A DNA stretch of 64,000 bases from Bacteriovoracaceae bacterium. GTDB lineage: Bacteria > Bdellovibrionota > Bacteriovoracia > Bacteriovoracales > Bacteriovoracaceae. The stretch is taken from positions 1 to 64,000 of the forward strand of contig JABGXW010000051.1 in NCBI GenBank assembly GCA_018675575.1, written 5' to 3'. Positions 1 through 64,000 of this stretch are shown one piece after another (positions within the stretch are counted from its first letter, which is position 1; each line of letters opens with the position of its first letter). The notes under the pieces were generated by a model that was not told the origin of the DNA, ran no database searches, and saw only the letters and a list, made by a program, of their open reading frames with translations. A program made the translations under genes and the position numbers.

Positions 1-125
1 ACTGGATTTTTATTCCAAAGTACAAATGCTTTAGCATGAGAAATATTATTTGGATCAATATCTTCAAATCGAATCTCTTTGGATTCCTCTAAGGAAATTA
101 AATCCTGTTCAGATAAAAACACCAA
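1..125 (-). CDS. partial open frame leaving the left edge, unknown
   Basis: An open reading frame of 41 codons without stops runs off the window edge, directly downstream of the acetyltransferase gene and on the same strand. Its composition looks coding: acidic, with a SLEESKEIRFEDIDPNN stretch and no stop down to base 1. The frame opens after a TGA inside the 3' end of the acetyltransferase gene. The only start codons seen are TTG at 125 or GTG at 122. A GGGGGGAG run touches the TTG, which is too close for a normal ribosome site, so the start is uncertain. It may be a fourth member of the toxin-antitoxin/GNAT operon or a degraded gene. No family was recognised. Confidence 0.35.
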   Translation of the reverse strand, partial: MVFLSEQDLISLEESKEIRFEDIDPNNISHAKAFVLWNKNP

Positions 126-141
126 CTCCCCCCAGTCTAAC

Positions 142-738
142 CTAATCCATTTTGAAAAGTTTCTTCAATTGCTCATCTGGTCTAACTTGCCCTGCACGAT
201 AATCCATTATTTTTCTTCTTGTTTCATTGGTAAAATACTTCAAATGAACAAGGACTCCAAATACATCATCCATTTCAAGGCTAGAGATAACAAACCCTGC
301 TTTAAGTTTTGGAATAATGACTGAGTTATTAGTCGCGTTATGTCTGCTATATATGACCTGAAAGCCTTCCTTCTCTAGTATATCAATTGAAGTCTTCATT
401 AGTGATGTATAAAGTCCTTTTCTTCTATGTTCCTTAAGAACAGCAGAATTACACATGTAGTAGACCATTGCATTTTCTTGAAAACCAAAGCTCCAGCCAA
501 CAAAATTCTCATCACTATCAAACAACCCTAAGTATAGTTTTAAAGGATCATTGAAGATTCTTTCCCTTAAGGCCTCCACTTTCTTTTTTTCGTCATCAGA
601 AATGAACTCAAAAGGAAATACAGAATGATCATCTTCAAAAACCATTTCTCTCAAAGGTTTTTGTAGTTTAATAAAACTATCTTCTTCTAAAACCCTTATT
701 TTATATCCATCCTCAAGATTAAATAAACTTTCCATCAT
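142..738 (-). CDS. GNAT-family N-acetyltransferase
   Basis: This 198-residue protein has the GNAT acetyl-CoA binding signature around residues 100-115 (VLKEHRRKGLYTSLM, matching the family R/Q-x-x-G-x-G/A loop), followed by a helix and the AGFVISS beta-strand typical of the fold. The acceptor substrate cannot be read from sequence. The start ATG at 738 follows AAGGATTA and is chosen for that ribosome site; a second ATG lies three bases on. It begins only 8 bases after the stop of the HTH antitoxin-like gene, so it is probably the third gene of that operon. Some toxin-antitoxin loci use GNAT toxins, which act on aminoacyl-tRNA, but those are smaller proteins paired with RHH antitoxins. A role in resistance or metabolite acetylation is equally open. 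Confidence 0.8.
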   Translation of the reverse strand: MMESLFNLEDGYKIRVLEEDSFIKLQKPLREMVFEDDHSVFPFEFISDDEKKKVEALRERIFNDPLKLYLGLFDSDENFVGWSFGFQENAMVYYMCNSAVLKEHRRKGLYTSLMKTSIDILEKEGFQVIYSRHNATNNSVIIPKLKAGFVISSLEMDDVFGVLVHLKYFTNETRRKIMDYRAGQVRPDEQLKKLFKMD

Positions 739-746
739 TAATCCTT

Positions 747-1142
747 CTAGCTAGCCAACTTAGAGATCGAGATACTATTCAAATCAATCTCAGGCAAGGC
801 CCTCTTCAATTTAGAGACGTTCTCAATACTCGTTTCCTTCTCACCTTTTTCAATCATCTTTATGGTAGGAAGGGGAATACCAGAGGCTTTATTTAAATCC
901 TCCTGAGTCATATTTGAACGCTTACGGTAAAGTTTAATAAGCATGGCCAACTTCTGAGAAGAGGTTATCTCTTTAAAAGAAATGATGGTCGTTCTTGCAT
1001 TATAAAGGTCGTAACCGACAACTCGGTCATCTTCTGCGGCGAGAACAACATCAACTCCATGAAGAAAGTCTTCGACGTAGCACTCTGCATTTTGAAGCCT
1101 AATGGACATAAAGTCTGTTTTAGCATCGTATGAAATTTTCAT
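747..1142 (-). CDS. DUF2283-HTH antitoxin-like protein
   Basis: Two domains are visible in 131 residues. Residues 1-50 resemble DUF2283 (MKISYDAKTDFMSIRL, then VVGYDLYNA near residue 45), a short fold often encoded beside DUF4258-type toxins. Residues 62-115 are an Xre/Cro helix-turn-helix (LYRKRSNMTQEDLNKASGIPLPT, split here as LYRKRSNMTQEDL and ASGIPLPTIKMIEKG). The ATG overlaps the stop of the preceding toxin-like gene (ATGA), indicating translational coupling. The DUF2283 part may bind the toxin and the HTH the palindrome at 1509-1532, so autorepression is likely but inferred. A DUF2283-HTH fusion is less common than separate proteins, so this could be a diverged antitoxin class. Confidence 0.75.
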   Translation of the reverse strand: MKISYDAKTDFMSIRLQNAECYVEDFLHGVDVVLAAEDDRVVGYDLYNARTTIISFKEITSSQKLAMLIKLYRKRSNMTQEDLNKASGIPLPTIKMIEKGEKETSIENVSKLKRALPEIDLNSISISKLAS

Positions 1143-1468
1143 TGCTCACCTTCCTTAAAAAGAATAGCTCCACAAGAAACACTTGATCTTGTGTGGGCCG
1201 TAGAAATCCAGTTACCATCATTACAAACCTTAATAGTCACTCGATAATAACGATCCTTAGCTCTTTTATTTTTCCAAGGCCCCTTATAATAAAGCCTGTG
1301 GTTCTCTAAGTTTTTATGTTGGCTTTCACAAACTACCGAAGGACTCATCAATACTTCTGCGATTATCTCTTTTGTCATTTCTGGATGATCTACTGTGATG
1401 TGTTTTGTCCAAACATCATCATCTAGTAAAATAGCCTCGTCCTTGTAGTCTTTAAACGTGTCCGTCAT
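1139..1468 (-). CDS. putative RelE/Barnase-EndoU-like toxin
   Basis: This small protein of 109 residues sits directly before a DUF2283-HTH antitoxin-like gene and overlaps it by four bases. Motifs resemble the DUF4258/PBECR group of toxin nucleases: W-x-K-H-I followed by HPEM near residues 20-30, a P-S-V-V strand, then a YYRVTIKV strand and a closing ISTAHTRSS. The conserved His and Arg/Thr residues would suit an RNase, but catalysis is inferred. The ATG at 1468 is chosen because AAGGAG lies nine bases upstream; an in-frame ATG at 1504 would add 12 residues and has no good ribosome site. Toxin-first order with an operator just upstream fits a HigBA-like arrangement. The exact family is uncertain. 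Confidence 0.65.
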   Translation of the reverse strand: MTDTFKDYKDEAILLDDDVWTKHITVDHPEMTKEIIAEVLMSPSVVCESQHKNLENHRLYYKGPWKNKRAKDRYYRVTIKVCNDGNWISTAHTRSSVSCGAILFKEGEQ

Positions 1469-1508
1469 TAAGCCAAACTCCTTAAACCAGTGTAGTGTAC
1501 TCACTCAG

Positions 1509-1532
1509 AAAAGTATATGATCTTATACTTTT
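1509..1532 (-). promoter_or_regulatory. palindromic operator of the toxin-antitoxin operon
   Basis: A perfect 9-bp inverted repeat, AAAAGTATA and TATACTTTT separated by six bases, lies 41 bases upstream of the chosen toxin start. Each arm contains a TATACT hexamer that could serve as a -10 box. Such an element just upstream of an HTH antitoxin operon is the usual autoregulatory site. Binding by the downstream HTH protein is inferred. Confidence 0.65.
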
Positions 1533-1796
1533 TACATATTCCATAATATAATATCAATCACTTACAATTAAAAACCTTATTCTAGATAATCTCTTCCTAA
1601 TAATAAAAACCTTCATCTCGCTTAATTTTTCTAAGCATCACAACCATTACTCTTCCTTTCATATTTTTAATCAGCACACAAAACTTCTTGATATACACCT
1701 TCATTAAATTTCATCTTTCTCTTAATCATTTTTCTCATAAGCTTCACTTAAATAATCAACTTATCCTTTCAAAACAATTCACACCCTACTCTGATT

Positions 1797-1861
1797 CGCT
1801 CGCTCACTTTTGACTCCCTCCATCCTTTTGTGGGAGGGGGGGAGTCAAAAGTGAGCGAGCG
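1797..1861. repeat. 22-bp perfect inverted repeat (hairpin)
   Basis: The arms 1797-1818 and 1840-1861 are exact reverse complements: CGCTCGCTCACTTTTGACTC plus CC on the left, matched on the right. They are separated by 21 bases that include a C-rich and a G-rich run able to extend the stem imperfectly. The stem is far more GC-rich than the flanks. It has no T-tract following it, so it is a poor intrinsic terminator. It could be a recombination or transposon-end structure, or a structured RNA. Confidence 0.85.
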
Positions 1862-2169
1862 TAACTGATGAATTTGGCAGTACTTTTTAAAGTAAGAAAT
1901 TATTTTGGGGAATGAATGGGAAAGTATTGGGACAAAATTATCACTTAAAAAACAAATGGATACAGCTCTAAACTCTGTAGTACTGGTTAATCTTCACATT
2001 ATCTAGCTGTAATTTTTGCTTCACTAATAACTCTAAGAAATAGCCTCAAAAAACTTAGTCATTTGAATTCAGAAGTATTTCTTAGAAAATTATTCCTAAA
2101 TCTAATCAAAATAAATACTTCATGGATAAAAAATGAAAATAGATCCTCAAAATTATGCAATTTGTTTTT

Positions 2170-2194
2170 CACGAAAAATTCGTGACGTTTCGTG
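2170..2194. promoter_or_regulatory. TTCGTG repeat cluster, possible Xis/Int or operator site
   Basis: CACGAA-AAA-TTCGTG forms a short palindrome at 2170-2184, and a second TTCGTG in direct orientation starts ten bases after the first (2189-2194), on the same helix face. It lies 140 bases before the excisionase-like gene. Clustered half-sites spaced by a helical turn are typical of operators or recombination-directionality binding sites. Function is inferred from position only. Confidence 0.4.
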
Positions 2195-2333
2195 AAGATT
2201 AATTCTTTACAGAGGAAGATGGCCATTGGTAAAAACCTTTATCTCGTAACCTAATGCCAAACAATTATTGAAGTGGCAAAAAGCTGTCGAGGCTAATTAC
2301 TTAAAAACTAATCTTTTTAGGAGGTTGCCTTTG

Positions 2334-2558
2334 ATGACTTTTGTCCCATCCCTATCGTATAATTCACAAGTCACGAGTAGTGATAATTTGCTCTTTAACA
2401 ATCGAATATGGAATATTGATGATGTTGTTCATTTCACTGGTTTTGCCAAGGGAACGATTTACAACATGACATCAAGACGAGAGATACCACATAGAAAACG
2501 TGGAAAGAAACTCTTCTTTATCCCAGATGAAATTTTGAATTGGATTCAAGAATCTTAA
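2334..2558 (+). CDS. excisionase-like MerR/HTH_17 DNA-binding protein
   Basis: The 74-residue product carries a winged helix of the excisionase/HTH_17 type: IDDVVHFTGFAKGTIYNMTS is the helix-turn-helix, then PHRKRGKKLFF forms the wing and IPDEILNWI the last helix. Such proteins bind DNA next to attachment sites and direct excision, or regulate the integrase. The ATG at 2334 is chosen because AGGAGG lies nine bases before it; a longer frame from 2268 lacks a ribosome site. The gene is followed after 46 bases by a tyrosine recombinase on the same strand, which supports a role in recombination. A plain transcription regulator is the alternative. Confidence 0.75.
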   Translation: MTFVPSLSYNSQVTSSDNLLFNNRIWNIDDVVHFTGFAKGTIYNMTSRREIPHRKRGKKLFFIPDEILNWIQES

Positions 2559-2604
2559 CTGATTCAAACCTTTCAAACTCACGGGACATTAAGGAGAACT
2601 TTTC

Positions 2605-3780
2605 ATGAATAAAAAAGATTATTCAAAACTATCGAAACATAGAGGAATCTATAAGAACAAGAAGACTGGACGCTACCTTGCTGTAAAAAAGATAAAGGGA
2701 AAACAATTCTCAGAATCTTTTGACAACGTTAGAAGTGCTCTGCATTGGCGCAATACCTTTGATGGAATCAAGATTAAAAGGAAAGTTTGGCAAAAGACTT
2801 CCCCCACTCTTTTAGAGATATGGGAATCAATGCGAGAACTTCACTTTCCTACTCTTGAAGGAAGTACCATCGCGATTTGGGAAAGGCGTTTTAAAGTTTT
2901 AGAGGGCCTGTATCGAGTTCATATGGAAGACTTTACTCCATCAATCATAGATGAATGGATCAAAGTTTCCAAAGCTCACTATATAAAACTTAAAAATAGT
3001 AAACGCTACAATTTGAGAAATGAGCTTAATCTACTTGGAACTGTTTTTAGATGGTACAGAAACGATCCAGAAATTGGAGACTACAAGTTTGTATCTCCGA
3101 TCCTAGACCGACACAAAAAGTCCTGCATCATAAAAGAGCTTCCTGTGAGAGATAAGAAGATCTCACCAGAAGATGCTTTAAAGTTCATTAATTGTCTTAC
3201 TCCTCTTTATCGCGATCTTGCATTACTTCAGTTTTTAACAGCTTCAAGAATTAGCGAAGTTGCAGGAATTCAAATTTCAAATATTGATTTAGATAAAAAA
3301 GAGTTAATGATTAAAGAGTGTTGTGTCTGGGACCCTAAAAATAAGGTCTTTCAATATTTAAAGCTTTACCCTAAGAACAAAAGTGTTCGCTACTGTTTTA
3401 TTAATGATCTTCTTTTAGAGATCATTCAAAACAGGTTAAAAGAGAGACACCCAAAGAGTGAATTTCTTTTTCATATTAATGGTAAACCTTTGAACTACTG
3501 CACAATTCAGGTCAACTTTAGAAAGGCTCAGCGAGAGGCCGGTGTTAAGCATACGGGAACTCATATCCTTAGACATGGTATGGCAACCTTTGTTAGAAGC
3601 ATTACACGCTCCTTAGATGCCACCATGGCCATGACAGGCCATAAAGACATTAAGCTTGCCGATCACTATTCCAGTATTGGCCGAGAAGTACAAAAAGAGA
3701 CCTCGCTTTTAGTTGAAGAACGCTTAAAAAAATTTCAAGGATTAGAGAATGTTCTTTCATTTAATAGAAAGATTAGCTGA
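2605..3780 (+). CDS. tyrosine recombinase/phage-type integrase
   Basis: This 391-residue site-specific recombinase cuts and rejoins DNA through a tyrosine intermediate. The C-terminal catalytic domain (about 180-375) shows the full set: Arg215 in TASRISEVAG, His320 and Arg323 in HILRHG, His346 in TGHKD and Tyr355 in DHYSS. The N-terminal part is a basic arm-binding region followed by a core-binding SAM-like domain. The start ATG at 2605 follows AAGGAGAACTTTTC. It lies 46 bases after the excisionase-like gene and just before mutM, so the element may be integrated between housekeeping genes. The full length and intact catalytic residues suggest a working enzyme. No transposition or phage structural genes are nearby. 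Confidence 0.93.
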   Translation: MNKKDYSKLSKHRGIYKNKKTGRYLAVKKIKGKQFSESFDNVRSALHWRNTFDGIKIKRKVWQKTSPTLLEIWESMRELHFPTLEGSTIAIWERRFKVLEGLYRVHMEDFTPSIIDEWIKVSKAHYIKLKNSKRYNLRNELNLLGTVFRWYRNDPEIGDYKFVSPILDRHKKSCIIKELPVRDKKISPEDALKFINCLTPLYRDLALLQFLTASRISEVAGIQISNIDLDKKELMIKECCVWDPKNKVFQYLKLYPKNKSVRYCFINDLLLEIIQNRLKERHPKSEFLFHINGKPLNYCTIQVNFRKAQREAGVKHTGTHILRHGMATFVRSITRSLDATMAMTGHKDIKLADHYSSIGREVQKETSLLVEERLKKFQGLENVLSFNRKIS

Positions 3781-3803
3781 TCTTTGATAGTTTAATTCAA
3801 ATC

Positions 3804-3822
3804 GGCTGTATTTGGCTGTATT
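3804..3822 (+). repeat. tandem GGCTGTATT repeat after the integrase
   Basis: GGCTGTATT occurs twice with a ten-base period, 24 bases after the integrase stop codon and 50 bases before mutM. Short direct repeats beside an integrase can be arm-binding sites or part of an attachment site. No second copy was noticed elsewhere in the window, so an attachment role is only a suggestion. Confidence 0.3.
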
Positions 3823-3871
3823 GGAAAATTTAGAAGAAAAAAGATTAACAATAACAAAAGGTTAAAACGCT

Positions 3872-4696
3872 TTGCCAGAACTACCCGAAGTAGAAACCAT
3901 CCGTGCTCAAATTGAGAAGAAGACCCCTTTAACAATACTTAAAGCAGAATATTCTACGTTTCATAACTCTATTTTAAAACCAAAGAGTAAACATTTTGAT
4001 CCTGTTGGTGCTACTATTTCAGATATTAAGAGAAAAGGGAAATTACTGATCTTTTTATGTGACGATGACAAGTATTTCTTGAGTCATTTAGGTATGAGTG
4101 GATCCTGGAGAATTTCCAATAATAAAATAACTGAAAAGCACACACATATTCAATTTGAAACCATTGGAAAGAACAATAAAAGGATATTTTTAGGCTATGT
4201 AGATCCAAGACGGTTTGGAAATCTTTATTTTTACCATGAAGAAGAGGCCTTGACTTTTATGGATGGGTTAGGCATCGATATTGGAACAGACGAGTTTACA
4301 GGCGAGTATGTTCATTCTGTTTTTAAGAAATATCCAAATAAAATGGTGAAGGCCTTTTTATTAGATCAAAAATACTTTGCAGGTTGTGGAAATTATATTG
4401 CCAGTGAAATCTGTGCTCGCGCTGGTATCAGACCTACAAGAAGAACCGGTAAAATAACAAAAAAAGAAGCACAGCTGATTAGTGAAGTCACAAACATAGT
4501 TTTAGATCAAAGTATCGAGTCAAATGGGATGACTTTTTCTGGAGGATACTCTGATACTGAAGGTAAAGTGGGTGAGGGAGTAAAAAACCTCGTTGTATTT
4601 TATCAAAAGGTTTGTGGTCTATGCAATAAAACCCCTGTCAAAAAAATCATTCTCAAAACCAGAGGGACATATTACTGTCCCTTTTGTCAAAAATAA
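3872..4696 (+). CDS. mutM: formamidopyrimidine-DNA glycosylase
   Basis: MutM/Fpg removes oxidised purines such as 8-oxoguanine and cuts the abasic strand in base-excision repair. The 274-residue protein has the diagnostic N-terminus PELPEVET, with Pro2 as the nucleophile and Glu3 beside it, Lys57 in KRKGKLL, the H2TH region with GCGNYIASEICARAGI, and a C-terminal zinc finger of two C-x2-C pairs (CGLC, CPFC) with the Arg of LKTRGTYYC. Length is normal. The start is TTG at 3872; processing of that first residue exposes Pro2, so this start is firm. AAAAGGTT lies upstream at usable distance. The gene appears monocistronic and meets a convergent esterase-like gene after 13 bases. Confidence 0.96.
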   Translation: MPELPEVETIRAQIEKKTPLTILKAEYSTFHNSILKPKSKHFDPVGATISDIKRKGKLLIFLCDDDKYFLSHLGMSGSWRISNNKITEKHTHIQFETIGKNNKRIFLGYVDPRRFGNLYFYHEEEALTFMDGLGIDIGTDEFTGEYVHSVFKKYPNKMVKAFLLDQKYFAGCGNYIASEICARAGIRPTRRTGKITKKEAQLISEVTNIVLDQSIESNGMTFSGGYSDTEGKVGEGVKNLVVFYQKVCGLCNKTPVKKIILKTRGTYYCPFCQK

Positions 4697-4709
4697 AACG
4701 AGCATGGTA

Positions 4710-5720
4710 TTATTCAATCATTGAGCCGGAAATTGTCCTTTGATGAACTTTATTGAAAAAACTTAGCGCACTCGTGCCTAGTACTTCCATGTTGGAGGCT
4801 TGTTTGAAAAGTAGGAAGGTATGCATCTTTGTTTTTTTAATCCATGCATGACAATTAAGTGATCCCTTGATAGAATTGATAATGCCTTCTTTTGAATATA
4901 CATTCACTTCATGATCATCGGGGGAGATTTCTCCAAACAAACTACTCATGACAATATCCTTTGATCCTTGTAAAATACCGATACTCCACTTTTCCATTTT
5001 TTCACAAACTCCATGGAAGTAAGGGGCCACCATTCCATCATTAAAATCAGCGAAGAGGTTTGAAGCAGTAAAAGCGTCTTGGAAGTCAACGATTTGATTT
5101 AAAGTAAATTTTGACCAAAAATCATGACCAAAATGTAGTCCTGGGCTATCAGCTATGACGGTTCTTTTAGTTTCTTTAGACAGGTAGGATTCAAAGGTAT
5201 TTGCATGAATAAGGGAAGCAATTCCACCCGCAGAAGAACCATAGAGAACAAGATCTTCTAATTTTTTAAAATTAACAAGTTTCATTCTCTCAATGTATCT
5301 GAGAGACTTTTGGACATTAGTAAAGCCTGTATGATGAATTTTCGATCCCCATGCATATTTGCCAACATGTTTTCCTGCAAAAACATCACCAGTACAATAG
5401 GGAAAGTAAATAAAATCATGATCATTTAATGGTGATTTTCTTGTTGTTAAAGTAGAAAAAACGGGAAGCTTAACCATGGGGTGGACCCAGGTTCTTAATC
5501 GTGGTCCATAACAAGAATTCATTGACCAGCAAACTCCACCGCCCATAAACTCAACTGCGAGTTTTCTATTTGTACTATTATGTTTTTGTTTTTGACTAAG
5601 GAAAATAGCATAGGGTTTTCCATCACCACAAGTTGCTCCAGGAATTCTTACGCGTTCCCATTTTCTAGCTTGCGCTAAAGGGATAGATAGTGTCAGTAAA
5701 ATTATCAAAAGATACTTCAT
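4710..5720 (-). CDS. secreted pectinacetylesterase/Notum-like hydrolase
   Basis: An exported serine hydrolase of 336 residues. A signal peptide ends near residue 18 (LAQA). The family pattern is clear: GGGVCWSMNSC forms the oxyanion-hole region near residue 60, the nucleophile Ser is in LYGSSAGG near residue 163, and later DSPG and NCHAW supply candidate Asp and His. Pectinacetylesterases remove acetyl groups from pectin and the related Notum removes a palmitoleate from Wnt. In bacteria the substrate is usually unknown; for a predator or scavenger a glycan or lipid ester is plausible. The start ATG follows GAGGATTAC. It is convergent with mutM and stands alone on its strand. Confidence 0.85.
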   Translation of the reverse strand: MKYLLIILLTLSIPLAQARKWERVRIPGATCGDGKPYAIFLSQKQKHNSTNRKLAVEFMGGGVCWSMNSCYGPRLRTWVHPMVKLPVFSTLTTRKSPLNDHDFIYFPYCTGDVFAGKHVGKYAWGSKIHHTGFTNVQKSLRYIERMKLVNFKKLEDLVLYGSSAGGIASLIHANTFESYLSKETKRTVIADSPGLHFGHDFWSKFTLNQIVDFQDAFTASNLFADFNDGMVAPYFHGVCEKMEKWSIGILQGSKDIVMSSLFGEISPDDHEVNVYSKEGIINSIKGSLNCHAWIKKTKMHTFLLFKQASNMEVLGTSALSFFNKVHQRTISGSMIE

Positions 5721-5866
5721 GTAATCCTCGCAAAATCTGGTTGAAAATATTTATAAATATAATTTTAAGGTGCTCTTAATGGGACTGAAAAGGCTTTGTG
5801 CGTTGCAGGGGGATGCGAAAATTATGATACATAAAAAAACTTGTTTTAGATAAGTCTGAGTAAGTT

Positions 5867-6238
5867 TTAAGGAAGCCCTGTCGTTTTTGCTTTTTGCATA
5901 AGGTTGGCCTTCTCTTCTTCAGACATATTTGAAACTTGATCTTTTATTTTTTGAAGATCTTCGGGTTTCATAGAGCTCATCATTTCTTGAACTTTCTTCA
6001 TCATATCTCCTCCCATATTAAAGTCTGCGGGATTAAAACTTTCAGGAGTTTTTTCACTAAAGATGATCTTATTAGAAGTCTTAACATGGCCTATTCCCTG
6101 CTCCGTTAACTCATCTAAAATAGCATTAAGGTTTTCACCTTTACTATCTGCTACTTCATACATTTTTTCTAACGGCAGTGAGACCGACTTTTTAGGGAAA
6201 CCATTAAGTTCTAAGTTTTTTATGATTTGGCTTTTCAA
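5867..6238 (-). CDS. small acidic helical protein, unknown
   Basis: The product has 123 residues and no signal peptide. The first 60 residues look like a compact helical domain (LPLEKMYEVADSKGENLNAI, then a GIGHVKTSNKIIFSE hairpin, resembling a small winged helix). The second half is Met-rich and amphipathic (MMKKVQEMMSSMKPEDLQK, EEEKANLMQK). The start is TTG at 6238, supported by AAAGGA seven bases upstream. It has no operon partner: the esterase-like gene lies downstream after 146 bases. The family was not recognised; a cytoplasmic adaptor or nucleic-acid-binding role would be guesswork. Confidence 0.7.
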   Translation of the reverse strand: MKSQIIKNLELNGFPKKSVSLPLEKMYEVADSKGENLNAILDELTEQGIGHVKTSNKIIFSEKTPESFNPADFNMGGDMMKKVQEMMSSMKPEDLQKIKDQVSNMSEEEKANLMQKAKTTGLP

Positions 6239-7062
6239 CGGGAGATCCTTTGTTTATGCTCTATTTGAAGATTATGAGCATTTAAAATCTGTAGTCATTC
6301 TTCGACACTATCACTTGTTTTAAGTCTTTTTTCAAGGGTGATATGGCGTTTTGTAATTATTTTGGCCCTATTAACGATCTAATATTCAAAAATGTCGATT
6401 TTCAAGTCAGTTTGAGAGCTAACTAACACAATATTTCAGGTAGTTGCATACTATAGTCATTAATCCTATCTTAAATCTTAATATTATCATTTATTTGTAA
6501 TGCTTATTCTCATTGAGGCCACTTTAGAAAAATCTTCGTCCTAAATAAAGTAGATAAAAATCGCATGATAAACAGTATTTTAAAATTTATCGTGGGATCA
6601 TTAAACGTAAGTAATGATTCGAAAATTTCATCTTTAAGGTTTAAACCCTTCAATTATGTATAATAAAATCCTTGAAATTTATAAAAATAAGATGCTTAAA
6701 ATCACAATATTATTCAAATATTCGTCTTTTAATTAGCTGTTAAATGGTTCGATTAGAGTTAAAAATCCCCAAAGCCGTCGGATTAAGTGAAATTTATGGC
6801 CTCGATATTAAGAGAATAGATTTAATAATTACAAGATATTACTGAGTATGTGCCACAAAAAGGAAACAGATTTCATGGGCACTTTTTCACGAATAAAAAA
6901 ATAACTAATTGATACTTAATAACAAACCGAAAAGCTATGTGAATTTTATTTCTTAAAAAATGGAGAAGATTTATCATTAGAAATTATGACGTGAAAATTA
7001 TTTTGACTAGCTTAATAATGAAACGAATATTGTTAATGTATGAACTCAAAAAGGACATGACA
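6239..7062. other. long divergent intergenic region, no gene seen
   Basis: About 820 bases of very AT-rich sequence between two divergently oriented genes. Stops occur in all frames and no RNA gene fold was recognised. It must hold the promoters of the small helical protein and of the cytochrome operon. A GGTTCGATTA string near 6743 resembles a tRNA T-loop, but no acceptor stem or anticodon arm surrounds it. Confidence 0.5.
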
Positions 7063-8259
7063 ATGAAAAAGTTTATTAATCCTTTTAAACTGCTTATAGT
7101 TTTGGCCGTCTTTATGACAAGTCAATCATCTGTCGCTGGTCCGAGAGAGCAGGCGAAATTTATGAACGACAGATTAGTCGGGACTAATATCTCTTCAGTA
7201 GAATTTGAATCAGCTGTTTCACTCATTGCTGGTGGCAATGCAAGACAAGCTGCCATCAACATCACCCAACGTCCAGACTTCTACAACATCAAGCTCAAAA
7301 CATTTTTTGCTCCTCGCACTAATGAAGGATCATCAAACTCTGTTGATTTCAATGATTACTCTGCAACATTAATTGGTATGACAAGAGATAATATTCCTTA
7401 TACACAAGCTTTAACCGGTGACATTATTTATACTGGAACAGCTGCTGCCAATTCTGGAACATATCAACAAGATAGTAATGACCATTACAAAGCATTACAT
7501 TCTAATAGAGTGGATTTATCTAACTCTTCAATGTTTATTCAAGGAACACAATCGGGATTACCAGGATCTGTGATCAATTCTACTCAGGCAGCTGGTGTCA
7601 TCACAACAAGGGCATCTGCTGAAGCATTCTTTGTTGCTGGTACAAACAGAGCAATGACTAGAGCTGTAACAATGAACTATTTATGTCGAGACTTTGAACA
7701 GTTACATGACATTACAAGACCACCTGATAAAATTAGAAAAGACGTATCTAGAGTTAAGCCGTTTCTCAATGATTGTAATGGTTGTCATGCCGGTTTAGAT
7801 GGCCTAGCTGGAGCTTTTGCTCATTACAATTATAATACTGATACTTCTAGCATGGAATATACAGCAGGTGTTGTTCAAGAAAAATTTGGAATCAACGCTG
7901 GTGTTTATAAAAGAGGATATGAAACTACTGATGACAGTTGGGTAAACTATTGGAGAGTAGGTCAAAATTCATCTCTTATATGGAGAGCGACTTCAGCAGT
8001 CGGTGTAACAACTGACCCTGTATTTGGTCACTCTGCAGGTAATGGAGCTAAGTCATTCGGACAAGAAGTAGCTTCTTCTAAGGCCTTCTCTGCTTGTGCC
8101 GTTAAACAAGTATTTCAAGATGTATGCTTAAGATCTGGTAATCAGTTATCAACAGCAGATCACACAGAGATTGAACGTATCGCTGGTGTATTTGAAGCTG
8201 CTAACTACAACTATAGAGAAATTTGGGTAGAAACCGCTCTCTCTTGCATGGGACTATAA
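7063..8259 (+). CDS. exported DUF1588/DUF1585-like cytochrome c protein
   Basis: The 398-residue product has a signal peptide (KKFINPFKLLIVLAVF, cleavage near SSVAG) and one c-type haem site, CNGCH at residues 238-242. Around the haem, RAMTRAVTMNYLCRDF and then P-P, a short spacer and CNGCHAGLDGLAG resemble the DUF1588 pattern of planctomycete-type surface cytochromes. The C-terminal part (SSKAFSACAVKQVFQ and YNYREIWVETALS) resembles DUF1585. The ATG at 7063 is chosen because AAGGAC is seven bases upstream and the signal peptide begins there. Longer in-frame starts from 6991 have no ribosome site. Two bases separate it from the next gene, so the pair is co-transcribed. Its redox partner and substrate are unknown. 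Confidence 0.7.
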   Translation: MKKFINPFKLLIVLAVFMTSQSSVAGPREQAKFMNDRLVGTNISSVEFESAVSLIAGGNARQAAINITQRPDFYNIKLKTFFAPRTNEGSSNSVDFNDYSATLIGMTRDNIPYTQALTGDIIYTGTAAANSGTYQQDSNDHYKALHSNRVDLSNSSMFIQGTQSGLPGSVINSTQAAGVITTRASAEAFFVAGTNRAMTRAVTMNYLCRDFEQLHDITRPPDKIRKDVSRVKPFLNDCNGCHAGLDGLAGAFAHYNYNTDTSSMEYTAGVVQEKFGINAGVYKRGYETTDDSWVNYWRVGQNSSLIWRATSAVGVTTDPVFGHSAGNGAKSFGQEVASSKAFSACAVKQVFQDVCLRSGNQLSTADHTEIERIAGVFEAANYNYREIWVETALSCMGL

Positions 8260-8261
8260 TT

Positions 8262-11186
8262 ATGAAAATTCTAATCGTATTATCAGTCATTCTACTTTTA
8301 CAAGGATGTATTGTCCCTAAGAAAAACAAGGGCAAACTTTCTATTAAAGACGACTTAGTTTCTACGAACAGTCTACCAACTCCTAATCCTACTCCTACAA
8401 TTCCAGGGAATCAAAATGGCACGATTACAGAAATAGAAGCCTTTCGAATTCATGTTTATGAACCGATACTTCGAAATCCTGTAACTGCCCAATGTTTGAC
8501 CTGTCATGACTCTGCTATACCTCCATATATTGCTAACGGAAGTTTGGCCACGGCGTATAGCTTTGTGAATGCCAATAACCTGATCAATCTCTCAAACCCT
8601 GCAATGTCTGGCCTAGTGATGAAGATCAATAATGGACATAGTATTTCTAGTGTTTGGAGCGGATCTACAAATGCTGGTTTGATGAATTTAGCAATAATGA
8701 AGATGGTGGGAGCTATTAATGGGCAACAATCAATGCCTATTAATATTAATCCTGTCGTTAATCCTACTCCAACACCGCCTGTACCAACACCAACACCTGT
8801 ACCAACACCAACACCTATACCAACACCAACACCTATACCAACACCAACACCTATACCAACACCTGTTGTAACGGGAAATGCATTACATTTCATGAATACT
8901 GTTTATAATGAAGTGTTAAGAAATCCTGCAACTGGAAAGTGTTTAAATTGTCACAAAATGGGTGGAGCTTTGGGACAGTTCTCTCCCTACTTTGCAGGAG
9001 ATGATCCTACAACAGCTTATCAAATAGCGAATACTTTTGGTCTGATCAACTTAACTAATCCTGCATTATCAAGATTAGCTACAAAAGTTGGAGAGGGTCA
9101 CGCATCATGGACAGGAAATCCTGCTGCTGATGCTGCTGTGATGGCCGCTTCAATTACGGATTTAGCAACTTTAATAAATGGAGCTGCGCCAACGCCAACG
9201 CCAACTCCAGCTCCAGCTGATGCCTTAACTGTTTTTACAAATACTATTTACAATCCATTACTAAGAAATACTGGAACTGCAAGATGTCTTAATTGTCATA
9301 GGGCCGGTGGATCACCACAAATAGCTCCATTTTTTGCTTCAGACAATGTTCAGGATGCTTATAATACTGCAATAGCTTTGGGATTATTTAACTTAACAAA
9401 CCCAGCAGCATCAAGATATGTGACCAAAGTAGGCGAAGGACATTATACATGGACTGGATCTGCTGCTAACGATTCGAATACTTTTTTAGTTGCCGTTCAA
9501 TCAATGGCAGCTCAACTAACTCCGCCTCCGGGTCCAACTCCAACTCCTCCAGGCCCTGGTGGAAATGGTATCATACCTAATATGGCGAATACTTCTGCTC
9601 TTACAATTGCGCAAGCAAGTGGTACAGGAGGACTCGGAAGAGTGACTCAAGATATCGTAGCTTTCTACGACTTTAAAACAGGGTCAGGAACCACTATTGT
9701 GGATAAATCGGGTGTTTCTCCTGCATTAGATCTTACAATGTCAGGGAACATCGATTGGGCTGGTGGGCAAGGTATTATTTGTGATGGCGGTAAAGCTCAA
9801 GCCAATACTACTTTATCAAAGAAGTTACACGATCAAATTGTTCCAACAGGTAAGTTTACAGTTGAAGCTTGGATCATTCCTGAAAATAATGCACAAGAAG
9901 GTCCAGCAAGAATTATCTCTTACTCAGATGGTACACAACGTAGAAATTTCACTTATGGTCAAGCTACAGAGTATTACAACTTTAGAAATAGAAATGGAAA
10001 TACAGGTAACAACGGATCGGCTCCTTCTTATGAGCCACAAGTTAAAGTGATCAATGCTACTCCAGCGATACAACATGTCGTGATGACTTATGATGGTCAA
10101 CAAAGACAGATTTATCTTAACGGCATCCTATTAGATGATGGTGCTCCTGATAATGTTGCAGGTGACCTGACTTCTTGGAATGACGGTTATAACTTCCTTC
10201 TTTGTAATGAAACTAGTGATAATAGAATATGGAAGGGAACGATGATGTTAGCAGCAGTTTATAAAGACGCTCTAACAAATACAGAAGTTATTACTAACTA
10301 CAATGCAGGATATGCAGAGAAGAAGATCTTATCTTTTGATATCTCAGCTTTCACAAACCCAGGTGCTAAGTTGGATGTCACATTAGAGATGATTGATGGC
10401 GAGACATATTCATTATATGCACCAACATTTACCGGATTAGCAGGCACGACGAATATTAAGAATTTAAGAATTGTTGTAAACGGACAAATGTCAATTGCAG
10501 GACAAGGCTTTTCAACTGTTAATAAGACAGGTCTTGGAAATGGTACTGAAATTAGTTCCGCCGGCTCTGTAATAGCGGCAACTGATCCAATGACTGATAC
10601 GTTTGCACTCGCAATAGAACAAATTGGTAACGCTATGAATGTTCATACTCCAGTAACCTATGGTTATGAAAGTGCCAATATTCAAAATGCCAACCCAGAG
10701 ATATCGAACAAATCTGGTCTAAAGACTTTTGATCAGATCTTTGCTTCGCTTTCTAACATTACAGGTGTTCCACAAACGAACAATGTAGTGAGCGATGCTT
10801 ATAATGATGTGATGGATGGATTACCGTCAAACGATTCAATTGATACTTTCTCAGGTGCTCATCAAATTAATTATATCAAGTTAAGTTATGAGTTCTGCGA
10901 TCAAATGGTATCAAATACAGGATTAAGAAATGCTTTCTTTGGAAGCTTGAATATAGGACTTGCTCCGGCAAGCTTATTCAATACAACCACTAAGGCACAG
11001 GTTGCAGATGCAATCGTTATGAAAGCAATTGGATCGAGCATTAACAATCAACCTACTCAAACAGAAGTTGAAACAGAAGTTAACGGATTAATAGATGAGC
11101 TTGTGACCGATGGACAGAGTAATACTAATATTCTTAAAGGTGTATGTGTTCTCGGAACAAGCACAATGGGAATAGTTCTTAAATAG
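8262..11186 (+). CDS. triheme lipoprotein with LamG domain
   Basis: The product is a 974-residue lipoprotein with lipobox LLLQGC (Cys16). Three homologous haem modules carry CLTCH (78-82), CLNCH (227-231) and CLNCH (342-346); each begins with a Y-x-x-x-LRN motif and ends with a K-x-x-x-GH segment. They are joined by Pro-Thr linkers. A LamG/concanavalin-like sandwich follows at about residues 466-677 (VAFYDFKTGSGTTIVDKSG, then IYLNGILLDDG and ATVYK-like strands), and a further extracellular region reaches the end. The start at 8262 is fixed by the lipobox and follows the previous stop immediately. LamG domains bind glycans or cells, so this may be a surface electron-transfer or adhesion protein. 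The module repeat probably arose by duplication. Confidence 0.8.
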   Translation: MKILIVLSVILLLQGCIVPKKNKGKLSIKDDLVSTNSLPTPNPTPTIPGNQNGTITEIEAFRIHVYEPILRNPVTAQCLTCHDSAIPPYIANGSLATAYSFVNANNLINLSNPAMSGLVMKINNGHSISSVWSGSTNAGLMNLAIMKMVGAINGQQSMPININPVVNPTPTPPVPTPTPVPTPTPIPTPTPIPTPTPIPTPVVTGNALHFMNTVYNEVLRNPATGKCLNCHKMGGALGQFSPYFAGDDPTTAYQIANTFGLINLTNPALSRLATKVGEGHASWTGNPAADAAVMAASITDLATLINGAAPTPTPTPAPADALTVFTNTIYNPLLRNTGTARCLNCHRAGGSPQIAPFFASDNVQDAYNTAIALGLFNLTNPAASRYVTKVGEGHYTWTGSAANDSNTFLVAVQSMAAQLTPPPGPTPTPPGPGGNGIIPNMANTSALTIAQASGTGGLGRVTQDIVAFYDFKTGSGTTIVDKSGVSPALDLTMSGNIDWAGGQGIICDGGKAQANTTLSKKLHDQIVPTGKFTVEAWIIPENNAQEGPARIISYSDGTQRRNFTYGQATEYYNFRNRNGNTGNNGSAPSYEPQVKVINATPAIQHVVMTYDGQQRQIYLNGILLDDGAPDNVAGDLTSWNDGYNFLLCNETSDNRIWKGTMMLAAVYKDALTNTEVITNYNAGYAEKKILSFDISAFTNPGAKLDVTLEMIDGETYSLYAPTFTGLAGTTNIKNLRIVVNGQMSIAGQGFSTVNKTGLGNGTEISSAGSVIAATDPMTDTFALAIEQIGNAMNVHTPVTYGYESANIQNANPEISNKSGLKTFDQIFASLSNITGVPQTNNVVSDAYNDVMDGLPSNDSIDTFSGAHQINYIKLSYEFCDQMVSNTGLRNAFFGSLNIGLAPASLFNTTTKAQVADAIVMKAIGSSINNQPTQTEVETEVNGLIDELVTDGQSNTNILKGVCVLGTSTMGIVLK
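8764..8865 (+). repeat. 18-bp tandem repeat coding a Pro-Thr linker
   Basis: Reiterated units close to CCTATACCAACACCAACA encode a P-I/V-P-T-P-T linker between the first and second haem modules. The near-identical units at DNA level suggest recent expansion by slippage, so linker length probably varies between strains. It stays in frame. Confidence 0.85.
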
Positions 11187-11213
11187 TAAAATATAGATAC
11201 ACGGGGAATTACT

Positions 11214-12731
11214 ATGTGCGATGAAAATGAAGACAATAAGACAGCGAAGCTAAATTTTAAGATAGACCCTCTCTTACATGAGGGGGAAGGTCACAAGCCT
11301 GTAAAGGACATGACTCGGAGAGAGTTACTGGGACAAGGTTTTATACTAGGAGCTGGAACAATTATGGCCCCTACGTTTATAGCCGCGCTGTCAGAAAAGG
11401 CTTATGGTCAAGTTGTTAACTGCGGTGGGGCCATTGCCGCAGGTGATAAAATAGGATTTCTATCCCTAGATCTCTCGGGTGGAGCTTCAATCTCTGGAAA
11501 TGTTTTAATAGGCCAACAAGGCGGTCAAATGGACGCCCTTTCTGCTGATGGTTATAAGTTTTTAGGGTGGGCACCTGGTACAGAAGATCAAGTTAGTAAT
11601 GAACTTGGGCTTGTTTTCCAAGCTGATTCTGGATTTTTAAGAGGTATAAAAGATAAGGCATCTACAGCTGCTCTTTCAAGAGTTAATGGAGCAGTCGTTT
11701 CACTAAAATCTAATAATGATACTCAAAATAATACTCAATCTCCAATTTATGGAATTAGTAAGGCCGGTGCATCTGGCGCTATCTCATCTTTGATGGCGAC
11801 TGGAACTTCTACATCTGGCGCTAAATCACAGTCCCCAGCGCAACTTATTAATTTAGAGGTGAAGCCCATTAGAGTGCGATCAAATAATGATTTAAATGGT
11901 ACAGTTGATACAGGAAAACTAGTTGGTGATTTAGGATCAGCAAGTGCTCTTAAAGTTTTAAATAGAATTTCAAATCTGTCAGAAAGTAAAAAGGCAAAAC
12001 TGACAGATACCCAAGTTCAAAAAGATTTATTACAATGTGGATATATTAAAGCAGAAGAAACCATTGCAACTTTTGGAAGCCCTGACGCACTTGATGTATT
12101 TCAAGATAATATTTTAGTAGGTCAAAATGATTCAATCTTTACAATGAACGAGTTAACTGGAAATTCAAAATTAAATAGAGCAGCAACATATTCAAAAGCA
12201 ATCGTTAATGGATATGGTGGAGCTGGTGTGATTGAGATGGGTGGTTATGATTATCATAATGGAACCAGATCCAGAGGTGAGACAAGAGATTTCGAAGCTG
12301 GACAAACAATGGGGGCAGCAATTGAATATGCTCATAGAATGGGTAAACCTTTAATCGTTTATGTTTCTTCAGACGGATCAGTGAGATCTGATGGTGAGAT
12401 TGATAATTCAGCGGACGGTAGAGGTAAAGGTGTCTGGAGAGGAGATAGTGGCTCTAATTCAGCAGCCTTTATGTTAGCTTATAATCCTGGAGGTAGACCA
12501 GCTATGACAGCAATTGGAAACCAACTAGGATATTACATAGCAGAAGGTGTGGCAGCAACAGCGGCCAACCTTGTAGGAAATTCACCTACAAATCTCGCTT
12601 ATTGGGCCATTTTAAATTTTATGGCCCTTAATGGTGATGTAGGGAATTTTATTACAGAGTTTCCAGAAAATCCTTTTGGGTCCACTTCGGCCCAATTAAC
12701 ACCATATATAAACTTTCAACCCCTAGCTTAG
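11214..12731 (+). CDS. Tat-exported DUF1501-like protein
   Basis: This 505-residue protein has an N-terminal twin-arginine motif (TRRELLGQGF, residues 34-43) followed by a hydrophobic stretch and AYGQ, so folded export by Tat is predicted. Later GGYDYHNGTRSRGETRDF, then a helix and PLIVYVSSDGSVRSDG, align in order with the G-x-D-T-H and S-E-F-G-R segments of DUF1501, a family related to alkaline phosphatases. The SEFGR motif is changed here, so catalysis is doubtful. It follows the triheme LamG lipoprotein by 27 bases and is closed by a strong terminator. In planctomycetes DUF1501 proteins are paired with haem/LamG surface proteins, and that context supports the call. The assignment remains a distant match by eye. 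Confidence 0.6.
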   Translation: MCDENEDNKTAKLNFKIDPLLHEGEGHKPVKDMTRRELLGQGFILGAGTIMAPTFIAALSEKAYGQVVNCGGAIAAGDKIGFLSLDLSGGASISGNVLIGQQGGQMDALSADGYKFLGWAPGTEDQVSNELGLVFQADSGFLRGIKDKASTAALSRVNGAVVSLKSNNDTQNNTQSPIYGISKAGASGAISSLMATGTSTSGAKSQSPAQLINLEVKPIRVRSNNDLNGTVDTGKLVGDLGSASALKVLNRISNLSESKKAKLTDTQVQKDLLQCGYIKAEETIATFGSPDALDVFQDNILVGQNDSIFTMNELTGNSKLNRAATYSKAIVNGYGGAGVIEMGGYDYHNGTRSRGETRDFEAGQTMGAAIEYAHRMGKPLIVYVSSDGSVRSDGEIDNSADGRGKGVWRGDSGSNSAAFMLAYNPGGRPAMTAIGNQLGYYIAEGVAATAANLVGNSPTNLAYWAILNFMALNGDVGNFITEFPENPFGSTSAQLTPYINFQPLA

Positions 12732-12754
12732 AATATGTATGGTTATTACAAAGT

Positions 12755-12783
12755 AAAAAAGGCCTCCTTCGGGAGGCTTTTTT
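12755..12783. terminator. bidirectional intrinsic terminator
   Basis: The stem GCCTCC-TTCG-GGAGGC (12762-12777) is capped by a stable UUCG-type loop, with six T after it and six A before it. It therefore ends both the cytochrome operon on the plus strand and ycgN on the minus strand. Confidence 0.93.
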
Positions 12784-12793
12784 ATGAATAAAT

Positions 12794-13234
12794 CTACTTT
12801 TCTTCAAAAGTAATGAGGTAGTCTTCATATTCTTCTGGAATGATCTCATCTTCAGAAAAAGCTTTGCCTAAAATAGAAATTCCATGGGCATGGACGGATT
12901 GATCTGTTTTAGAAATAAGAGGATGCCAAGGTTCCAATGATTTTCCTTCATAAATTCTTCTATAAGCACAGGATTCTGGAAGCATAGTAAAAACAACTGG
13001 ATTATCTAGACGTATCTTTAAGCAATCAGGGACTGTTTGAAACCTATTAGAATAGTTGGAACATTGGCAGGATTTTAAGTTTAAAAGTTTACAAGCAACA
13101 GCTGCATAATAAAGCTCGCCAGTATCTTCATCTTCTAATTTATGAAGACAACATTTTGCACAACCGTCACATAGCCTTTCCCATTCTTCAGAGTTCATTT
13201 CTTCAAGACTTTTTCTTTCCCAATACTTATCCAT
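12794..13234 (-). CDS. ycgN: YcgN/UPF0260 cysteine-cluster protein
   Basis: YcgN-type proteins of unknown function carry a conserved Cys cluster thought to bind a metal or an Fe-S centre. Here the pattern is C-x2-C-x2-CC-like (LCDGCAKCCLHKLEDEDTG), then VACKLLNLKSCQCSNY, PDCLKIR and LPESCAYRR, followed by WHPL; this matches the E. coli protein along its full length. The ATG at 13234 gives MDKYWERKSLEEM, which matches the family N-terminus. In-frame starts at 13249 and 13309 would add residues not expected in the family, and no start has a good ribosome site. It is convergent with the cytochrome operon and shares its terminator. Confidence 0.9.
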   Translation of the reverse strand: MDKYWERKSLEEMNSEEWERLCDGCAKCCLHKLEDEDTGELYYAAVACKLLNLKSCQCSNYSNRFQTVPDCLKIRLDNPVVFTMLPESCAYRRIYEGKSLEPWHPLISKTDQSVHAHGISILGKAFSEDEIIPEEYEDYLITFEEK

Positions 13235-13249
13235 AGTTAGCGATAACAT

Positions 13250-13752
13250 AACTTCTAGCCGATTGACCACAAAGCTTACTTGAATATTGATATTTACAAT
13301 GAATAACAAAATAACGATATGGAAATGAGTCCAAATAAAAACCCTAAAAAGTGTTAATTGGTTTAAGATCTGAATCGGAAAGTTATATGGACATGATGAA
13401 AATAAACTCTTTAAAACCTAGCAATTATTCTTTTTCAAACTTTACTGACAATACCTATCTAATAAGTGCTATCTCTTCAAATTTCGACAAGGCCATATTT
13501 TGGACTATTTGATAAAGAATGCATATTAGTTAATATTTCGTCACTCTAAAGAATCGACGAATATATTGAAAACCGTTTAAAATTAGACGTTTAACATAGT
13601 AGATAATAGATAGATCGATATCTATGATGATCTTAGTTGAATTGTCGATTCAAAGATAAAAATAAACATTGATTATTTTGTCGTTACGCTTTATATATTT
13701 TATATCAATAAAGTTTTTTTATTGGTGGAGTCTAATCAAGTGAGGAATAAGC
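13250..13752. other. intergenic region and long leader of the cold-shock gene
   Basis: About 500 AT-rich bases between divergent ycgN and csp. A likely csp promoter is near 13675-13705 (TTGTCG with a TATATT/TTATAT box), and more than one start is possible. Cold-shock genes often have long structured leaders, so part of this may be transcribed. One 41-codon frame (13387-13512) was judged too weak to call. Confidence 0.45.
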
Positions 13753-13947
13753 ATGGAAACAGGAACAGTTAAATTTTTTAATGAGTCAAAAGGTTTTGGA
13801 TTTATCGAGCCGGCTGATGGCGGTAAGGACATTTTTGTCCACGCAACAGGAATTGTCAGCGGACCAATCGCTGAGGGAGATTCTGTAGAGTACGAGATGG
13901 GTGAAGGACAGAAAGGTCCTTGCGCAGTACAGGTTAGTAAAAAATAA
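13753..13947 (+). CDS. csp: cold-shock domain protein
   Basis: This 64-residue protein is a single cold-shock OB-fold that binds single-stranded RNA and DNA and melts RNA structure. RNP1 (KGFGFI) and RNP2 (DIFVHA) are intact, and the start [10 protein letters not shown] is typical. The last part, PCAVQVSKK, is slightly shorter than E. coli CspA. The ATG is preceded by GAGGAATAAGC. It is monocistronic, with a strong terminator 27 bases after the stop. Whether it is cold-induced or constitutive cannot be seen. Confidence 0.95.
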
Positions 13948-13973
13948 TAAGAAGTTATTTTCATCTATAATTA

Positions 13974-13997
13974 GGCCAGCTATATGCTGGCCTTTTT
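13974..13997 (+). terminator. intrinsic terminator of csp
   Basis: The stem GGCCAGC with loop TATAT and GCTGGCC (13974-13992) is followed by TTTTTA. It is a perfect 7-bp GC-rich stem directly after the cold-shock gene. Confidence 0.93.
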
Positions 13998-14086
13998 ATT
14001 TTGTAGTATTGTGATCTTTTGAGGAACCTCCTTACTAACCGCCTGATATTACGATCTTCATCATGACGAAGTTTCTAGAAAACTAA

Positions 14087-14115
14087 TTGACACAATTAGC
14101 TAAATTGAATACAAA
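14087..14115 (+). promoter_or_regulatory. sigma70-type promoter placing the start near the ATG
   Basis: TTGACA (14087-14092), a 17-base spacer and TACAAA (14110-14115) form a good sigma70-like promoter. The ATG of the FG-GAP gene follows six bases after the -10 box and has no Shine-Dalgarno, so a leaderless mRNA is predicted. Confidence 0.6.
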
Positions 14116-14121
14116 ACACTT

Positions 14122-15318
14122 ATGAAATTTAGTTTTTTTAAAATAGTGCATATCTTTCTGGTTGTAGCGTCGATGACAATTATCAACGCCGTGTCTGCAA
14201 CGGAGAATCTCGTTTTTATGGACGATATCCAAAATGAGAAAACATATTCTATTGATATAAATAAAGATGGGCTAGAAGACTTTATTAGTTTTAGCTTTTT
14301 AAATAAATCAGTCTTGCCTTTTATTCAGCAACTTGATGGCCATTTTGTAAAAGGACAATTAAGTTATCTTTATCAACATCCAAACGTTGCGATAGAAAAT
14401 ATTTATCCAGGACAATTTGATAATGATGGTATTTTAGATCTTATCATTGTCTATTCTAGTCAATTCGTTTCATTTTATAAGGGATTTGACAAAGGAAAGT
14501 TTACCTTTCACTCTGAATATGAAATTCCATTTGGAAATTTCTTAAGATCAACAAGTGGAGATTTAGACTCAGACGGTAAATTAGAAATTATTGTGGCCCC
14601 TGATTCATTTGCTTCAAATAGATTATCGTTTTTTATCTTTTCGAATATAAAAGATAACTATAATCAATTTCCTTTCTCTACAAAATATCAACTTCTACAT
14701 TTTAATAATGTTTTAAAAAAGAGTAGCGATAGTTCAAAATTAGACTCCCTTGATCAGATCACTATAGGAAACTTTAATAATGATCATTTAAAAGATATTG
14801 CATTACTCGATAAAACTTTTAACAGGGTACTCACGCTCACAACTAATATAAGAGAAAAATATATTCCTTCAGACATCTTAACTATTCCTTATCAAGTCCA
14901 TTCGATGTTTATTATAGATATTGATAACGATGGAATTGACGATTTAATTACTACTCCTGAAGAAAACAGAGAATCTAAATACTCACATATCTATTTAACA
15001 AATGATAATAAGTTTAATTTATTTCAAAAGCTATTAACAGGTTCAAAAGTGACAGATATAAAGGTTGGACATTTTTTAAATAATTGGGAAAAGCATTTTG
15101 TATTCTCATCACAAACGATGAATCAAATCTCTCTTTATTCTCTGGCCACAAACCATAAATTATCTTCGAAGCCAGTATTAGGACTTCACGTTCCTTCAGT
15201 TCCTGGGAAACTTAATTGTTCTGATATGAATAATGATGGCCTTGACGATATTATCGTCACAGGCCCAAATGATGAAAGGGCCAATATTAACCTTTTTAAA
15301 AATATCTCTTTAAATTAA
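14122..15318 (+). CDS. exported FG-GAP/VCBS repeat protein
   Basis: This 398-residue exported protein has a hydrophobic signal peptide ending near residue 25 (NAVSATE). At least six calcium-loop repeats of the FG-GAP type recur every 40-60 residues: DINKDGLEDFI, GQFDNDGILDLI, GDLDSDGKLEII, GNFNNDHLKDIA, DIDNDGIDDLI and DMNNDGLDDII. Together they would form an integrin-like beta-propeller that binds calcium and probably a protein or glycan partner outside the cell. The ATG lacks a ribosome site and sits six bases after a -10 box. It converges on a minus-strand gene 11 bases away. The ligand is unknown. Confidence 0.85.
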   Translation: MKFSFFKIVHIFLVVASMTIINAVSATENLVFMDDIQNEKTYSIDINKDGLEDFISFSFLNKSVLPFIQQLDGHFVKGQLSYLYQHPNVAIENIYPGQFDNDGILDLIIVYSSQFVSFYKGFDKGKFTFHSEYEIPFGNFLRSTSGDLDSDGKLEIIVAPDSFASNRLSFFIFSNIKDNYNQFPFSTKYQLLHFNNVLKKSSDSSKLDSLDQITIGNFNNDHLKDIALLDKTFNRVLTLTTNIREKYIPSDILTIPYQVHSMFIIDIDNDGIDDLITTPEENRESKYSHIYLTNDNKFNLFQKLLTGSKVTDIKVGHFLNNWEKHFVFSSQTMNQISLYSLATNHKLSSKPVLGLHVPSVPGKLNCSDMNNDGLDDIIVTGPNDERANINLFKNISLN

Positions 15319-15329
15319 TACATCTTACT

Positions 15330-16634
15330 CTAAGCCGCCTTCAAATGATTTTTCTTCTTATTCTTCTTACTTGCCATAGAGTCATATTTCTTATTTGTAT
15401 AAGAGCCTAGAACTTTGAATTGTTCATTAATTTCTGGATAGAACTTCTTCATTGCTTGTTGAATGAGTCCTGTTGAACCAATTCCCATAATAATAGATCT
15501 AATCGCCAAAAGGTCATGGTCATTAACTCTATCAGCATCGTTATGTGCCAGCACACCTCTTATTTTAAGAATCTGAAAATCATCGAGTTGTTTTGGAAAC
15601 TCATTCGTAAACCATTTAAGAAATGGTTTCTGAGCGCTAAACGCCTTATTGAAGCTTAGTCTATTAGATTTTATTACTCTTTCAATAAAATAGATCAGTT
15701 GCGTAATAGAAAAGTTTTTTGGAAATTTAGCGAGGGGGATGAGGTCTATCTCATCATGTTCATTTAAATACATTTTTGGTGGCATAAGATTAGGTTTTAC
15801 AAAAAAATCATCAGCAATTCCCGACTTTCTGATATGTCCAATGACCAAATGGTTAATAGTGATTTCTAAGGCCTTGATATAGGAAAATGCCATTTTATTA
15901 AGATTATGGTGACGTTGTTCAACCATATCTAATTCCGCAGCTTCTATTTCGGCCTTTGCCCCATGAGGTAGTTTTTGATACATAAGCTCTGGAAATGTAT
16001 AATGGTTTAGAGTTTTAATAATCTTTGCTGATCCAATATTAGTAATGGCCTCAGGGTTTTTTAAAACTAAATGTGTTCCGTCCTCTTCAGGATTAAGTTC
16101 ATCGAAAAAATCTTCCTCAGCTAAATCTTGTACTAGCGCTGGATATTTTATACCAGAAGTAAATGGAGATATACCTTCAATGAGAAACTCTGAATGTTCA
16201 TTATCTATATAAAGTTCACTAAGTTTTGTAGCTGTTGAATCAGGACAATATTCTAAAATAGTAAAATCTGAAATCTGAAACCATACTTCCACTTTTTTAT
16301 CTTTATAAAAGCCTAATGTTTTGGTATCTTTTCCAATCCCTTGTTTAACCGCTGTGACATTCGCAACCCAAAGATTTTGAAAATCTGTCAAATAAAGATG
16401 TGTCTTATGACCTAGTTCATTATTTGCCTTTACAATTGAATGCATTTTTTTGGTATCAGCGGTTTTTTCTCGATCTGTACTGATAATTTTTCCCCAGTAG
16501 GCATGGCCATCTTTTTTCTTTTTAATTTCAGCTTGAAGATACTCATAAAATTCATGGGCCTGTGTAAAATCAGGATCAGAATAAGAGTTTAACTTTGGAT
16601 TGAAAGTCATATAAAAATGGATGGGTGCTGACAT
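15330..16634 (-). CDS. unknown protein with possible HEPN domain
   Basis: The cytoplasmic product has 434 residues. The C-terminal third is helical and ends with the segment IRGVLAHNDADRVNDHD, whose R-x4-H fits the R-x4-6-H catalytic motif of HEPN ribonucleases. The preceding helices (LEITINHLVIGHIRK, QLIYFIERVIKSNR) fit the four-helix HEPN layout. The first half contains beta-rich segments such as KVEVWFQISDFTILEYCP and might be a sensor or binding domain. The canonical Arg-Asn pair is Arg-Gly here, so RNase activity is uncertain. The start ATG at 16634 is chosen because AGGAGAATT lies just upstream; a longer frame to 16664 lacks one. It stands alone; no antitoxin gene (such as MNT) adjoins it. 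It ends with a Lys-rich tail. Confidence 0.5.
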   Translation of the reverse strand: MSAPIHFYMTFNPKLNSYSDPDFTQAHEFYEYLQAEIKKKKDGHAYWGKIISTDREKTADTKKMHSIVKANNELGHKTHLYLTDFQNLWVANVTAVKQGIGKDTKTLGFYKDKKVEVWFQISDFTILEYCPDSTATKLSELYIDNEHSEFLIEGISPFTSGIKYPALVQDLAEEDFFDELNPEEDGTHLVLKNPEAITNIGSAKIIKTLNHYTFPELMYQKLPHGAKAEIEAAELDMVEQRHHNLNKMAFSYIKALEITINHLVIGHIRKSGIADDFFVKPNLMPPKMYLNEHDEIDLIPLAKFPKNFSITQLIYFIERVIKSNRLSFNKAFSAQKPFLKWFTNEFPKQLDDFQILKIRGVLAHNDADRVNDHDLLAIRSIIMGIGSTGLIQQAMKKFYPEINEQFKVLGSYTNKKYDSMASKKNKKKNHLKAA

Positions 16635-16928
16635 AATTCTCCTGACAAGGCGTAAATTGGTCATTGATTTTGATATAAGCTTTTCGGCCAGTTGTTAATT
16701 AAATCTAAGGAAATTATCAATTTAAATTGTTGAAAGTTGTAGTATACAAATCGATTATATTTAAATTTATATTGTTACATCGTACGTAACTAACCGTTTT
16801 ATTATATAAAATGATAAAACGGACAGTGTCTTTTTTACATATATAGTCACAAGAAAATTTATATAGGATAGCTTTACCTCAAATATGAATTAACTATTAT
16901 TAATGACCTACAAAAAAGAGGGAAACGT

Positions 16929-17726
16929 ATGAAAAACTTATTTGTTATCGCTAGTTTACTAGTATCAATGAATGCAATAGCGCAATCGGTAGAAGATGCT
17001 GAATTTTTATTTGAAGACAGGGGGGAAGATGTTGCCAATGCTGTTGAAGCTGCAGAGATTTATGGTGATCTTGCTGCTGTATCAACTGAGAAGGGTGAAA
17101 AAGCAAACTTACTTTATAGACAATCAGAGGCACTCTATTATGTAGGAACTCAAGCAAAATCAAAAGATGATCAAGAAAAAATACATAATAATGGTGTTAA
17201 AGTTTCTGAAGCTGCAATTAGTCTTTTAGAGGGGCAAGTTGATAACGCTGATCAAAAGCACACATTAACAGAAGCTCTATTTTTCTGGGGAGCTAATAAA
17301 GGTAAATGGGGAGCAGCAAGAGGGGTATTATCTTCTTTAGGTGCAATAGGACCATTAAAAAAATCAATGAATAAAATCTTAGCTTTAAATGAAAAAGTTG
17401 AGAAGTTCGGAGCTGATAGAATTCTTGGTAGACTTTATGCAAAAATTCCAAAGATTGGTTATGGTGGATCTAAGAAGAAATCATTGAAGCATTTAAAGAA
17501 AGCTTTTGAAAATACATTAATTCCAGGTGGAACGGTTTCTGTTCATGGAACAAACAATATTTACTATGCTGAAATTCTTGAAGAAACTGATAATACTGCA
17601 AAGGCATGTGAAGTATTAAAAGAATTTTCTGTTCAAGATCCTGAGACTCTTTTAGAGACAAGAATTCCTGAGACAACAAAAGAAATCGAAGACGCAAAAA
17701 CATTAATGACAAAATTTAAGTGTTAA
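16929..17726 (+). CDS. exported TPR-like helical protein
   Basis: The 265-residue product is exported: the signal peptide MKNLFVIASLLVSMNAIAQ ends at AQ-S. The mature part is all-helical with TPR-like alternation (NAVEAAEIYGDLAAV, KANLLYRQSEALYYVG, AEILEETDNTAKACEVLK), so it probably forms a soluble solenoid for protein binding in the periplasm. A good ribosome site (AGAGGGAAACGT) precedes the ATG. It is followed by a strong terminator, then by genes for a barrel-like protein and a coiled-coil lipoprotein. The family is not known to me; a relative of TRAP-associated TPR proteins is possible. Confidence 0.7.
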   Translation: MKNLFVIASLLVSMNAIAQSVEDAEFLFEDRGEDVANAVEAAEIYGDLAAVSTEKGEKANLLYRQSEALYYVGTQAKSKDDQEKIHNNGVKVSEAAISLLEGQVDNADQKHTLTEALFFWGANKGKWGAARGVLSSLGAIGPLKKSMNKILALNEKVEKFGADRILGRLYAKIPKIGYGGSKKKSLKHLKKAFENTLIPGGTVSVHGTNNIYYAEILEETDNTAKACEVLKEFSVQDPETLLETRIPETTKEIEDAKTLMTKFKC

Positions 17727-17737
17727 TTAAATAAATC

Positions 17738-17763
17738 AAAGGGCGAGTAATCGCCCTTTTTTT
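17738..17763 (+). terminator. intrinsic terminator
   Basis: AAAGGGCGA, loop GTAA and TCGCCC followed by seven T (17738-17763). It separates the TPR-like gene from the next one, so the following genes either have their own promoter or rely on read-through. Confidence 0.92.
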
Positions 17764-17801
17764 ACAGGCTAAAAAACATACATATAAAGATGGGACACAT
17801 T

Positions 17802-19049
17802 ATGAAAAAGATCGGAATAGTATCAGCATTTATTTTCAGTCTTCCTGTAACAGTAATGGCAGGAAACCTTTCAGTACCAGCAGCTTTTGATAATGCAAAA
17901 GTGCTTCCTAAAGGAATTCGAAATCTAAGATTTAACCAAATCTATGCAGAGGCTAATGATAAGTTTTCTTCAAACGGAACTACTGTTACAGTAGGAAATG
18001 CATTGAATGTAGACGTGACCTATAACAAATTAATCAATGGGCAAAACTCTGCATTAGAAAGAGGTATTCTTGAAGGGTATTTAACACGACAAGGTAAAGA
18101 CCTAGAAGCAATCGCCGGTCAAACAACTGGTGTCGTAAATGTTGAAGTTGATGCAAAAGTTCCAGTTATGGCAGTAGGACTTACAAGATCTTGGACCGCA
18201 GCTATTGTTGTCCCGGTAGTTACTACAAGAACAAATATAGATACTGGTTTTATAGCGGGATCAGGATTTCAAGGAATTGCCAATCAATTAATCGCGGAAG
18301 GTAAGCAATTCAAGGCCGAAGACGTTCAATCTAAATCTTTAAATGCTATTGCTAATAAAGTGGCAAAATATGGTTATACACCAATGTCAAGCGAAGAAAA
18401 AGATATGCTCGGTGATATTAGGCTAGTTAACAAAATTCAAATAAGTAAAAAACGCTCTCATGCTTTTGCTATCACAGCAGGAATAACACTTCCTACAGGT
18501 GAAGAAGCAAGCATAGATAAAGTGGTTGATCCTGCTGCTGGTGATGGACAAACGGATTATGAAGTTGGCGCCATCGCAGATATTTATATGACATCAAAAA
18601 TGACTGTCTCAGCAAGAGCTTCTTATACATTACAATCAGGTGATAATACTGCAAAAAGAATTCCTGAGGTTAGTGATTCAAGTTTAACACCTGATATTGA
18701 TCCAGAAGTAAGTCGTAAACTTGGAAATATGTTTTATTCTTCATTTGGTCTTAATTACCAAACTGATATAGGTCTAGTTATTAAATCTCAATATTCTTTT
18801 CAGTATAAAGGAGAAGATGTTTACACAGGTAGTAAGTTTGCTGCTGAAAGATATGGTTGGATGTCAAAGGACACAGAACAAAAACTTCATGCAGTTCAGT
18901 TGGCAGTTGGTTATTCAACAATCCCAGCTTTTAAAAGAAAAGAATTTGCTGTTCCTATGGAGCTTAACTTGACTCTTGGTGCTCCTTTGAGTGGACAAAA
19001 TGTTACGAAGGATAGCTCTGTTGTGGCAGAAATGGCAATCTTCTTCTAA
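17802..19049 (+). CDS. outer-membrane beta-barrel-like protein
   Basis: This 415-residue exported protein has a signal peptide ending at VMAGN. The mature part is rich in alternating beta-strands with aromatic ends (HAFAITAGITLPTGEEA, KMTVSARASYTLQSGD, FYSSFGLNYQTDIGLVIKS, YSFQYKG) and the last strand ends in Phe (VVAEMAIFF), typical of outer-membrane barrels. It resembles the outer-membrane transporter/phenol-degradation channel group only in outline. The start at 17802 is chosen because the signal peptide begins there; an ATG at 17790 is in frame. The next gene starts 46 bases later and is probably co-transcribed. Function is unknown. Confidence 0.65.
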   Translation: MKKIGIVSAFIFSLPVTVMAGNLSVPAAFDNAKVLPKGIRNLRFNQIYAEANDKFSSNGTTVTVGNALNVDVTYNKLINGQNSALERGILEGYLTRQGKDLEAIAGQTTGVVNVEVDAKVPVMAVGLTRSWTAAIVVPVVTTRTNIDTGFIAGSGFQGIANQLIAEGKQFKAEDVQSKSLNAIANKVAKYGYTPMSSEEKDMLGDIRLVNKIQISKKRSHAFAITAGITLPTGEEASIDKVVDPAAGDGQTDYEVGAIADIYMTSKMTVSARASYTLQSGDNTAKRIPEVSDSSLTPDIDPEVSRKLGNMFYSSFGLNYQTDIGLVIKSQYSFQYKGEDVYTGSKFAAERYGWMSKDTEQKLHAVQLAVGYSTIPAFKRKEFAVPMELNLTLGAPLSGQNVTKDSSVVAEMAIFF

Positions 19050-19095
19050 TAAATAATTAACGAATTAACGAATTAACTAAAGAACGGACAATCTA

Positions 19096-20448
19096 ATGAA
19101 AACAAAACAAATTATTCTCTCTTTAACATTTGCAGTTTCTACTTTAATGACTGGATGTAATGAATTAAGACAAGATACAGCTCCTAAAGAAGGAGTGAAG
19201 ATTTTTAATACTAATTTTATACCAGCTGATTATAAGATCAGTAAGCGACCAGATACATTGGTAGCATTCCTATGGCCTTCAGAGGAATATCATCAAAGAT
19301 ATTTAGCAGAAGGTATTTTGACTGAAGCCGATTATCAGTCTTTTATTGCAGGAACTGCAAAAAATGTTTTTCTTAATGGGGATAAGTTTGATTCTCTTAT
19401 TTTAGAAAATATTGAAAAGACTCCAATCATTGAAAAAGAAGTCGCTCTAATAGATCTTGAAGTTACACCTATTCAAACGAGAGTTAATGAAATTCAAAAT
19501 GAAATGGATATTTTTAGTGGTGAAGTTATAAAACTTGAAAAATTAAAGAAACCATTTAAAAGACCAATGTATAAATTAAGAAAAAAGTTAAAAGCATTAA
19601 AGGCATCAATTTCTACAAATTCTGAAGAGTTCAGCACAACAAACTGTGCAGAAGTATTAAATACTCGCTCTGGACCAAATTTACAAAAATGCATTGATTT
19701 AGATAAAGTCCTTAAAGAAGATCGTGCTAAATTAGTAAATGCCAATCAGGAATATGATTCTATGTCGGCTGAAGTCGCAGTTCTAGATACTCAAATCAAA
19801 AAAATAAAAGAGGAAGATATTGCACCTCTTTTTACTGTTCAGGACTCTATAATCAAAAATGAGCTCAATCCTCTTCTGAAAGCAAAAGATGAGCTTTTGA
19901 AAGTATTAACTGATATTACATTAAATCAAGCAAATGCTTTAGAGAATGTACAATCTGCATTAGATCCACATGCTGTAGTAATGGGAATCAATGATGAAGG
20001 TGAAGAGATTAGATCTATAGATGAATCAGCTCAGGTAAATTGGATAAAGACTTATGATCAATCTGCAACAAAATCAAACGTCTTTAATATAGAAGGTGCT
20101 GTTATCCATTTAGAATTTAATGACTGGGGAGAGTCTTCACTTTCATACAAAACTTCTTATCAAAAAGATGAGCAAGGAAATATTCTTTTTGATCAAAAAG
20201 GTATTCCTCTTCAGGCCAAAAATTCAGATTTCTCAAATGTAAAAGTCGGAGCTAGAGATGTGATTGAGTTTGAAATGCTTGAAAAAGATGTAAGAGGTAA
20301 TCAAACAGGAAGAATTTATAAATTCAAACTACAAAAATCATTCTTTGATGTTCACGTAAGACTTCTTGGTGATCTTCAAGTGATTTACCAAGGAAAAGTA
20401 GAAAGAAGAGGGCAAATGAAACTTGTCCTTCCTAAATTAGAAGATTAA
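19096..20448 (+). CDS. coiled-coil lipoprotein, unknown
   Basis: The product is a 450-residue lipoprotein with lipobox LMTGC at Cys21. Residues 115-285 are long charged helices with Leu/Ile spacing (VNEIQNEMDIFSGEVIKLEKL, KLRKKLKALKASIS, VAVLDTQIKKIKEED), i.e. a coiled coil. The C-terminal 130 residues are beta-rich (VIHLEFNDWGESSLSYKT, RIYKFKLQKSFFDVHVRLLGDL). Together they suggest an envelope anchor with an adhesion or assembly domain. It lies 46 bases after the barrel-like gene and its stop is adjacent to that of a convergent gene. A partnership with the barrel is likely but unproved. Confidence 0.65.
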   Translation: MKTKQIILSLTFAVSTLMTGCNELRQDTAPKEGVKIFNTNFIPADYKISKRPDTLVAFLWPSEEYHQRYLAEGILTEADYQSFIAGTAKNVFLNGDKFDSLILENIEKTPIIEKEVALIDLEVTPIQTRVNEIQNEMDIFSGEVIKLEKLKKPFKRPMYKLRKKLKALKASISTNSEEFSTTNCAEVLNTRSGPNLQKCIDLDKVLKEDRAKLVNANQEYDSMSAEVAVLDTQIKKIKEEDIAPLFTVQDSIIKNELNPLLKAKDELLKVLTDITLNQANALENVQSALDPHAVVMGINDEGEEIRSIDESAQVNWIKTYDQSATKSNVFNIEGAVIHLEFNDWGESSLSYKTSYQKDEQGNILFDQKGIPLQAKNSDFSNVKVGARDVIEFEMLEKDVRGNQTGRIYKFKLQKSFFDVHVRLLGDLQVIYQGKVERRGQMKLVLPKLED

Positions 20449-21873
20449 TTAAAATTGAATATTGATGGTATTCTCGTTAACTTGAATATCATCATTGGCC
20501 ACGAATTTCTTAACAAGGTAAAGAGCTAGTTTCTTCGAAGTAATTCCAAGAACAGAGGCTTTATTAATTATCATCGAAAACACTTTTGATTCTTTATTAA
20601 AGGCCATTACACCCGTAATTTTAATAGGAATTCGAAACAGAAACTTGGCCTTAGAGAGTAAGATAAATTTACCTTTCTCCGATCTTAAACTTACTTCTTT
20701 AAAGTTTAAGAAGTTGAAAAACTTATGGGAAGTTTCCTTAACTTCTTCATATCGTTCATACTGAATAGCTTTTAAAAACTGAAGTGCCTTAGCTTCGTCA
20801 ACATGAACCTTAGCAATCTTAATATCAGCGTGTTCAATACATCCCTCTAAAATGAGATTTCTTTCAAAATTAAATCTCTTTTGATCTGTTAGGAGTTTAT
20901 GACATTCAACTTTTAATTCTTCGATTGTCGTTATATCTTTTTTATTTTGAGCACCTGAAGAAAAGACAGCACTATCGGATTCAAGAGAGAAATGATCTGC
21001 TGTAATATTCATATTGGCATTAAGAATATTCGCCCTTAGGTCTTTTTTTTTCAATTTGAAATTTTTTATATTTGATTGAGACTCTGCAAAACAACCACCA
21101 ATTAACTTCTCCGGATCTATAGATGTTTGGTCAGGAAATTTATGACAATTGAAATCTGCTTGCTCTAACATATAAAATGTATCTACAACTTTTCCTGTAA
21201 TACTGCGAGTTTGAGCCTCTATATTTTTTTCTGAAACAATCAATTCTTTTAAATTAAAATCAAGTTCAAGCTTATAATCAGTATTTAAATCTTTAAGATA
21301 GAGTGAAGCATCATTTTCATTACTACTAGAGGAAAGTTTTGAGAAACGTGCATTTTTTAGGCATAGAGAATCAATTTGAGTGGAGTAGTCATCATCATTG
21401 TTACAAATTAATGATATATTTTTTAACCCAAACTCCACTTTATCCATAAAGAGATTCATAACACTGGAGTTGATGGTGATGGCGGTTTTAGAAAACTCAA
21501 TATCTGAATTTTTAATATCGAATTCGTTGATTCCAATTAGAGGATTATTTCCACCAAGGTCAGTTGAAAAAGAAATGTAATCTTTTTTAAATCTTATTCT
21601 ATTTTCATCCATTCTAACTTTTGCATAAAATAGTTCACCTGCTGGTGGATCAATATCAATCTCTTCAGAATCAAAAACAAGTTTCATTTTCTTAGCAACA
21701 ATATCTCCGGTCATTGCAAGTGGGGGAGATGTGGTTTCCTTTTCCATCCAGAATGATTCTACAGAAAAGAACATATATTCTTTTGCGCGAGCAACATTTA
21801 GAAAACTTGAGCCAAGAAAAAGGGAAATTGATAACGTTACTAGAGTAAGTTTAAGAACCATTGGAAACCTCAT
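20449..21873 (-). CDS. exported protein, unknown
   Basis: This 474-residue exported protein has a signal peptide through VARAKE. The mature part consists of repeated beta-strands with many Ile, Lys and Asp residues (IRFKKDYISFSTDLGG, NFKLKKKDLRANILNANMNI, KGKFILLSKAKFLFRIPIKITG). It resembles AsmA/LptC-type beta-taco bridge proteins only in style. Residues near 310-370 are a Cys-containing helical insertion. The start is ambiguous: ATG 21873 or 21861; the latter has AGG six bases before it. The stop adjoins that of the plus-strand lipoprotein gene with no space, so neither gene has its own terminator. No family was recognised. Confidence 0.55.
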   Translation of the reverse strand: MRFPMVLKLTLVTLSISLFLGSSFLNVARAKEYMFFSVESFWMEKETTSPPLAMTGDIVAKKMKLVFDSEEIDIDPPAGELFYAKVRMDENRIRFKKDYISFSTDLGGNNPLIGINEFDIKNSDIEFSKTAITINSSVMNLFMDKVEFGLKNISLICNNDDDYSTQIDSLCLKNARFSKLSSSSNENDASLYLKDLNTDYKLELDFNLKELIVSEKNIEAQTRSITGKVVDTFYMLEQADFNCHKFPDQTSIDPEKLIGGCFAESQSNIKNFKLKKKDLRANILNANMNITADHFSLESDSAVFSSGAQNKKDITTIEELKVECHKLLTDQKRFNFERNLILEGCIEHADIKIAKVHVDEAKALQFLKAIQYERYEEVKETSHKFFNFLNFKEVSLRSEKGKFILLSKAKFLFRIPIKITGVMAFNKESKVFSMIINKASVLGITSKKLALYLVKKFVANDDIQVNENTINIQF

Positions 21874-21981
21874 AAAAAGTAAGTGTCCAAATTCTATGAA
21901 ATCTTAAAGTAAGTGCCAAATAAAATAATCTGACATCTTTGTGCAGTTTTGCGCGCCGTGACAGGAGAGTAGGTAGTCGAT

Positions 21982-24141
21982 TTAATCGCCTACAAAGAAG
22001 CTCAAAATGGCGCCTACATTGTATCTTTCAGCATAAATTTTCTTTTTATTACCAAAGAAATGGAAGGCCAGAAGCTTAGTGATTGAAGGTTTTTCCATCT
22101 TTTTGACCATATACAAGAAAATACTTTTAGCGAGAAACTTAGTTGAGCCGTCTAATCCACCAACTTGGATGATTAACTTTTTAAATACCTTAAAAGCATT
22201 TGTAAGTTCAGATCCTTTTAATTGGCCATTTTGATTAGCGTCATATCTTACTACTAATGTTTCGACATTACTCAGACCTATGATTAATCTCGTTAGATCT
22301 GTCTGAGTCATTGGTAAGTTTGGATCAGCAATTATCCTTGAATAGTTCTCCATATTTTTTAAATGTCTTTGGGCCTTAGCAGAGCCAATTTTATAAAGAT
22401 ACTTTTTTAGCATTGGAAAGTGAGATCCGAGATTCATTTCATCAAAAAAGATATTAAAGAAATGAGATCTATAACAGCTAACTTCAAATGATTCATCATC
22501 TTCCGCGGTAAGAGGACAATAAACTTGCATTTTAACAAACATTTCTTTTCTAATATCTGATGCAGCAAAAATAGTTAAAAAGTATTCTGATGCTTCCTCT
22601 TTTCCAGCATATCCATCACCATTTGCTTGGTACTGAAAATTATCTGACCCACCTATGACTTCGGTGATAAATCTTTCTGTATCTTCTTGCCAGAGTTTTA
22701 ATTCTCTTAAAATTCCTTCGAGATCATAAACAACAGTTCTTAATTGATCTTTACTTACTGATAAACCTGTTTCTCTATTGGTTCCATATGAATTCATAAG
22801 CTTTGTTATAAGCCATCTAAAGATAGTAATTGAGTTATAGCCTTTTCTGGTTCTATTTACTCTGTAGTTATAAAGTATGCGACTAGAGTCATCTTGAAAG
22901 AGTCTAAACTGTTTTGTAATCTCATTAAAATGTTTCCAATGAACTTTAGCACGTTTTTTATTAATTAGTTTGTACTCAGGAAGATCAGGCATTCTTAGAT
23001 TATTTAGTTTTTTATTTTGTTCAAGAACATCAGCTAAATGATCCCATGTAACTTCATTAAAAAAGAATGATTCAAATATCTGTGATCCCCAACTCATTAA
23101 GTTTATGAGGTCTGCGAAGGAATAGATGTCAGAATCCCCACCGACAAGACGTTCTTTGATAGCATAGATAGACTTACCTATGTTGTCGACATTATATTTC
23201 TCTTTGCAAAGCTGCTTAATGAGATCTAATAAATCATTATGAGTTAAAATAAGTTCATCTGCTTCAAAAGGTTGGAAGAAACCTTGGATATCTTCAATGG
23301 CCTTTACATACAGGTAATATTTTTCTGAATCAGCATTGAATACTTTTCCTTCGGCAAAGATTGCATCTTGAAGAACAATTACAAGACCTGGAAGAGACTT
23401 TAATAAGTCATCAAACTCAAAACTTGTGATGATATCTTTTTCGCCTCCTAGAAATAATCTCTTTACGAAAAGAAATGACTCTACCATTGAAAAATCAAGT
23501 TCAGTATCATGTCCCTTTGACATAATTTCAGTTAAGTTCTCAATAAAATCTGTGATATTGACCTCAACGTTTATATTAGATTGTTTTTCACCAATAATTT
23601 TTAAAGCTTTATTAGTGAGATCTGAGATAGCTTCAAAAATATTATCTCTTCTTTCCCAATATTTTGTTTTGTCAAAATCTTTATACAGCTGACTTAACTT
23701 TCTTCCATCTGTGTTTACAACTCTAAAAATATTAAAAAATAGAGGAAGATTTTTAATATGAATTCTACTCCTAGGATCTTTTAATAACAGTGAATTTAAT
23801 TCAAATACGAGAGTAAGCATCCCATCAATTGACGCCGTATTTTCTGGAAAAAACTTTTCAACGAATTGCTGTAATTGATGTCTTTCAATATAGTCTTGGT
23901 CCTCTCTTCTTACAAAATCGACGAACTGATTGAGGTTAGACTCTAGACATTTAATATCAAACATAATATCTTCACTAAGAATTTTTCCTAATTTTTTAGT
24001 ATCGAACTTACAAGTTCCTTTGAGTTGACCTAAGTCATATACTTCTAAAGTTTCGTCTTTGTAATCATTGAGACCACAACCACCTAGAATAAAAAGAGAT
24101 AAAATAACTGTGATAAATGTTTGTCGTTTTAAATTTCGCAT
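21982..24141 (-). CDS. large lipoprotein with EF-hand
   Basis: The product has 719 residues with lipobox ILGGCG near residue 22. It is almost entirely helical, with repeated F-x-x-F/L patterns. Near residue 655 there is an EF-hand loop, YDANQNGQLKGSE, whose D-x-N-x-N-G-x-L-x-x-x-E positions are intact, so it should bind calcium. A second loop, ANGDGYAGKEEASE near 520, has Asp and Glu in suitable places and is a weaker candidate. No enzyme motif was found. A calcium-dependent envelope scaffold is a fair guess. It lies 108 bases from the preceding exported protein on the same strand, so they may share a transcript. Confidence 0.6.
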   Translation of the reverse strand: MRNLKRQTFITVILSLFILGGCGLNDYKDETLEVYDLGQLKGTCKFDTKKLGKILSEDIMFDIKCLESNLNQFVDFVRREDQDYIERHQLQQFVEKFFPENTASIDGMLTLVFELNSLLLKDPRSRIHIKNLPLFFNIFRVVNTDGRKLSQLYKDFDKTKYWERRDNIFEAISDLTNKALKIIGEKQSNINVEVNITDFIENLTEIMSKGHDTELDFSMVESFLFVKRLFLGGEKDIITSFEFDDLLKSLPGLVIVLQDAIFAEGKVFNADSEKYYLYVKAIEDIQGFFQPFEADELILTHNDLLDLIKQLCKEKYNVDNIGKSIYAIKERLVGGDSDIYSFADLINLMSWGSQIFESFFFNEVTWDHLADVLEQNKKLNNLRMPDLPEYKLINKKRAKVHWKHFNEITKQFRLFQDDSSRILYNYRVNRTRKGYNSITIFRWLITKLMNSYGTNRETGLSVSKDQLRTVVYDLEGILRELKLWQEDTERFITEVIGGSDNFQYQANGDGYAGKEEASEYFLTIFAASDIRKEMFVKMQVYCPLTAEDDESFEVSCYRSHFFNIFFDEMNLGSHFPMLKKYLYKIGSAKAQRHLKNMENYSRIIADPNLPMTQTDLTRLIIGLSNVETLVVRYDANQNGQLKGSELTNAFKVFKKLIIQVGGLDGSTKFLAKSIFLYMVKKMEKPSITKLLAFHFFGNKKKIYAERYNVGAILSFFVGD

Positions 24142-24351
24142 GCATGATTGATCGGAATATCTTTAATGCATTGTTGTAAACAAGAAATATTATTTTAAAT
24201 CGGCATATTATTCTCGGAAATATTTCTCAAGTATTTATGAGGTAAAAATATGGATAGGTAACAATGGCTAGTCGTTATATATTTGGCCAAAAATGGTAGT
24301 ATTTAAGTGTAATAAACTTAATTGATAAGTAACCAACCGAAACGGTATCGT

Positions 24352-25647
24352 ATGAACAATAAAACAACCTTATTTCTATTTTTAATTTCATCCCTATTGG
24401 TCTCAAATATTTGTTTTAGTAGGGGAGTATTTTCAGTAAGGCACCTCCAAAGACTTAATCATCCAGTTAATACAAAAGTAAAAGATCAAAGTATTAACTT
24501 AACTTTAGAAGGAAAAAGAGAAAAACGTAAGAAATGGGATGGGTTTTACTCACTTGATGCCCGCTTACATCCCGGCCAAAAAAATAATACTCTCGTCTCT
24601 TTTTCAGAATTTTATATTCAACGAAATTTTAAAAATGCTTCTTTAACTGCGGGAAGAAAAATTATAGATTGGAACCCGTCTGATAAGTTTTGGGGACTTG
24701 GAATTCTTAATGCAAATAGGGGATTCTCTTACATGGATTTTAATAGAGATGGCATAAATGCTCTTCACTTCAAAATGAGAAAAGGAGCATTTGGACTGCA
24801 AGTTTTTGCTAGTCCCATTCATATTCCACAAGTCAATCCAACTTTTAAAATTTATGACAGACAAGTAACGGCTGCGAATGAATGGTCAGCGCTGCCATTT
24901 AAAGAAGTTAATTTTAATGGAACGAGCATTCCCCTGTTCTTTGAACTTGAAAGCCCAAATTTAAATGAATTTTTATTTAATACCAGTGTGGGAGTTAATA
25001 CAGCTTATTATTGGAATTCAGGTAAAGCTCAAATTTACGGCACTTATAAACCTGAAAACCTTCCTCGAGTAGTTGCTACAGGAATCTATGATCCAAATAC
25101 AGAAGCTGCAGAAATTAAAGCTGCTGCTTTTTCGAATCACCATCTTGTCTGGGGAGGTAATGTCACTCAAAAAATTAAATCAGTAAAACTTGTTGCAGGC
25201 GTGATCGTAGATCATCCAGATGTTGGTAAAATGGAATCATTTGAATTTGAAGCTATAAAAATAGTCCCAACCTATAAAAGAAGAACATATGCTCATGCCT
25301 CTTTTAATCTTGCACAAAGATACTACAATCTATCCTTAAACTATATGCAAACTTTTGAAGGACCAACTGGCGTAGGAAATGCTTTTTCTAAGAAGCCATT
25401 ATGGAAACAGGCTATAGGAGCAAAGATAAAGTATGCAGTAACATCAAAATTTCATATTATGACATTTGCCAAATACGATTTATCTTTAAAAGATAGCTTA
25501 ATGGCATTGTATATGGATTATAATTTAACGAAACATCTTAATATAAATTTAGGGATTGAAACTGTAGATGCTCCTGGCTCTTTGTCTTTTTGGTCACCTT
25601 TTAAAACAAATGATTCTATTAGTACTGAATTACGTTATAAATTCTAA
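24352..25647 (+). CDS. outer-membrane barrel-like exported protein
   Basis: This 431-residue exported protein starts MNNKTTLFLFLISSLLVSNI with cleavage near CFSR. The mature part is dense in amphipathic beta-strands (AGRKIIDWNPSDKFWGLG, HFKMRKGAFGLQVFASP, NLSLNYMQTFEG) and ends ISTELRYKF, with the terminal Phe typical of BamA-assembled barrels. It may be a porin-like channel. The ATG at 24352 is chosen because the signal peptide begins there; a longer frame would need a TTG at 24322. Its stop overlaps that of a convergent amidohydrolase gene by four bases. Confidence 0.6.
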   Translation: MNNKTTLFLFLISSLLVSNICFSRGVFSVRHLQRLNHPVNTKVKDQSINLTLEGKREKRKKWDGFYSLDARLHPGQKNNTLVSFSEFYIQRNFKNASLTAGRKIIDWNPSDKFWGLGILNANRGFSYMDFNRDGINALHFKMRKGAFGLQVFASPIHIPQVNPTFKIYDRQVTAANEWSALPFKEVNFNGTSIPLFFELESPNLNEFLFNTSVGVNTAYYWNSGKAQIYGTYKPENLPRVVATGIYDPNTEAAEIKAAAFSNHHLVWGGNVTQKIKSVKLVAGVIVDHPDVGKMESFEFEAIKIVPTYKRRTYAHASFNLAQRYYNLSLNYMQTFEGPTGVGNAFSKKPLWKQAIGAKIKYAVTSKFHIMTFAKYDLSLKDSLMALYMDYNLTKHLNINLGIETVDAPGSLSFWSPFKTNDSISTELRYKF

Positions 25648-26891
25648 TTACGACAAGTACCCATGGCCTTAGGCATTTCAAAAGCACTGGACAAGAACTT
25701 TTGACCCGTTTTTGGATGTTTCATTATTCTTTTTAACACAAAATCAAAAAGTAATGGATTAAACCCATAGATTTCATTGGCCAGCTCTCGCTCTTTTTTA
25801 GTGATATATCCATGTTTAACCAGTTGCTTAGTACGGTACAAAATATTGATTGCAGGTAAGGGATAATCAGAACCATTAACAAGGCGTTCATGTAAGTCAG
25901 GTCTTTCAAGTAACTTTAAGAGAGGGGCCCCGACTCGGGTATGGATGGTTGTGCCAGATAATTCTCCAAAGAGATTATTTTTGTATTTTGGGTTTTGAAA
26001 CATCCTCATAAATAACTCAAAACAAGAAGTCATTTTCTTTTGTGGGTCATCTAGATCTGCGCAATCCCCAAGGCTTGCAAGATGGGCCATTATAATTTTA
26101 ACCCCAAGACCTAATGGGTATATAAAATTCATTGGATTTGCGAGAGCTTGAAACTGTTCTCCATCAACAGCTTTCTCATGACCAGTATGAGATAAAATAG
26201 ACATGTCATATTTCTTCACCATTTCATAATAGGCAAAATGCTTTTTAGAACTAGGATCTATTCTTTGGGCATTTGGTAACCATTTAATAAATTTAACACC
26301 TTCTTTTCCCCACTTTTCAACTTCAGTAACGGCAGTAGGTTTGTCTGGATGGACTGATATAACAGGCGTTACAAGGTTTGGATGTTTCTTTGCTAATTCT
26401 ACGACGTATTTATTAGGAATATAAAATGTTGACCGTTCAAGGTTCTTTGTACCATCAAGGTTGTAGTGATAATCAAAAGCAAGAAGATGAATTTTTCCAT
26501 ACCTAGGATCGGCCTTAGCTAATTCAATTAATCGTTCGAAGTACTCTTTATCTGCATTTTTTAATGTTTTAATACCTGATGCAGATGTGTAAACGAGGTA
26601 TTGAAGATATTTCCAAGGATGAAAAATACTTTGCATGTGAGGATTGACATAGGCACCTGTTCCGTTAGCACCAACTCCAACTGCATGAACATGGAAATCC
26701 GAAAGACAGGATAAATCAATATCAGAGAAAACTTGATCGAGTAGCTTTTTTGCTTTTGAACTTAATTTTGTAGTGAGTTCAAAAGGTTCGTGTGTGAAGC
26801 TGCCCCCAATAGGTCTTAAAACTTGATGACATGATGACATACTTATGAGAAGAAAAATAAAGACTGATTTTATAAAGTGATTATAAAACAT
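25644..26891 (-). CDS. amidohydrolase-family lipoprotein
   Basis: This 415-residue lipoprotein (lipobox SMSSC) has a metal-dependent TIM-barrel hydrolase domain of the amidohydrolase-2 type. The H-x-H metal site is SDFHVHAVGVG near residue 68, a later His is in LSHTGHEKAVDG, another in AHLASLGDC, and the final Asp is in NGSDYPLP near residue 341. Members include decarboxylases and hydrolases such as ACMSD; the substrate here is unknown. Export as a lipoprotein is unusual for the family and points to an envelope or extracellular substrate. AGGTAATCAAT precedes the ATG. No clear operon partner. Confidence 0.8.
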   Translation of the reverse strand: MFYNHFIKSVFIFLLISMSSCHQVLRPIGGSFTHEPFELTTKLSSKAKKLLDQVFSDIDLSCLSDFHVHAVGVGANGTGAYVNPHMQSIFHPWKYLQYLVYTSASGIKTLKNADKEYFERLIELAKADPRYGKIHLLAFDYHYNLDGTKNLERSTFYIPNKYVVELAKKHPNLVTPVISVHPDKPTAVTEVEKWGKEGVKFIKWLPNAQRIDPSSKKHFAYYEMVKKYDMSILSHTGHEKAVDGEQFQALANPMNFIYPLGLGVKIIMAHLASLGDCADLDDPQKKMTSCFELFMRMFQNPKYKNNLFGELSGTTIHTRVGAPLLKLLERPDLHERLVNGSDYPLPAINILYRTKQLVKHGYITKKERELANEIYGFNPLLFDFVLKRIMKHPKTGQKFLSSAFEMPKAMGTCRN

Positions 26892-27080
26892 ATTGATTAC
26901 CTAATTTAATAATATCAAATGATAGCTTTTACTTCGTTCTAGAGCAATAGAAAGAGTCTTTACAAAGTATGTAAATATTTATTATGTAGTTTAATTAGAT
27001 AGGCGGGCTTTAATATAATGATTTTATAAAAAGTTAATTATTTTATAACCATTGCTTCAAATAAGAGTTAACATCAATGG

Positions 27081-27443
27081 ATGTCAAAAAAACAAGTCTT
27101 AGTAGTTGATGATGAAGAACTAATTGGTGAACTCTGCTGTTCTGTTTTTGAAGATGGAGGGTTTGAAGCTCTTTATTGTTCAAATATCACGGATGCTTTA
27201 ACTGCTGCTTCAAAAAAAACATATGATTTTATACTCTCTGATATTCAGATGCCAGGTGGAGATGGAATCGAATTTAAAACAGAATTAAATAAATTAGGAA
27301 TAAATACACCTTTTCTATTCATGACAGGGTTTAGTTCACTACCAAAAGAAGAAGTTCATACATTAAGTGCCGTTGGTATCATAAAAAAACCATTCTCTAT
27401 TGATGTTCTGCAAAAATATATAAACAAATTTTTAATCAATTAA
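27081..27443 (+). CDS. stand-alone response regulator receiver
   Basis: This is a single CheY-like receiver domain of 120 residues with no output domain. The acidic pair is in VVDDEEL, the phospho-acceptor Asp in LSDIQMPGGDG near residue 54, the switch Thr in FMTGFSS and the Lys in IKKPFS. All key residues are present, so phosphotransfer from a histidine kinase is expected. No kinase is nearby, so it must be an orphan regulator acting on a partner such as a motor or another enzyme. The ATG lacks a strong ribosome site. A minus-strand FecR gene and small frame end immediately after it. Confidence 0.92.
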   Translation: MSKKQVLVVDDEELIGELCCSVFEDGGFEALYCSNITDALTAASKKTYDFILSDIQMPGGDGIEFKTELNKLGINTPFLFMTGFSSLPKEEVHTLSAVGIIKKPFSIDVLQKYINKFLIN

Positions 27444-27527
27444 TTACTGATTTCCTCCCGAAGACTGATTTTGAAACTTTTTTCTTAACTTACGTCTGTT
27501 TTGTCTGAACTGACCTCTTTTCTTCAT
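27444..27527 (-). CDS. small basic peptide frame downstream of the FecR gene
   Basis: A 27-codon frame directly follows the FecR gene on the same strand, starting at ATG 27527 after AAAAGG, or at GTG 27539 overlapping the FecR stop. The peptide (KKRGQFRQNRRKLRKKFQ, then NQSSGGNQ) is Arg/Lys-rich like the tail of the FecR protein. It could be a real micro-protein, or a former C-terminus cut off by a frameshift. Its stop touches the response-regulator stop. Confidence 0.3.
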   Translation of the reverse strand: MKKRGQFRQNRRKLRKKFQNQSSGGNQ

Positions 27528-27535
27528 CCTTTTAA

Positions 27536-28651
27536 TCACGTTTCGTTTGTTTTAGGTGCAGCTTTTGAAGAATCCTTAGAAGATTCCTTAGAAGAATTTC
27601 TATATTTTACTTTTTCTTCTTCTAGTGATTGATAGTCCTTATTTAAAGATTTAATAGCTTTTGTTAGTTCACGTCTTTTGGACCGATTTTCCCTTTTTAC
27701 TTTTTTTAATTTTTGCTTTAAATCCTGTATTTTATAAAAAATTTTTTTACGCTTTTTAAAGTATTTTTCTCTCTTTTGTCTAAATCCTCTTTTTAATTCT
27801 CGAAACTTTTTTCGATGTTCACTGAACTTTTGAGCTTTTTTAGCATAGCGCTTCTTTAATTTTTTCCATTTAGCCTTTCTCTTGTTAAACCTTTCTGGAT
27901 TAGCTTTCCATGGTTTTCTTTTTTGTTTAAATTCATTTTCCCTTTGCGTGGAGCTTGAGGAATATTCACCAAACTCAGATGTTCTATGTTCTGTATCGTA
28001 GTTAATTTTTTTAACCCAATTATATTCTTGAGGTTGTGAAAATCCTCCAAGTTGATCAATAACGATTCCTTGTCCTGGATCAATTGCATCGGCCATACCC
28101 TTAATTCTAAGAGAGGTAACTTCTAATTCTCCATGATCAGCAGCAACCCATAAATTTCCATCTCCTGAATATTCTTGAGATAAGAAAAATCTTGTTCCTC
28201 GAACAGCAATAGCCGCATTTTTCGTTTTTATTTTTAGGACAGGCTCTGCAGATTTATTAATGATATCAATCAGTATCTTCCCTGTTCTTAGAATGATAGA
28301 TGATTCTTCAAAACTTTCGTCTTCAATTTGAGAAACAAGCTTTTCAATTTTAATTTCTGTACTGGGACCAACTTTAATTTTTGAGCTATCAGGAAGAACT
28401 AGAATGGCAACTGCTCCCGATTCCGTTTTTAATATATCTTTTTCAAATAAATCTTGACCAACTTCAATGCTTTCAAATTTTGTATCAGGGGTTCGAAAGA
28501 GAACGTCTCCTCGCTTAAATATTAAATTGGCAGTGACTTTCTGTTTTGGATTTTTCGTATCTTGACTTAATTTTGCAAAGACAGAATTGATACTGAAAAT
28601 AAAAGTGATAAAAATAATAAATGTCGATATATTATTGATTATATTTTTCAT
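27536..28651 (-). CDS. exported FecR-domain protein with basic coiled-coil tail
   Basis: This 371-residue protein has a signal peptide (about 26 residues, ending NSVFA). A FecR domain follows at 45-190 (GDVLFRTPDTKFESIEVG, SGAVAILVLPDSSKIKVGPST, KNAAIAVRGTRFFLS). FecR domains act as periplasmic sensors or structural domains. The rest is an extraordinarily Lys/Arg-rich helix rich in aromatic residues (KRAKWKK, KRKKIFYKIQDLKQKLKKV) that could form a coiled coil or bind nucleic acid or acidic polymers. No sigma factor adjoins it, so classical FecIR signalling is unlikely. A TTGACT-N17-TTAAAT promoter lies directly before the ATG with no ribosome site. A second FecR protein lies at 61229-62614. 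Confidence 0.8.
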   Translation of the reverse strand: MKNIINNISTFIIFITFIFSINSVFAKLSQDTKNPKQKVTANLIFKRGDVLFRTPDTKFESIEVGQDLFEKDILKTESGAVAILVLPDSSKIKVGPSTEIKIEKLVSQIEDESFEESSIILRTGKILIDIINKSAEPVLKIKTKNAAIAVRGTRFFLSQEYSGDGNLWVAADHGELEVTSLRIKGMADAIDPGQGIVIDQLGGFSQPQEYNWVKKINYDTEHRTSEFGEYSSSSTQRENEFKQKRKPWKANPERFNKRKAKWKKLKKRYAKKAQKFSEHRKKFRELKRGFRQKREKYFKKRKKIFYKIQDLKQKLKKVKRENRSKRRELTKAIKSLNKDYQSLEEEKVKYRNSSKESSKDSSKAAPKTNET

Positions 28652-28657
28652 ATCTCA

Positions 28658-28686
28658 ATTTAAAGAGTAATTCTTGAAACAGTCAA
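28658..28686 (-). promoter_or_regulatory. sigma70-type promoter, leaderless geometry
   Basis: On the minus strand TTGACT (28686-28681), a 17-base spacer and TTAAAT (28663-28658) precede the ATG of the FecR gene by only six bases. No Shine-Dalgarno lies between, so a leaderless transcript is predicted. Confidence 0.55.
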
Positions 28687-28878
28687 TAAGCAACAAGCAT
28701 TTTGTGAAGCGTTGTTTGATATTCTTGCTCCTATTATTCTCTTTACCTGCTCACTCACTAATCTATTTAGAAATTTCATTCAAGTTTTACGCGTAAAGCA
28801 AAACTGTCTCAATCGTTGCAGGCGAAGTTATGAGACAAGCTATGATCATCAATATGTAGGAGTAATTGTTGGTCTTAA

Positions 28879-29388
28879 TTAAGAAATATGTTGGGCAAGA
28901 TTAAATTTTTCTTCTAATAACTCACCGATTGAATTTCCGTCCACTAGATAATGAGCATAATGCATATGAAGACATCTCACGCGTTTAAATTTACTAAGTC
29001 CACCAATACCTTTTGTTTTCAATGACTCTACATAGGCAGGAAGAATTGTTTTTATATTATGTTCGGCGATAAAGTAATTCCATCTCTTTTGAATATACTG
29101 TTGATGATTTAAATTAATCTTTTCTTTTAAAATTTCATTTTGTGGAATAATAATATTCTCTAGTTCTTTAACAAAGCCGTGAGATTCAATTTTATCAATG
29201 GCCTTACATAATGATTTATCACTCAACCAATACATATTAGGGAACGGTTTACCTCTCACTATTGAAGTTACCCTTAAAACCACAGGGTCCTTTTTTGAGT
29301 CTCTATAAACAATCTCTTGAAGTCCTTCTGGAGGTCTTCCTAGCTGTTTCTGAATAAACTTTATTTCCTGTTCTGTAATATCACTCAT
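28879..29388 (-). CDS. DUF501-family protein
   Basis: The 169-residue protein matches DUF501 in order: LGRPPEGLQEIVYRD at the start, then PVVLRVTSIVRGKPFPNMYWLSDKSL, the G-I-G-G-L segment and the closing RVRCLHMHYAHYLVDG. The family is widespread and its function is not established. The C-x-H-x-H-Y arrangement suggests a possible metal or catalytic site, but this is a guess. The gene is divergent from gltX with 127 bases between them. An upstream AGGATAA lies at a long 10-12 base distance from the ATG. Confidence 0.85.
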   Translation of the reverse strand: MSDITEQEIKFIQKQLGRPPEGLQEIVYRDSKKDPVVLRVTSIVRGKPFPNMYWLSDKSLCKAIDKIESHGFVKELENIIIPQNEILKEKINLNHQQYIQKRWNYFIAEHNIKTILPAYVESLKTKGIGGLSKFKRVRCLHMHYAHYLVDGNSIGELLEEKFNLAQHIS

Positions 29389-29515
29389 GAGCTATGTTTA
29401 TCCTAATAGCATAAAGACTACAATGCTGCTCATTGCTGCGCTGCGCGCAGATGAAAAAGTAGAAAATCTTACGATTTTAGTGTATTTCAATCATTAAAAC
29501 ATAAAAGAGGATTTT

Positions 29516-30958
29516 ATGACTGTTCGTGTTCGATTTGCACCATCTCCAACTGGTTATCTCCATATAGGAGGCGCCCGTACTGCACTTTATTGCTATCTTT
29601 ACGCTAAAGCGACAGCAGGAACCTATGTTTTACGTATTGAAGATACTGACCAGGCAAGATCAAAAATAGAATACGAAGATGCTCTTATAGAAGATCTCAA
29701 ATGGCTAGGCATAACTCACACAGAAGGCCCTGATTGTCCAGCTGTTGCTGGTCCTTATCGACAGTCAGAAAGAAATAATATTTATAAGAAATATTCAGAT
29801 CAACTCATATCTGAAGGAAAGGCCTATCCATGCTTTTTAACAGAAGAAGAGTTAATTGTGCTCACTGAAAAAGCAGAGTCTGAGAAAAAAGCGCCACATG
29901 CCTATCATGGTGAGTATAGGAGGCTTGATCCGAGTGAGGCCAAAAAGAGAATTGAGGCGGGTGAGAGCTATGTTATAAGGTTTAAAAATCCTGCCAAAAA
30001 AGTTACGTTTAAAGATCTAGTAAGAGGTGAAGTCACTTTTCCAGAAGATATGGTAGGCGATTTTGTCATCATCAGATCAAATGGTCTGCCTGTTTACAAT
30101 TATTGTTGTGTGGTTGATGACTACCTTATGAAGATGTCTCACATTATAAGAGCTGAGGACCATTTAAATAATACTTGTCGACAAATTTTACTTTATAACG
30201 CTCTGGGAGCAGAGTTGCCACATTTTGTTCATGTGTCGCTACTAGTTGGCGAGGATAAGCAAAAACTATCAAAGAGACATGGCGCTACCTCTGTCTCGAA
30301 ATATAAAAATATGCATTACCTTCCTTCGGCCTTGATGAATTATCTTTGCTTGCTGGGATGGTCTCATCCTGAAGAAAAAGACATTTTTGATTTAGAAACA
30401 TTAGGAGATACTTTTACTCTAGAGCGCTTTTCTAAATCACCTGCGCTTTACGATATTAAAAAGCTAAATTATTTTAATGAACAACATCTAAGAAAATTAT
30501 CAGTAGAAGAAATTGATGGATACTTTTCTAAAGTTATTCCAACTGATCATCCATATCATGACCAAACCAAAGAATGGAGGCTTTGCTTTACGGAACTTTA
30601 TACAGACAAGATCCAATTGTTCAGTGACGTTTTAGATTTCTTACCAGATGTTTTTACTGATACCTTCTCTAAAGACGATAATTATAATGATGTTATAACC
30701 TGGGAAACAACCAGACCTTTAGCAAAATACTTAAAATCTGAACTTGAGAAGCTAGATGATAATTCAATGCCAAGTAAAGAACTAATCGATACTTGGATGA
30801 CACATTTAAAGAAAGAATTGAAAATAAAAGGAAAAGCTTTATTTATGGGAACAAGGATTGTCTTAACTGGCAAGAATCATGGACCCGATTTAAAAGTCCT
30901 TGTTTCTCTCACGAAAGTTTCAACCCTTGTCCAGAGATGTTCTTTGGCATTAAGTTAG
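29516..30958 (+). CDS. gltX: glutamyl-tRNA synthetase
   Basis: GltX charges tRNA-Glu with glutamate. The class I signatures are present: HIGH as SPTGYLHIGGARTA at residue 9, and KMSKS as KLSKRHG near residue 249. The Rossmann catalytic core, the stem-contact region and the C-terminal anticodon-binding helices fit a total of 480 residues, which is normal. AGAGGATTTT precedes the ATG. Whether it discriminates tRNA-Glu from tRNA-Gln, or needs amidotransfer, cannot be told from sequence. It is monocistronic and ends three bases before a convergent pentapeptide gene. Confidence 0.97.
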   Translation: MTVRVRFAPSPTGYLHIGGARTALYCYLYAKATAGTYVLRIEDTDQARSKIEYEDALIEDLKWLGITHTEGPDCPAVAGPYRQSERNNIYKKYSDQLISEGKAYPCFLTEEELIVLTEKAESEKKAPHAYHGEYRRLDPSEAKKRIEAGESYVIRFKNPAKKVTFKDLVRGEVTFPEDMVGDFVIIRSNGLPVYNYCCVVDDYLMKMSHIIRAEDHLNNTCRQILLYNALGAELPHFVHVSLLVGEDKQKLSKRHGATSVSKYKNMHYLPSALMNYLCLLGWSHPEEKDIFDLETLGDTFTLERFSKSPALYDIKKLNYFNEQHLRKLSVEEIDGYFSKVIPTDHPYHDQTKEWRLCFTELYTDKIQLFSDVLDFLPDVFTDTFSKDDNYNDVITWETTRPLAKYLKSELEKLDDNSMPSKELIDTWMTHLKKELKIKGKALFMGTRIVLTGKNHGPDLKVLVSLTKVSTLVQRCSLALS

Positions 30959-30961
30959 GAC

Positions 30962-31507
30962 CTAATACATAGAAATATAAATCATTCCTAATTCTTTAGC
31001 TCTATCCATGCTAAATGGAAGAATCGTCTGTAGGTTAAAAGTCGCACCCTTAAGATTGCAGTCAATAAAACGAGCATTCTTTAAATTTGCATTGCAAAAG
31101 TTTGCATCTTTTAAGTTACATTTTTCAAGTGTTGATTTTTCAAGATTAGTAAATTTAAAATTTGCATTCGTTAATTTACAATCTCGAAGCTCAGCTTCTC
31201 TAAGAGAGGCACATTCGAAGTTTGTTTTATTAAAGTTATTATTTTCTAAAACAATATGGGCCAAATTAGACCATTCCCATGTGGTTTTAGACAGATTGGT
31301 ATGAAGAATTCTTGACTTATAGATATTAGATCTAGTGAATTCTGATGAACTCATGTCGGAGTTTTCAATTTTAATCTTGGCAATCTTTGAATGATTAAAG
31401 TTCCCGTGTGTGAGTGAGGAGGACTTTATACTCTTTAATGTCTCATTTTCAGAAAAGTCTGCACCTTTCATATCAACATTAGATAGATTCTTCCTGTTTT
31501 TTCGCAT
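30962..31507 (-). CDS. pentapeptide-repeat protein
   Basis: The 181-residue protein shows tandem A(D/N)LXX-type pentapeptides, e.g. MKGADFSENE, LTNANFKFTNLEKS, LKDANFCNANLKNARF and LKGATFN, enough for a short right-handed beta-helix. Such proteins range from gyrase-protecting DNA mimics to structural or unknown roles. Net charge here is not strongly acidic, so gyrase mimicry is not evident. The ATG follows AAGGATAGTGCC. It lies convergent to gltX with no terminator between. Confidence 0.88.
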   Translation of the reverse strand: MRKNRKNLSNVDMKGADFSENETLKSIKSSSLTHGNFNHSKIAKIKIENSDMSSSEFTRSNIYKSRILHTNLSKTTWEWSNLAHIVLENNNFNKTNFECASLREAELRDCKLTNANFKFTNLEKSTLEKCNLKDANFCNANLKNARFIDCNLKGATFNLQTILPFSMDRAKELGMIYISMY

Positions 31508-31584
31508 GGCACTATCCTTAGTTTCATTTGATTTTAATAAAATATATTATCATGGTACACAAATCTTGTAGGGTATTGCAAATC

Positions 31585-32535
31585 TTACTTTGACAATGTT
31601 GTATGGCCTTTGAAATTTAAAATATGTTTTTCAATTTCTTGATATTTTATTTCTAAATATTCGATGGAATTTAGCGCCAAGGGGCATGTGAATCGTAGAC
31701 CTTTATCACGCTCTAAGCTATCAATTTGATTGAGAACTTTAGTAAGAATCTTTTGGTTTCTAAACTCTGAACAATTGATTGCTTCATCGAATGAATCATC
31801 AATATAGTGAAGGAAATTGATTTGATTGTTCTGAATCCATTGCTTATTTTCATCGCATCTTACATAAGGTTTTACCTGAAATTTTTCACCTAGAATATCT
31901 GCATGCTTACCTAACATATCGTTCCAAAACCTCATTCCATTAAAGTTGGCAGATAAATCAGCGAAAGAATAAACACCTGTTGTGTTTGCTCCTAAATAAA
32001 TTCTTTCCGATCTGTGACCAAACTCCATGACTTTCAAAAGGCTGTTATTTTTTAAATAATATTTTTCAAAATATTTCCAGCCTCTACCAAACATATGCTC
32101 AAATTTATCGGCGCCAATGTAATAAGGTCCCATTCTCAAGATTGGGCCTGCCATATTTTTATATATTGTTTGGATAAAAATAATTGAAAACGCATCATAC
32201 CATTTAAAATCTCTATAAATAGAATCTTTAAAATTCATGACATATTTAGAAACTTTGGGACTATGAATGATAAAGGGAGTTAATTTTCCTTTCATATGAT
32301 TCTTAAAAAAGTGGCGGAGGTTTTTATAAAGCACTGCTTCTGAACAGCCTTTATTTTCAGCATTTGCTAATTTCAAGGCCTCGTTTAAAAACTGATTGGC
32401 CTTGAGATGGATAATTTTCTGCGAATCTTTTAAGCTGGTATCATAACGATGGGTGAAACTATCAATTTCAGAGGCTAAGGCTGGTGTCAAAATCATTAAG
32501 AAGGAGATTAATGTACATATTAAAATATTGTTCAT
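31585..32535 (-). CDS. exported protein with DKFEHM motif, unknown
   Basis: This 316-residue exported protein has a signal peptide ending at ALAS. The middle part holds YYIGADKFEHMFGRGWKYFEKYY, GHRSERIYLGANTTGVYS and ADLSANFNGMRFW. The D-K-x-x-H motif recalls small periplasmic families such as YfiM/DUF2279, but the rest does not match well. Four Cys occur in the mature part. The start at 32535 is chosen because AGGA lies eight bases upstream; an ATG three codons earlier overlaps that site. It stands alone. A membrane-associated enzyme is possible; no function is claimed. Confidence 0.6.
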   Translation of the reverse strand: MNNILICTLISFLMILTPALASEIDSFTHRYDTSLKDSQKIIHLKANQFLNEALKLANAENKGCSEAVLYKNLRHFFKNHMKGKLTPFIIHSPKVSKYVMNFKDSIYRDFKWYDAFSIIFIQTIYKNMAGPILRMGPYYIGADKFEHMFGRGWKYFEKYYLKNNSLLKVMEFGHRSERIYLGANTTGVYSFADLSANFNGMRFWNDMLGKHADILGEKFQVKPYVRCDENKQWIQNNQINFLHYIDDSFDEAINCSEFRNQKILTKVLNQIDSLERDKGLRFTCPLALNSIEYLEIKYQEIEKHILNFKGHTTLSK

Positions 32536-32938
32536 TTTGTCCATCCTGGAGTAAAAATGCTAAGAGTTGAATTTAATTGTCTTTTAATATCCTTTAAATA
32601 TTTTGATCTGACAAATTTTGAATATTTATTCAATGAAAATGGGGAGTAAATTAGTGGAGTTTTTTAGCTGACAAGTAATTGGGGCAGCTAAGCCCGATAC
32701 TTACTGGAAATAAACGTAATAAGCAGTAATTTTCCCCCTATGTATATACTCTAACTCATTGTAATCTAATTAATAAATATCTATAAAATGATAAGTGTAA
32801 GAATAATACAGTGACTTTTCGCTTAAGTAACTGAAAAGAAGCATTTGGTCATAAGAAAAGCAACTGTCATCATTAGGTAGTTATAGTAACTGTATTTATA
32901 ATAAATCAAATAACATAAACATAAACCTCGAGACTATC
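32536..32938. other. divergent intergenic region, nothing specific seen
   Basis: Some 400 AT-rich bases between the divergent exported protein gene and the large operon. No gene or clear RNA was recognised. Promoters for both sides must lie here, but no single one stands out. Confidence 0.45.
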
Positions 32939-35900
32939 ATGGCACCATCAAATTCTTTAATTTCAAAACTCATCGTTTTAGTCCTGATTTGTTTTACAAC
33001 TCAGACCATGGCAGAGGAGATGTACAATGTTTCCCAAGGCAGGATTAATGCGCAGGACAATACTGACATAACCAAAGAGGCCATGGCGGGGTTAGAGAAT
33101 CATAAAAAAAGAAATGGAGGAAAGATAGTTCTCGCGAGTTTTAAACCTGTCGTAATGCAAGAGCTCTATAGCTATCTTGAGCATGAACATATTTCTCGAC
33201 TAGAATTGACAAAAATTAAAATGGAATATGAACGTCTCGAAGCAAGCTCAAGAGGTTTATCCCAGAAAGAAATAGAAAAGAGCTTGATAAGTCTTTTTGA
33301 AAACATGATGAAGTATGTGAATAACTCATCACTTCAATGTGTAAAGCAGGGGGCAACTTGTAATGATTGGGGATGTTGTAAAGGTTTAACATGTGCCGCT
33401 GTTCCTGCAAGAGCTAGAGAGAATATGGGGCAATGTAGAAGATTTAATAACACCTGTAATAAAAGTTCTGATTGCTGTTCTGGGGTATGTGGTGAAGGAG
33501 TTAACGGAAAAAAAGTTTGCGCCGTTGTTCGAAGATGCTATAGGCCCCAACGAGCAAATGCTTCGTGCGATAAGAATCCCACTTGTGAAGTAGGGAGTTG
33601 TGAGGTTTACAATGCGGGCACAACTGGAATGGGGGAATGTTTTCAAAATAAAAACTCATGTAAAAGCGACGATCAATGTTGTTCAGCAAAATGTAGTAAT
33701 AATAAATGTGTTCCACATTATACTTGTAAAAACTGTGTCGGACCAGGAATTAAACCCCGACGAGCTGAAGTATGCTGTGAAGGGCACTACAAGGATTCTA
33801 AGGGGACATGTATTCCGATGTTAGTACCATTTGTTTTAAAGGAACATCAAATGAAAAAAAATCTGTCGCTTTTAGGAATTTTTGTCTCGTTAATATTCGG
33901 TGATGTCGCTATGGCAGAAACTCAGCAAGAAGCAAATTCAAGAATTAAGAGCAAGATTCAAAATGATTCTAGTCTAGTGGATGAAGAGCATATGAAAGGC
34001 CTGACTGGCATGAGTAAGAGAGTCAGAGATAATGTTAAAATTACTGACTTAGATGATTTTAAAGATCACCAACTTGAAACATTCTCGACTAAGGCCGGTA
34101 CCGACTTTAAAACCTGTAGAATTGACTTAAAGGCAGATTACCTACTTAACCTTAAAGCAAACTCTGAACAGAATATGCTTGGTATTGAAATGGCGGTGCT
34201 TGCTTTTGAACATATGGTTTTAGGCGAAGGGACAGTCGATTATTGGACAGAAAGTATTGGAGGTGCTGCCTCTACAAATATTCATGCAAGAGCTGCAGTG
34301 GTTGCTCAAAAACATGCAGATCAAAGAACTCAAATCTTTGATGAGTTAGATGATTGGCAATTAAAGATGGAATGTCTTTGCTGGGATAGTAAAGGTTATC
34401 CTAATTTAGCTCCTGATATTCAAGCAAAATATGCTGGGGCGGGGTGGCCTGTTTCTAATGTCCCTGTCAGTAAACCGGAAGAGGGTACTAAGACAGAAGG
34501 AACAAGTGCGGGAAGACCAACATCTGCAGGAGCAGATGCACAATGTCCTAATGAAATGAATGCATACCTTGCCTACAGAGCAGCAAATCCAAACACTGAT
34601 GACGAAGACTACGCTGGAGACGCATCCGGTGTGAAGGGAAAATTCTTAATTACGAAGTGGACAGATCTAAATAGAAATTTTTACACAAGAGTGTATCTCA
34701 GTAACTCTTCAACTTTTCAAGAGATCTACTCATTAGCATCATGGTTAGAATCAAATAATTGGGGGGAAAATACCACTGCAAGCTTTCAAATAAATAGATT
34801 TACAACAAAAGAATGGAAAAATAATCCTAATATTTATGCCGCTGTAACTTTAGCACTTATCGCTGCTGGAGTTGTCGCCATTTCTGGAGGGTTTGCAACT
34901 GTAAGTATGGCAGCTTTATGGGGACTCGGAATTGGTAGTATGATGTTAATTGGAGTCCTAGGAGCGATGAAAGGAGCATGGGAATCACGTGCCCCTTATT
35001 TACAAGATGAATTTATTAAAACATGGAAATGCGGGAAGAAATCTTATTGTTCAGATTTTAAAAGAAGATTAATTCTTCCAAAATCAAAAGTATGTGGAGA
35101 TAAATACGTTTCCGGGAATGGATGTATTAAAAACTTTTTGGCCTATACATTAGACGGTGAAGTTAGGCATTTAGTAGATCCATTGGTGCCAGTCGGTGTA
35201 GATAAATCTGTACTTTTAAAGGATGGAACTCCTTTGGCGTCAAGAATGTCTACCGCAGCAAGTAATGCAATAGAAAAACTAAAAACTATAGACCAGGATC
35301 GTTGGCGAAAAGAGAAGCGTTGCCAGGATACTTTCATGAACACGGTTGTATCACCGTTGCTCCCTAATGTTCCTGGTAGTGATATAGTAGAAGGAGTTAT
35401 AGGCAACGCGCCAGGAATGAACACGCCAGTAGCGGTCCAATGTCCCCGATTACATACTTCCTATCTGAAGAAACCGTTATTAGATTCCCTTTCAACCGGT
35501 GAGTTTGCACCCATATTAAAAACACCTTATGCTAACAATTATGAATTAACTGCTGCTATGATTAAAACAATCAAAGATTCCGCCAAAGCATACGCTACGA
35601 ATGCGAAATATCTTTTTTCAGATATGCAAGAAGATTTAAATAAATTTGCAGATTACTCGTTTGATTATCATTTTGTTTGGCCAAGGCTTTCGCAGGCTGG
35701 AATGATCGCTTATCCGATGCCCGGTTTGATTTCATATTTTATGCTTATGGCAGAAGCTATGAATGAAAAACAAGATGAGAACTTTGGCAACGTTGAGGGA
35801 TATAATCAATTACATGCTCAACATTTACAGGACTTAATCAATACAATTAATGGTTCTAATAATATGGAAGAAGTAAATGTGGGAATCGATGGTATTAATT

Positions 35901-36598
35901 CTCAATTAGATGCTTTTAACACTGACCTGGCAAATACACTGGCCTTTAATGGTCTCAATCTAAGTGCAGGAGATGGCATCGATAGCTCAAAGGCTAACAT
36001 AACGGGAGGGAATGGTTCCGCTGCAGAATTGGATTCTTCTTTAGGAGCTGGTTCCTTAGATCCAGATTCAAGCTTGGGAAGAGCTGCCTCGGCCTTTAGA
36101 AAAAATAGAGAAATTTTGGATAAGCAAAGAGAAAAGCTCTCAGTTTTCACTGCCGCAGTGGGAGCAAAGAAAGCAAGCGAATTGACTGCTAATAAAAAAG
36201 CATTTACAAAGAGTTTCTTTAGCCCTCTTGGTGCAGGCGGAGGCTTAAACTTAGCATCTACCGGTGCAGCGAGTGGTGGCCCAAGTCGACCGACTGATAG
36301 TAAAGTTAAAAATGAGAAAAGAGACCTCTCCCAAAGCTCATTGAACGCAAGGCCACCAACACCAAATTATAATTTAAGTTATGATACTGGTGGAGGATCA
36401 CGATCAAATTATAAAGCTGCAACAGAAGCTGCGCAAAGTAAAATAAAAGAAGCGATTGAATTTAGAAATCAAAAACCTGCACAATTTGAAAAGCAGGAGG
36501 GCGATACATTATTTAAAATTATAACGAGGTCATATATAAGGTCTTATGATAAATTATTAAATAAGAGAAAGAAAACTATAATTGATGAAGATTATTAA
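32939..36598 (+). CDS. large Cys-rich exported protein with internal signal peptide
   Basis: A single frame of 1219 residues that looks like two proteins joined. Part one (1-304) has a signal peptide (LVLICFTTQTMAEE) and two knottin/Dickkopf-like cysteine modules: CVKQGATCNDWGCCKGLTC, then CNKSSDCCSGVCG, and CKSDDQCCSAKCSNNKC. Part two starts at Met305 with its own signal peptide (KKNLSLLGIFVSLIFG, cleaved near AMAE) and a Shine-Dalgarno before it, and runs 915 residues with a hydrophobic pair near 640-680 (ALIAAGVVAISGG, GIGSMMLIGVLGAMKG) and a Ser/Gly-rich tail. No stop separates them, so a fusion, a lost stop codon, or two overlapping start sites must apply. It heads a tight gene run with an acyltransferase-like gene and two polyamine enzymes. 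Confidence 0.75.
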   Translation: MAPSNSLISKLIVLVLICFTTQTMAEEMYNVSQGRINAQDNTDITKEAMAGLENHKKRNGGKIVLASFKPVVMQELYSYLEHEHISRLELTKIKMEYERLEASSRGLSQKEIEKSLISLFENMMKYVNNSSLQCVKQGATCNDWGCCKGLTCAAVPARARENMGQCRRFNNTCNKSSDCCSGVCGEGVNGKKVCAVVRRCYRPQRANASCDKNPTCEVGSCEVYNAGTTGMGECFQNKNSCKSDDQCCSAKCSNNKCVPHYTCKNCVGPGIKPRRAEVCCEGHYKDSKGTCIPMLVPFVLKEHQMKKNLSLLGIFVSLIFGDVAMAETQQEANSRIKSKIQNDSSLVDEEHMKGLTGMSKRVRDNVKITDLDDFKDHQLETFSTKAGTDFKTCRIDLKADYLLNLKANSEQNMLGIEMAVLAFEHMVLGEGTVDYWTESIGGAASTNIHARAAVVAQKHADQRTQIFDELDDWQLKMECLCWDSKGYPNLAPDIQAKYAGAGWPVSNVPVSKPEEGTKTEGTSAGRPTSAGADAQCPNEMNAYLAYRAANPNTDDEDYAGDASGVKGKFLITKWTDLNRNFYTRVYLSNSSTFQEIYSLASWLESNNWGENTTASFQINRFTTKEWKNNPNIYAAVTLALIAAGVVAISGGFATVSMAALWGLGIGSMMLIGVLGAMKGAWESRAPYLQDEFIKTWKCGKKSYCSDFKRRLILPKSKVCGDKYVSGNGCIKNFLAYTLDGEVRHLVDPLVPVGVDKSVLLKDGTPLASRMSTAASNAIEKLKTIDQDRWRKEKRCQDTFMNTVVSPLLPNVPGSDIVEGVIGNAPGMNTPVAVQCPRLHTSYLKKPLLDSLSTGEFAPILKTPYANNYELTAAMIKTIKDSAKAYATNAKYLFSDMQEDLNKFADYSFDYHFVWPRLSQAGMIAYPMPGLISYFMLMAEAMNEKQDENFGNVEGYNQLHAQHLQDLINTINGSNNMEEVNVGIDGINSQLDAFNTDLANTLAFNGLNLSAGDGIDSSKANITGGNGSAAELDSSLGAGSLDPDSSLGRAASAFRKNREILDKQREKLSVFTAAVGAKKASELTANKKAFTKSFFSPLGAGGGLNLASTGAASGGPSRPTDSKVKNEKRDLSQSSLNARPPTPNYNLSYDTGGGSRSNYKAATEAAQSKIKEAIEFRNQKPAQFEKQEGDTLFKIITRSYIRSYDKLLNKRKKTIIDEDY
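33838..33853 (+). promoter_or_regulatory. internal ribosome binding site and ATG
   Basis: AAAGGA (33838-33843) lies seven bases before an in-frame ATG at 33851 that begins a full signal peptide. This spacing is optimal, so a separate 915-residue protein may be made from here. Confidence 0.65.
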
Positions 36599-36617
36599 CA
36601 TGCCGGAGTAAGTTTTA

Positions 36618-37718
36618 TTGTATCAGGACAAGGATAGCCGAATTCAAAACTTTGATATCTTGCGAGGATTTTTTATCTTCCTGGCATTATGGCAGCATTT
36701 TAGCTACTACCTCAATGTTTGGTACATTGATTTCTTTAAAGAAAATGCTGTTTTAGATAAAAGCTATCATATCCATAAAATGATGATTGGATATCTTTTA
36801 CCTGTAGATGACTTTTCTCATTGGGCAGCATGGTTTTTTACCCCTTGGGTCTCTCAAATTTATCTCACCTTGGCAGCTTTTAATTTAGCAAAACGTTCAC
36901 AAGGTGATTTTAAATTAGTTTATGGCCTTAAACTCCGGACCTTTGGACTTATTTTGATCTTTTTTATTTTTGAAAACTTCATTGTCTCACCAAACTTTGG
37001 AGAATCTATATCATTTTATCCTATTATGGCATGGATGATTATTTTATCAGCTCTAAGCTATCTCTATCAAAAATTTGGAGTTAAGGGTATATGGGGATTA
37101 TTAATAATTAGCTTTACAAGATGGACGTTACCAGAACTCCCCTTTATCTCTGGTTTAGAGTATTGGATGCAACAAAATGTCCATTCTGCCTATGAATTTG
37201 ATGCTCAGATAGAATATTTCTTAACATCAGGATGTCTGGGATTTTTTCTTGGATTTTATTATTATCATCGTGACTGGGGACAGAAGAGAGAATTCTATTT
37301 AATAGGATCAGGTTTTCTTCTTTTTATGATCTGGTATTTTTTTGGATTACCATTTAGTGTCAACTATCTTGATGTCTTTGAATCAGAACATGATTTGGCA
37401 AAGACATTTCTTGGTTCACTAAGTATCCTTGGAATTCAAATGATGATTTTACCTCTTTTTCTTTTTATGGAAAAAAAACATAAATTAAAAATTAAAATAC
37501 CAATGTTTACATGGATTGGTGTGCATTCATTGAAACTTTTTGCTCTTCATAGAATTCTGTTTGTACATATTATAGTTCCTGTCATGTTACTTATTGTTAC
37601 AATAATAAATAGGCCCCTGATCATCACATGGTGGATATGTTGGCTTTCTACAGGAATTGTAATGTTAGTAGGCTATTTTATAAATAAAACAAAAATACAT
37701 AATCTTATCTTAAGGTAG
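36618..37718 (+). CDS. multi-pass acyltransferase-like membrane protein (DUF1624/DUF418-type)
   Basis: This 366-residue protein has about nine or ten hydrophobic segments. The N-terminus has IQNFDILRGFFIFLALWQHF, the D-x-x-R-G start typical of DUF1624/acyltransferase-3-like membrane enzymes such as heparan glucosaminide N-acetyltransferase. The matched His is in ALWQHF. Such proteins move acyl groups across the membrane onto sugars; the substrate here is unknown. The start is TTG at 36618 with GGAG nine bases upstream. It follows the Cys-rich gene by 19 bases and precedes the AdoMet decarboxylase fusion by four, so one operon is likely. Confidence 0.7.
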   Translation: MYQDKDSRIQNFDILRGFFIFLALWQHFSYYLNVWYIDFFKENAVLDKSYHIHKMMIGYLLPVDDFSHWAAWFFTPWVSQIYLTLAAFNLAKRSQGDFKLVYGLKLRTFGLILIFFIFENFIVSPNFGESISFYPIMAWMIILSALSYLYQKFGVKGIWGLLIISFTRWTLPELPFISGLEYWMQQNVHSAYEFDAQIEYFLTSGCLGFFLGFYYYHRDWGQKREFYLIGSGFLLFMIWYFFGLPFSVNYLDVFESEHDLAKTFLGSLSILGIQMMILPLFLFMEKKHKLKIKIPMFTWIGVHSLKLFALHRILFVHIIVPVMLLIVTIINRPLIITWWICWLSTGIVMLVGYFINKTKIHNLILR

Positions 37719-37722
37719 TAAA

Positions 37723-38814
37723 TTGGATATCCGCTCACAACATTTATTGGTAGACTTTTGGTTAAAAATGCCAATCTCAGAGCATATGATAAATAAACTT
37801 TGCCAAGTGATTGAAAAAAACTTAACTGTCATTAAAAAAACTGAACATAAGTTTGATCCAATAGGACAAACAATTCTTTTTGTTTTAGCTGAGTCTCATT
37901 TCAGTTTACATACCTATCCAGAACATAATTATATGACCATGGACATCTATGTCTGCAATATGGAAGTAGACTTAGAATTTATTTTAAAAGAAATAGAAGA
38001 TGTCATTCCTCTTTCTCATAAAGAACATAAATTCATCACAAGAGGTATCTCAGAAGAGTTTCAAGAATTATCAATGGGTGAAAACAAGGCGATTATCAGA
38101 AGTAAAATTCTCTATAGTATTACATTTGTTTTGGCTGCTTGCAGCATTATTTATGAATTATTATTGGCCCAAGCTTTGTCCAGTACAATGGGCAACACAG
38201 CATTAAGATACAATATTACAATTGGTCTATACATTGCTTCCATGGGAATCGGTGCTTTATTTTTTAACAAAATAATTAAATCAAAACTTAGCGAAAAACT
38301 TATTAGAATAGAAGTTTTTCTTGCTATCGTAGGTGGTTTAGCTCCCATTATGGTATTAATTAATGATAGCTTTATTAATTTGTCTTCAAATTTTATGAGC
38401 TTCAACTTCTTAGGCCTTGTTCCCCAAACAATTCTTTCAGGTATGAACCATAGCTTAATTATATTAGTAGGCTTTTTAAGTGGATTAGAACTGCCTCTTC
38501 TTATGGAGCTTGGAAAAAAAATAAAAAGAGATATGGGAAAAAAAGTTTTAGCTATGGATTATTTGGGCTCTCTTATTGGTGTCGTTTTGTTTCCATTGTT
38601 TATATTCCCTAATTTGACATTATTTACTATTGGTTACTTAATTGCCTTTATTAATTCAAGCGTTGCTTTGTATTTAGGCCATTTCTATAAATTAGACAAT
38701 AAAAAACTTAAAATGTGTTGTCTCATTTTAAGTTGTATCTTCTTTCTGTTCTTATGCTTTTCAGAGCAGATTAATAATATTATTTTAAGAAAAATATATT
38801 TTTATAACTTATAG
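37723..38814 (+). CDS. speD: S-adenosylmethionine decarboxylase fused to membrane domain
   Basis: AdoMet decarboxylase makes the aminopropyl donor for spermidine. Residues 1-120 match bacterial SpeD/SpeH: AESHFSLHTYPEHNY and MDIYVC hold Glu57-Ser58, the self-cleavage site that gives the pyruvoyl group, plus His63 and Cys78 at the same spacing as in B. subtilis SpeH (63/68/83). A region of about 235 residues follows with six or so membrane helices (ILYSITFVLAACSIIYELLL onward). That region resembles the N-terminal membrane part of the next gene. A membrane-anchored AdoMet decarboxylase is unusual. The start is TTG at 37723 with AGG seven bases upstream. The next gene starts eight bases after this one. 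Confidence 0.85.
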   Translation: MDIRSQHLLVDFWLKMPISEHMINKLCQVIEKNLTVIKKTEHKFDPIGQTILFVLAESHFSLHTYPEHNYMTMDIYVCNMEVDLEFILKEIEDVIPLSHKEHKFITRGISEEFQELSMGENKAIIRSKILYSITFVLAACSIIYELLLAQALSSTMGNTALRYNITIGLYIASMGIGALFFNKIIKSKLSEKLIRIEVFLAIVGGLAPIMVLINDSFINLSSNFMSFNFLGLVPQTILSGMNHSLIILVGFLSGLELPLLMELGKKIKRDMGKKVLAMDYLGSLIGVVLFPLFIFPNLTLFTIGYLIAFINSSVALYLGHFYKLDNKKLKMCCLILSCIFFLFLCFSEQINNIILRKIYFYNL

Positions 38815-38822
38815 GTGTTTTT

Positions 38823-40523
38823 TTGAAGAAAGAATTAACTGTAAAAGAAATTTTATGCATAACAATGATACTTTCATTTTGCAGTATTATTTACGAACTT
38901 ATCTTTGCAAATACCTTATCATTGTTAACAGGCTCTTATATCTGGTGGCATAGTTGGACTATAGGATTTTATATTGGTGGTCTTGGCATCGGAGCGATTA
39001 AATCTGGTAAATTGCTTAATTCGTTCAGAGAATTATATTATGTAGAATTACTCCTATCACTTATTGGTTGCCTCTCTGTTATCTATATTTTCTGTCTTCA
39101 TCTTATTTTTAAATCATCAGATTACATGTCATATCTCGGAAATGATTTTTACTCAGCTTCGTATGTTCAAGTTAGTTTCTATATGAATGTATTTTTCTTT
39201 TGTCTAGTACAATCAATTACTTTAATAATAGGGATTCTTTCTGGTTTTGAAATCCCTCTCTTAATCAAACTAATGAAAGAAAAGACAGGCAAAGATAAAG
39301 AGAATTTAGTTCTTGGAGTCAATTATATAGGAACTTTATTTGGTACATTAATTTTTTCTTTTATACTTTTACCTAAACTCGATATAATTTATACCTCTGT
39401 TATTGTCGCTACTTTAAATTTACTTGTTTGTCTCTACTTACTTATTAAAAGACGAGTTAAGAGATCTCCTGCATTCATTATACCAATTACTTGTGTTATT
39501 CTCGTTTTGGTTTTTGTTGGCAAAAATGAAAATTTAATTCAACAGAATTATTTGAAAGTACGTTATCACGGCGATCGCGTTATAGCTAGAGACAAAAGTC
39601 AAACTAGAATTTTTCTAGAAAACCTTGATCAAATTCCAGACGTTCTTAGAATGAAATCACTTTATCAGTATATTGATTTTTTTGATATCGAGACTACCAA
39701 TAAAGAAACTGAAACGATTATGACTTTAGATGGAAATTTTCAATTTAGCTCTAAAACAGAAAGGTTTTATCATGAAGGTTTTGCTCATGTAGGATTAGAA
39801 CTCGTAGGGTTTATTCCCAAAAAGATCCTCATTCTTGGTGGTGGAGATGGCTTACTTATTAGAGAATTGCTCAAATATCCTGAAATTGAAATTATCGAAC
39901 AAATAGAATTAGATGATAAGATACTAAAGCTCGCAAAAAAGAAACCATTTCTTACAAAGTTAAATGAAAATTCATTATCAAACCCAAGAGTTAAGACTGT
40001 AATTGGTGATGGATTTCATTATATGAGAAATACTACAGAAAAGTTTGATGCTATTTTTATAGATTTCCCCTATCCCCGTAATTACAATCTTGCGAGGCTT
40101 TATAGTGTAGAATTTTATACTTATGTAAAAAGAAATTTAACGCCTAATGGATTTGTTATTTTAGATACTCCAATCGTTGAAAAGAAAACTTATACTAGTA
40201 AACAATATCAAGGTCGTATGATCGATAAAATGCTATTTTCATCATCAGATAAATACAATAATAATGTAATTTTAAGTACAATGTATTATTCCGGATTTAA
40301 AAGACTACTACCTTATAAAGTTGGGGAAGAATCTTTTTTAATTATGCATAATAGGGATAAAGAATTTCAATACCAGAATCTACTAAAGGCCAACTCTAAG
40401 TTTCAGAAGGTTTCCTCCAAAGATCTAGTTGAGATTTCTGGACAGAATTTTCCATATGAAATAAAGAAAAAATATATTAATTCCATTTTTAAACCTACAA
40501 TCTTAGGATTAAGTGATTTTTAA
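38823..40523 (+). CDS. speE: membrane-bound spermidine synthase-like aminopropyltransferase
   Basis: This 566-residue protein has an N-terminal membrane domain of about 230 residues (TMILSFCSIIYELIFANTLS, TIGFYIGGLGIGA) and a C-terminal Rossmann methyltransferase-like domain of aminopropyltransferase type. The cofactor loop is ILGGGDGLLIRELLKY near residue 340; IEQIELDD and the motif FDAIFIDFPYPRNYNLARLYS carry the acidic residues that bind donor and amine. It should move the aminopropyl group from decarboxylated AdoMet to putrescine or a related amine; the exact product (spermidine or another) is open. Start TTG at 38823 with AGGTG upstream. Its placement beside the SpeD fusion supports the pathway call. 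Confidence 0.87.
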   Translation: MKKELTVKEILCITMILSFCSIIYELIFANTLSLLTGSYIWWHSWTIGFYIGGLGIGAIKSGKLLNSFRELYYVELLLSLIGCLSVIYIFCLHLIFKSSDYMSYLGNDFYSASYVQVSFYMNVFFFCLVQSITLIIGILSGFEIPLLIKLMKEKTGKDKENLVLGVNYIGTLFGTLIFSFILLPKLDIIYTSVIVATLNLLVCLYLLIKRRVKRSPAFIIPITCVILVLVFVGKNENLIQQNYLKVRYHGDRVIARDKSQTRIFLENLDQIPDVLRMKSLYQYIDFFDIETTNKETETIMTLDGNFQFSSKTERFYHEGFAHVGLELVGFIPKKILILGGGDGLLIRELLKYPEIEIIEQIELDDKILKLAKKKPFLTKLNENSLSNPRVKTVIGDGFHYMRNTTEKFDAIFIDFPYPRNYNLARLYSVEFYTYVKRNLTPNGFVILDTPIVEKKTYTSKQYQGRMIDKMLFSSSDKYNNNVILSTMYYSGFKRLLPYKVGEESFLIMHNRDKEFQYQNLLKANSKFQKVSSKDLVEISGQNFPYEIKKKYINSIFKPTILGLSDF

Positions 40524-40555
40524 GCAATTTTATCTGTATTCTCTATGCGTTAGTC

Positions 40556-40585
40556 TTGTCATCTTTTACTCTACATCGCTAAAAT
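40556..40585 (+). promoter_or_regulatory. sigma70-type promoter of the xdh operon, leaderless geometry
   Basis: TTGTCA (40556-40561), an 18-base spacer and TAAAAT (40580-40585) lie immediately before the ATG at 40592, six bases after the -10 box. No ribosome site is present. Confidence 0.55.
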
Positions 40586-40591
40586 ACAAAT

Positions 40592-42043
40592 ATGAGAAAT
40601 TACATACTATTTTACATTAATGGCAAACGTCATGAAATCTATGGAGAAATGGCCTTTAGGCCATTATCAACATTTTTAAGAAAAGATTTAGGCCTTACAG
40701 GAACAAAAATTGTTTGCAGTGAAGGTGATTGTGGTGCATGCACAGTGTTAAATGCAGGTTTAAATGATATAGAAAATGGAAAACTTAGATATCATACTAT
40801 TAATTCTTGCATAAAATATTTACATCTATGTGACTTAAAACATTTTATTACTATTGAAGGTATCAAAGATAAAAACCTTTTAACTCCTGTTCAGTCGTCA
40901 ATGATAGAACATCATGGATCTCAATGTGGATTTTGCACACCAGGTTTCATCTGCACTTTAAGTTCGATGTCGGATGATTGTGTTTTGGATAAAAAACTAA
41001 TAACAGAAAAAAAGGTTAAAAATTATACAACTGGAAACCTATGTCGCTGTACTGGATATAAACCAATAATAAATGCAGGCATGAACATTGATTTGAAAAA
41101 TTATAAAACTTTGTCACAAAGATATCATGACTCTTCAATGATAGAAGATTTTGAAAAGCATTCTCAAGTTCCTGTCGAATTAACAGGAGTAAATAAAAGA
41201 TTGTTCATACCTACTTCTGAAAATGATGCAGCTAAGTATCTAAGTGATAAATCAAATCAATGTAAAATTGAGGCTGGTGGAACAGATCTTGGTGTTGTTC
41301 AAAATAAATGCCATGGCATGATCATTGATGTTCTTTCCTTTGACTTAATTAAAAATAATAATAAAATTACCAAAAAAGATAATTCTTTCGAAATCGGACC
41401 AAGAGCAACTTGGAGTGAAATTGAAAAAGCACTATCTAAAGACTTTCCTGAGTTTTATAAACTTATTCATGTCTTTGCATCTCCACAAATTAAAAATGCG
41501 GGAACTTTAGTAGGAAATATTGCAAATGCTTCTCCAATTGGAGATGGGATTCCTTTCCTACTGGTAGGAAATGCTTCACTTGAACTTACTAGTTTACAAG
41601 GTAAGAGAATGGTTTCAGTTGATAAATTTTACAAAGCTTATAAGCAAATGGATATGGAGGCGGATGAATTTATCTCAAAACTAATTATCCCTATTCCATC
41701 CAAAAATACATTAACAAAACTTTATAAGATCTCCCTTCGAAAAGATTTAGATATATCCGCGGTCACATTTGCTGGAAGTTTTGTACTAGAAAATAATAAA
41801 TTATCAAATATTAAAATTGCGTATGGAGGAGTTGGACCAACGGTACTTCGGCTAAAAGAAGTTGAGCAGGCATTAGAAAATTCTCCATTTGAATTGGCAA
41901 GCTTTGAAAAAATTTTACCCCTAGTTGAAAAAGAAATTAGTCCTTTATCAGATCATAGAGGATCAAAAGAATACAGACATCTTATCGCTAAAAACCTCAT
42001 GCTTAAGTGCTTCCATGAACTTTCCTCTGAGGTACGATCATGA
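40592..42043 (+). CDS. xdhA: xanthine dehydrogenase FeS/FAD subunit
   Basis: The 483-residue small subunit carries the electron-transfer cofactors of xanthine dehydrogenase. The first [2Fe-2S] site is CSEGDCGACTVL with a later Cys (SCIKY); the second is QCGFCTPGFI and NLCRCTGY. The FAD domain starts near residue 200 (KIEAGGTDLGVV) with AGTLVGNIANASPIGD as a dinucleotide loop. The enzyme oxidises hypoxanthine and xanthine to urate in purine breakdown, passing electrons to NAD or another acceptor. The gene overlaps xdhB by four bases. Its ATG has no ribosome site and follows a -10 box closely. Confidence 0.95.
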   Translation: MRNYILFYINGKRHEIYGEMAFRPLSTFLRKDLGLTGTKIVCSEGDCGACTVLNAGLNDIENGKLRYHTINSCIKYLHLCDLKHFITIEGIKDKNLLTPVQSSMIEHHGSQCGFCTPGFICTLSSMSDDCVLDKKLITEKKVKNYTTGNLCRCTGYKPIINAGMNIDLKNYKTLSQRYHDSSMIEDFEKHSQVPVELTGVNKRLFIPTSENDAAKYLSDKSNQCKIEAGGTDLGVVQNKCHGMIIDVLSFDLIKNNNKITKKDNSFEIGPRATWSEIEKALSKDFPEFYKLIHVFASPQIKNAGTLVGNIANASPIGDGIPFLLVGNASLELTSLQGKRMVSVDKFYKAYKQMDMEADEFISKLIIPIPSKNTLTKLYKISLRKDLDISAVTFAGSFVLENNKLSNIKIAYGGVGPTVLRLKEVEQALENSPFELASFEKILPLVEKEISPLSDHRGSKEYRHLIAKNLMLKCFHELSSEVRS

Positions 42044-44373
42044 GTCTAGGAAAAGATATACCTCATGATTCTTCTTATACACACGTGACTGGAGCATCAA
42101 ACTTTATTGACGATAGACCTCTTACCCACAAAGAAGTTTATGTTGGTGTTTTGGGTTCGCCAATTACTTGTGGAGTAATTGAAGAGATTGATTTCACTGA
42201 TGTCTTAAAGTTACCAGGAGTATTAGCTGGCTATACTAATAAAGATTTAAAATCAAATGTTTGGGGTACAATTGTCAAAGAGCAACCCATACTTGCCTTT
42301 GAAAAAGTAATGTATAGAGGAGAGCCCATCGCCCTCATAGCTGTGGAGAGTGAAGAGATCATTTTAGAAGCTTTGAAATTAATCAAGGTAAAATCGAAAG
42401 AATCTAAAGCAATATTATTATTGGATGAAGCAATTACTAATAAAGACTTTATTTATCAGGCCACACCTTTTACTCAGGGAAATTTTTCTGAAGCAATAAA
42501 GAAAGCGCCTCATAAAATAAAAGATTATTTTGAATGTGGTGGACAAGAACATTTCTACTTAGAAAATCATGCATCTTTAGCTTACCCATTAGAGCAGGGA
42601 CAGATAGAAGTTCACTCTTCATCACAACATCCCACAGAAACTCAACATGTAGTTGCAGAGGCATTAGGCCTCTCTTATCACCAAGTTGTTTGTGTTGTTA
42701 AAAGAATGGGGGGAGCATTTGGTGGCAAAGAAAGTCAAGCAGCGCCATTAGCCGCTATGGCCGCAGTAGTTGCTCAAAACTTGAATAGACCTGCCAGATT
42801 GATTCTCACAAAAGATCAAGATATGGAAATAACGGGCAAAAGACATCCATTTAAAAACTTTTATGAGGTTGGCTTTGATGATAATGGTAAAATATTAGCA
42901 TTTAAAGCTGAACTATTTGCGAATGCAGGATCATATACAGATTTAACTAGTTCCATACTAGAAAGAGCGATGTTTCATTTAGATGGCGCTTATTTCCTAG
43001 AGAACGTAGAAATTAACGGAACAGCAGTCAGAACAAACCTTCCTTCTAATACTGCATTTAGGGGATTTGGTGGACCTCAGGGGAATATGACAATTGAAGT
43101 GGCTATAGAAAAAATGGCCATGGTATTAAATAAAGATGCTCTCGAAATTAGAACTCTTAATTGCTATGGAGAGGGAAAAAGAAATAAAACTCCCTATGGA
43201 CAAGTTATTGGTTATAACCCTCTTCCAACTCTCTTCACTTCTCTTATTGATCAAAGTAATTATATAAAACGCAGAGTTGCAATAAATAAATTTAATAAAG
43301 AAAGTAAAACAAAAGTTCGTGGTCTTTCTCTAACGGCCACAAAGTTTGGTATTGCTTTTACTGCAAGATTTCTCAATCAGGGGAATGCTTTAGTTAATGT
43401 TCACGTGGATGGAACGGTACAGGTCTCCACTGGTGCTACTGAAATGGGACAGGGAGTGAATACTAAAATTTCTCAAGTTGTTGCCCATGCGTTTGGAATA
43501 GATGCCGTAGATGTTAATATGATGCCTACATCAACTGAAAAAAATCATAATACCTCACCTACTGCGGCATCAAGTGGATCTGATATTAATTGTGCCGCCG
43601 CCGATATTGCCTGTCAGGCTATTGTAAGAAACTTGAAAATTGTTGCAACTAGATATTTTGCAAATGAAAAGTTTGATGATTTACATGAATACATAATCGA
43701 TGAATCTACTAATACAGATTCAATACAATTACAAGATGGACAAGTTTCTTGTAGTAAAACTAATAAAACGGAAACTTTTTCAAAAATTTGCCAAATTGCC
43801 TATTTGAATAGAATTTCTCTTGGAGAATATGGGTTTTTTAAAACTGAAAATATTGGATTTGATAAAAATAAAGGAATAGGAACACCTTTCAATTATTTTA
43901 CAAATGGTGTCGCTGCAACTGAAGTAGAGATAGATCGTTTTACAGGTGAATGCAAAGTATTAAAAACTGATATTCTTATGGACCTCGGAAGAAGAATAAA
44001 TCCAGGTATTGATTATGGCCAAGTGAGTGGTGCCTTTATTCAGGGCATGGGATGGGTAACTCAGGAGTCATTATTTACAGATGCTGAAGGTGTTTTAAAA
44101 ACTCATTCTCCAACAACTTATAAAATTCCAAATATACAAGATACACCTAGAGAATTTAATATTAATTTTATTGAAAACCATGAAAATACTCAAGCTATTC
44201 ATCGCTCAAAGGCCGTCGGGGAACCCCCCTTTGTCCTTGGCATTTCCTGTTTCACGGCCATCTACGACGCTCTCAGATGTTATAATAGTTCTATGAATAA
44301 AGATCTCGACTGCAGATTAACCTCACCGGCTACAAACGAAAAAATACTCATGACCATGTATGGAAATAATTAG
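42040..44373 (+). CDS. xdhB: xanthine dehydrogenase molybdenum subunit
   Basis: The 777-residue large subunit binds the molybdopterin cofactor and the purine. Visible family motifs include GGQEHFYLE, MGGAFGGKES, AFRGFGGPQG, the Moco contact region GATEMGQGVNTK and the terminal SKAVGEPPFVLG, whose Glu is the catalytic base in xanthine dehydrogenases. Its ATG overlaps the xdhA stop, showing coupling. Its stop at 44373 is followed at once by xdhC. Length is normal. Other purine-like hydroxylases in this superfamily are possible, but the linkage with xdhA and xdhC supports xanthine dehydrogenase. Confidence 0.95.
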   Translation: MSLGKDIPHDSSYTHVTGASNFIDDRPLTHKEVYVGVLGSPITCGVIEEIDFTDVLKLPGVLAGYTNKDLKSNVWGTIVKEQPILAFEKVMYRGEPIALIAVESEEIILEALKLIKVKSKESKAILLLDEAITNKDFIYQATPFTQGNFSEAIKKAPHKIKDYFECGGQEHFYLENHASLAYPLEQGQIEVHSSSQHPTETQHVVAEALGLSYHQVVCVVKRMGGAFGGKESQAAPLAAMAAVVAQNLNRPARLILTKDQDMEITGKRHPFKNFYEVGFDDNGKILAFKAELFANAGSYTDLTSSILERAMFHLDGAYFLENVEINGTAVRTNLPSNTAFRGFGGPQGNMTIEVAIEKMAMVLNKDALEIRTLNCYGEGKRNKTPYGQVIGYNPLPTLFTSLIDQSNYIKRRVAINKFNKESKTKVRGLSLTATKFGIAFTARFLNQGNALVNVHVDGTVQVSTGATEMGQGVNTKISQVVAHAFGIDAVDVNMMPTSTEKNHNTSPTAASSGSDINCAAADIACQAIVRNLKIVATRYFANEKFDDLHEYIIDESTNTDSIQLQDGQVSCSKTNKTETFSKICQIAYLNRISLGEYGFFKTENIGFDKNKGIGTPFNYFTNGVAATEVEIDRFTGECKVLKTDILMDLGRRINPGIDYGQVSGAFIQGMGWVTQESLFTDAEGVLKTHSPTTYKIPNIQDTPREFNINFIENHENTQAIHRSKAVGEPPFVLGISCFTAIYDALRCYNSSMNKDLDCRLTSPATNEKILMTMYGNN

Positions 44374-44374
44374 T

Positions 44375-45178
44375 ATGGAAAAAAACTTTGAAAAATTTTC
44401 TAAAGTTTACATGGAGTTATTACAACAGAAAAAAGACTTCATTACTGCTCAGATTGTGGATACAAAAGGGTCTTCTCCTCAAGATAAAGGAGCAAGAATT
44501 ATTATCTGTAATAACGAGATTTGTTTTGGAACAGTGGGGGGAGGAAAACTTGAGGCCTTTGCTATCAAAACAGCAAACAATCTATGTCTAGACAAATATA
44601 TCAAGAACAAATTGGTTAAAGTTAATCTTCAAAAAGATTTAGGTATGAGTTGTGGAGGAGAAGTTTCTCTTTATTTTGAACTGGAGCAACAATCCAAGAA
44701 TTTCAAAGTTAATATATTTGGAGCGGGCCATGTTTCACAAGAATTAAATCATGTTTTATCGCGATTAGAATGTTCTATTACTTGTATTGATAATAGACAA
44801 GAATGGCTTGATAAATTAGCTCCATTAAAGATAAAAACGATTTGCTTAGAGAAGATGGAAGATTATGTCGATAACTGTGAGCAAGATAGCTTCAATGTCT
44901 TAATGACTATGGGACATGCTACAGATGCTCCTATTTTGGCCAAATTTCTCCTCTCAGGCAATTTTTCATACTTAGGAGTCATCGGGTCAGAGTCCAAGGC
45001 CCAAGGCCTTAAAAATGATTTGAGAGAACTTGGATTAAATGAAGAGTTGCTAGATAACTTTCATTGCCCAATTGGACTCAATATTGGTAGTAATTCACCT
45101 GCAGAAATAGCTATCTCTATAGTAGCAAGCCTGCTTGAAAATAGAGATCTCATTTTTCAAACTGATAAAAGGAAATAA
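44375..45178 (+). CDS. xdhC: XdhC-type molybdenum cofactor insertion factor
   Basis: XdhC binds and sulfurates the molybdenum cofactor and delivers it to XdhB. The 267-residue product has the Rossmann part with NIFGAGHVSQEL and CIDNRQEW, and the N-terminal half with DTKGSSPQDKGARI and FGTVGGGKLEAFAI, both typical; MTMGHATD and LGVIGSESKAQ also match. The ATG at 44375 is chosen, two bases after the xdhB stop; an earlier ATG at 44360 overlaps xdhB and would add five residues. One base separates it from coaD. Confidence 0.92.
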   Translation: MEKNFEKFSKVYMELLQQKKDFITAQIVDTKGSSPQDKGARIIICNNEICFGTVGGGKLEAFAIKTANNLCLDKYIKNKLVKVNLQKDLGMSCGGEVSLYFELEQQSKNFKVNIFGAGHVSQELNHVLSRLECSITCIDNRQEWLDKLAPLKIKTICLEKMEDYVDNCEQDSFNVLMTMGHATDAPILAKFLLSGNFSYLGVIGSESKAQGLKNDLRELGLNEELLDNFHCPIGLNIGSNSPAEIAISIVASLLENRDLIFQTDKRK

Positions 45179-45179
45179 T

Positions 45180-45692
45180 ATGAGTAATCGTAAAATTATA
45201 TATCCAATAAGTGGGAATCCTCCAACGTGGGGTCATGCAGACATTATGATGAGAGCATCTCAAAAGTTTGATGAACTTTATTGGGTCGCTGCTACTAATC
45301 CAAATAAACCTGAAACTATATTCTCTGAAGAAGAAAGAACCAAGATGATGCAAGATTATGTAGATTATTATGATCTGAAAAACGTAAAAGTCATATCTCA
45401 TTCCGGCACTATGGTAAGACTTGCCCAAGATCTTGAAACCGGATTTTTACTTCGCGGTTTGAGAAATACAACAGATTTTCAACACGAATTAGAGATGGCA
45501 TCTGGTAATAGGGGAATTGATAAAAACATAGAAACTATCTGCATGTTCACCAAGCCACATTTTGCTACTATAAGTTCAACATTAGTAAGAGAGCTTGCGC
45601 TGCTTGGTGAGAGAATTGACCAATATGTTCTGCCTTCGCTAACAAAATTAATCCTTGATAAATTTAAAAATAATTTGGTAAAGAAGAAGTAA
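45180..45692 (+). CDS. coaD: phosphopantetheine adenylyltransferase
   Basis: CoaD performs the fourth step of coenzyme A synthesis, joining 4'-phosphopantetheine to AMP. The 170-residue nucleotidyltransferase has the T-x-G-H motif as SGNPPTWGHADIM, and LRGLRNTTDFQHELEMASGNR and ISSTLVREL, which match the family. The first loop differs from the usual GSFDPITNGH (no Phe-Asp pair), so it is a diverged CoaD. The start ATG at 45180 follows AAAGGAAATAAT and overlaps no other gene; a longer frame from 45135 lies inside xdhC. Its position after xdhC suggests co-transcription, which is odd for a CoA enzyme. Confidence 0.88.
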   Translation: MSNRKIIYPISGNPPTWGHADIMMRASQKFDELYWVAATNPNKPETIFSEEERTKMMQDYVDYYDLKNVKVISHSGTMVRLAQDLETGFLLRGLRNTTDFQHELEMASGNRGIDKNIETICMFTKPHFATISSTLVRELALLGERIDQYVLPSLTKLILDKFKNNLVKKK

Positions 45693-45728
45693 ATCGGCCT
45701 ATCAAAATCCGTTTTTCAACGCCGATTT
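45691..45728. repeat. 8-bp inverted repeat at the end of coaD
   Basis: AAATCGGC (45691-45698) and GCCGATTT (45721-45728) are exact inverted repeats around a 22-base loop, beginning within the coaD stop codon. No T-tract follows directly, so it could be a weak terminator or an mRNA-end stabiliser. Confidence 0.4.
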
Positions 45729-46339
45729 ATATGTGTTCTCAATTTCCCATAATTAAATTCTAAGGGGAAAATGAATTTTTTAAAAGGATAATCTTTCTTA
45801 TCATTAAGTTCTTTTTTTCTCTCTCTAACTCTCTGTTTTTACTGTTCATTAAACCCGTACAAAAATACTTCTGTAAAGATTAGACTGCCTCCCCATTTAA
45901 AAATAAAACAAAACTTATTTTATATTTTATGCTAAATGGTTATCGGGGCATTTAAAGTTAATATTTTATTGGATATTTTGTGATAAATATGGAGCAAAAA
46001 AATTAAATTTATCAAAGTATACCAGTCTTTATTGAGCAGCTTATATAACGAAAAAAGTAAAAGAAATTAACAAATTAAATCAGCTGACTGCAAGATTTAT
46101 GGATCTTACTTTTTATCATAAAAATTAGAAAAAATAGTCCAGAATTTATAATCTCTCAGAGAGATGAGTAATGTAAACGAGATGAAGTGTTCCATATTTG
46201 TATACGAAGAGTGGAACTTATATGCATTTTGGTTTATCCTCTCTAAACGAAATATGTTATTAGATTTATAATTGATACATCTACGCAGGCGGCCAATCAA
46301 ATAGACGTTGGGAATCGCCCTTAATTTAGGAGCAGCAAA
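45729..46339. other. AT-rich intergenic region, no gene seen
   Basis: About 600 bases between coaD and the arrestin-like gene, rich in A and T with stops in all frames. Only short accidental frames were seen. The promoter of the next gene must be here. Confidence 0.5.
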
Positions 46340-47092
46340 ATGAAAGGCACTTTCTTTTTAAAACCCTTAGAATTTAATATAGACATTTTTGGTGAAAGCT
46401 TTGAACAAGGACAGATCCTAAAAGGAAATATGGCCTTAAAAAAACATGGTCCTGTAGAAGGGACATTATCCAATTATGGCGTGACGCTTGCTATAGGAGA
46501 CAATAAGAAAATAAAAAAGAAAGATGTTAAAGCATTTATAACAATTGATTCCAAAGAGTTCTCACAATCCGAAGAGATTGAAGATCAACAATCTCTTGAG
46601 TTTTCTTTCCAATTAGATGCAAATTGCCCTATTACAACTAAAGCGTCTAGTCTCTATTTACTTTGTGGCCCTAGGGATGATTTACTAAGTGCTGGAGCTT
46701 TAGAACTGAATATAATTCCTAATAGATGGCTTCAAGAATTTATTGATACTTTAGTTTTGTTTTTCAGGTTTAAATTGAAGGCCATTAAATCAAAAAAAGA
46801 TCTAGTTGAATATAAACTTCAAGCTCCTGATACCAAAGAATTCGGGGCCATTGAGCAATTACTCTTATCTCTTAGAAAAGATGGTGACAATATTCAAGTA
46901 TTTTATCAATTTAAAGTCAAAAAACTCTGCTATGAGCAAGAAGGAGTTGTTGCAAAGGACGAGATTATTAAAATTGAACAGAGCTTAACTCCAAAGGATT
47001 ATAAACAGTTTGGAGATTCTCCCAATCAAAATCAGATGAAACTCTTCTTAAATGAGGCATTAGAGCAAATTAAGAGAAAAACTTTGCTATAA
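46340..47092 (+). CDS. Spo0M/arrestin-like protein, unknown
   Basis: The 250-residue cytoplasmic protein starts MKGTFFLKPLEFNIDIFGESF and shows GQILKGNMALKKHGP. This resembles the first beta-sandwich of Spo0M/arrestin-like proteins, where an early strand pair is followed by a V-x-G-x-V-x-L pattern. The next strands (LEFSFQLDANCPITTKASSL, LYLLCGPRD) fit the sandwich. The second half is helical and charged (LQEFIDTLVLFFRFKLKAIK). The ATG follows AGGAGCAGCAAA. It is convergent with the ceramide operon. Spo0M proteins have been linked to membrane trafficking and cell-shape control, but this member's role is unknown. Confidence 0.5.
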   Translation: MKGTFFLKPLEFNIDIFGESFEQGQILKGNMALKKHGPVEGTLSNYGVTLAIGDNKKIKKKDVKAFITIDSKEFSQSEEIEDQQSLEFSFQLDANCPITTKASSLYLLCGPRDDLLSAGALELNIIPNRWLQEFIDTLVLFFRFKLKAIKSKKDLVEYKLQAPDTKEFGAIEQLLLSLRKDGDNIQVFYQFKVKKLCYEQEGVVAKDEIIKIEQSLTPKDYKQFGDSPNQNQMKLFLNEALEQIKRKTLL

Positions 47093-47196
47093 TAAACTAT
47101 ATTTCAGCCTGATCATAAAAAGTACATTCAGGCCAACACTGACATTCTATTGGTGACAGTAGAGGAAGAAAATCGTCCCTATATTGATGGGGGGAG

Positions 47197-47211
47197 CCCC
47201 CGCCGCCCACC
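47197..47211 (-). other. G-rich two-tetrad quadruplex motif
   Basis: On the minus strand, immediately after the cerR stop codon, GG-T-GGG-C-GG-C-GGGGG gives four G runs with one-base loops, a pattern that favours a two-tetrad quadruplex. Next to it on the same strand is CTCCCCCC, which could pair with the G run instead. The GC content is far above the surroundings. Confidence 0.5.
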
Positions 47212-48222
47212 TTAAAGCCAGCCTCTCGCTTGGTAATCTTTCAAAGTAACTTCTATTGTCTTTCCTAGATTCCATTGATATTTAACTTGTAATTCTTCTT
47301 CACTAAGTTTTCCAGAACAAATCCATTTACTAGGGGCCAACTCTGAAACTTTGTCAGGAGTTAATAATAATTCTTGTTTCATGAGAAACGATAGCGCTTT
47401 CATAATATGTGCTGTTAGCCTAATTAGAAATATAGGTAGCTTAATATAATTTAATTGATTGATCTTAAGATACTGCCGAATTGTATTTAATAAATCACTC
47501 ATCCTAATAGTATCTGGATGACTTGAAAAAAAAATTCTCATTTCTTTTTGATCAATATTATTTAATGTTATATCTAATGTATTTTTTAACAATGAAATAA
47601 GATCATAGACACATATAAAACTATACTCATTATCTAGTCCATCTAGTCCAGCAATGAGAACAATTTTATTGTTCACCATTTTAAATATTTCTAGAATTGC
47701 AGTATCTCCTGGTCCAATGACCATCGGAGGGCGAACAACTGTTTTTTGCCAGCAATTTGGAGCTGAAGTTAGCAGGGCCTTCTCTGCTAATAATTTAGAT
47801 TTACCATAATGACTAACAGGATTTGGGATATCTGATTCAACAGGGGCATTTGGTCCCGCTGCTGCAAGACTTGAAATAAGTATAAAATGTATTTTATTAT
47901 ACTTATCTTTTAATTGATTAATAAAGTTTTCTGTGGAGTGGTAATTTACATCATAGAAACGATTTTCTTTGTAAGAGCTTACTATTCCTGCAGTATGAAA
48001 AACGGCATCTAAATCATCAGGCAATGAGTTTAAATAGGTAAATTGACAATCTTTTGATAATGAGCCTTCTATGCAGGTTGCATTGACGCTCATCTTATTA
48101 AACTTTTCTTGAGATCGAGCAAGGCCATAGACAATATGTCCTTCTTTGGTAAGAAGTTCACAAAGGTGTGAACCCACAAATCCTGTCGAGCCTGTTACAA
48201 AAATCTTTAGAGGTCTTAGCAT
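47212..48222 (-). CDS. cerR: NAD-dependent epimerase/reductase of ceramide synthesis
   Basis: The 336-residue extended SDR has VTGSTGFVGSHLCELL as the NAD(P) loop at residues 9-24, an active-site HYGKSK (Tyr/Lys) near residue 138 and VVRPPMVIGPGD for substrate binding. It is the last of three adjacent genes with spt and the GNAT-fold bcerS, with two bases between it and bcerS. In Caulobacter the same gene set makes ceramide, with CerR reducing the ketosphinganine-derived intermediate. The role here follows from that context; by sequence alone it is an epimerase-family oxidoreductase. No ribosome site is clear, so coupling to bcerS is likely. Confidence 0.75.
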   Translation of the reverse strand: MLRPLKIFVTGSTGFVGSHLCELLTKEGHIVYGLARSQEKFNKMSVNATCIEGSLSKDCQFTYLNSLPDDLDAVFHTAGIVSSYKENRFYDVNYHSTENFINQLKDKYNKIHFILISSLAAAGPNAPVESDIPNPVSHYGKSKLLAEKALLTSAPNCWQKTVVRPPMVIGPGDTAILEIFKMVNNKIVLIAGLDGLDNEYSFICVYDLISLLKNTLDITLNNIDQKEMRIFFSSHPDTIRMSDLLNTIRQYLKINQLNYIKLPIFLIRLTAHIMKALSFLMKQELLLTPDKVSELAPSKWICSGKLSEEELQVKYQWNLGKTIEVTLKDYQARGWL

Positions 48223-48224
48223 TT

Positions 48225-49349
48225 TTAGTTTAGTTCTTTACCATAAATTCGATAAGTTTTGTAAGGCTTTGCTCCCATGGCAAGAAGTGGCTTATTCATA
48301 AGAAGATTATCTTCGAGAATCCAGCTCATTTCCGTTTCCACATAACCTGCTGCGTGAATATTATTACAGCATTGATCGTAGAGAACTGTTTCCAATCCAT
48401 ACTTTCTAAATTTGGATTTTACACCTAATGTAATTGTTCTTGTTCTTGTTATTTTCTTCTTACCAAATAATAATTTGAAAATACCTGTAGGTAATAATTT
48501 TCCATTAGGAATCTTTTTGAATACTTGATTATAATCTGGAAGAGTTAAAATAAATCCAGCTGCTTCACCATCAACTTCGGCAATTATTAAAAGGTTTGGG
48601 TCAACAATAGACTTCATATCTTTTGCTGTATGTGCAAACTCTTCTGGAGTCATGGGTACAAAACCCCAATTGGCCTCCCAGGCTTCATTGTAGATGTCTT
48701 GGAGGATCGCGATATCACGGTTCCAGTTCTTGAGATCTATTTGCCTGAATTTAACTTTACCTCTTTTTCTAACCATTTCAGCGATTCGTTTTATCTTAGG
48801 AGGCATACCTTTTGCAATTTCAAATTGATAAGCAATAAGATCTTTATTTTTTGTATAATTTTGATCTTCTAAAAATTGTAGATAATATTTTGGGTTATAG
48901 GTCATCATGATTTGTGGAGAGTCGTCATAACCATTAATTAATAAACCACATTCATAATTTGTAGAGGGATTAACTGGTCCCTGTATTGCCGTCATTCCTT
49001 TGTCTTTTAAGAATGATTCTGCTTTTTGCAATAATGCTTTAGCTACCTCTTGCTTTTCTACACATTCAAAAAATCCAAAGAATCCAAGTTGGGCATTGTT
49101 GTATTCGTTATATTTTTTATTCACCACTGCCATGACTCTGCCCACAGCATTTGTATTTTCTTCAGCGATCCAACACTTCACTTCGGCAGTTTCATAGAAA
49201 GGGTGCTTTGGACTTAATAAATCAATTAAGGCGAGTTTCAATGGTGGAACCCAAGTTGAATCTTCTTTATAAATTTGCCAAGGAAGGAATGCGAATTCCT
49301 TAACATCGGAAGATTTATTTAAATTGATTTCTCTTAATTGTATGGCCAT
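48225..49349 (-). CDS. bcerS: GNAT-fold acyltransferase, likely bacterial ceramide synthase
   Basis: The 374-residue protein belongs to a GNAT-fold family usually annotated as an uncharacterised acyltransferase. It begins MAIQLREINLNKSSDVKEF, then AFLPWQIYKEDSTWVPPLK, and has VGRVMAVVNKKYN and AIQGPVNPSTNYECGLL as conserved strands. Bacterial ceramide synthase (bCerS) of Caulobacter is a GNAT-fold N-acyltransferase encoded beside spt and cerR. It would attach a fatty acyl chain to the amino group of the long-chain base. AAAGGATTTTATA precedes the ATG. It sits between spt (58 bases) and cerR (two bases). The function is assigned mainly from context. Confidence 0.65.
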   Translation of the reverse strand: MAIQLREINLNKSSDVKEFAFLPWQIYKEDSTWVPPLKLALIDLLSPKHPFYETAEVKCWIAEENTNAVGRVMAVVNKKYNEYNNAQLGFFGFFECVEKQEVAKALLQKAESFLKDKGMTAIQGPVNPSTNYECGLLINGYDDSPQIMMTYNPKYYLQFLEDQNYTKNKDLIAYQFEIAKGMPPKIKRIAEMVRKRGKVKFRQIDLKNWNRDIAILQDIYNEAWEANWGFVPMTPEEFAHTAKDMKSIVDPNLLIIAEVDGEAAGFILTLPDYNQVFKKIPNGKLLPTGIFKLLFGKKKITRTRTITLGVKSKFRKYGLETVLYDQCCNNIHAAGYVETEMSWILEDNLLMNKPLLAMGAKPYKTYRIYGKELN

Positions 49350-49407
49350 TATAAAATCCTTTATCTAATGCATATCAGAATAAAAATAAAATATATAAGG
49401 CGTTATC

Positions 49408-50607
49408 TTAGTGACGAATGGACGGAATATCCAAGGCTTTTTTCGCTTTTTTGAATACTTCTAGTACATATTCAAGATCTTTCATATTATGTGTTGCCAT
49501 ATAGCTAGTTCTTAGCAAAGCTTCACCTTTTGGAACTGCCGGAGTTATAACAGGAGTTGCAAAAACACCATTTTCTTTTAAGAAGTTAGTGACTTCCATG
49601 GCCTTTATATCATCACCAATAAAAATTGGGATGATTGGGGTTTGTGAATTATATGTATAAAATCCAATATTTTTGAAACCTTCTCTCATAAATTTAACAT
49701 TTTTCCATAGTTTCTTATGAATAGTATCATCTTTAGCAATCACATCAAGACAGGCTGATACAGTCGCAACTGCCGAGGGAGGCATAGAGGCAGAAAACAT
49801 AAATGATCTCGCTGAATGTCTAATAAAATCAATAGATTCTTTTTTGCCAGACATCACACCACCGATAGAGGCGAATGACTTTGAAAAAGTACCCATGTTA
49901 AAATCAACTCTGTCTTCAAGTCCAAAATGATTCATTGTTCCTCGTCCAAGGTCTCCCATCACACCAATTCCGTGTGCATCATCCACGTAAACGTAAGCAT
50001 TATATTTTTCTGCTAATTCAGTAACTTCTTTAAGCTTGAGAATATCACCTGTCATTGAGAAGACACCATCAGCTACGATGATCATTTTTTTGAAGCGACT
50101 CATGTTGCCTTCGAGAACCTCCTCTAGAGATTCCATATTATTATGTTTATATTTAAATGTTGTCGCAAAACTTAATCTTGCTGAATCTAAAATTGAAGCA
50201 TGATTTTCAGAATCGAATAGCATACAGTCTTTAGGGCCAGCTATAGCTGATAATGTCCCTAAGTTTGTTTGCATTCCTGTGGAGAAAACGAGTGCATCTT
50301 CATGACCTAAATAACGAGCAAGTTTTTCTTCTAATTCTTCATGGATAGAAAGGTTACCGTTTAAAAACCGAGAACCAGTACAACCAGTTCCAAATTTCTC
50401 AATTGCTTTTATGGCCGCTTCTTTAACTTCTTGATGGTGAGTAAGTCCTAAGTAATTATTGGAGCCAATCATGACTTGTTTTTGCCCGTTTATAGTGACG
50501 GTTGATCCATCAGAAGCTTCAATAGCTCTAAAAAAAGGGTACATATCTAACTTTTTAAGTAAGTTCGCTTTTTTGATTATTTTACTTTCAGTGAATGACT
50601 TGATCAT
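49408..50607 (-). CDS. spt: serine palmitoyltransferase-type alpha-oxoamine synthase
   Basis: The 399-residue enzyme uses PLP to condense an amino acid with an acyl-CoA/ACP. The alpha-oxoamine synthase set is present: GSNNYLGLTHHQEV near residue 48, GTGCTGSRFLNG near 74, VDDAHGIGVMGDLGRG near 208 (PLP Asp and His), and the PLP Lys in FSKSFASIGG near 243. The KBL, BioF and HemA enzymes share this core, but the initial YPFFRAIEASDG and the neighbouring acyltransferase and reductase genes point to serine palmitoyltransferase, the first step in sphingolipid formation. AGGTCAAAAAT precedes the ATG. It is the first gene of the operon. No separate acyl-carrier protein gene is nearby. Confidence 0.85.
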   Translation of the reverse strand: MIKSFTESKIIKKANLLKKLDMYPFFRAIEASDGSTVTINGQKQVMIGSNNYLGLTHHQEVKEAAIKAIEKFGTGCTGSRFLNGNLSIHEELEEKLARYLGHEDALVFSTGMQTNLGTLSAIAGPKDCMLFDSENHASILDSARLSFATTFKYKHNNMESLEEVLEGNMSRFKKMIIVADGVFSMTGDILKLKEVTELAEKYNAYVYVDDAHGIGVMGDLGRGTMNHFGLEDRVDFNMGTFSKSFASIGGVMSGKKESIDFIRHSARSFMFSASMPPSAVATVSACLDVIAKDDTIHKKLWKNVKFMREGFKNIGFYTYNSQTPIIPIFIGDDIKAMEVTNFLKENGVFATPVITPAVPKGEALLRTSYMATHNMKDLEYVLEVFKKAKKALDIPSIRH

Positions 50608-50708
50608 ATTTTTGACCTATCTATTTAGTTTAATTAGTTAATGCAGTGTGGTTAAATTATCAGAGTTATACTCTAGTCGTCAATGAATACTTGTCTGTAA
50701 GGGATTCA

Positions 50709-51449
50709 TTACTCAGGACCTAAATCAAATTTCTTTTTAATTTCGTAATATCTAATTTGTGTGTTTATTTGCTTGAATAGGGCCTCCTCGTTAGCTTTTG
50801 AGAGATTTATAAAAGCAAGTCCTAATCTCAGAAGTCCAGAATCTGCTCCGGATTCATCTGTATCTGAAAATATTCCCATTATTTTGATTGCCGGGATGGC
50901 ATACTTTACTTTGTTATACGTGAGTTCACAGTTATTATAGATTTTGCCTTTTATATAGATTTCTTTTTCTTTAGTCGAAATGCTCATTGAAGTTCCTCCT
51001 GCAGAGATATCTATACAATTATGCAGGTAATTATTAATCTTGATTTGAATAGAATTGTCTTCATCGGCAGTAAGTCGGTAATTGGCCCTTTGTTGGCTTT
51101 TATAGAATTCTCCGGCAATTGAAATCTTAAATTCCTTAACGCTTGGTGAGAAATAGAGTTTTGCAGTGAGAAAATACTTATATCGGTCTACCTCAAACTT
51201 TACCAAGACCTCATTATCGACAAAATCAGATCCAACAATACGGTCTAGAAAGCTCCCCTTTTTTCTAACATAAAGCGCATTTTCGTCTTTATTGAATGTT
51301 GTAGGCACGAACTCTTCGATGACTTCTTCATGACCCTTTTGCCAGATAACCACATGAGGCTCTGGTTCAGAAAGCAAAGTCATGAATATTACTTCGAAAT
51401 CAGACTTTTTTACTTTATCAAAATAATGTTTTTTATTTTTATCTGACAT
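50709..51449 (-). CDS. PilZ-domain protein
   Basis: The 246-residue cytoplasmic protein has a C-terminal PilZ domain, a c-di-GMP receptor. The R-x-x-x-R site is QQRANYRLTAD near residue 120 and the second motif D/N-x-S-x-x-G is CIDISAGGTSMS near 149, so c-di-GMP binding is likely. Residues 1-110 could be a YcgR-N-like flagellar-brake domain (YVRKKGSFLDRIVG, LVKFEVDRYKYFLTAKL), but no flagellar gene is near. The ATG has no strong ribosome site. It lies upstream of spt on the same strand with a 101-base gap, so an own promoter for spt is plausible. Confidence 0.85.
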   Translation of the reverse strand: MSDKNKKHYFDKVKKSDFEVIFMTLLSEPEPHVVIWQKGHEEVIEEFVPTTFNKDENALYVRKKGSFLDRIVGSDFVDNEVLVKFEVDRYKYFLTAKLYFSPSVKEFKISIAGEFYKSQQRANYRLTADEDNSIQIKINNYLHNCIDISAGGTSMSISTKEKEIYIKGKIYNNCELTYNKVKYAIPAIKIMGIFSDTDESGADSGLLRLGLAFINLSKANEEALFKQINTQIRYYEIKKKFDLGPE

Positions 51450-51655
51450 TAAATTCGCTTTTTATTTTATGTTAACTAATAGATTAATTTTAATACTATT
51501 CTTATAAACTTCCTAGGAGAACTTGATAGGTGAGCGTTTTGGTGTGGTTTTACCATTTAAGACTTTATGCTGACAAATAGGTTAGAAATAGCTATCTTCC
51601 TCTATTCTAGCTATGACCTAGTAAGTAAAATTTACTGTGCCCTCTGACGGGCCAC

Positions 51656-54301
51656 ATGGGAAAATCAATGAAAACAGACCTGCCAAAAGCAATTAATTTA
51701 AAAGACTATAAAAAACCAGAGTATACGATTTCTACAATTCATCTCACATTTGACTTAGATAGCACTGAAACAAAAGTTACATCAGTAATGAAAATGACTT
51801 GTCACGAGGAGGGTACACCTCTCGTTTTAGATGCACTTCAGTTAAAATTATTATCAGTTAAAGTTGATGGAAATATACTGAATGAAGGCCGCTATCAAGT
51901 AGAAGAAACATCATTAACCATTAATGATTTACCAGAAAAATTCAGTCTTGAAATTGAAAATAAAATCAATCCTCTCGCAAACAAAACTTTGGAAGGTCTC
52001 TATCTTTCATCTGGAATTTATTGTACTCAAAATGAAGCAGAGGGTTTTAGAAGAATTACTTATTATTTAGATCGGCCAGATGTCATGGCAAAGTTTACAA
52101 CAAAGATAATTGCTAAAAAAGAAGAATTTCCTGTGCTTTTATCAAACGGAAATCCAATTGATAGCGGTGATTTAGATAATGGACAACATTTTGTTGAATG
52201 GGAAGATCCATTCAATAAACCGGCTTACCTCTATGCGCTTGTTGCAGGAAATCTAGCTCTTGTGACTGACACATTTAAGACTATGAGTGGAAGAGACATA
52301 GATTTAAGAATTTATTGTGATAAAGGGAATGAATCTAAATGTGACCATGCCATGGATTCTTTAAAAAAATCGATGAAATGGGATGAGGAAACCTATGGCC
52401 TAGAATACGATCTTGATATTTATATGGTGGTTGCTGTTGACTCTTTTAATATGGGCGCTATGGAAAACAAAGGCCTTAATATTTTTAACTCCGCTTATGT
52501 TCTAGCGAATCCTCAAACTGCGACTGATGATGATTTTTTAGGTATAGAAGGGGTTATAGGACATGAATACTTTCATAATTGGACTGGAAATAGAATTACT
52601 TGTCGCGACTGGTTTCAATTAACCTTGAAGGAAGGACTCACCGTTTTTAGAGATCAGGAATTCTCAGGGGATATGAATTCTAAATCTGTTAACCGTGTTG
52701 AAAATGTAAATAGGCTAAGGTCAAGTCAATTCGTCGAAGATATGGGACCTACGGCCCATCCAATCAAACCAGCATCTTATATCGAAATAAACAACTTCTA
52801 TACCGCTACAATTTATGAAAAGGGGGCAGAGGTTATTCGTATGCTTCACTCTTTTTTCGGTCAAGATGGATTTAGAAAAGGAATGGACAAATACTTTGAT
52901 CTATTTGATGGGCAAGCTGTAACAACTGATGACTTCCTTCATGCCATGAGTGTTGCTAACGATAATTATGACCTATCACAATTTAAAAATTGGTATTCAC
53001 AAGCGGGCACACCTATACTGGATATAAGTTGCAATTACGATGAAAAAAAACAGACTGCGATGGTAACTGTTGAACAGTCTTGTCCTTCAACTCCTGGACA
53101 AGATCATAAACTTCCATATCATCTTCCATTAGAAATTGGTTTATTAGGCGATGATGGAAAAGATATCCCTCTCTGTCTTGAAGATGTTTCATCTCAACCA
53201 CAAATATATAAAGGTATTCTTCATGTAAAGAATGCCTCTGAAGTTTTTACTTTCAAAAATATAACTTCTAAACCTACAGCGAGTTATAATAGAGGATTTA
53301 AAGCGCCAGTTAAGACCGTTTCAAAACTTAACGGTAAAGACCTTGCCTTTTTAATGGCCAATGATTCAGACGATTTTAATCGATATGATGCTTGTATGAA
53401 ATCAGGTGAAAGTGTAATTAATAATATCATGAAGGAGCTACAAAATGGAAATACTCCGTCTTTTGATCTTGTCTATAAAGATGCGTACCAAACAATTCTC
53501 ACAGATGGTTCTTTAGATAATGAAATGAAATCTATGATGCTCTCTCTTCCGACTGAAAGCATCATTAAACAGGAACATAATCCTGTAAATCATAAACTAG
53601 TTTTTGATTCCAGAGAGTGGTTAAAGAATAAGTTAGGTAAGGAATTTAAAAATGAGTTCTTATCTCTCTATAATTCTCAGGATGATGGAGAAGAATTCTC
53701 TCTTTCTCCTGATTCTATAGGAAGGAGAGCACTCAAAAACTCAGCTTTAAGTTTTCTGGCATGTTCCTCATCTGATGGTCTTGATTTAGCCTATGCGCAA
53801 TTTAACTCTGCTTCAAACATGACAGATGAAATATCAAGTTTTAATCTTCTTGTTCATTATCCAAATGATCAGAAAGAGGAAGTCATAAAGGCATTTTACG
53901 ATAAGTGGAACCATGAAACATTAGTCATGCAAAAATGGTTGAGTGTTCTAGCATCATCACCAACTGAAGATACTTATGAACGTGTACTTAAACTTGAAAC
54001 TGATTCAATTTATGATTCGACTGTGCCAAATCTATTAAGATCATTAGTTGGAGCTTTTGCTAGGAACGCCATTCACTTTCATCATGACTCAGGTAGAGGA
54101 TACCAATTCTTAAGAGAAAAAATACTTACTATTGATCCTATCAACCCTTCGATGGGATCAAGATTAACTTCTGTGTTTGGAGGCTATAATAAGTTAGAGC
54201 CTATGCTAAAAGAACTCATGAAAACAGAGTTGGAACAAATTAAAAATGCTCCAAGTATTTCTAAGAATACATACGAAATTGTTTCTAAAATCCTAAACTA
54301 G
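51656..54301 (+). CDS. pepN: aminopeptidase N (M1 family)
   Basis: PepN removes N-terminal residues from peptides. The 881-residue protein has the exopeptidase motif GAMENKGLNIFN near residue 264 and the zinc site HEYFHNW with the second Glu in LKEGLTVF about 18 residues on, matching the E. coli enzyme in order and length. A beta-sandwich N-domain, thermolysin-like core and helical C-domain can be followed. The ATG at 51656 is kept; ATG at 51668 is also in frame and has GGGA six bases upstream, so the first four residues are uncertain. No signal peptide, so it is cytoplasmic. It is monocistronic. Confidence 0.95.
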   Translation: MGKSMKTDLPKAINLKDYKKPEYTISTIHLTFDLDSTETKVTSVMKMTCHEEGTPLVLDALQLKLLSVKVDGNILNEGRYQVEETSLTINDLPEKFSLEIENKINPLANKTLEGLYLSSGIYCTQNEAEGFRRITYYLDRPDVMAKFTTKIIAKKEEFPVLLSNGNPIDSGDLDNGQHFVEWEDPFNKPAYLYALVAGNLALVTDTFKTMSGRDIDLRIYCDKGNESKCDHAMDSLKKSMKWDEETYGLEYDLDIYMVVAVDSFNMGAMENKGLNIFNSAYVLANPQTATDDDFLGIEGVIGHEYFHNWTGNRITCRDWFQLTLKEGLTVFRDQEFSGDMNSKSVNRVENVNRLRSSQFVEDMGPTAHPIKPASYIEINNFYTATIYEKGAEVIRMLHSFFGQDGFRKGMDKYFDLFDGQAVTTDDFLHAMSVANDNYDLSQFKNWYSQAGTPILDISCNYDEKKQTAMVTVEQSCPSTPGQDHKLPYHLPLEIGLLGDDGKDIPLCLEDVSSQPQIYKGILHVKNASEVFTFKNITSKPTASYNRGFKAPVKTVSKLNGKDLAFLMANDSDDFNRYDACMKSGESVINNIMKELQNGNTPSFDLVYKDAYQTILTDGSLDNEMKSMMLSLPTESIIKQEHNPVNHKLVFDSREWLKNKLGKEFKNEFLSLYNSQDDGEEFSLSPDSIGRRALKNSALSFLACSSSDGLDLAYAQFNSASNMTDEISSFNLLVHYPNDQKEEVIKAFYDKWNHETLVMQKWLSVLASSPTEDTYERVLKLETDSIYDSTVPNLLRSLVGAFARNAIHFHHDSGRGYQFLREKILTIDPINPSMGSRLTSVFGGYNKLEPMLKELMKTELEQIKNAPSISKNTYEIVSKILN

Positions 54302-54334
54302 TGTCATGCTTTCGGTAATGGCCCAACTACTTAG

Positions 54335-54376
54335 CCTTTTTACCACTTGAGTTTAGCTATAAGCGAGATAAAAAGG
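54335..54376. terminator. weak inverted repeat, possible terminator
   Basis: CCTTTTTA (54335-54342) and TAAAAAGG (54369-54376) pair around a 26-base loop between pepN and the convergent aldolase gene. The long loop and AT-rich stem make this a low-confidence terminator. Confidence 0.3.
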
Positions 54377-54383
54377 GCGTGAA

Positions 54384-55409
54384 CTATTTAAGGATTGTTC
54401 GACCTTCAGCTCGGAGATCTTTCACGGCTTGGCCAATTCTTGCTGTCATACTATTTTCAGCCGCTTTCATCCATGCCCTAGGATCATATTTTTTCTTATT
54501 ACCAACTTCCATTTCGACTTTAAGAACTTGGTCATAATTTTTCATCATATGATCAACCACAGGTCTGGTATAGGCATATTGAGTATCTGTATCGATATTC
54601 ATTTTGATTACGCCGTAATCTAAAGTCTCATGGATATCAGAAAGGTTAGATCCTGATCCTCCGTGGAAAACTAGATCGTGTGAAGCTTCTACTCCTAACG
54701 CTTCAGTTGTCGCATGCTGACCATCTTTTAAAATTTCAGGTCGTAGTTTTACGTTGCCAGGTTTGTAGACTCCATGAACATTACCAAAAGTTGCTGCATA
54801 CATATAACGACCTATGGGCCGTAACTCCTTCGCGATCTGAACCATTTCTTCTTTTGACGTATAGAGTTTGTCGGATGGAACATCCTCATTACAAACACCA
54901 TCTTCTTCACCACCAACAACTCCGGTTTCAATTTCTAGTATGATTTCTAATTCCGCACATTCTTTCAATAACTCTTTTGATACTTTAATATTTTCTTCTA
55001 GTGGAAGTTCTGATCCATCGTACATATGGGAATTAAATAATGTTTTTTCTCCCTTAGCTTTTCTCTTTCTTGATTCTTCTATTAAAGGCCTAAGGAAAGA
55101 ATCAACATATTGTGGGTGACAATGATCTGTGTGAAGTGCGATACAAATATCGTAATGCTCGGCCACTAGATGAACATGCTGGGCCAATGAAATAGCTCCA
55201 ACTACCATGTCGTTCACGCCTTGTCCTGAAGCAAATTTACCACCGCCTGTTGAGACTTGAATAATACCGTCTGACTTCATGTCGGCAAAGGCCTTGATTG
55301 CTGCATTTGCAGTACTCGTTGAAGTGATATTAATGGCAGGAAAGGCAAAATGTTCATTCTTGGCCCTATTTAACATTTGGCAATATTGTTCATACGTTGC
55401 AACTGGCAT
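54384..55409 (-). CDS. fbaA: class II fructose-bisphosphate aldolase
   Basis: The enzyme splits or forms fructose-1,6-bisphosphate in glycolysis and gluconeogenesis using zinc. The metal and catalytic region is ALHTDHCHPQYVDSFL near residue 107 (Asp and His), followed by the cluster EIETGVVGGEEDGV near 180 (acidic metal ligands), then YAATFGNVHGVY and VFHGGSGSN for phosphate binding. The total of 341 residues fits the yeast/E. coli FbaA-like group. AAGGAGCACCC precedes the ATG. It stands alone between pepN and umuC. Confidence 0.95.
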   Translation of the reverse strand: MPVATYEQYCQMLNRAKNEHFAFPAINITSTSTANAAIKAFADMKSDGIIQVSTGGGKFASGQGVNDMVVGAISLAQHVHLVAEHYDICIALHTDHCHPQYVDSFLRPLIEESRKRKAKGEKTLFNSHMYDGSELPLEENIKVSKELLKECAELEIILEIETGVVGGEEDGVCNEDVPSDKLYTSKEEMVQIAKELRPIGRYMYAATFGNVHGVYKPGNVKLRPEILKDGQHATTEALGVEASHDLVFHGGSGSNLSDIHETLDYGVIKMNIDTDTQYAYTRPVVDHMMKNYDQVLKVEMEVGNKKKYDPRAWMKAAENSMTARIGQAVKDLRAEGRTILK

Positions 55410-55483
55410 GGGTGCTCCTTAAATAGTTTTATTTTCTAAGAAGGAATTAAACAACATTTGAGCTTATATATCATCAATTAAAT

Positions 55484-56773
55484 TTATTTCAATGCGACAT
55501 AATCACAAGATATTTCGCGTAATTCATGCCACCTTGTGGTAAATCTTTTAGATTTAAGTCTTTGATTCATCTTCCAGGTAATATTATTCAAACCACAAGC
55601 TAACGACTTCAATGACTCCTTGCCTTCACGCAAGTTAACTTTGTCCATAACTAGCATAAGATCCTCTTCTTTTACCGTATCTGCGGGTTCAAATAGACTG
55701 AGAGTTGCTTCTGCTGAATCTTGAAAATGAGAAATACGAACACCTGATTTTTTATACTCAATTCCAGGTTTAAAAATCCTATCTAGACATTGAAGGGCAG
55801 TATTAATAATTTTAAAGGTATTAGAGGTGGGAGAAAGGAAGCAATGCTTAGTAGAGCGATGGTATTGAGAGGAATTCTCTTTAAAAGGATTAGAACGAAT
55901 AAACACAGTAACTTCCATACAAACAGATCTTTGGCTACGTAATTCCTTGGCGACTTCGGAGGCATGAGTGGCGATTGATTCTTTCAATATTTCTTTAGTA
56001 AATACAGAAGATCCAAAAGTTCTTGAACTCATAATTTCTTTTTTCTTTTCTATTTCAATTGAGAGTGGAAAGCAGATGTGACCACGGAGCTCATCTTGAA
56101 TTTGTCTTCCCACCTTGGTGAGTGTTTGCTGTATGCGAACTATATCTTTATAATCTCTAAAATCCTTGGCCGTTTTAATTCCCATCAACCGCAGTTTAAT
56201 GGCCCGTTGTTTGCCGATTCCCCAGAGCTTTTGGACAGACATGTTTTTTAAATAATGATCTTGCTTTTCTTGGTCGAGAAGAATACTTACTCCGGCTAGC
56301 TCAGGTCTTTGTTTTGCAAAATGACACGCCACCTTGCAAAGTACTTTAGTATGGGCCACTCCTACAGATACGGGCATACCTATTTTTTTGGCAATTGTTT
56401 GTCGTATCCTTTTAGCATATTCATAAGGCTCAGCAATACCTGTTAAATCAAGAAAAGCTTCATCTACAGAATAGTATTCTATTATAGGGCTCAAAGTACT
56501 TAAGGTTTTCATTATTCGAGAAGAAATATTTGTATAGAGAGAGAAATTCGAAGAAAAAGCGTAGACCCCATTTTCTTCACAAAATTTTTGGATTTTAAAA
56601 TAGGGTGCCGCCATTTCAATACCTAATGCTTTTGCCTCAATTGTTCGTGAAACTGTACAACCATCATTATTGGAGAGTACTATAACTGGTTTGCCGCGGA
56701 GATCAGGCCTAAATAGCCTTTCACAATTGCAGAAGAAGGCATCACAGTCGACAAGGGCGTATATTTTTTTCAT
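55484..56773 (-). CDS. umuC: DNA polymerase V catalytic subunit UmuC
   Basis: The 429-residue Y-family polymerase copies damaged DNA as part of Pol V. The palm begins ALVDCDAFFCNCERLFRPDL, with NNDGCTVSRT next, and the second catalytic site is YYSVDEAFLDLTG near residue 100. A helix-hairpin-helix region (QKLWGIGKQRAIKL) and a little-finger domain follow, and the length is normal. It overlaps umuD by four bases, as usual. Expression should be under SOS control through the umuD promoter. Confidence 0.95.
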   Translation of the reverse strand: MKKIYALVDCDAFFCNCERLFRPDLRGKPVIVLSNNDGCTVSRTIEAKALGIEMAAPYFKIQKFCEENGVYAFSSNFSLYTNISSRIMKTLSTLSPIIEYYSVDEAFLDLTGIAEPYEYAKRIRQTIAKKIGMPVSVGVAHTKVLCKVACHFAKQRPELAGVSILLDQEKQDHYLKNMSVQKLWGIGKQRAIKLRLMGIKTAKDFRDYKDIVRIQQTLTKVGRQIQDELRGHICFPLSIEIEKKKEIMSSRTFGSSVFTKEILKESIATHASEVAKELRSQRSVCMEVTVFIRSNPFKENSSQYHRSTKHCFLSPTSNTFKIINTALQCLDRIFKPGIEYKKSGVRISHFQDSAEATLSLFEPADTVKEEDLMLVMDKVNLREGKESLKSLACGLNNITWKMNQRLKSKRFTTRWHELREISCDYVALK

Positions 56774-57198
56774 GGCATGATTCTTAAGATAGCTGAGACT
56801 TTTCCGAAAACGATCATTTCCATTTCTTCAGTGACGAGAATAGGCTTTTGTTTGCCTTCAGAATAGAGGAAAATATGCGGAGCTCTTTTAACCAATCGTT
56901 TGCAAATCATCTCGCCATGTATACAAAGGATGACGACCTGATTGGATTTTATCGTTTCTGATCTATCAACAACCAAGACATCATTTTCTTGAATAAGAGG
57001 TGCCATAGAGTCTCCCTTGGCCTTTAAAAAGAATGTTGCCTCAGGATCCTTAATTACTAATTCGTCGAGTGAAAGATAGTCCTCTGAATAATCTTCAGTA
57101 ATACCAAAAAGTCCGCATTGGGCATCTCCGCCAAAGAAAATCTGTGTTGTTTGAGCTTTCTCTTGTGTAATATTTTTTTTCGATCCATTACTTTCCAT
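56770..57198 (-). CDS. umuD: UmuD self-cleaving subunit
   Basis: UmuD is a LexA-like (S24) protein that cleaves itself with help from RecA filaments to give UmuD', a Pol V subunit. The cleavage site is Cys-Gly in DAQCGLFG near residue 32, as in E. coli UmuD. The Ser nucleophile is in KGDSMAPLI near residue 67 and the Lys in EMICKRLVK near residue 108. Of 142 residues, the first 25 are a flexible arm. The ATG has no ribosome site and lies seven bases after a -10 box, so a leaderless mRNA is predicted. It overlaps umuC by four bases. Confidence 0.95.
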   Translation of the reverse strand: MESNGSKKNITQEKAQTTQIFFGGDAQCGLFGITEDYSEDYLSLDELVIKDPEATFFLKAKGDSMAPLIQENDVLVVDRSETIKSNQVVILCIHGEMICKRLVKRAPHIFLYSEGKQKPILVTEEMEMIVFGKVSAILRIMP

Positions 57199-57205
57199 GG
57201 AACAT

Positions 57206-57234
57206 AGAATAACTTACGCACAACTTACGCACAA
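57206..57234 (-). promoter_or_regulatory. umuDC promoter with embedded tandem repeat operator
   Basis: On the minus strand TTGTGC (57234-57229), a 17-base spacer and TATTCT (57211-57206) form the promoter. A perfect tandem 11-bp repeat, ACTTACGCACA twice on the plus strand (57212-57233), fills the spacer and the -35 box. It gives GTAA-N7-GTAA on the coding strand. This location and form suggest a LexA-type operator, using the GTAA half-site of the published Bdellovibrio LexA motif TTAC-N3-GTAA but as a direct repeat. Binding is inferred. Confidence 0.6.
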
Positions 57235-57287
57235 GGAGGTGTGCATAATTGCCTGTGGCATCACTAAGTGGCTGAATATAAGTAGTA

Positions 57288-59507
57288 TTAGCCTTTGGTG
57301 GTATGGGTATAAACACCATCCCAATCATCTCCAGGATGATTTTTTAAAAAGTTTTGACAGGTTTCCAAGACTCGTTTGCAAGATTTATCATTCGGGTACT
57401 TTTCAACAAGGGGAATTACTAAGTCTATTGCCCGTTGAAACTCCATCTTTTGATAAGCAAAGAAGGCCTCCATATAAGTTTCTAAAGCTTCTGGATCTTT
57501 TTTAAAGTCATGGGCATCATGTAAAACTTCCCAAAGAATAACAGGAAGCTCTTTACCTTTCACTCTCACCTTATCTAATAATCTAAATGTAAATTCTTTT
57601 ACAAGGTCTTTAGGGATTGCATCCTTTGTGTATTCTGTAATATTTAATTGTACGCCGTAGAATTTGCAAAGTGCTTCTGCTCGTGCACCAAGGTTCATAT
57701 TATCTCCAAGTGCTGTATAGGAGAAAATTTTATCGGAACCCATATTACCCACAGAGCAGTCACCTGTGTTCAATCCAATACCATGTTGAAACTCAGGAAA
57801 GCCTTGTTCTTTAAACCTTTCATTAATTTCAGGAATTGCATCAATCATAAGAAGAGAAGCTTTTACTGCATGGTAAGCATGATTTTTAACATCAAGAGGA
57901 GCTCCCCAATAAGCAACAATCGCATCTCCAATATATTTATCGAGCGTTCCATAATGATCAAATAAGATATCAGTCATAATCCCCATGTACTGATTGAGAC
58001 AAATGGAAAGTTCTTCAGGGCTCAGCTTTTCTGAAATACTTGTGAAGTCTCGAACATCTGAAAAGAAAACTGTAATATGTTTCTTCTCTCCACCAACCTT
58101 AACCTTGTCTGGGTTACTTAACATCTGATCTACAATGGCAGGGGCTACGAATCGAGAAAAGGTTCCCTTAATATATTTTTTTTCGTTCTGTGCTAAATAA
58201 AAATGTAAAAAGGTTGTCCAAGAATAACAGGCGAGAGGGGATAGTAGACAAAAGAATAATTTAATTTCGTATCCTCGAGGTAAAAGGTAGTATGTATCGA
58301 AAAGAAAAAAAGAAATAACAATCAGGTTAATTGTGAACAAATCAACAATTGCGTTACCAAAAAGCATGACGATGATGATGATAAAGGTTCCTGAAAGCAA
58401 GATAATCCAAGAGTAAACAGTAGAGTATTTATCAGGAGCAAAGAATTTTCCTTCTAATAACATATGAGTCATATTCATATGAAAAAAAACTCCAGGCAAC
58501 TTAGCGTCAACTGGGGTATGTCTAAGATCATGTGCTGCAAAGGCAGTTGATCCGATAAAAACTATTTTATCCTTTAAAAGGCCTGTCATTTCTGGATCAT
58601 CAGCTTTTGCTTTCAGAAGTTTGTAGATAGTTGTTTCAGGAAAATGACCGCGACCACCTAGCCAGCGCACTTTTGCCTCACCTTTAAAATTCAAATTTAA
58701 CCTTCCTTTATTAACCAGAAGAGATTGCTCTTCGTTAATATCAGGCTGATTGGGATTTACTTCAATTTTAACAATGGGCTTGTCTTCAGTATAAAGCTGA
58801 TAGGCAATTAAAGAGAAAGATGGGAAATAGAAATCAGAAATATTGGCAACAACAGGATAATGCCTGAAAATACCGTCGCCATCCTCTTCAACTCCAATAT
58901 GTCCAAGAGATATATCTGCATCTGTAATCTTTCCAATGGGAAAAACGTTCCGGCCAATAAATTTTTTCTTAAGCTGACCGCCACCAGGTTGCTTGGTACT
59001 CATCATAAAATTAATCATGATATCAGGAAATTCCTGAAAACCATCTTGAATATAATCTGTTAAAGAATATGGGATGATGACTGATTTTCCAGGTACTGAT
59101 TGGAAACGTTTAATGGCATCTGACATAATGATATCTGGAGATTTTGCATTACATACTTTTTCAGGTTCAGAAAAGAAAACATCAAATGCAATAACTTTTG
59201 CACCATAACCTCTAAGCTTATCAATTACTTCCTGCCATACTCCTCTTGACCAAGGAAACCTTCCAATTTTAGTAATGGAATCATCATCAATAGCTGCAAG
59301 AACTATTCTATTATCAATTATTGTATTATCTTGACCTAATTTCATTCTTAAATCGTAAAAACGATCTTCAAAGAAAGAGGTATAGGACATAATCTCAGCA
59401 GTTTCAGCTTTTTCCAGATCATTTTGGAATAATGAAAAGAAAATTGAGATTGCACAGAAAAAAATAATGAAGCTGACGCCTGTGTACTGAATAATTTTTG
59501 AAATCAT
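57288..59507 (-). CDS. CHASE2-sensor class III adenylate cyclase
   Basis: The 739-residue membrane protein has a TM segment at 12-30, an extracytoplasmic CHASE2 domain at about 60-400 (VLAAIDDDSITKIGRFPWSR, VFIGSTAFAAHDLRHTPVD), a cluster of further TM helices at 405-485 and a class III cyclase domain at about 510-690. Metal Asp residues are in FFSDVRDFTS, the Lys-Asp in LDKYIGDAIVAYWG and the transition-state Asn/Arg in NLGARAE, so catalysis is expected. Lys and Thr/Asp positions favour ATP as substrate. The C-terminus has a TPR-like tail. It follows a TPR-barrel gene by 11 bases and lies in a FecR-barrel-CHASE2 cluster, a known neighbour pattern. Confidence 0.92.
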   Translation of the reverse strand: MISKIIQYTGVSFIIFFCAISIFFSLFQNDLEKAETAEIMSYTSFFEDRFYDLRMKLGQDNTIIDNRIVLAAIDDDSITKIGRFPWSRGVWQEVIDKLRGYGAKVIAFDVFFSEPEKVCNAKSPDIIMSDAIKRFQSVPGKSVIIPYSLTDYIQDGFQEFPDIMINFMMSTKQPGGGQLKKKFIGRNVFPIGKITDADISLGHIGVEEDGDGIFRHYPVVANISDFYFPSFSLIAYQLYTEDKPIVKIEVNPNQPDINEEQSLLVNKGRLNLNFKGEAKVRWLGGRGHFPETTIYKLLKAKADDPEMTGLLKDKIVFIGSTAFAAHDLRHTPVDAKLPGVFFHMNMTHMLLEGKFFAPDKYSTVYSWIILLSGTFIIIIVMLFGNAIVDLFTINLIVISFFLFDTYYLLPRGYEIKLFFCLLSPLACYSWTTFLHFYLAQNEKKYIKGTFSRFVAPAIVDQMLSNPDKVKVGGEKKHITVFFSDVRDFTSISEKLSPEELSICLNQYMGIMTDILFDHYGTLDKYIGDAIVAYWGAPLDVKNHAYHAVKASLLMIDAIPEINERFKEQGFPEFQHGIGLNTGDCSVGNMGSDKIFSYTALGDNMNLGARAEALCKFYGVQLNITEYTKDAIPKDLVKEFTFRLLDKVRVKGKELPVILWEVLHDAHDFKKDPEALETYMEAFFAYQKMEFQRAIDLVIPLVEKYPNDKSCKRVLETCQNFLKNHPGDDWDGVYTHTTKG

Positions 59508-59518
59508 AATATCTCTTA

Positions 59519-61072
59519 TTAAAAATTAAATTTATAATCAATTGCTGTAACATGTTTGGTATATTTATCGCTCGTAACATCAGAGAGATTATTTGTATAA
59601 GTGTAACCGAGTTGGAGAGATGACTTTTGTGTAATCATTTTTGTTAACATGACAGAAGGACTTATGAGAATAGAACTTGTTTGCGCAACCTCTTTGTTTC
59701 CTATTGTTATAGATAGGGCAATATCCAAGAGGTATTGATCAGCAATACTTGGAATAATATAATCAATTCGACTTAAGAAGGTTGTTTGATCTAATGAGTC
59801 AGTTTTTGAGTCATAAATGTCATAACTAAATAATAGAAAAAACATACTGTATGACGGCATAAGGATTAAATGGTCAAGGGCAAATGTCTTAGTGCTACTA
59901 TTTAAAGAATCTGAATAAGATGCAAGGTCTTTGTATTTTATTTTAAATGTCGAATCTTCCTTAGAAAATAGTTTTAATTTTTCACCAAGTGTTAGAGTGT
60001 ATGACCTTGAATAAAAATCTAATACCTTTATTGCATCCCTATCTTGATTGATATAACTGTAATCCCAACTGAGAATCAGGGAAGCAGGTTTTCCAAACAT
60101 TTTATGCTTAATCTTTGATCTGATAGCAGGAGCATAAGAAAGTTGGTCATTTTGAAAAACTTCACTTGCATCTCTGTCCTGATGATATAAATAGGTTAAT
60201 CCAAAAGCTGGGGTAAATGTCCATCTTCGTCCTAGCGTAAAAGTGTAAGAACTTGATACGTTAGAAGAGAAAATATTTGAATCTTTCTGAGTTGCAGTAG
60301 AAGTAGGAGCATCTGTAGAGTAGGTTATATTATTGTCGTAGCTAAATCCCTGAGTATAACCAAAAACAAAATTCTTAGGCGGAATTCTCTCACCATTTTT
60401 ATATAGATTCGGATCAAGATCATATCGTTTTTGTACTTCTAATTTTCTCTGGAGGATTTCTTTAGATAACAAAGAGAACTTGTCTGTTTCAGCGGCCTTC
60501 TCAAATTGAGGGAGTACATATTTATTGACAAGGTCCCTAGAGGACGTCTTATTTAACTCTGCTATTGAAAGTAAAACTTCTCCAAGCTGGAAATGAGCTA
60601 CTTGCATAATACTTACTTCTACTTTTTTAGAATTTACAATTTTTAAATAATAAGATTTGGCCAACTTCCAATCCTCTAAAATCTGGGAAATGTGAGCAAT
60701 ATAGTAGTAAGATGTTGAGCGTTTATAATTATTTTTTGCAGATCGACTAAAAACTTTTCTAGCCTTTTGTAAATCATTTTTGGCATATAAAGCTTGTCCA
60801 TATTCATAGAAAATATCCTTTGAAGTATAACCAATAGATAAAGATGATTGAAAGCTTTGTATCGCCTCGTCATAACGTTGTAATTTATTTAAGGTAACTG
60901 CTTTAAGGTAAAACTTTGCTCCTAATAATTTATTATTACCTTTTACTTTTGAGAGTACAGAAAGAGTCTCAACATAATTACCTACTTTGAACAGAGAAAA
61001 GGCTTTTGACATTGATGAAGCAAATGACTGTGATGATATTAAAAGTGCGAAAATGAAAATTTTAGAGTTCAT
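59519..61072 (-). CDS. TPR outer-membrane barrel protein
   Basis: The 517-residue exported protein has a signal peptide (NSKIFIFALLISSQSFAS). Residues 20-190 are TPR-like helices (AKFYLKAVTLNKLQRYDEAI, YEYGQALYAKNDLQKARKVF), and from about 235 on it becomes aromatic beta-strands (RWTFTPAFGLTYLYHQDRD, PASLILSWDYSYINQD) ending TAIDYKFNF, a terminal Phe barrel signal. The ATG at 61072 is chosen for the signal peptide; 61111 would add 13 residues. AGG lies ten bases upstream. It is between FecR and CHASE2 cyclase genes. It may pass signals or export material across the outer membrane. Confidence 0.75.
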   Translation of the reverse strand: MNSKIFIFALLISSQSFASSMSKAFSLFKVGNYVETLSVLSKVKGNNKLLGAKFYLKAVTLNKLQRYDEAIQSFQSSLSIGYTSKDIFYEYGQALYAKNDLQKARKVFSRSAKNNYKRSTSYYYIAHISQILEDWKLAKSYYLKIVNSKKVEVSIMQVAHFQLGEVLLSIAELNKTSSRDLVNKYVLPQFEKAAETDKFSLLSKEILQRKLEVQKRYDLDPNLYKNGERIPPKNFVFGYTQGFSYDNNITYSTDAPTSTATQKDSNIFSSNVSSSYTFTLGRRWTFTPAFGLTYLYHQDRDASEVFQNDQLSYAPAIRSKIKHKMFGKPASLILSWDYSYINQDRDAIKVLDFYSRSYTLTLGEKLKLFSKEDSTFKIKYKDLASYSDSLNSSTKTFALDHLILMPSYSMFFLLFSYDIYDSKTDSLDQTTFLSRIDYIIPSIADQYLLDIALSITIGNKEVAQTSSILISPSVMLTKMITQKSSLQLGYTYTNNLSDVTSDKYTKHVTAIDYKFNF

Positions 61073-61228
61073 AAATGATAAGCCTAAAGGGTAGGAAACG
61101 AACAATTTCATCTAATTATGAATCATTTTAGGATGAAAGTCATGGTAGGAAACAAATTAATGTATTTTTAAATAATAGGAACTAATAAATGGTCACAATA
61201 TGCCGGACATTAAACATCCAGTAATTTG

Positions 61229-62614
61229 TTAATCAAATATAAATTTAATATTTCTATAATTTGGAGTTTGGGGGGGAGGACAAGTTCCTAACATCTGACA
61301 CGAAGGTATTGGTGGAGGGGTGAATATAGGTGAAGGTCCTGGGTCCCCTGAGCCAATTGTTGATGGAGGAAGCTCACAATTCTCTGTATTTTCGCATGCA
61401 GCAAATGGGAGGGGTGGCAATTCTGGTAGTAGAAGTTTCTTAGAATCCTCTCCCTCACTAGCAGCAGTTCTATTAGATGCATTTTCATTTGAAATAGCAA
61501 CAAAAACTCCATCATCAGTTAATTCGTAAGAATCATTTGTATAATTACCAGTCTCTGGATCAAAACTACCGAAGCTTGGTGGTGGAATAAATGTTTCTGT
61601 TTGCGCATCATACGCAGATCCTTTTGGGGGAGGGATGTATAAGCCAGTTCTGGTGTCAACATATCCACCAGCAGGAGGAGTGACTTCACCTGTAATGTAA
61701 TTAATATTTCCAGCTGCATCTGCTAAAGTTTTAACTTCTTTTTTCATTATTCTTACTTTCTTAAGAACTTTTTTAGCTTCTATTTGACCAACAGAACTTT
61801 CCATTGATTGGTCGAGGGCATCTGAATTATTTGAAAATTCCTGTGCATCAACACCTGGTGGAATTCTTGACCTAAACTTATTCCTTTTTTTAGGTTTTCT
61901 ATTTCTTGATTGATCTCGTTTTTTTATATTATCACCTTCATTTTTCTCTAAAACTTTTAACTGTGCCGGATTAATTCTTACCGGACTTGTGACTCTTAGT
62001 TGCTTAGGATTAGCACCAGAGTATTGACCACGTTTAACCATAACAGCTTGATCACTAGAAATAATTGATTCCAAATATTTTTGATTGTTTCGTACTTTTT
62101 TAAGGGCATCATTAATTTGGGCCATAGCAACTACACCCTCAAAGGTAACAAGTGAAGTAATTTGGTTGGTAGGATTATAATTAACCTGAAAATGTGTACC
62201 ACGAACACCCATGGCAGCAGATTTTGTTTTAATAAAGAGTTTTGATTTCTTCTTGTTTTGGATACCCATATAGTCTTTATTTACTCTCGAACGTAGTTGC
62301 CCTTTCATTAATGTAAGGATTCCTGCTTTATTCTTCGGGAAGGCGGTAATTTTCATTTTCGATTCAGGTCCTAGATTCATCTGAGACTTATCTATAAATA
62401 ATAATTTGACGAACGATTTTGATTTAGACTCTAACACTGTTCCTTCTTTAAGCCATAATCCCTTTGTGACAGGATAAGTGTTCCCATTGGCCTCAGTAGC
62501 AGATACTGTTCCGTAAACAATAATTACTTTAGCTACTTTGTCGTCTTTGCTAGCGAATGAGGCCATAAAGAATAGCGGTGTAATAGTTAATAATAAGATT
62601 AAGCGTTTTGTCAT
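61229..62614 (-). CDS. exported FecR-domain protein with Pro-rich C-terminus
   Basis: The 461-residue exported protein has a signal peptide ending ASFASK. Residues 30-190 form a FecR domain (KVIIVYGTVSATEANGN, KLLFIDKSQMNLGPESKMKI, AAMGVRGTHFQVNY), similar to the FecR protein at 27536-28651. Residues 230-265 are basic and 300-460 are a low-complexity Pro/Gly/Asp region with units like TGLYIPPPKGSAYD and ETFIPPPSFGSFD. The ATG has AGGGTTTTATT upstream. It is the first of a cluster with the TPR-barrel and CHASE2-cyclase genes. A sensing or anchor role in the envelope is likely. Confidence 0.82.
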   Translation of the reverse strand: MTKRLILLLTITPLFFMASFASKDDKVAKVIIVYGTVSATEANGNTYPVTKGLWLKEGTVLESKSKSFVKLLFIDKSQMNLGPESKMKITAFPKNKAGILTLMKGQLRSRVNKDYMGIQNKKKSKLFIKTKSAAMGVRGTHFQVNYNPTNQITSLVTFEGVVAMAQINDALKKVRNNQKYLESIISSDQAVMVKRGQYSGANPKQLRVTSPVRINPAQLKVLEKNEGDNIKKRDQSRNRKPKKRNKFRSRIPPGVDAQEFSNNSDALDQSMESSVGQIEAKKVLKKVRIMKKEVKTLADAAGNINYITGEVTPPAGGYVDTRTGLYIPPPKGSAYDAQTETFIPPPSFGSFDPETGNYTNDSYELTDDGVFVAISNENASNRTAASEGEDSKKLLLPELPPLPFAACENTENCELPPSTIGSGDPGPSPIFTPPPIPSCQMLGTCPPPQTPNYRNIKFIFD

Positions 62615-62814
62615 AATAAAACCCTATGGTTCAAAACATTATTACAGCGGACTTATCGACTATTATAAAAGGTTTCTTAATCTAAAAAATAAAAACCAAT
62701 ATAAGAGCTTAATTATCTGAAATGACATAACTTCGAAAAAATGACATTTTTGAGTCGTGTCCAAAATGAGGCATTTGGAGCTGATTTTTTAGCTAAATGG
62801 TCGAAATTGTGACA

Positions 62815-63165
62815 TTAGATTATTTTGAGCAAATCTTCAGGGGGTCGACCAATTTTGGCCCCTTTATTAGTCACAAGAATAGGTCTTTCTATTAAGGAAG
62901 GATTTTCCAAGATGGCCCTAACCCAATCAGATTGATTCATGGAAGCCGGATCAGTAATAACTTCCTTATAAATGGCCTCTTTTTTACGAACAACGTCGAT
63001 AGGCTTTTGATCAAGTAATCTAAAGATATTTACAAGCTCCTTACTAGTAAATCCTTCATTTAGATATTCTTTAATTTCAAATATGACGTTGTTTTCTTTT
63101 AGTAACGCAAGTCCCTGTCTACTTTTGGAGCATCTAGGATTGTGATAATAGATATTTATAGGCAT
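62815..63165 (-). CDS. ArsC/YfgD-like thioredoxin-fold protein
   Basis: The 116-residue protein has the arsenate-reductase start YYHNPRCSKSRQGLALL with Cys11 in C-S-K-S-R, then VIFEIKEYLNEG, and the closing ERPILVTNKGAKIGRPPED. The family includes true arsenate reductases and the YfgD or Spx-like proteins, and the catalytic Arg cannot be fixed by eye, so arsenate reduction is not certain. It stands alone with no arsenic-resistance genes near. The first two-thirds match the family well. Confidence 0.85.
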   Translation of the reverse strand: MPINIYYHNPRCSKSRQGLALLKENNVIFEIKEYLNEGFTSKELVNIFRLLDQKPIDVVRKKEAIYKEVITDPASMNQSDWVRAILENPSLIERPILVTNKGAKIGRPPEDLLKII

Positions 63166-63244
63166 GATTGATCCTTAAATAATAAAATGGTAATAATTTT
63201 AAACTATCATATCTCGATCTGACCTAGAAGACAAAAGGATATCA

Positions 63245-64000
63245 ATGTCTGAATTAGCAAAAGTAAAAGAACAATTTCATTTTCATGTAAAAAAAATCCA
63301 AGATGTTATTTCCCAAGAACTAAAAAAATTAGATCCAAGTATAATAATGATAGAGGACCTTTGGACACGTGAAGATGTTGAAGGAAACCATGGTGGAGGT
63401 GGAATAACACGAGTTTTTACTGGCGATTTAATTGAGAGCGCTGGAGTTAATACCTCCCTTGTGTATGGAAAAGTTGATCCTAAATTCGCAAACAAAGTAG
63501 GTGGGAATCAAGACTCCATGTGGGCCGCAGGAGTCTCACTTATTATTCATCCAACTAATCCAAAAATACCTACCTCCCATGCAAACTTCAGAATGATAGA
63601 AATGGGAGAAAAGGTCTGGTTCGGCGGTGGCGCAGATTTAACACCCTTTTATCCTCATACTGAGGACTTCAAAGAATTTCATCAAGTCTGGAAAGATGCT
63701 TTAGCGAATGAAGATCTTTATAAAGAAATGAAAGAAACATGTGATACGTACTTTACAAACGTACACCGAGCCAATGAGATGAGAGGAGTGGGAGGAATAT
63801 TTTATGATCACTTCAACACGGGGGATTTCAAAAAAGATTTAACTTTTGTTAAGAACTTATCAGAACAATTTGTTCCTTCTTATTTCCCTTTGGCCAAAAG
63901 AAGATTAAATGAGCCTTACGATGAACAAGATGTAGATTTTCAATTACATCGTCGTGGTAGATACGTGGAATTTAATTTACTCCATGATCGTGGGACAAAG
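63245..64000 (+). CDS. hemF: coproporphyrinogen III oxidase (oxygen-dependent), partial
   Basis: HemF converts coproporphyrinogen III to protoporphyrinogen IX with oxygen in haem synthesis. The first 252 codons are in the window. Motifs match the family: WTREDVEGNHGGGGITRVF, SLIIHPTNPKIPTSHANFRM, WFGGGADLTPFYPHTEDF, GVGGIFYDHF and HRRGRYVEFNLLHDRGTK. It runs off the right edge, so the last part is missing. The ATG at 63245 follows AAAGGATATCA. Oxygen use means an aerobic host. The c-type haem proteins elsewhere in the window need this pathway. Confidence 0.96.
   Translation, partial: MSELAKVKEQFHFHVKKIQDVISQELKKLDPSIIMIEDLWTREDVEGNHGGGGITRVFTGDLIESAGVNTSLVYGKVDPKFANKVGGNQDSMWAAGVSLIIHPTNPKIPTSHANFRMIEMGEKVWFGGGADLTPFYPHTEDFKEFHQVWKDALANEDLYKEMKETCDTYFTNVHRANEMRGVGGIFYDHFNTGDFKKDLTFVKNLSEQFVPSYFPLAKRRLNEPYDEQDVDFQLHRRGRYVEFNLLHDRGTK

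Follow-up and report, generated by a model that had tools for sequence, protein, structure and literature searches.

A SpeD-membrane fusion and its partner membrane aminopropyltransferase in Bacteriovoracia: probable subunits of one split membrane machine

Introduction

What does a bacterium do with an AdoMet decarboxylase (AdoMetDC, SpeD) that is built onto a multi-pass membrane domain and encoded next to a membrane-bound aminopropyltransferase? The question is raised by two adjacent genes in a 64,000-nucleotide stretch of DNA from a member of the Bacteriovoracaceae, hereafter the window. An earlier note, made from the sequence, took the pair for a membrane-tethered polyamine pathway whose two proteins carry matching domains and may form a complex. 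The shared domains, the unusual fusion and the likelihood of a complex have stood up to analysis, while a housekeeping role in polyamine synthesis has not. Two features that the note did not describe, a pair of conserved upstream genes and a link to the fused MFS-spermidine synthases (MFS-SpdSyn), bear on what the proteins may do instead.

The locus and its conserved operon

The window belongs to a 3.73-Mb draft genome, 92% complete (contig C160). Four genes are read in one direction, with intergenic gaps of 19, 4 and 8 bases, and encode in this order a Cys-rich secreted protein, an acyltransferase-like protein, the SpeD fusion (SpeD-TM) and the membrane aminopropyltransferase (TM-SpeE; Table 1). 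An AGG-type ribosome site lies directly 5' of both TTG starts, those of SpeD-TM and TM-SpeE. In each of the 11 further loci compared, two being truncated at contig ends, a homologue of gene 1 lies upstream of the fusion; 10 of the 11 also have a homologue of gene 2.

Table 1. Features of the operon, in window coordinates.
Feature	Coordinates	Strand	Basis and remarks
Operon gene 1: secreted protein, ~1200 aa, N-terminal Cys-rich repeats, no known family	32939..36598	+	19 bases to gene 2
Operon gene 2: multi-pass, transmembrane acyltransferase-like (HGSNAT-like fold)	36618..37718	+	Foldseek, LRG...QH motif
SpeD-TM-A fusion (SpeD-TM), 363 aa, TTG start	37723..38814	+	
AdoMet decarboxylase class 1b domain, residues 1-111	37723..38055	+	PF02675, alignment to 1vr7/1tlu
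Pyruvoyl Ser58 codon of SpeD-TM	37894-37896	+	His63 and Cys78 in same domain
TM-A 7-helix half-domain, residues ~128-346	38104..38760	+	NF002956, model helices, conservation; listed residues Y144, E145, Q150, R162, N164, E197, D215, E256, D279, Y280
TM-B-SpeE (TM-SpeE), membrane aminopropyltransferase-like, 566 aa, TTG start	38823..40523	+	PF01564, NF002956
TM-B 7-helix half-domain, residues ~7-233	38841..39521	+	Asn replaces TM-A Asp279
Aminopropyltransferase domain of TM-B-SpeE	39645..40520	+	D342 (GGGDG) and D414 kept; Cys absent from the last 318 residues
Tyr417 codon of TM-B-SpeE	40071-40073	+	Diamine-anchoring Asp in spermidine synthases

Gene 1 gives only sub-threshold matches to Pfam. 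Its mid-region contains an internal hydrophobic, signal-like stretch, MKKNLSLLGIFVSLIFGDVAMAE; homologues align through this stretch, so that there is no obvious fusion error in the gene. Gene 2 of the window has no Pfam match above cut-off, and a match to Acyl_transf_3/DUF418 in one of its homologues is also sub-threshold. Its structural model (pLDDT 87.0) finds, among the top ten PDB entries of a Foldseek search, nine labelled HGSNAT; all ten have probability 1.00. HGSNAT-type chains are the sole confident PDB matches (TMq 0.49-0.57), at weak E-values of 0.006-0.05. The LRG...QH motif is conserved and H27, the candidate for a catalytic His in the first helix, is invariant. As assigned from the fold alone, at these weak E-values, the protein resembles an acyltransferase. 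HGSNAT itself takes an acetyl group through a membrane and places it on an amine.

A set of xanthine-dehydrogenase-like genes lies directly downstream of the operon (40592-45178) and is common to two congeners only. Elsewhere in the window (2268-3780) two ORFs recognized by eye, one small and excisionase-like and the other integrase-like, are possibly the remnant of an integrated element. An Rfam search of the window gave no match, and promoter and terminator scans returned site counts no higher than in shuffles.

The two catalytic domains

The earlier note had judged the decarboxylase intact from Ser58, His63 and Cys78, and its judgement is borne out. The SpeD part scores 63.9 bits against PF02675 (cut-off 25) and 64.4 bits against the TIGR03330 equivalog, below the stricter cut-off of 75.65. 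The three residues align with S63, H68 and C83 of Thermotoga maritima AdoMetDC, which have been named essential (PMC10407285), and they are invariant among nine homologues. In the AlphaFold2 model of SpeD-TM (pLDDT 88.7) an AdoMetDC fold is followed by a helical bundle. T. maritima AdoMetDC structures are its best Foldseek matches (E 8e-8); the SpeD half dominated this search and left the membrane half without placement.

The transferase domain of TM-SpeE scores 102.8 bits against PF01564 (Spermine_synth; cut-off 22.9). Its donor-site residue D342, in the GGGDG motif, and the catalytic gate-loop residue D414 are invariant over 19 sequences. Judged by these residues, both proteins would be active enzymes. 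That SpeD-TM might be a pyruvoyl-dependent ornithine or arginine decarboxylase is less likely, since it is the sole SpeD found in the organism and any active transferase would have to rely on its AdoMetDC activity.

Two halves of one membrane unit

Residues 121-358 of SpeD-TM match positions 14-238 of NF002956, the membrane-SpeE model (E=1.9e-39), and residues 10-456 of TM-SpeE match the same model (E=1.6e-87; 294.1 bits, below the curated cut-off of 472). By these matches the membrane domains of the two proteins, TM-A and TM-B, are homologous far beyond chance. Profile comparison thus recovers the kinship between the SpeD-linked multi-pass domain and the membrane part of SpeE that had been proposed, and the C/S-S-I-I-Y-E-L and G-I-G-A motifs that had drawn attention to it are real, conserved and common to both domains.

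The relationship extends to the MFS-SpdSyn proteins. A TM-A profile matches each of four such proteins twice, once in the N-half and once in the C-half (i-E 5e-11 to 3e-5). One of the four is encoded in the window's own genome and scores 90.3 bits against NF037959 (cut-off 40); TM-SpeE, in a pair with one half per chain, reaches 23.9 bits, below that cut-off. Since the profile matches both halves, each 7-helix domain is the counterpart of a single MFS-like half, and SpeD-TM-A together with TM-B-SpeE looks like a split form of this architecture.

In a tree of 73 membrane halves the fused TM-A domains form one clade, and they lie on the opposite side of a branch from their TM-B partners (support 98/92). 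A stand-alone TM-A from a Bacteriovoracaceae locus (L077) is nested inside the fused clade, and the TM-B of an Omnitrophota genome branches at the margin of the A side. With several long branches in the tree, the positions of some tandem and stand-alone halves are uncertain.

The two sides differ at a fixed position. Residue 279 is Asp in 17 of 17 fused TM-A, 15 of 16 stand-alone TM-A and 12 of 12 single TM-transferases. Among the TM-B partners, 19 of 20 have Asn or Ser there, including all partners of fused TM-A. A repeated Asp/Asn asymmetry of this kind is what would be expected of an obligate heterodimer derived from a homodimer. Other polar residues within the helices (Y144, E145, E197, E256 and Y280) are invariant in TM-A across phyla.

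Distribution and related arrangements

The full fusion occurs in 17 of the 129 genomes of the order, spread over six genera, and TM-SpeE follows next to it in all 17. The named relatives that carry it belong to Bacteriovoracaceae, Halobacteriovoraceae and related Bdellovibrionota. A pattern scan of 84,980 species, one genome per species, found no fusion outside Bacteriovoracia; the scan used two peptide patterns and may have overlooked distant fusions. Nor did the literature searched yield a report of SpeD joined to a TM domain. These results agree with the suspicion voiced in the earlier note that the fusion is not standard. An origin as a mobile-element or phage gene was rejected, as no phage or plasmid record gave a match covering 80% of the fusion.

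Other arrangements of the same parts exist. In an Omnitrophota genome (L080) TM-A, SpeD and the TM-B-transferase are three adjacent, unfused genes. A Desulfobacterales genome (L076) has SpeD followed by a single TM-transferase. At L077 the stand-alone TM-A is followed by TM-B-SpeE without SpeD, and another multi-pass protein is encoded beside them. Since this TM-A, from inside the fused clade, has been kept beside TM-B-SpeE without SpeD, TM-A does more than anchor SpeD. Co-inheritance in 17 of 17 genomes, the unfused three-gene version in another phylum and the residue asymmetry between the A and B halves give good support to the proposed membrane complex of SpeD-TM and TM-SpeE.

Further stand-alone TM-A genes either overlap a TM-B-SpeE gene or lie directly against one, and some are near prepilin-type genes (PF07963). 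Such pairs (L045 4015-9654, L046 3887-8318, L047 and L048 1998-7974) have secreted proteins and multi-pass acyltransferase-like genes as further neighbours, and a link of the stand-alone pairs to pilus or surface modification is possible. In genomes of family f3 (L041-L044) a stand-alone TM-A gene and speD are read away from each other, and no transferase gene adjoins them; in G060 and G068 transferases of 534-536 aa are located elsewhere.

Topology and the side of the membrane

By hydropathy and the positive-inside rule, loops 2-3, 4-5 and 6-7 are rich in K/R and loops 1-2, 3-4 and 5-6 poor in them, counted as charge per residue. This pattern, taken with seven helices, predicts an N-in, C-out arrangement, which would place SpeD in the cytosol, where it has to be, and the transferase in the periplasm. 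The tandem MFS-SpdSyn proteins agree with this: in four of four the N-half is without helix 7 and only that helix, so that the second half would keep its orientation.

The Cys content points the same way. No Cys is present in the transferase domain (~317 residues) of 13 of 13 SpeD-TM partners, against 2-4 Cys in the soluble SpeE of related genomes (13 of 13). Among 318-aa stretches in the genome of the window, Cys is lacking from 1 of 56 in cytosolic-like proteins and from 6 of 24 in signal-peptide proteins; the latter are on average not Cys-free. Set against this, MFS-SpdSyn transferase regions have 2-3 Cys, and single-TM ones usually one. Together, the charge rule, helix parity and the Cys-free catalytic domain hint at a periplasmic transferase; helix 7, if non-spanning, would return it to the cytosol. 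We know of no precedent for the periplasmic use of decarboxylated AdoMet.

A cytosolic transferase is assumed by the alternative of synthesis-coupled export, in which a polyamine-like product is made inside the cell and exported by the TM-A/TM-B unit. The correspondence of this unit to the MFS-like part of MFS-SpdSyn and the membrane carboxylates conserved in TM-A would suit an exporter. However, both the placing of the charges and the helix parity speak for a C-out transferase, and the catalytic domain is Cys-free; we regard export as unlikely.

Relation to the housekeeping polyamine pathway

A separate soluble SpeE and another AdoMetDC are present in eight of the eight other fusion carriers checked, the second AdoMetDC being of the eukaryote-type class 2 in seven and of the E. 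coli type in one. Class 2 AdoMetDC genes (PF01536) beside a soluble SpeE are common in the family (L052-L064, soluble SpeE loci); class 2 enzymes occur in only some bacteria and were acquired from eukaryotes (PMC10407285). These carriers speak against reading the pair as nothing more than a membrane-tethered version of the cell's polyamine pathway.

The organism of the window offers a second line of evidence. Searches of its 92%-complete draft found no other AdoMetDC of PF02675, none of PF01536 and no PF01276 decarboxylase, and the sole PF02784 protein is LysA. The speD2 and speE genes are absent from their assembled syntenic site on contig C55, where both neighbours are present: only an unrelated 290-aa gene stands (L090 6430-7302) where a congener has class 2 SpeD and SpeE. 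At the speA-speB site (C19 10442-11688) 1.25 kb separates the flanks, against 5.9 kb in the congener, and both genes are absent. An assembly gap was rejected as the cause of either absence, since in each case the flanks are on a single contig and the DNA that separates them is too short. It seems from these sites that the organism has lost de novo spermidine synthesis yet keeps the operon intact. Family searches and synteny thus lead us to reject SpeD-TM/TM-SpeE as the housekeeping spermidine pathway: other carriers have separate SpeD and SpeE, and the window's organism has lost speA, speB, speD2 and speE.

The acceptor site of TM-SpeE differs as well. The diamine-anchoring Asp, three residues past the catalytic Asp, is Tyr417 here; the position is Tyr in nine of nine SpeD-TM partners and Tyr or Phe in partners of stand-alone TM-A. 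The gate loop accordingly reads DFPYP, against DFPDP in single-TM enzymes of related bacteria. The corresponding residue of PfSpdS, Asp199, binds the distal amine of putrescine and is described as invariant (PMC4356361), and Asp170 of the yeast enzyme is needed for accurate putrescine binding (PMC10146546). Outside this phylum the Asp is missing from single-TM enzymes too (L076, L078, L079), so that its loss does not go strictly with pairing. Its replacement by Tyr417 argues that the acceptor is probably not a plain diamine, although the loss of one Asp may still be compatible with a diamine.

Could the pair nonetheless make ordinary spermidine at the membrane, from imported putrescine and with channelling of decarboxylated AdoMet, as a substitute for the lost housekeeping pathway of the window's organism? 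The SpeD residues, the donor site and the catalytic Asp of SpeE are intact, and SpeD-TM is the only SpeD found there. Against this stand the full housekeeping SpeD and SpeE alongside the pair in all eight other carriers, the replaced distal-amine Asp, the failure to find a putrescine-making enzyme in the window's organism, and operon partners that point to the cell surface. Such tethered synthesis therefore appears improbable, and dedicated aminopropylation outside the housekeeping polyamine pathway is the better reading of an operon that lacks the diamine-anchoring Asp and has outlived speA, speB, speD2 and speE. Kept where the ordinary polyamine genes were lost, the pair probably decorates something other than spermidine, perhaps at an extracellular site.

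A model for the pair

Helical bundles on enzymes commonly act as anchors, and if the membrane domains here had a passive role of this kind, in anchoring or dimerisation and without transport, the fusion would only increase local concentration. This is very unlikely given the many intrahelical polar TM-A residues invariant across phyla and the stand-alone TM-A beside TM-B-SpeE in several lineages, where there is nothing to anchor.

We favour, as the probable explanation, that SpeD-TM-A and TM-B-SpeE are two subunits of one membrane machine, a split, SpeD-fused form of MFS-SpdSyn whose acceptor is neither a plain diamine nor bulk spermidine. What the sequences themselves display is one homologous half on each protein, the correspondence to MFS-SpdSyn, co-inheritance and a fixed Asp-A/Asn-B asymmetry. 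The TM-A and TM-B halves would pair into an MFS-like unit, SpeD would produce decarboxylated AdoMet right at this unit, on its cytoplasmic face, and the transferase would aminopropylate an acceptor other than a plain diamine and distinct from bulk spermidine.

A more tentative extension is that the donor crosses the TM-A/TM-B unit to a transferase facing the periplasm. The product might then be an extracytoplasmic amine, on or near the Cys-rich secreted protein, which the HGSNAT-like partner could acylate. Stated in full, and with the same reserve, this would be a transmembrane aminopropyl relay, in which cytosolic decarboxylated AdoMet is handed over by a TM-A/TM-B heterodimer for periplasmic aminopropylation of a protein, lipid or glycan that the HGSNAT-like partner may acetylate. 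If true, the relay would amount to AdoMet chemistry dedicated to surface modification, with no dependence on polyamines.

The split form can serve as a Rosetta stone for AdoMetDC/MFS-SpdSyn-like systems, since the maker of the donor sits on one transporter half and the transferase on the other. A carrier without the ordinary polyamine genes isolates the function of the operon genetically, and two questions become directly testable: the aminopropylated target and the side of the membrane. As far as we have searched, several features are new: SpeD joined to half of a transporter, the pairing of one half with the other at a fixed asymmetry, the unfused three-gene version, a carrier from which the ordinary pathway has gone, and the acyltransferase-like and secreted proteins as operon partners.

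Comparison with known systems

Li et al. 2019 reportedly found many bacteria in which AdoMetDC occurs together with MFS-spermidine synthase-like fusions of unknown product, and are said to have proposed a polyamine-independent role of AdoMetDC and a non-polyamine use of decarboxylated AdoMet. That system resembles the present one in associating AdoMetDC with MFS-SpdSyn-like proteins. It differs in that SpeD is separate and soluble there, whereas here one half of a split transporter carries it.

HGSNAT and related transmembrane acyltransferases share with operon gene 2 a predicted fold and the LRG...H motif, but identity is ~11% and no Pfam match rises above cut-off. The bifunctional SpeD-SpeE fusions of Pelagibacter likewise couple AdoMetDC and aminopropyltransferase physically; unlike the two-protein membrane pair described here, they are single chains that make spermidine or spermine, with no membrane part reported (PMC11107197).

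Spermidine synthase-like proteins linked to a 7TM or MFS domain are known (PMC11237479). Membrane aminopropyltransferases of the NF002956/PRK03612 type, with an N-terminal 7TM region, have the same TM family and the same TM-then-transferase order as TM-SpeE, and the 7TM-spermidine synthase of PspA operons is a comparable single-half type (PMC11237479). These enzymes have one TM half each, whereas here the second half comes from SpeD-TM. The fused MFS/spermidine synthases (NCBIfam NF037959) have, like the pair, two homologous membrane halves and a C-terminal aminopropyltransferase-like domain; the difference is that here the halves reside on separate proteins, with SpeD on the N-terminal partner.
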